This document shows positions 1 through 22,416 of a DNA stretch of 22,416 bases, in pieces; positions within the stretch are counted from its first letter, which is position 1; every line of letters starts with the position of its first letter. This DNA comes from Syncephalis plumigaleata (lineage: Eukaryota; Zoopagomycota; Zoopagomycetes; Zoopagales; Piptocephalidaceae): contig JAIXMF010000225.1 of assembly GCA_025201365.1 (NCBI GenBank), positions 1-22,416 of the forward strand, read 5' to 3'. Below the pieces are notes generated by a model. That model did not search any database, was not told the origin of the DNA, and saw only the letters and a list, made by a program, of their open reading frames with translations. A program made the position numbers and the translations under genes.

Positions 1-852
1 GATTGTTTGATCCTTGCCGGCTGATACGGCATCGATAATCTGTCTAACCTCCTCCACACTCAAACTAGACATACTTTTTATCATCTCTTTTATATGATCC
101 GCCTGCGTGGTTGACTCGCTACGTGGCAATTTCACGGTAGAGCATACGGTTGTACGTTTAACGGTAGTGGTAGGAGCAGCATCAGTATCAGGAGCATCAG
201 TAGCGGCATCAGTAGCAGTAACATCAGTAGCGGCACCAGTAGTAGCAATAACAGTAGTAGCAGGAGTAGCAGTAGTAGCAGTAGTATCAACGGGAGTAGT
301 AGCATAAGTAGCAGCATTAGAAGCAGCATCGATAGCAGCAGTGGCATCAGTGGCAGCATCAGCAGAAGTAGCAGGCTGAACATGATCATCATTCTCTCGA
401 TTGATAGCGGATATATTTGCTGCTCGTTCATTTACGAAACTCTTATTGCTATCATGAATGCTACTAGTATTACTGCTACCACTAGTAGTGTTGGTATTAC
501 TACGACCACGACGATGATCATGATCGTGATGACGACGACGACCACGAGAATATGGCAGTGTATGCGCCTTAATCGACTGGTTGTCCGGTTGTCGTGACGT
601 GCTACCTGCTGCCACATTTGTCGTCTCGGTTTCCGGGTTCGTTTTCGGTTTAACAAAACGATTCTTAATCGTGTTCAGCTTATTGCGAAGCTTACTCGAC
701 GCCCGATGCAACTTGGACTCGTCCTTGACCACTGCGACAGGTTCACGACCCCCCTCACCCTCCATGACCACCATTGTGGTGGGATGAATATTCGGTAGAA
801 ATTGACTACTCGTATAATCCTTTGGCTTATCCCTAAAGATAGTGGACTCCAT
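1..852 (-). CDS. Low-complexity Ala/Thr/Asp-rich protein, 3' end outside the window
   Basis: An uninterrupted frame of 284 codons runs from an ATG at 852 to the window edge, so the C-terminus is missing. I do not recognise the family. The N-terminal ~70 residues are ordinary in composition, followed by a basic His/Arg patch (GRRRHHDHDHRRGR, about residues 103-116), a Ser/Thr/Asn-rich stretch, and then about 75 residues built almost only of Ala, Thr, Asp and Val from GCT/ACT/GAT/GTT codons (about 145-480). After this the sequence becomes complex again (about 1-140), with a plausible helical segment containing SLSVEEVRQII. The repeat looks like trinucleotide expansion kept in frame. The opposite strand and other frames show long hydrophobic ORFs here that are shadows of the repeat. 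The call as coding rests on the long open frame and the non-repetitive coding-like ends. Confidence 0.6.
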   Translation of the reverse strand, partial: MESTIFRDKPKDYTSSQFLPNIHPTTMVVMEGEGGREPVAVVKDESKLHRASSKLRNKLNTIKNRFVKPKTNPETETTNVAAGSTSRQPDNQSIKAHTLPYSRGRRRHHDHDHRRGRSNTNTTSGSSNTSSIHDSNKSFVNERAANISAINRENDDHVQPATSADAATDATAAIDAASNAATYATTPVDTTATTATPATTVIATTGAATDVTATDAATDAPDTDAAPTTTVKRTTVCSTVKLPRSESTTQADHIKEMIKSMSSLSVEEVRQIIDAVSAGKDQTI

Positions 853-1126
853 TTTGAAGTTACGTTTTGCGTCAATGTAAAAGTAGTATTCGTGTAGTAA
901 AAGGAAATGGTAATGAATTGTTTGCTCGTTGACATCAAATCAACCTGTTAATAAAAGTTATCAAGTGAATGAATGAATGAATGAGCAAATATATCTGTCG
1001 TGCATGTCATTGATTAATGATTGTCTTCTTCCTTTTGCGTGACGTAGTTATTACATAAATTTATCATAGTACTACAATCATAGCAAATGATAGCACATTA
1101 CTATAATTATCCGTTAATCATTTTAT

Positions 1127-2103
1127 TCAGTTAGCTATATTTGTGGTAGTCACCAGAACTTGACGTAAGTATTGGCGTATACATTCTATTAATGCGTCTA
1201 TCGAAATAGTATCATTAGGGGCGTGTGCAGCACCGTCAATGAGTTGCATTAGTATGTAGCGAGGATATACCTCATGATGACGCTTCATAATCGTCTCCAA
1301 TTGCAAAGTATCCGGCACATATTCATCACTTCCCGATTGAATCATACACAATGGTATTGATACTGATTCGTAGAGTGGTGCTAGATCTTCTTTAGTCAAA
1401 TCCACCGAGAACATGTCATCCTCGCCACTTGATGACACACATGTAACAATATGCATATTAGCGATAATCATATACAACTGCGAATACTAAACATTCATTC
1501 CACTTCTTACCCGCGTGCCAGTAACGACCAGAATCTATCTGCTGTAATGGGTGCATCTGGATAAGCGTGCACAGGCATCCAATGATGACCACGATTCGTT
1601 GCGCGTAATTCATTGGCCAGCGCTAGTGACTCGGTAAGATTAGACAAGTGAACGGTGTAATAATCACGATCCGATACGGCTCCCTGCAGAATACCGCCAA
1701 GAATACGTGTTCGATATTGGCCAGTACGCGCGTATCGTAGAACAATTTGACTACCCGTAGAATGGCCCATCAACACCACCTTCAACTGCGGGTTGTCCTC
1801 ATACAACCGTTCTAGCAGACAATCGAGTTCCTCGACGTCACGTCCCAGCAATCCCGTGCCATATCCAAGGTAAGAGGAGGATAGCACGGGCATGATTAAA
1901 TCGCACTGCATATCCGCTAGTGCTCGGTCTAACGCCGTGGTAAACGGTAGTGCCAACGGTCCTTCCGTTAGTCCCGCTATTAAAATGAGGCAACATGAAG
2001 CGAGCTCATTCCGCGCAACAGATTGACGTAATGACCGCAAAGCAACGAGATGTGGCTTACTAGCGTGATATTGAAACAGAGTACCTTGCAACTGCTGCAA
2101 CAT
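1127..2103 (-). CDS. UPF0613/DUF1749 family alpha/beta hydrolase
   Basis: Two exons (2103-1511 and 1427-1127) give a 297-residue protein; the 83-nt intron 1428-1510 has a GTAAGA donor and a CAAG acceptor and joins GG|T to give ARGGEDDMFS. It matches the fungal and plant UPF0613 family of alpha/beta-hydrolase-fold proteins. Visible marks are the nucleophile elbow GHSTGSQ (serine near residue 116), the family motif GEDDMFSVDLT straddling the splice site, a SGSDEYVP segment carrying the likely acidic residue, and a DGAAHAP segment carrying the likely catalytic histidine. Substrate is unknown in the family. I chose the ATG at 2103 because homologues begin close to LFQYH; the frame stays open upstream to 2190 with a hydrophobic extension that I consider 5' UTR. 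It lies tail-to-head behind the partial gene at the left edge. Confidence 0.88.
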
Positions 2104-2258
2104 GATAATAGAGATATGGAAAGCGAGCAAATAAAAAGAAATAATAACAAATAAATGAACAATTCTTGATTTTATTAACAAATGATGCATCGAATGAACT
2201 AGATTGCCATCTACTACTACTACTACTCTACAGAAGTTACGCGTTCAACGATGTACAT

Positions 2259-2525
2259 TCACTGATGTGATATTGATCCTGCAGAGCAATCCTCGCAACG
2301 GCAACGATCATGATGACATGCGCAAAGACCAAATGTCGTGCACGTACACAAGTCGTCATGATCCACTTGACAGTCGCAATGATACTGCTTACTCCTTGGT
2401 TGGTTTAATGTTTTAGACGTATTTACATTGGTAGCATTAGCATTGACACTACTATTGCCACCACTATCTATGGCTGTTTCATCTTCCAGATACCTGAAGA
2501 TGTGCGATGGTCCACGAGTATTCAT
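2259..2525 (-). CDS. Small Cys-rich protein, metallothionein-like C-terminus
   Basis: An 88-residue single-exon frame. The N-terminal half is polar (Ser/Asn/Thr-rich, no signal peptide). The C-terminal ~40 residues hold nine cysteines, mostly as Cys-X-Cys pairs (CDC, CTC, CAC, CRCEDC), plus several histidines and acidic residues. Clustered CXC motifs with few aromatics are the hallmark of metallothioneins and similar metal-thiolate proteins, so a metal-binding role is inferred; I cannot assign a family. There may be an intron: CAG|GTATCT near 2488 could be a donor, which would change the N-terminus. The gene sits in the same orientation between the UPF0613 and PDK-like genes. Overlapping plus-strand frames look like shadows. 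Confidence 0.45.
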   Translation of the reverse strand: MNTRGPSHIFRYLEDETAIDSGGNSSVNANATNVNTSKTLNQPRSKQYHCDCQVDHDDLCTCTTFGLCACHHDRCRCEDCSAGSISHQ

Positions 2526-2867
2526 TGTAAGCGTAGAAATAATCGAGCAATTAATCGAATAAAAACTATTAGTAAAAACATGATTATGCTCTCTCTGTTC
2601 TAGATGATTTTAAACGACACCACCTGTGTTGTTATGTTGTTCACACGGTTTTTAATGATGACGATATTCTACGTAATTGGCATGCATTTATTTGCTTATT
2701 TAAATGATACCAACACTAATGATTCATAGTGAAATATATACTATGAAAGTTACGCATTGAAAAGACAGACAGATAGGTAGATAGGTAGATAGATAGATAG
2801 AGTAATAGTAGCATTACTATACTATAACCAATCAATATGATGTTGTGTGGTGATGATCAGATCGTGA
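2526..2867. other. Intergenic region with GATA-type microsatellite
   Basis: Spacer between the Cys-rich gene and the 3' end of the PDK-like gene. It is AT-rich and contains an imperfect tetranucleotide tract of GATA/GGTA units at about 2763-2800. No coding exon was seen. Confidence 0.6.
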
Positions 2868-4361
2868 TTAGACCTCGAGTTCCTTGGCTGGTGGCGGTAT
2901 AATCCAAAAATTACGATCAATGGCATCGGCCACTTCTGGACTTGGTGGAAAGTTCTCCAAACAAGTGTCGGTGCGAGCCAAATGAACGTAGACATCAGTG
3001 CCATGTCCCTCCATCGATACTAGATCGAGATCACCGCCAAAGTAGCGGGCAGCAAGACGAGCCACCGGCAATCCACGTCCAAATCCGAAGCCTGGCATGC
3101 AACTAAGATTGCTCGAGTCACCATTGCCACTGCTGGGTTGCATGGCAAATGGACATAACGAACGGAAGTTGCCATTGGCATCGGCTACCGCTTTAGAGGC
3201 AGCGGTGGTAAGATTGCCGGTATGTAAATGGGCCTGCACGACATCCTCCCAGTTATACCACCATAGACGCTCCACTTGACGAGCTGGCGTGCCACCGGCC
3301 ATATCCGATATCTTGAAACTTACATCCTCCTCGCCATTGACCATGACCACTTTTACAGGAGGTGGCATAAGATGACGAGATGATGACATGCTATTACTAT
3401 TACTATTATTACTATTGTTATTGACTGCTGTCTTGAAATGATGCTCGACTGTGCCGCGCAAGGCAAAGGTGATTGTCTCGTAAAGGATACGTCGTAGATG
3501 CTCTGGAATGTAGGTGGCGGAGACATTTGGATCAGGAGCAATGAACTGCACCTCGGGAACAGATTGACCGTACATGGTGGAGCAACTACGACGAGCATCT
3601 TCAATGGCTTGTCGAGCAATCTCATACGGCTGAACGACATCGACTAGCGTGCGGCGATGATCACATAGCGTCAAATGATTGCCGATGAGCATGTGCGTGC
3701 CTAGGTGAGCCGAGAAGAATCTTCCCAGGATACGTTGCGTTTGTCGCGTGTCCTCATTGTGTTCCAGACTCGACAGCGGGTTGACTCCCTCGCCCAAAGT
3801 AAGAATAGAATGACGTTGCCGCTCGCGTACCTTACGTAGTACATCGGTGAATCCCATGGCTTGCTCTGCCGTTTCGGGTGCCGGTGTAGTCAAGAGTAGC
3901 TGTATATCAGTGACGTACTGATGGATGACGCGTTCCACCACCTTAGTACGTAAGATGGAATGACGAGATGACGCAAGCGCTTCCGACTGTGGCAGAGTAG
4001 CATCGAGGAGAGCCACGCTCTGTCCAAGACGTATGGGCAATTCTTCGTGGAGGAACCGAGCCGGTGCTATTAACGCGGATCCATCTTGGCTTGCCAACAC
4101 CTCACGATTCCTTGTAAACATCTCCTTGAGCTGTGAAGAACCACCAATAAAATCGATGAAACGATACAGTTACCAAAAAAGGAAATTAGCATTATTCCAT
4201 GCATATCGTTGATTCTCTCACATCAACCGTATCAACGCCAACATCAACATCAATATTGCTATTAACTTTCTACTTACCGAGATGCGCGTTACAGCTGCAG
4301 TGGTGAGACGATGTGCCAGACTGGAGGGCAGCATTCGTAGAGCTGTTACAGCAGGTTTCAT
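2868..4361 (-). CDS. Mitochondrial PDK/BCKDK-family protein kinase, divergent
   Basis: Exons 4361-4278 and 4130-2868 give 448 residues; the 147-nt intron 4131-4277 has GTAAGT and TTCACAG and joins in phase 0. The family (GHKL fold) phosphorylates pyruvate or branched-chain ketoacid dehydrogenase in the mitochondrial matrix. Exon 1 is rich in Ala, Arg and Ser with no acidic residue, typical of a targeting peptide. Family marks are FLHEELPIRL, the H-box-like RQRHSILTLGEGV (His135), FFSAHLGTHMLIGNH, DMAGG (304-308, normally DRGGG), and the glycine-rich GFGFGRGLP followed by ARYFGGDL and HGTDVYVHL. Odd points: the N-box reads YETITFALR, so the usual Lys-Asn is Thr-Phe (249-250), and a poly-Asn/Ser insert lies at ~265-279. 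An additional 5' exon is possible (4536-4636, joined to 4362 across a 173-nt intron), which would add an N-terminus with QFAHKLPRLPEETP, reminiscent of the FAxxPxTP start of PDKs. Start therefore uncertain; family sure, activity doubtful. Confidence 0.85.
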
Positions 4362-5405
4362 ACTGATATACTGATGGCAAGTTTAATCAAACAATCAATC
4401 AATCAACTAATAGAGTATGGAAACAGGGTAGAGGATGGAGTAGACTTTCAGTTAAACTGATTGCGCTAACGAATAAACCAAAGGAGTAGCAACTGTAATA
4501 GCAGTGATAATAATAGTAATAATAGGGATAATAACTAACGAATATGTTTTATCGGTGTTTCTTCAGGTAAACGAGGTAATTTGTGTGCGAATTGTAGAGC
4601 CATATCGAATGATGAGCAATGGAGCCGAATAGTCATTGCTGTATAATAAAAACCAAATAAGAAAGAAAGAGAGAGAGAGAGCCAAAGTAAATAAAAAGTA
4701 TGCCAAAATAAAGCTATAGCCTATATAGTTAAGTGCTGTTTAAACCAGATAGCCAAAAGAGTATACGCGCAAATAAAAAAGAAGGATTTAGAAAGCCATG
4801 TTGACCAAGAGTAAATCAAATAAGAAACCAGTAGAAAAAAAATAGAATAGAGAAAGAACGCCGCTAGGAGGCATGACGCGAATTAGCAGACCTATTTAAA
4901 TGCAAGCGTGGTGAGGGGAATAATAACAGCAGCAGTAGTGGTGGTAATAATAGGTGGACGAATGAATGAATGAATTCTAGGGCAGTTATTACATCCAGCA
5001 TCCGTATTCGTCATATGTTCACCTCGTTCACTACCATTGGTTTGGCAGTCGGCTGAGTGGAATCCGATATCCGACGCAAATCCTCCAATTTAGAAACATG
5101 TCACTTCACAAGTAAAGCGCAGCATGGCACAATAGTAGTAGCAATGAATTCGGCAGAAATCGTCTACTTCTGGCCAGCAAGTAAAGAAGCGAGAATATAA
5201 CGGGATGTTTATTTATTTTTTCTTTTGTTTATTCCAATGTGGTAGCTATGGCCACGATAATAATAAAAATAGACTTGAGAATAAGAAGTGAACAGATGAT
5301 ATTGTATTTGCTTGTAGAACGGTTAGATTGCTATCACTAACAGAGATCACATCATGTATAGACGAGTATAATGTAGTCAGTGTTTGATACGAGAATAATC
5401 TATTT
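4362..5405. other. Divergent intergenic region upstream of the PDK-like and left-arm genes
   Basis: About 1 kb between two divergently transcribed genes. It holds a possible extra first exon of the PDK-like gene at 4536-4636 on the minus strand, a purine tract of GAAA/GA repeats around 4661-4681, and T-rich leader-like sequence when read on the minus strand. A short minus-strand frame at about 5020-5110 (ends VVNEVNI then stop) looks coding-like but has no supportable start or splice acceptor. No tRNA or long ORF was seen. Confidence 0.5.
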
Positions 5406-5540
5406 ATTTGAAGTGGGACGTGAATGAAATAAAAGAAAAGAAGAATAAAGCAATAACCATTTAGTATTGATGCTTCTTCGTTTTCGTTCTACCTATTAGC
5501 AGCGTCTCATTGTTTTATTACGTACAATAGGAGGGAAATA

Positions 5541-6657
5541 ATGCATTTCAGAGCAAGTATTTTTACTGCCATTGGTGCTGGACTGTCACAGTTATTCTCA
5601 TCGAACGATCACACTTCTCGGACAGCATCGAATGGTAACTGCATGTCTTGATTAGAGAAGCCATCCGCTCAGTTCGACTAACTAGGTGTATATCGCTAGT
5701 AGATGTGCAATTCCATGGGATACCCCTTCGTACACCAACTGATTTTGGAGTTACGGTAAAGAAAGTGCTGCCATCTTTCCAAGGGGCCAGTTTTGCCGAG
5801 GGAACCTATCAACGAGGTCAATCGAAACACAAAGAGAAGGTTATAATATTCTGTGGCACTGATGCCACTCGATACACAACCTATCGTGTTTTCCGGGTAA
5901 CTACACCATGCCAGCTAGTGTTGTCATGCTCATTAACCACTAATGATCGATAGAGTTTTGAGATCCTGCCACCGCCTGCAGACCCGAGTATTGCTGAGGC
6001 TAGACGGTTTTTCTGGTCGCCATCCGTTGCCTTCAATACCAATACAGGTCATCGATGCTATATCGTTCCCACTTGGATACACTGCCACGACAGCTTGGAG
6101 CGTGGTCTTGCAAACTTCACTAGCAATACGGATACTGCTAAGAAAGTACTTTTACAAATATCGCAAGGTAAATGGCGGCGGTAGAACTCGGCACAGATAT
6201 TCGTTAACGCTTATTCCGCTAGCCGTACAGTACATGTGGCATATGGGATGGGCGTACCATAGAAATATAAGCGAAGGTATATCTTCCATGTCATTTTAAC
6301 GCTTGTAATAATAACACCGCTACTTCATTATTAGGTGCCTGTCTTACCTCGAACAAGGACGTGCTCTTTACCAATTATCGTCACACGTATTCATCGAATT
6401 TCATCGAGTTCCCTCCAAATGATAGAAGGCTCGAGATTGCCGCGTCAAACGAAAAGCTTTGGTATTCGCTGGCGGAATATTATACGTATACAAAAAAGTA
6501 TCACGCATTACCTGAGAGTTTCATACTAGTCGTTCAGAGGGAATACGCTCATTTGAGGTTGCCGCCACCTGCGGACATCTCCTATGGAAGAATCTCCAAT
6601 GGTACGTCTTTTGTAGAGGATGTTCCACCTCCACCTTACCAGGCCACTTCATTATGA
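5541..6657 (+). CDS. Degenerate protein-kinase-like protein (pseudokinase candidate), left-arm copy
   Basis: Five exons (5541-5634, 5700-5896, 5954-6167, 6223-6276, 6335-6657) encode 293 residues. The four introns are 65, 57, 55 and 58 nt; the first two show good CTAAC/CTAAT branch sites. The N-terminus is weakly hydrophobic (residues 7-19), a marginal signal peptide. Kinase-like marks: a Gly-containing segment GASFAEGTYQ (~53-62), HKEKVIIFCG in the position of beta strand 3, and a segment AVQYMWHMGWAYHRNIS (169-185) that matches the helix and catalytic loop of protein kinases (HRDxK) with Asn183 in place of the catalytic Asp. The next motif, where DFG would be, reads LFTNY. The C-terminus has a conserved-looking NFIEFPPNDRR segment and ends Pro-rich (PPPPYQ). 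I infer an inactive kinase-fold protein of a lineage-expanded family; identity beyond this is not recognised. The copy at 17312-18428 differs by Thr28 to Ser only. Confidence 0.8.
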
Positions 6658-7431
6658 GGATATCTGTATGATATGACGCGTAATTCATTAAGTATTGAAG
6701 AAGTAACTATTGAGCTGTATCGATGTAATGGTCAGAATATTACATATTTATTCAATAAATATCTATTATTTATGTAATAGGATCATGGATGAATAGACGT
6801 AAGGGACTTGTAGATATACTACACGATAGCTTCCAATAATGGAGCGTGCAAGTAATTATTATCCTGACTTGATTGTCACATTCCTACAAATGGCATTCAT
6901 TATCATGACATCTACATGACATGTTCATTTGTATGTCATCTATCATTGTTCATTCCATTGTCAATTGACGTGATCGATACTGATTGCAATCTATCACGAC
7001 ATGTCATCGAATGATCCCACAACCATATGGACATGAATATACTTGATGGTATCTATAATGCGATACGATATTCATCCGATTCATATGATCACTGTTCAAG
7101 CATCATCCCCTCACATACATACACGTTTACTACATGTAAATCAAATGGCATACTTTTGGTATTATCATTCTATTATGTGAGTATGTAATCCCCCATTAGC
7201 AGATGCTTTATTCTTTGTTTAGCATTCACCTCATGTTATTTACCACAATGCGAATGCCATTAAGGCTGCATCAAACAATGCTCTGCATAACTAGAATGTA
7301 TCTGCCAAATAATAGAAATACCAATAATGGTGTTAATGTATACGCAAATTTTTTTATTAATAAGAACAAAAGGTAATGACTAACAGTGTTTGTCGGTTGG
7401 AAAAAACTCTGTAATAATGTTTCCATTATAA
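6658..7431. other. Intergenic region between convergent kinase-like genes
   Basis: The 3' flank of the left-arm gene up to the stop of the next gene. Positions up to 7020 belong to the inverted repeat arm. It contains a perfect AT-rich palindrome at 6744-6762 (9-nt arms around one C), itself within longer near-palindromic sequence (TTACATA...TATGTAA), and likely 3'-end signals such as AATAAA. Repeated CATGACAT words occur at about 6904-6930. No coding exon seen. Confidence 0.6.
6744..6762. repeat. Perfect AT-rich palindrome
   Basis: ATATTTATT, C, AATAAATAT: a 19-bp palindrome 87 bp after the stop of the left-arm gene, also present in the right arm at 17207-17225. It could form a hairpin or cruciform and overlaps an AATAAA on the plus strand, so it may simply be part of the 3'-end signal. 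Confidence 0.75.
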
Positions 7432-8696
7432 CTAGGACTTGCGTGGCGGTAGCCCTCTTAATGCGAATATAGGAGAGGAGCAGATAAATGGATCAGATTG
7501 GGTTGTGTAATACACTTTAAGAAGATAAAGTATTGCAGGACTGGCTGCATTTACATCACCTAGTTGTACCTTGGCATAGCGCTCTTCTTCCCGAAGCCTT
7601 TCTAAATAATCTTGCGCGCTTTCGTAGCTCAATACAAAGCTAGGATCGAAAGGGTTCTCTTCTTCCTCGAGATAAACAAATACGTTTAAAAATCCAGCTA
7701 TCGTATCCTTAAGAAGCTTATTACAGCTCAGGTATTGTTGAGGTGGCTTAGGCGATAAATGTCTCTGGTCCTTCGGGTTTATAGGTTGCCAGCCTTGTTT
7801 TCCTTTAATTATGGTCGCTAAATCAAAATCAATGATCCTTACACCAGCTATTCTACCAGTTGTATCTTTCTCTAGCATGACATCTATATTCCATTGTTAG
7901 CGTATTTCATGATAAGAATGTTTACTTACTTCTCGGAAACAAATCACCATGAATAACACCAGCATTGTAAAGGTAAATTGCACCTACAAAGCAATCAGTA
8001 AACATGTTATATATGAATAAGCATAATACTTACCTTTAATAACTTCAGGTAATACCTTGACACCAATAAGAAATGCCTGAGATATGGTTACTTTTGTGAA
8101 GTAATCTTCTAGTGTTTCACCATTGATATAGCTGTAAATATGGCAGAAGTATTTATTGCCATTGGCTTCTTCAAAGCCAAATTGATGCAACGGATCCATA
8201 ACATTTTCTCGACCTATTGCGTAGTCGTCTGTCAACCTCTTTGCTTCCATTAATGCCTATTTTATGCCATATGGTGAGCGGACTATTTGATTAATAGATC
8301 GATGCACTTACTCTGAATGCCTATACTTCTGCTATATTCTTTTCAATTACATCCACTTTAGATCCCTTTGCTTTGCTTGATACTTGATCGCATTTCATAA
8401 AGCCTTTTTGGTTGTTCCAAATTACGTGAGCTAGTCTAAGCTGATCTTTATTTCCACCGCGCCATTCTATAGTCGATAGTCCGAACTCTTCATGCTTTGC
8501 CATTACATGTTTCTGGGCAAAAGTAATAGGAAGAGTATTAGCACCTATAAACAAGTTAGCAGACATCGGATAGACCACATATGAATAACTTGCCATCTTT
8601 GAGAACACCAAAGACTGAATGAGCGCTGGGTAACTGGGATAACAATGCTAAAGCACAAGTGCTAATAGTCAATGCAGAATGTAGAGTTACTCGCAT
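7432..8696 (-). CDS. Predicted secreted protein-kinase-like protein
   Basis: Five exons (8696-8579, 8544-8327, 8256-8034, 7983-7930, 7883-7432) give 354 residues. Residues 1-~25 form a clear signal peptide (basic N-terminus, LTISTCALALL core, PSAHS cleavage region). The rest is kinase-like: GFMKC with Lys90 in the beta-3 position, a glutamate-bearing helix (EALMEAKRL), a hinge-like IYSYINGETLEDYF, a catalytic loop HGDLFPRN (Asp200, Asn205) and IIDFDLA (Asp223) in place of DFG. Key catalytic residues are thus retained, with Gly for Arg after His, as in several atypical and small-molecule kinases. Introns 2-4 (70, 50, 46 nt) are well supported; intron 1 (8545-8578, 34 nt) is unusually short, with an alternative donor upstream giving the same phase. 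An in-frame TAG at 8321-8323 is removed by intron 2. It is convergent with the left-arm gene, and a TATA-like CTATAAATG lies near 8803-8810. Secretion and activity are inferences. Confidence 0.8.
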
Positions 8697-8799
8697 ATTG
8701 TTCGTTATGGCTTAAGAGCAAAGAAGTGGATGTGCTTATGTTGTGCGTGTAAATGAGAAGAGAATAGTGAGCTATCGAATTGTTCACGGTAAATGGTTG

Positions 8800-9190
8800 C
8801 TCATTTATAGGTGAGTAGTCGATGGCTACGGCATTGAAGTGTTTTCAAAACGATGTATCAAATAAACGAGCCATGAAATTGTTGGCCTCATGTAATTTCG
8901 AATGATATATATTAGGCGGCATTTACGGTACTCATTTATAGCTGTGGTTCTGTTACAGCTAACATGAGTGAAATCCAGAATAATATATTGGGATGCCTTT
9001 CAAAACGAAGTATCAAATAAACGAGCCATGGAATTGTTTGCCTTGTGTAGTTGCTAATTATAGATATTGAATGACATTATGGTATTGGCCTTATTGCAAA
9101 CCAACATGGATAAAGGCCATAATAGTTGTTGAGGACTATTAGGGTCCTGATTCTGTTACAGCCAGCGTGAATGAAATCCATAATAATGTA
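8800..9190. repeat. Imperfect tandem duplication in the kinase-like gene's upstream region
   Basis: Two diverged copies of a 150-200 bp unit. The word TTCAAAACGA-GTATCAAATAAACGAGCCATG occurs at 8844 and again at 8999, with following AATTGTT-GCCT-TGTA-TT also shared. A second shared block starting CTGTTACAGC and running to GAAATCCA-AATAAT occurs at 8950 and 9153. A shared CTCATTTATAG precedes at 8800 and 8930. Spacing differs (155 versus 203 bp), so units have indels. Probably duplicated promoter sequence, perhaps from former tandem copies of the kinase-like gene. Confidence 0.75.
8802..8810 (-). promoter_or_regulatory. TATA-like element upstream of the secreted kinase-like gene
   Basis: CTATAAATG on the minus strand, about 110 bp before the ATG at 8696. 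The same word with its flank (CTCATTTATAG on the plus strand) recurs at about 8930-8940 in the repeated upstream region, which makes the assignment of the working core promoter uncertain. Confidence 0.45.
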
Positions 9191-10957
9191 ATGAATTCAG
9201 CTGTAATTGAAACATGCATGATTGATATTGAAATGAAATGGAGTTCGATCTAGCTTCAATAATAGCTCGATCTACATGATGCATTGGTATACAACTAGCT
9301 AACATTAGAGCATACGAGATAATAGACAAGTCATTGAATACACTCCAACTATAATGGCAATGACCATTAAATCATTGTTTCTACTTGTAAGCCATGTTGT
9401 CATTCAGTTATAGTTCGTGATTCAAGTATTAGGTAGTAGTAGTGTATTCATGTCAATGCACGCACGATCACGTCAGATGATCAGTATCTATTGTGTTGTT
9501 CGATGATTTGCCATACAAGCTATTACAATGACTACAGGTAAATATACATCCATCGATATTAATGTATAATCAGTGAGTGGATGAGTGATATATTCTAGTT
9601 GATTGTATACTGCTGATAACTGAATATGAATGATAGGAATAGTAGTAGTAGTAGTAACTAGCTAGTTGTATTGGTTGAAAGTAAAGTATGTTCAATAGAG
9701 TGTAGAGAATACAGCGATATGTATGAAGTTGATATGGTGTTTATTGGCTGAATGAGAATAGAAGCAGAAGGACAAGTAGTATGGATAGCAGTAGGAGTGA
9801 ATAGAGCGAATGAGCACATATGCTTATAGAATACAAACAAATAAATAAATAAACAGAGTTGACAGGACAAGAAAGAGCAGCAGCAGCAGCAACTAGTGAA
9901 TAGAGTGAACACCGCGTATACACCACTTACCGAGTAGATTACAAATAAACAATAGAGATACGAGTGTATGAATAGAGTAGTGGACGAGTAAGCGAACAAG
10001 CTATCAGTACAAGCAACAAGCAGTGCTGTCAATAAACTATTGAGAAGCAGTGTTCGTTGTGAGCGATATTAACCAAACAATATGCTTTAGCAAGTGGTAT
10101 ACTGCCGGGAGAAGCTATAGCAGTACAATACTGGTCGACTAGCCTGCATGTATGCATATAAAGCTACTCCTAGCAGTCAATACAGACTGATGACGATACG
10201 CATACAGACCGGTAAGCAAACAGTGTGAGTATCCCATAGGAGCATACAGTGATAGAATACGGGTAAATGGTACGGATCTGACGAGAGTGCAGTATCGTAG
10301 TTTGATAAACAAGGGAGAGGGTCAACAAGTAGCAGTAGTATCGTGCACAGGTACAAGCACCAGAATAGAATACAAATAAACAGTGTAGCCTTATCGTGTA
10401 CGAGTGTTATAGAGTGGAGGACAAGCACAGCGGAATAAAGTGCATATAACGTGTAATTGCAGTGGCTGTCCGTAGAGAAGCATCACAAGCTGCAAAGAAG
10501 TAAAAGCAATAGAGAAAACGAATAGAACGCGTAAACATATGACGTGGCGTTGACCTATTGCTAGAGCAGCAGCAGCAACAATAGGAATAGGAATATACGA
10601 ATAGTGAAGGTGACCGAGAACAACAAACGAGTAATGAGAAGAGGAGTACAGGTATGGGAGTGTATTCAGGTAAGAGACGTGTAGTGTTAGCGTAGCGAGG
10701 AGCAAATGGAAAGTGGCTAACAGGGAAAGACGGGTAGAGGAATGAGCAGTGAGATTAGTGAATAAAGATTTATTAATAAGTTCATTCAGATTGTTGTATT
10801 GTCCTTAGTGTTATACATAGTAATTTGCGAGCATGTTTTACATAAATCATTAACTACCAATTATATTTTTATAAAGGATTTTTAAACTATTTCATAGTTT
10901 CTGACTGATGTATCGCCTACCTCTTCCTTTCACTCTTTGTAGTATTCGTACACTAGA
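9191..10957. other. Long gene-poor interval with purine-biased degenerate repeats
   Basis: No convincing gene. From about 9740 to 10750 the plus strand is strongly rich in A and G with recurring words such as GAATAGAG, ACAAGCA and ACAAATAAACA. Two segments starting ACAAATAAAC at 9941 and 10372 share a further TACGAGTGT-AT-ATAGAGT-GGAC-AAGC pattern, which suggests decayed duplication. The minus strand therefore shows ORFs of 83-124 codons (9658-10032, 10177-10428, 10391-10705), but these are Leu/Ser/Tyr/Cys-rich, without recognisable domains, and I treat them as composition artefacts. A short AAAT microsatellite lies near 9837-9854, and an AGC tract near 9877-9890. A non-coding transcript is possible. 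Confidence 0.5.
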
Positions 10958-13819
10958 ATGTCGCGACAGCAGCAAGGTAATAATCAGCGTATGAATCAGG
11001 CGAATTCAGCCAGACCAATGCCGAGAATGCCGCAACCCGGTGGAGTTTATGGTGTGCCACCGCCACCCCCACCGCCACTGCCACATCCTTCGGGCTGGAC
11101 ACAGCATCCAGGACCTACTGGACAACCATATTACTATAATACTTTTACGCGACAGAGCACATGGAAACGTCCGCCCGAGTTAGACCAACCGTTGCCTATG
11201 CGTATGCCACCACCGCCACCACCACCGGTACATACCTACGCGTATTCCGCACCGATCAATATGCCCGCAATGACTATGACAATGTCGAATCCGACAGCTG
11301 GTAAAGAAGCGATAACCAGTCAGCAGGATACGACAGTTAAAACAAAGAGCGGCAAGGACAAAAAGAAAGATAAGGCGAAACAAATGTAAGTATAATAATA
11401 ATAATACGAATGACTGATGCTAACAAATACGATAATTTATAGGACATTAATACCTGGCACTCATTGGAAATTGGTAAAGACGGCCGAGGGTAGAGAATTC
11501 TATTATGATACAGAAACGAAGAAATCTGTATGGACAATGCCCGAGGAGATTGCAGATGCCGTTGAAGCATTGAAATCGGCACAACAAGAATCAGCTAAGC
11601 GAAAGATCGACAGTATTACTAATGAACAAGTGGAGGAAGTCTCCGTAGCGAGTTTAACATTGGAGAAAACTGAAGACGAGTCCAGTAAGCGTCCAAAAAT
11701 TGAAAATGTACGATTGCAGACGGAAGTGCCTTCTACAACTGCTCCAACAGTGGCAAACACAGAGTAGGTAGCTTATTAACAACATAAGCGCAACTAATTG
11801 ATGGAAACATTCGCTATTTTATGATTTTTATACAATTAGAATGACTGAGGAAGATATCATGTTCCAACTTCAAGCGATGGAACAAGAAGAAGTGGAGGAG
11901 CAAGAAACGAGTCGGGCACAGGAATCTGCCATATCTCCCGAGGCTGCTTTATCATATGAAGAACGCGTGGTATTGTTCAAGGTAAGTAAGTTGGATGAAC
12001 TATAATAATAACGATAACGATAACAATAATGATGATGAATATGCAACTGTTTAGGCACTGCTTGAAGAGTCAAATATATCGGCATTCTCGTTATGGGACA
12101 AAGAACTACCTAAAATTGCGTCTGATCCACGCTATCTACGTAAGTATACTTATTTAACTAGTTATTAATGATTGCTAACATTATTGCTTATGCTTCTTAG
12201 TTATCCCTTCGGTAAAACAAAGAAAAGAAATATTCGATGACTATTGCAGACAACTGGTAAATAAGCCTAAAGGCCTAGTTGTCGGTAGAAAAAAGGTACG
12301 TCATTTATAGATAGCAGAGGAGTATTAGAGAAGCAATCATTAATCATGAAATAACTATAGACGTCAAAAGAGAAATACCAGGCATTATTGGAGCAGCATG
12401 TCACTGCTACAACTAGATGGCTAGATTTTAGCCGCAAGTATAAGCGTGACTCGCGATTTAACGCGATAGATATCAAGGAAGCAGAGCGTTTATTTGAGGA
12501 ATACATTAGCGTACTCAAGGAGGGTAGTCGGGCAGAAAGTAAGTATAATATTAATGTAACCAATCAAATGGACTAATACATGTGCGATAGTTAAAGGTAA
12601 CAAACAAAATAAGATTAAAGAGGATTATTTGCAGTTATTACGGGAAACACGCCGAATTGACGCCGAGTCAAGCTGGCGCGAGGTAAGACGATAATTAGCA
12701 AGCGTGCAATGAATTAATACAAGTATATAAATATATGTAGGCAAAACGCATGATCGAAAGGGACGATCGCTATCATGCGGTAGACTCGACGGATGATCGA
12801 GAAGATTGGTTCTACGAATATCGTCGAGAGTTGGAGAAACGAGCGAATGAAGATAAGCAAAGACGCGAGAAGGAGGAGAAAGAACGGGAACGTCGTCGAA
12901 AGTAAGTGGAATATAAAAAATGCTCTACATCATCATCGTTATTATTCTTCTTCTTCTTTCTAACTAGTATTTTATTTGTAGAGAGGAAGCAAGCTTACGG
13001 GAAAGGGAGAGACATGTTCGTCGCGAGCGTAATCAACTGGACCGGGAAACGAAAAGCCAGCGCGCAATGGTCGATAAAGAAGATGCGACACGATTATGCC
13101 AGGCGTTATTTATTGACAAGATCAAAGATCATACGGTAAGTGGTTATACGTATACTATAGGGCGACGATAGAAGCGACAATAGTAATGATGACATAATAT
13201 AACACGATAGGTAACATGGTCTGACGCGCAACCGGAATTGCATCATGATAAACGAGTTGAAAAGTGTGCGGATATCCTTGGTCTACGCGAAATGGAAGAG
13301 CTATACCAGACGCATATTGACATTATCTATCGAGCACGCGAGAAAGCATTCTTTGCCTTGATAGAAGAGCGAGTGCCTTTATCATTAGATTGGAAGGAAG
13401 CGAAACAATTGATTATCGACCAGGATGCAACAAGGCAGCTAAAATTAAATGAACAACAGCTGACGGATCTATTTACTCGACATCACACGACACGGATAAT
13501 AAAGGCAAAGCAAGACTTGCAAGCATTACTGGAGGAGAATACGTTTATTGAATTCCACGCTCGTGAAGGCACACTAACCTTGGAAACAGCCGCGGAAGTA
13601 CTTCGGGTAACTAACTGACTAGCAATCAAACCAAATAGCATATTTATTAATTTATTATAGGAGGACCAACGGTACTTGCAGTTGGATTTCATGTCGAATG
13701 AACGGGATCAAATAGTGACACGTTACGTCGAAGATCTAATAGCTAAAGTGGGACGTAAACCAACTGAACAATCAGATAATGATGCTGATGATGCTAATGA
13801 TGATATCAACGAGGATTAG
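10958..13819 (+). CDS. PRP40: Pre-mRNA-processing protein PRP40 (WW and FF domains)
   Basis: U1 snRNP-associated splicing factor that bridges the 5' splice site with branch-point factors in the nucleus. Eleven exons (10958-11385, 11443-11763, 11840-11981, 12055-12139, 12201-12295, 12361-12538, 12591-12682, 12741-12901, 12982-13135, 13211-13606, 13661-13819) join in frame to 736 residues. Two WW domains are present: the first W47...W69 with P72, after a Pro-rich run, the second W151...W173 with P176. FF domains follow: the first about 289-345 (ALLEESNISAFSLWDKEL), the second about 358-412, the third about 424-477, then a highly charged Arg/Glu helix and at least two more FF-like repeats to ~715, ending in an acidic tail. 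This is the standard PRP40/PRPF40 layout. Ten introns of 52-80 nt, most with GTAAG donors. It is convergent with the fasciclin gene, 87 bp away, with AATAAA at 13844. Confidence 0.95.
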
Positions 13820-13843
13820 GGAGCATTCATTCAATTATTATGT

Positions 13844-13849
13844 AATAAA
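13844..13849 (+). terminator. Putative polyadenylation signal of PRP40
   Basis: AATAAA 25 bp after the PRP40 stop, inside the 87-bp convergent gap. Assignment is by position only. Confidence 0.4.
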
Positions 13850-13906
13850 CATCACGCTATTACTCGTGTAGACATCTATTTACATTCTATTTATTTATTT
13901 AGCTAT

Positions 13907-14887
13907 TCATGATGTATTGTTACTGCGTTGCTTGAAACTATCAGAAAAGTGGAATAAATCATCGACCATCTTCTCGCTAACGTCATTAATAGAAAGATCG
14001 AGATCGGCTAGAGGATCGGCAAATTGATCGATTGGATAAACGATGCCATTCTGCGTTACAATCGGGTCACCAATAACATTAGCATCTTCAACGCGAATAT
14101 GACCTTGTCGTGTATTATTATTGCTATTATTGCTATGACTAGGACGTGTGATATGCAATGATACACCGGCCAGCGTTGGTACGTCATACTGTTGATTTGT
14201 CCAGATGGATTCCGGTGGAATAGTAGTTGGTACTAGATGGGCGGCAAGCGTGAATCCCATAAAAAGACGATTCAAATAGTCGTTAGGCAATAATAAGCGT
14301 CGAGCATTGGGTGACAAACGATCGAAAGCAGTATTGGTAGGTGCAAACATCTAAGCATATATATCGTCAATTGAATGGCACATTAATATTCTATATAATT
14401 ATCGTGTATTTACCGTTAGTTTTTGCGAAGGATCGGCAAGCATGTAACTATGCGCTCCAAACATATTTACAAATGCATTCAATTGCGAGAATTGCGGTTG
14501 CTGCGCAATAATCGCACCGATCGTGTTCGGTACACGAAGCACGGGACCGTTGAAACTTGATGCAAGCCGTACTTTAGGCATCCAGTCGAACACTTTAACA
14601 AACGGTAAGCCTGGTAATGGCCCCTTCTCTACAATGGGCGGTAGCTTTCTTTTTCGCGTGGATGCACGCTCACTATCGTGCTTACTACGAGCAAGCTTCA
14701 CTCGAACCGGCAATGATTCTAGTGGCCCATTTCGAACGGTCACATTAATAGCGGGCACGAGCACTGTAGCTGCCACACCATTCCCTATATAATGATTGTT
14801 GCCAATGATCAATTTATTGTTGTTTTCTAGCCAAATAGTCGATAGTATAACCAATAGTAGAGTCACTCTAATGGACTCACGCATCAT
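13907..14887 (-). CDS. Secreted or surface fasciclin (FAS1) domain protein
   Basis: Two exons (14887-14414 and 14350-13907) give 305 residues; the 63-nt intron 14351-14413 joins in phase 0 within a FAS1 core (QKLT|MFAPTNTAFDRL). FAS1 domains act in cell-surface adhesion in fungi and animals. The first residues form a signal peptide with core VTLLLVILSTIWL after a basic start; the first of two adjacent ATGs was taken. A basic linker (STRKRK, ~78-83) could be a processing site. The FAS1 domain spans about 119-285: TIGAIIAQQP start, the H1 box FAPTNTAF, and the H2-like region ending NGIVYPIDQF. A short Ser/Asn insert sits in the domain's second half. There is no clear C-terminal hydrophobic GPI signal, so the product is probably soluble or wall-associated. 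Single FAS1 copy; the family is reliable, the role inferred. Confidence 0.88.
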
Positions 14888-15423
14888 TCTGAACAAAGTG
14901 AACTGGATGATGTTCTAACTAGAGTTAATATATAACAAAAAAAATAAGTAATCACCTATATCTACACTAATGATTCACACAAAACAAAAACAACGTAACC
15001 TAGCTTTACACCGAGTACCGCTCGTCGTCCAAGTAGGCAAGTAAGCAGTGATGATAATGATAATGATCGTAAGTGATATCACAATAAAATAACATATATA
15101 TATATAGAGATTATCAATGCTGACACTAGGGTAGGATAATGTATATGAATCAGCAGCTCTTTTGTTTATTTATATTGCTATTCACGTATGTCAATATCAT
15201 TATGAGGATTGCTCGTCAATTACAACACGTTTCCATACAACAACTATAGGTATATATATAATTTCGACATCACTTGGTAACTTTATTGAATCGATAATAT
15301 GTATAGTGAATGAGGGATATACATATGTGATGCGCTACTCAACAACCAGATAGTATAGTAGTAACTAGGGTACGCAATAAGTCCTACTTCCATAGGATGG
15401 ATATAATAATCATTGTCATTGTG
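14888..15423. other. Intergenic region, fasciclin gene to PHF5A
   Basis: AT-rich spacer upstream of the fasciclin gene and downstream of PHF5A. Contains TA microsatellites near 15093-15104 and 15251-15259. A 63-codon plus-strand frame at 15162-15353 has no coding character. Nothing else supported. Confidence 0.55.
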
Positions 15424-16172
15424 CTATCTTTGTTTAAACCCTAAATGAGACAAATATTAACGGCGTAAATGTGGCTCGATCGATGTGAATGGCTACATCT
15501 CGTTAACACTTACCGTATTTCTTTCTTTCGTAGAACAAGTCCGTTTTCGATGTACCTAAATTGACGATCTTTGGGCAGCCATCTCTCTACATACCATAGA
15601 TGATGTAAGCACATGAATCGTAGAAAGGAGAAGACAAGGCAATAAGATGAACAAACTCATTAATTAGTCGTCGTCGTCATCATTCTTCTGCTTTCTTTTA
15701 CTCCTTTCGTTATTATTATCATCAATATTATCCATAGAGATCCATCACGTAGCTATTCAGCTTAATCATGCACTATCTCTTTTTGTACTCGCTATTATCA
15801 TTGTTCACTTACATCTTTCTCCAGAACAGTACACTCTTTGCAGTAGTACGCGTCAGAAATGCCAACGCCACCGCATACGACACATCGTCCCTGGAAAGTA
15901 CCGTAGTTACACTCATCGCAGATGCGGACGAGGGTGCAGGGCCGTACATACGAGTCGCAAATAACGCATTTGCCGTCGCATTTCTCGCATAAACGACCGA
16001 TGCCTATTGTATCGATGAATTCAATAGTGGCAGCATTTCGATCATAAGAAATAGCAACATTACTATTATTAGTAATAGTTTCTTCTACTACGCTTGACTA
16101 TTAAAAGTGTCATCGCTTACCGATACCCGGCTGCTTACGGCACATAATAAGATCGGGATGATGTCTCGCCAT
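15424..16172 (-). CDS. PHF5A: PHF5A/Rds3-type zinc-finger subunit of U2 SF3b
   Basis: Four exons (16172-16121, 16003-15813, 15586-15514, 15440-15424) give exactly 110 residues, the length of the human protein, and can be read end to end against it. The product is a small SF3b subunit that helps U2 snRNP recognise the branch point. Visible marks are the start [14 protein letters not shown], then [27 protein letters not shown] and YYCKEC, giving the three-zinc knot of CxxC pairs, and the end ERKKYGFKQR. Introns are 117, 226 and 73 nt; the last exon holds only the final codons and stop. Intron 2 (15587-15812) is longer than usual for this window. This is one of the most conserved eukaryotic proteins, so the call is firm. 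It lies head-to-tail upstream of the fasciclin gene. Confidence 0.96.
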
Positions 16173-16948
16173 AATGCGTGTATTCAATAAGATTCAAGGA
16201 ATTGGAACAAGAAAAAACAACAAAAAACAACTTGCCTGTGAGGTGTTAACGCTTTCACACATAAATGCGCAAGTTTTATTATTACTAATTGTAATATATG
16301 ATATCGTCGCCTTTAACATCCCTCCATCCGTTAGGGCCGTGACAACGGTTAACATTATACGTGATACTTACCTCTCTTCCCTTTTAAATGCTTAGTTTTA
16401 GTTACTGATTAAAGTATATCACGCTAATGATCTTACTTTAGTTTTTAATTTTTCATAATGCACATTACGACTATCTTGGATGATGATTATTGACATGCAA
16501 GTATCTAGTGCTTTATTCCATGTTGAATTGATTGTCATTTTATTGCTTAATATCTGTGTTTATTCGAGTGTGTATCGTGAATACGACAATGTAAGCTTCG
16601 TATCATTTAATGCCATTGTATCTTTGCTGCAATGGTATAATGCCGCCTATAGCTCAGTAACAAACAGATAAAGTGACAAAAAACAATGCTATAATGTTGA
16701 GCATTGCTAGTAAGTGTACTAGTAGGATTCAGTATGTGCTACGTAAGTTTATGAGCAATTGGGAAGCTGTTGATAGAGTTAACTGCATGTGTATGTAAAT
16801 GAATGAATGGATTTATTAAATCATCAAGTATGCTGGTTTATACAGCGTAATCGATAATGATAATAGATCATATTAACTGGATGAATGTCGTATAGCATTA
16901 TAGATACCATCAAGTATGCTCATGTTCCATTGACACGTCCATATGACT
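16173..16948. other. Intergenic region upstream of PHF5A, next to the right repeat arm
   Basis: AT-rich. Plus-strand frames at 16174-16395 and 16480-16671 are short and hydrophobic without coding marks. From about 16865 to 16948 the sequence is a decayed (~80%) continuation of the inverted repeat with a small insertion relative to the left arm. A tRNA-like 5' end word near 16643 does not extend into a cloverleaf. Confidence 0.5.
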
Positions 16949-18563
16949 GTGGGATCATTCGATGACATGTCGTGCTGCATTGCAATCAGTATCGATCACG
17001 TCAATTGACAATGGAATGAACAATGATAGATGACATACAAATGAACATGTCATGTAGATGTCATGATAATGAATGCCATTTGTAGGAATGTGACAATCAA
17101 GTCAGGATAATAATTACTTGCACGCTCCATTATTGGAAGCTATCGTGTAGTATATCTACAAGTCCCTTACGTCTATTCATCCATGATCCTATTACATAAA
17201 TAATAGATATTTATTGAATAAATATGTAATATTCTGACCATTACATCGATACAGCTCAATAGTTACTTCTTCAATACTTAATGAATTACGCGTCATACCA
17301 TACAGATATCCTCATAGTGAAGTGGCCTGGTAAGGTGGAGGTGGAACATCCTCTACAAAAGACGTACCATTGGAGATTCTTCCATAGGAGATGTCCGCAG
17401 GTGGCGGCAACCTCAAATGAGCGTATTCCCTCTGAACGACTAGTATGAAACTCTCAGGTAATGCGTGATACTTTTTTGTATACGTATAATATTCCGCCAG
17501 CGAATACCAAAGCTTTTCGTTTGACGCGGCAATCTCGAGCCTTCTATCATTTGGAGGGAACTCGATGAAATTCGATGAATACGTGTGACGATAATTGGTA
17601 AAGAGCACGTCCTTGTTCGAGGTAAGACAGGCACCTAATAATGAAGTAGCGGTGTTATTATTACAAGCGTTAAAATGACATGGAAGATATACCTTCGCTT
17701 ATATTTCTATGGTACGCCCATCCCATATGCCACATGTACTGTACGGCTAGCGGAATAAGCGTTAACGAATATCTGTGCCGAGTTCTACCGCCGCCATTTA
17801 CCTTGCGATATTTGTAAAAGTACTTTCTTAGCAGTATCCGTATTGCTAGTGAAGTTTGCAAGACCACGCTCCAAGCTGTCGTGGCAGTGTATCCAAGTGG
17901 GAACGATATAGCATCGATGACCTGTATTGGTATTGAAGGCAACGGATGGCGACCAGAAAAACCGTCTAGCCTCAGCAATACTCGGGTCTGCAGGCGGTGG
18001 CAGGATCTCAAAACTCTATCGATCATTAGTGGTTAATGAGCATGACAACACTAGCTGGCATGGTGTAGTTACCCGGAAAACACGATAGGTTGTGTATCGA
18101 GTGGCATCAGTGCCACAGAATATTATAACCTTCTCTTTGTGTTTCGATTGACCTCGTTGATAGGTTCCCTCGGCAAAACTGGCCCCTTGGAAAGATGGCA
18201 GCACTTTCTTTACCGTAACTCCAAAATCAGTTGGTGTACGAAGGGGTATCCCATGGAATTGCACATCTACTAGCGATATACACCTAGTTAGTCGAACTGA
18301 GCGGATGGCTTCTCTAATCAAGACATGCAGTTACCATTCGATGCTGACCGAGAAGTGTGATCGTTCGATGAGAATAACTGTGACAGTCCAGCACCAATGG
18401 CAGTAAAAATACTTGCTCTGAAATGCATTATTTCCCTCCTATTGTACGTAATAAAACAATGAGACGCTGCTAATAGGTAGAACGAAAACGAAGAAGCATC
18501 AATACTAAATGGTTATTGCTTTATTCTTCTTTTCTTTTATTTCATTCACGTCCCACTTCAAAT
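16949..18563 (-). repeat. Right arm of the long inverted repeat
   Basis: Reverse-complement partner of 5406-7020. Near-identity covers 16979-18563; mismatches cluster at 16975-16978 and then the similarity decays. It contains the complete second copy of the degenerate kinase-like gene with 135 bp of upstream sequence. The two arms are separated by about 9.9 kb. Confidence 0.97.
17312..18428 (-). CDS. Degenerate protein-kinase-like protein (pseudokinase candidate), right-arm copy
   Basis: Five exons at 18428-18335, 18269-18073, 18015-17802, 17746-17693 and 17634-17312, mirroring the left-arm gene and coding 293 residues. All splice sites are intact. Relative to the left copy there is one missense change (residue 28 Ser instead of Thr, position 18347) and one synonymous change in the last codon (17317). 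The same catalytic-loop substitution (HRNIS, Asn183) and lack of DFG apply. The upstream 135 bp are shared with the left copy; beyond 18563 the sequences are unrelated, so distal regulation may differ. Its 5' end faces the 3' end of the RGG-tail gene in the same orientation. Confidence 0.8.
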
Positions 18564-18732
18564 CTACATAAGGTAATCTGTAAACATGTAAGCTATTCAT
18601 TATTTTAGGAAGGATGGACACGTTTAATAACTTGTAAAACATGCAAACCCAAATATGATTCTAGAACAGGTAACATGATAGAAAGCACTGCTGTTTATTA
18701 TATGAAGTTTGTATACATTACATTTATTAAAT
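18429..18732. other. Intergenic region behind the RGG-tail gene
   Basis: Promoter of the right-arm gene (18429-18563 inside the repeat), then unique AT-rich sequence to the stop of the RGG-tail gene. The repeat boundary is at 18563/18564. No gene seen. Confidence 0.5.
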
Positions 18733-19635
18733 CTACTCTACAACCATTCCTCCTCTGTCTGACCAACCACCACGCTTTGCTCCTCCTCCTCCTCTTGCAC
18801 GTCCACGATGTCGATAATCCGATCGACCAGGGTGCGCTCTATGCTCCTTAAATGTCGTATTATTCTTATTATTGGTCATTAATTCTACTCCTGCTGGAGC
18901 AGGTAGATTCTGCTCTTCATAAAGCCATTTCAACGGCATTTGGCCATCAAAATCGCGTAGTCGCTGTCCTTGCTCATCAACAACGGACGGTTGTACGTTG
19001 TTCGTCCCGGCCATTTGTTCCAATCGGTGATATGATGTAGCATCAACTATACCACGCTTTGTCGTCCAATACCGAGAGAATAGGCTTTTATTGCTGCCTA
19101 GCGATTGCTCATAGGTATTTCGCTCCATGCCAAGCATATCTAGTGTAGGATGCAATACGTCCAAATAGGGCGTAAGTACCGGAAGACAAGGTAGTGTCCG
19201 TGAAGCCACCGCGGGCACTTGCTCTTTGACAGGCTCTTCAGCGACGTTTGTATTTGTATTCTGTTGCTTTGTAGTGGCCGATTCAGCAAGTAGCGATTCA
19301 TACTTTTGTAATTCCTCCCAGAATGTATCACGCGGCTTGTCCTGATCATCGATAGAAGCGGTAGGTGCACTTGTATCCGTTGTACTTTGAGGTGCAGCCA
19401 TCTCTGATGCCTTGCCTTCCTGACGTGAAGCGCGTGCTAGCGACGACCGCTTTATAGGCGATGCTGTGTTGCTTCTATCTTCACCGTCGAGTGGCCTATT
19501 ACACAACTGCTTAGCAGGTGACGCACTAGTTGCCGTTGATTCTTCTGTTGTAGTCACGTCATCGTCATCATTAAAAATATCCTCTAGTGGTCGTTTAGTT
19601 CGTTTAATTGGTAGTTCTGATGTAGCTGAGGACAT
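18733..19635 (-). CDS. Unknown protein with NLS-like start and RG/RGG tail
   Basis: A 300-residue single-exon frame. I start at the ATG at 19635 (MSSATSELPIKRTKRP), because the open upstream extension to 19788 codes a hydrophobic stretch that reads like AT-rich 5' UTR. The N-terminus has a basic NLS-like KRTKRP followed by an acidic run (NDDDD), then ~120 Ser/Thr-rich, probably disordered residues. The middle is more folded in look: FWEELQKYESLLAE (~104-117), a PCLPVLTPYLDVLHPTLDML segment, and SRYWTTKRG. The C-terminus is a Gly/Arg tail (HRGRARGGGGAKRGGW), usual for RNA-binding or nuclear proteins and a substrate type for arginine methylation. I do not recognise the family. It is divergent from the nucleoporin gene with about 210 bp between ATGs, so a shared promoter is likely. 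Confidence 0.75.
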   Translation of the reverse strand: MSSATSELPIKRTKRPLEDIFNDDDDVTTTEESTATSASPAKQLCNRPLDGEDRSNTASPIKRSSLARASRQEGKASEMAAPQSTTDTSAPTASIDDQDKPRDTFWEELQKYESLLAESATTKQQNTNTNVAEEPVKEQVPAVASRTLPCLPVLTPYLDVLHPTLDMLGMERNTYEQSLGSNKSLFSRYWTTKRGIVDATSYHRLEQMAGTNNVQPSVVDEQGQRLRDFDGQMPLKWLYEEQNLPAPAGVELMTNNKNNTTFKEHRAHPGRSDYRHRGRARGGGGAKRGGWSDRGGMVVE

Positions 19636-19846
19636 GATAAGTATTATAAAGCCGAGATAGATAGTGACAACGACGATGGCGACATAAACTGCTAGTAGTT
19701 CAGTTAGTTTACATGTAGGAAAGATGAGGAAACGGTCAAAACAAAAGTAAATAATAACAACAATAAAAAGAGAGAAAAGCGAATCCATCTTACCTTCAAG
19801 TTGTTCGTTCCTTTTTTTCCCTTGTTCTACTTCGTGTATAGATCAC
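19636..19846. promoter_or_regulatory. Putative bidirectional promoter
   Basis: Only 211 bp separate the ATGs of two divergent genes. It holds an AT-rich centre and a pyrimidine-rich stretch (19801-19840) just before the nucleoporin ATG. If the hydrophobic upstream frame of the minus-strand gene were translated, this region would be coding, which I think unlikely. Confidence 0.45.
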
Positions 19847-21112
19847 ATGCAATTCGAGGAACTTCCCGCTGAAACGCAGCGTTTACTGCTTACGCTCGAC
19901 ACGCATATTCGTGCACAGTTACGCGCGGCTGATCTATTTGATCCTGCTCCGGTAATAGATGATGCCATACAAGTGCAAAAGACAGCTAGAGAATTGCAGC
20001 ATGCGGTCGCGTCTGTCGACACGGGTTTAACTCGTGACGAGTCGCTTATTGACGCGGTAAAACGCGACGTACACCGCAGCTTCCGCGCAGCCGAGAAGGG
20101 AGCACGTGCCTATGAGGCGTTCAAGCAACCGTCGCAAAGCAATATTCAAAGCTACGCGAATATTACGCACGAGTATTTCCTGGAACTAGCAACGCAAATG
20201 GAGCTACGTGCCGATCAATATCAGCAGGAGGTTGAGAAGATTGAACGCCATGTCACCTTGACTGTACGTGAGCCTACCACCTCTCCACAAGCATTGTCGG
20301 ATGTTATCCGGAATCAACATGCTGGACTTATGTCGCAAGCCGCACGTGTGGCACGATTACACGACGAAGTTGTTCGATCGCGGGCACGCTACAAGGATTG
20401 GCGTCGTCGTAATTATGGCGATGAACGTGATCCATTCACAAAACGACAACGACGCACGCATGGTAAGTGGATATAGATATATATCTGTCATTGTTGAGTA
20501 TACTCATTGTTATGATGCAATATTTATATTTATATGATTATAGGTCATGCTATAAATCTATCAGAGGATAAGGGCAGCGATATGAATAAATCAGAATTGC
20601 GATCGATTGCAGAGAGTACATTGCAACCTATGATGAATCAACAGCAACAGCAACAACGGCAACAACAGCAACAACCTATGGGTATTGGTGCAGCTACAGC
20701 AAGTACTGCTGGAACAAAAGGATTTGGAGGATTTGGAGGATTTGGTACTACACCTGCTACATCAACTGCTGCCACTACCACTGGAGGATTTGGAGGATTC
20801 AAGCCTCTTACTTCTGCTCCTGCTACATCTACTGCTACTACAGCTGGAGGATTCGGGGGATTTGGAGCTACACCTGCTACATCTACTGCTACTACATCTG
20901 GAGGATTCGGAGGATTTGGAGCGACATCTGCTCCTGCTGCTACTCCTGCTGCAACAAATAACTGGTCCATGCCAGCTTCTAGCAATGCAACATCTTCAGC
21001 TAATGCTTTCGCACCACCACCAGCACCAGTATCAACATGGCCTGCTGGAACAGGATGGGGCGGTACTGCCAATACTCAAGATACAAATAAGCGATTCTTT
21101 GGTGGCAATTAA
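19847..21112 (+). CDS. FG nucleoporin, Nup58/p45 (yeast Nup49) type
   Basis: Two exons (19847-20462, 20544-21112) with an 81-nt intron (GTAAGT...TTATAG, phase 1) give 394 residues. The product belongs to the central-channel Nup62-Nup58-Nup54 subcomplex of the nuclear pore. Residues 1-~200 are helical coiled coil: it starts FEELPAETQRLLLTLDTHI, has the family's YFLELATQMELRADQYQQEVE segment (~129-148), and ends in a basic YKDWRRRNYGDE stretch, all in the order seen in Nup58. Exon 2 codes a Gln run (QQQQQQRQQQQQ) and then FG repeats in GGFGGFG clusters separated by Thr/Ala/Ser spacers, ending RFFGGN. Opposite to yeast Nup49, the FG repeats lie C-terminal, and no N-terminal FG exon is seen in the short upstream gap. 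The FG spacers derive from a near-repeated DNA unit of about 60-70 bp. Confidence 0.85.
20701..20935 (+). repeat. Internal tandem repeat coding FG repeats
   Basis: Units of GGAGGATTTGGAGGATT followed by a CCTGCTACATCTACTGC-type spacer recur about every 60-70 bp, at 20726, 20783, 20845 and 20899. These code GGFGGF and PATSTA motifs in the nucleoporin. Copies differ by point changes. Confidence 0.75.
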
Positions 21113-21629
21113 TTATTCCAATAGTTCTATCTATGCTTCATGAACCTATCCATTCAATATAGCACACACGCTCTCTCTCTCGTATTTCCCTTTTGTTTTT
21201 AGTTCCACTTGAAGAGATAATAAATATTATTTACTACATGCAAATGGATTAGATTCAAGTAGCATTAATGATACACAATAGTGTAACCATTCAATCTTAT
21301 AGCTTGACTCTATAATCAATAGATATACTTGTTGTTCATGTAATTTGTGAATGCTACAAGTATAAAATCATGCATTTACTTTGATTGCATCTTCATGATA
21401 GATAAATGCCAATCCATTTCCTCTTCTCTCTCTTCTCTCTCTCTTCTCTTTTTACTACTACTACTACTATTCTTGTCATCTATATTGTCTCTTCTCTTCT
21501 TAGCACACATCTAGCTTCAACTAAATTGGTATAATTGTGTGTGTATGTACGTGTGCATACACTCTTTCTTTATCAATAGCATACATTCTATGCTCCAACT
21601 GGTTAGAGTAGTGATATTCGTATAAGATT
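21113..21629. other. Intergenic region with pyrimidine tracts
   Basis: Tandem-oriented spacer between the nucleoporin and the next gene. AATAAA at about 21219 may serve as its polyadenylation signal. A CT-rich tract (about 21418-21454) and a TAC-type triplet run (21454-21470) precede the next gene and may be promoter sequence. No coding exon. Confidence 0.55.
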
Positions 21630-22400
21630 ATGAAAGGAGTATACCCGCAGTGTTTCCTCCTCCTCCTCCTCCTCCTGTGTTTTCTCCTAAGCAGCATTAC
21701 TCCGCAGGCGGAGGGTCTACGTATTTCGAACAAAGAAGTTACACTTAGTACTGCTCGTGCTCCAAAACGACTAGCTACATTCCGGTATAATCATGATGGT
21801 CAATTTCAATATCAAGTTGTTTCGATGCAACTTTCGAATAGCAATGACGAAGAGAATCGTAACACCACTTATCAGCAGAATGTAACACTATTGCTAATAG
21901 CTGAAGATAACTGGGCGTCGGTAAGCAAATAAGCAAGCAAGCAAGCAACGTGCTTACCCAATCGATGTAACGCGATACTAATCATGATGATGTGTACAGT
22001 TCTCGCAGAGCCTAAGGGGCAGGCGTGCGGAGATTTGTCAGGAACGCATCGAGTCATTCCAAGCCACGGCATCCATACCATTCGCCAATCTAACTAATCC
22101 TATTATGCGAGAATTCGTTCAGCATGTGTCGACACCGGGCGATTATGCAGTATTAGCACTTAATTGTGCAGGTAAGAATATCAAATTGAAGGTAAGTAAT
22201 CATTATCACGCTACTAGTTACTAGTTAATAACACTGCGTACTAGTATAATTTGGAAATGCGTAATATTGCCTCGAATGGAGAATGGACACAATTTGCCTA
22301 TGGACTATTTCAGCTACCGTGGATGTATCTAGGATTTGCCGGTGGTGTCTGGCCATTAATGTGCATCATCTGGTGGATTCACTTGTATAAATATCAAAAA
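21630..22400 (+). CDS. Membrane protein with signal peptide, possibly GOST family; 3' part outside window
   Basis: Three exons (21630-21920, 22000-22191, 22245-22400) give 213 residues, and a fourth intron begins at 22401 (GTATGA), so the gene runs past the edge. Introns are 79 and 53 nt with CTAAT/CTAG ends. Residues 1-~29 are a signal peptide with a poly-Leu core (coded by a CTC/CTT triplet run). A lumenal or extracellular domain of ~150 residues follows, with NxS/T sites (NTT, NVT, NLT). A hydrophobic segment near residues 182-205 (MYLGFAGGVWPLMCIIWW) ends in a basic stretch (HLYKYQK). This layout, lumenal beta-type domain then transmembrane start, resembles the GOST proteins (PTM1/TMEM87/GPR107), but the similarity is only general. 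An alternative in-exon donor exists at 22171. Confidence 0.65.
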
Positions 22401-22416
22401 GTATGACTATAGCATA

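Follow-up and report, generated by a model that had tools for sequence, protein, structure and literature searches.

An inverted gene pair on two probable haplotypes of Syncephalis plumigaleata that appears to be kept in concert by gene conversion

The stretch of DNA analysed here, called the window, is the entire contig C141 (22,416 bases) of an assembly of 32.6 Mb in 383 contigs. Two inverted copies of a gene were found in it around unrelated sequence, and the pair is very likely an old duplication that is carried by both haplotypes of a diploid or heterozygous genome and whose arms would evolve in concert through gene conversion. The arms were delimited as follows:

5406..6990, + strand: left arm, homogenised part, 99.8% identical to the right arm
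16979..18563, - strand: right arm, homogenised part, 99.8% identical to the left arm
6991..7091, + strand: left arm inner end, outside the presumed conversion tract (12.6% differ from the right arm over 6989-7091)
16866..16978, - strand: right arm inner end, outside the presumed conversion tract (from the alignment)

The homogenised arms were 1,585 bp each and differed at exactly three sites (5622/18347, 6652/17317 and 6671/17298); the near-identical inverted duplication with three substitutions that an earlier note on this DNA had described is real. A weaker homology continued inward to about 7091/16866. The arm pair obtained by BLAST out to about 7090/16866 was only 98.5% identical overall, because the last 100 bp were only about 87% identical.

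The whole of C141 was aligned end to end with positions 138,590-162,293 of contig C124, a part of this larger contig, and both order and orientation were kept. Across the 22,323 aligned bases the identity was 97.6%; the alignment contained 46 indels, of which three reached at least 20 bp. This colinear match makes C141 look like a second haplotype, and we infer from it that the two sequences are alleles. The same inverted repeat was present in C124, with the same arm boundaries and between the same unique flanks, its arms being 95.3% identical by BLAST over the whole arm and 96.6% over 5406-6988 (55 of 1,595 positions differ). When the genome was searched with the arm (40 of 169 candidates scored), four near-full-length places were found among the matches listed, a pair on each of C141 and C124, and the remaining 36 listed rows matched only the last 170-270 bases of the query. 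The presence of the same repeat with the same ends on C124 indicated that the duplication predates the split of the haplotypes. Hence, the inverted pair is very probably both real and old.

Other features of the assembly were compared as well. A 1,123-bp insertion was present in C124 only, starting and ending with a short sequence that is single in the window (10732-10746), and it held a 339-codon frame with a CCHC-like motif, judged by eye. Since three further full-length matches at 99% were found elsewhere in the genome (1,089 bases searched), it looks like a young retroelement insertion, one that seems to separate two real versions of the region. Further colinear contig pairs were C125/C13 (98.4% over 2.2 kb), C335/C362 (97.0% over 3.4 kb) and C142/C318 (its two longest pieces at 96.7-97.7%, the other main ones at 89.5-94.5%), and C371 duplicated C112 at the protein level. 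A 4.1-kb piece of the block between the arms occurred at only two places in the genome, on C141 and C124; a second long match to a 3-kb stretch further along C124 was sought and none was found. This pattern of paired and unpaired contigs would fit a partly phased assembly. Non-haploid early-diverging fungi have been reported (PMC6784888, in the excerpt available), which would fit a heterozygous assembly. No known RNA family reached its gathering threshold in the window.

Each arm contains one gene:

5541-5634, 5700-5896, 5954-6167, 6223-6276 and 6335-6657, + strand: left arm gene of 293 aa, splice model built from sequence alone
18428-18335, 18269-18073, 18015-17802, 17746-17693 and 17634-17312, - strand: right arm gene, mirrored model on the same basis
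5541..6657 (+) and 17312..18428 (-): spans of the left and right arm genes

A single open model of five exons and 293 codons, with four GT-AG introns and no internal stop, fitted both arms, in agreement with the five-exon gene proposed earlier for each of them; alternative splice combinations were also open. The gene was open in all four copies of C141 and C124, with conserved splice sites. Its dN/dS was 0.17-0.32 over the six pairs, the value of 0.29 for the C141 pair resting on two changes, and between the C124 left and right genes 13.5 changes were synonymous (on 199.7 sites) and 12.5 non-synonymous (on 682.3 sites). These ratios suggested that the copies are kept as proteins. The arm protein was also searched against the genome; all 19 candidates were scored, and they comprised these four places and one distant paralogue on C112 (29% identity over the aligned protein), with a second copy on C371. 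The earlier suggestion of an accessory family expanding by inverted duplication was not supported, as these four places and the one distant paralogue were all that the 19 candidates contained.

The arm gene had also been called kinase-like. Nothing above cut-off was found in Pfam, and no kinase appeared in a search at E up to 10. The profile comparison with the protein of the kinase-like gene inside the block (7432-8696) gave a probability of 0.2%, from a thin alignment of four sequences, and a search of PDB sequences at E up to 10 returned two chance-level matches and no kinase. The assignment was therefore rejected on all three comparisons; the kinase link lay in the look, by eye, of a Y-H-R-N-I stretch and of the sole paralogue.

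To compare the four arms site by site, they were aligned over 5406-6988, which gave 1,583 gapless columns. Most of these (1,492) were constant. Both arms of a haplotype were united at 33 sites, and not one site united the arms by left or right position; private states were found at 38 sites in the C124 right arm, at 17 in the C124 left arm and at three in one C141 arm. The order of the site types along the arm was non-random, as 32 of the 88 informative sites preceded the first haplotype-type site and a leading run of this length was never reached in 100,000 shuffles.

The C141 arms were 0.19% apart, versus 3.28% between the left arms of C141 and C124 and 4.55% between the right arms. Each C141 arm is thus clearly closer to its partner than to its positional counterpart in C124. 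This difference between the C141 arms jumped from 0.19% to 12.6% at about 6989. Over the first 480 bp (5406-5885), where no haplotype-type site was present, both C141 arms lay close to the C124 left arm (0.8-1.0% different) and further from the right one (5.2-5.4%), which points to a left-to-right conversion in C141. Further in (5886-6988), the C124 arms differed from each other by 2.64% and 1.42% but from C141 by 3.84-5.56%, indicative of an older event in C124. The C124 arms were 6.04% apart in 5406-5885, against 0.83-1.04% for the left-left comparison, and over the whole of 5406-6988 their difference (3.45%) was no smaller than that between the two left arms (3.28%), so that concert could not be read from C124 by itself. 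Only C141 and the inner part of C124 clearly show concerted evolution.

Gene conversion, in the direction given, is the best explanation of these patterns. In C141, the right arm would have been overwritten most recently with the sequence of the left arm, between the outer limit of the homology and about 6989, and three substitutions would have arisen afterwards; in C124, an older event would have homogenised mainly the inner two thirds of the arms. A simple one-way conversion did not account for the inner 100 bp of the arms, in which a crossed pattern was found: at three sites and a 13-bp indel, the C141 left arm paired with the C124 right arm, and the C141 right arm with the C124 left arm.

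The inner ends of the arms lie within a dispersed repeat:

6719..7172, + strand: dispersed repeat at the left arm inner end, with tail A (genome search and alignment)
16464..17250, - strand: dispersed repeat at the right arm inner end, with tail B (genome search and alignment)

All 40 scored of 188 candidates matched this repeat, the arms themselves accounting for four of the matches listed. Among 25 other aligned copies, tail A was recognised by eye in seven, tail B in 13 and other tails in five; these copies include pairs on matching contigs and hence are not independent. Shared frames in seven copies of the repeat were short, of about 110 codons at most, and each longer frame near those copies occurred in one copy, within its flank. 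The arm homology ended where tails A and B diverge, and the position of the inner ends in a repeat with differing tails suggested a repeat-mediated duplication. The inverted duplication probably originated in this way: two inverted copies of the repeat would have recombined, and one would have carried the adjoining gene to the other side.

Three other readings of the near-identity of the C141 arms, or of the pairing of the contigs, were weighed. The assembler might have created or evened out the second C141 arm: the contig is short, its arms could in principle have been evened out by consensus polishing, and an evened-out repeat would likewise end where divergence is high. Nevertheless, both arms are found in C124 in the same unique flanks with an arm divergence of 3.5-4.7%, and the three C141 differences are private changes and not residual states of the C124 right arm. 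An assembly or polishing artefact is accordingly very unlikely, and the same holds for misassembly, which the earlier note had named as the main alternative, because the same structure with more diverged arms is present in C124. A young duplication with no conversion would agree with the identity of 99.8% and the sharp edge at about 6989, but it can be given almost no credence, the same duplication with the same boundaries and diverged arms being present in C124, which contradicts it unless the boundaries of two independent duplications coincide; the near-identity is better explained by an old duplicate and gene conversion. The allelism of C141, finally, rests on colinearity, and C141 could represent a paralogous segment or a second strain, through segmental duplication or strain mixture. 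This reading, which is compatible with gene conversion, is quite unlikely in view of the other colinear contig pairs (C125/C13, C335/C362, C142/C318, and C371/C112 by protein) and of the restriction of the 4.1-kb block piece to these two places.

Near-identical inverted arms can recombine with each other, and the earlier note had proposed that the block can be inverted in this way. No inversion was seen: the block had one and the same orientation in the two haplotypes sampled, C141 and C124, and no further near-full-length arm was found among the matches listed (40 of 169 candidates). A recurrent flip-flop, in which the 10-kb block is turned over repeatedly by crossing-over of the arms, would require an even number of flips between the haplotypes, with swapped inner ends, and is compatible with conversion. 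Arms this alike are able to recombine (PMC9731477, in the part available), the inner 100 bp are indeed swapped between left and right at the three sites and the 13-bp indel, and the motif CACAGT was common only to the C141 right and C124 left ends, being present in none of the 25 other repeat copies. Two flips with different crossover points would yield such a swap of the inner ends, which conversion from dispersed copies can produce as well. Against recurrent flipping stand the shared orientation of the two haplotypes, the lack of a further arm among the matches listed, the shortness of the crossed stretch and the frequency of the alternative states in dispersed copies: the 13-bp insert was present in seven of the 25 copies overall (four of the seven with tail A and one of the 13 with tail B). 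Since the stretch is short and these states are common, part of the pattern could have come from another copy by ectopic conversion, and recurrent flipping is considered unlikely.

The following features are enclosed by the arms:

7432..8696, - strand: kinase-like gene, Pfam Pkinase above cut-off, first exon uncertain
10958..13618, + strand: PRP40-like gene, WW-domain frames 10958-11389 and 11417-11767 (Pfam)
13907..14896, - strand: fasciclin-domain gene, domain in frame 13907-14350 (Pfam)
15810..16050 (approximate ends), - strand: PHF5A-like gene, main exon (Pfam PHF5)
8700..10740, - strand: dispersed 5' flank of the kinase-like gene family (genome search)

The kinase-like gene passed the Pfam Pkinase cut-off (PF00069, 39.2 bits with a cut-off of 31.7), as had been expected from the earlier reading, while a draft model with another start scored 28.7 bits, below that cut-off. 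The N-terminus of its protein resembled a signal peptide by eye. The fasciclin gene and PHF5A were supported by their Pfam domains. For PRP40, Pfam supported the two WW-domain frames, and the name itself rests on these domains and on the earlier note. No Pfam family was found for frame 13238-13618 of the PRP40-like region or for frame 14399-14896 of the fasciclin gene.

The kinase-like gene belongs to a family with at least 56 other gene clusters (114 of 237 candidates scored, matching contigs both counted). The 2 kb upstream of it were dispersed in the genome, the long copies being 89-96% identical among the matches listed (40 of 131 candidates, 54 rows). After the rows of C141 and C124 and 14 short pieces had been removed, 38 long copies remained, pairs on matching contigs included. 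Of these, 23 had their start no more than 483 bp from the gene-proximal end; 22 of them preceded a correctly oriented family member by 500 bp or less, and the remaining one had no listed family gene. The other 15 listed copies comprised only the distal part: one preceded a family member by 2.5 kb, four lay, oppositely oriented, on the downstream side of a family member (1.3 kb away in one case), and 10 had no listed family gene close by.

The distal flank was 92.2% identical to that of the C112 copy over 1,583 aligned bases, while the synonymous divergence of the genes was 0.66 versus the C112 copy and 0.71 versus the C353 copy, the latter giving no independent test because it is 93.8% identical to the C112 copy. 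This disparity, with flanks far more similar than the genes, indicates that the flank is homogenised or strongly constrained. In the C112 copy this does not reach as far as the gene, as the nearest 450 bp or so matched in pieces only, at 83-84%. In the two copies that were read (L068 and L069), the gene was flanked by inverted repeats of 1.16-1.22 kb or more, their outer ends lying beyond the sequence read. Among the titles and abstract openings of the literature searched, no report was found of this locus or of a secreted kinase family with uniform flanks.

The locus is a genuine pair of inverted genes that evolve in concert, of a known kind and with a close precedent in the flip/flop region of Saccharomyces chromosome XIV, where 24 kb lie between two 4.2-kb inverted repeats (PMC9731477; this and the following comparisons refer to the part of that paper available). 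As in Saccharomyces, inverted gene-bearing arms surround unrelated genes and are homogenised within a genome, the boundaries are essentially the same across genomes, and the arm genes belong to a divergent, lineage-restricted family. In contrast, both orientations occur recurrently in yeast, whereas one was found here, in two haplotypes; the arms here are 1.6-1.7 kb long, carry one gene and end in a dispersed repeat, whereas those of yeast start at a tRNA gene and carry two genes. As in homogenised inverted repeats and palindromes generally, likeness would be maintained by arm-to-arm gene conversion. Examples are a mammalian X inversion (PMC9731477) and the palindromes of willow sex chromosomes (PMC7023750, likewise in excerpt), cases from which this locus differs in having no tie to sex chromosomes or to a known inversion polymorphism.

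The locus would carry the Saccharomyces flip/flop picture into another genome. Additionally, it offers two haplotypes of one inverted duplication, one of them apparently freshly homogenised, in which the tract, direction and age of a conversion can be read. The kinase-like family, with its uniform 5' flanks, may prove the more interesting of the two leads. As a speculation to which we give little credence, ectopic conversion and inverted repeats might routinely reshape the genes of this genome: the block would flip, an even number of times between the haplotypes, and the kinase-like family would keep its long 5' flanks uniform while the coding parts diverge, with some copies lying between long inverted repeats. 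If true, this would amount to a variant-gene system with shared control regions.

The kinase-like gene at 7432-8696 (minus strand), a member of a dispersed family, is preceded by a 5' flank that is itself dispersed. The features considered here were the following:

8700-10740, minus strand: copy of the dispersed flank that lies 5' of kinase-like family members
8843-8913 and 8998-9068: a pair of direct repeats within this flank, each 71 bp long and spaced 155 bp apart
opposite 10730: 1,123-bp insert, present only in C124 (the larger colinear contig, taken as the other haplotype)

Among the matches listed, a family member was found at most 500 bp downstream in 22 of the 23 flank copies that reach the gene-proximal end. 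When the window flank was compared with the copy on another contig, C112, the distal 1.6 kb were 92.2% identical, the 450 bp closest to the gene matched in pieces only, and the synonymous divergence of the two kinase-like genes was 0.66. The direct repeats were 86% alike, and C124 carried an extra 153 bp at their site. Imperfect direct repeats were also present at 20685-20958, encoding a GGFGGFG-rich stretch that adjoins a nucleoporin-like frame.

Inverted repeats of more than 1.1 kb were observed on both sides of the family copy at each of the two other loci read individually (L068 and L069).

The insert in C124 looks like a young piece of a non-LTR retroelement: the same short sequence is found at both ends, the interior holds a frame of 339 codons in which a CCHC-like motif occurs, and a search with 1,089 of its bases returned three further full-length matches at 99%.

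Furthermore, no substitutions separated this contig, C141, from C124 in the three 500-bp bins of 3001-4500, against an average of 2.4%. This stretch surrounds a BCKDH-kinase-like gene, and the two haplotypes may have recently exchanged sequence there.
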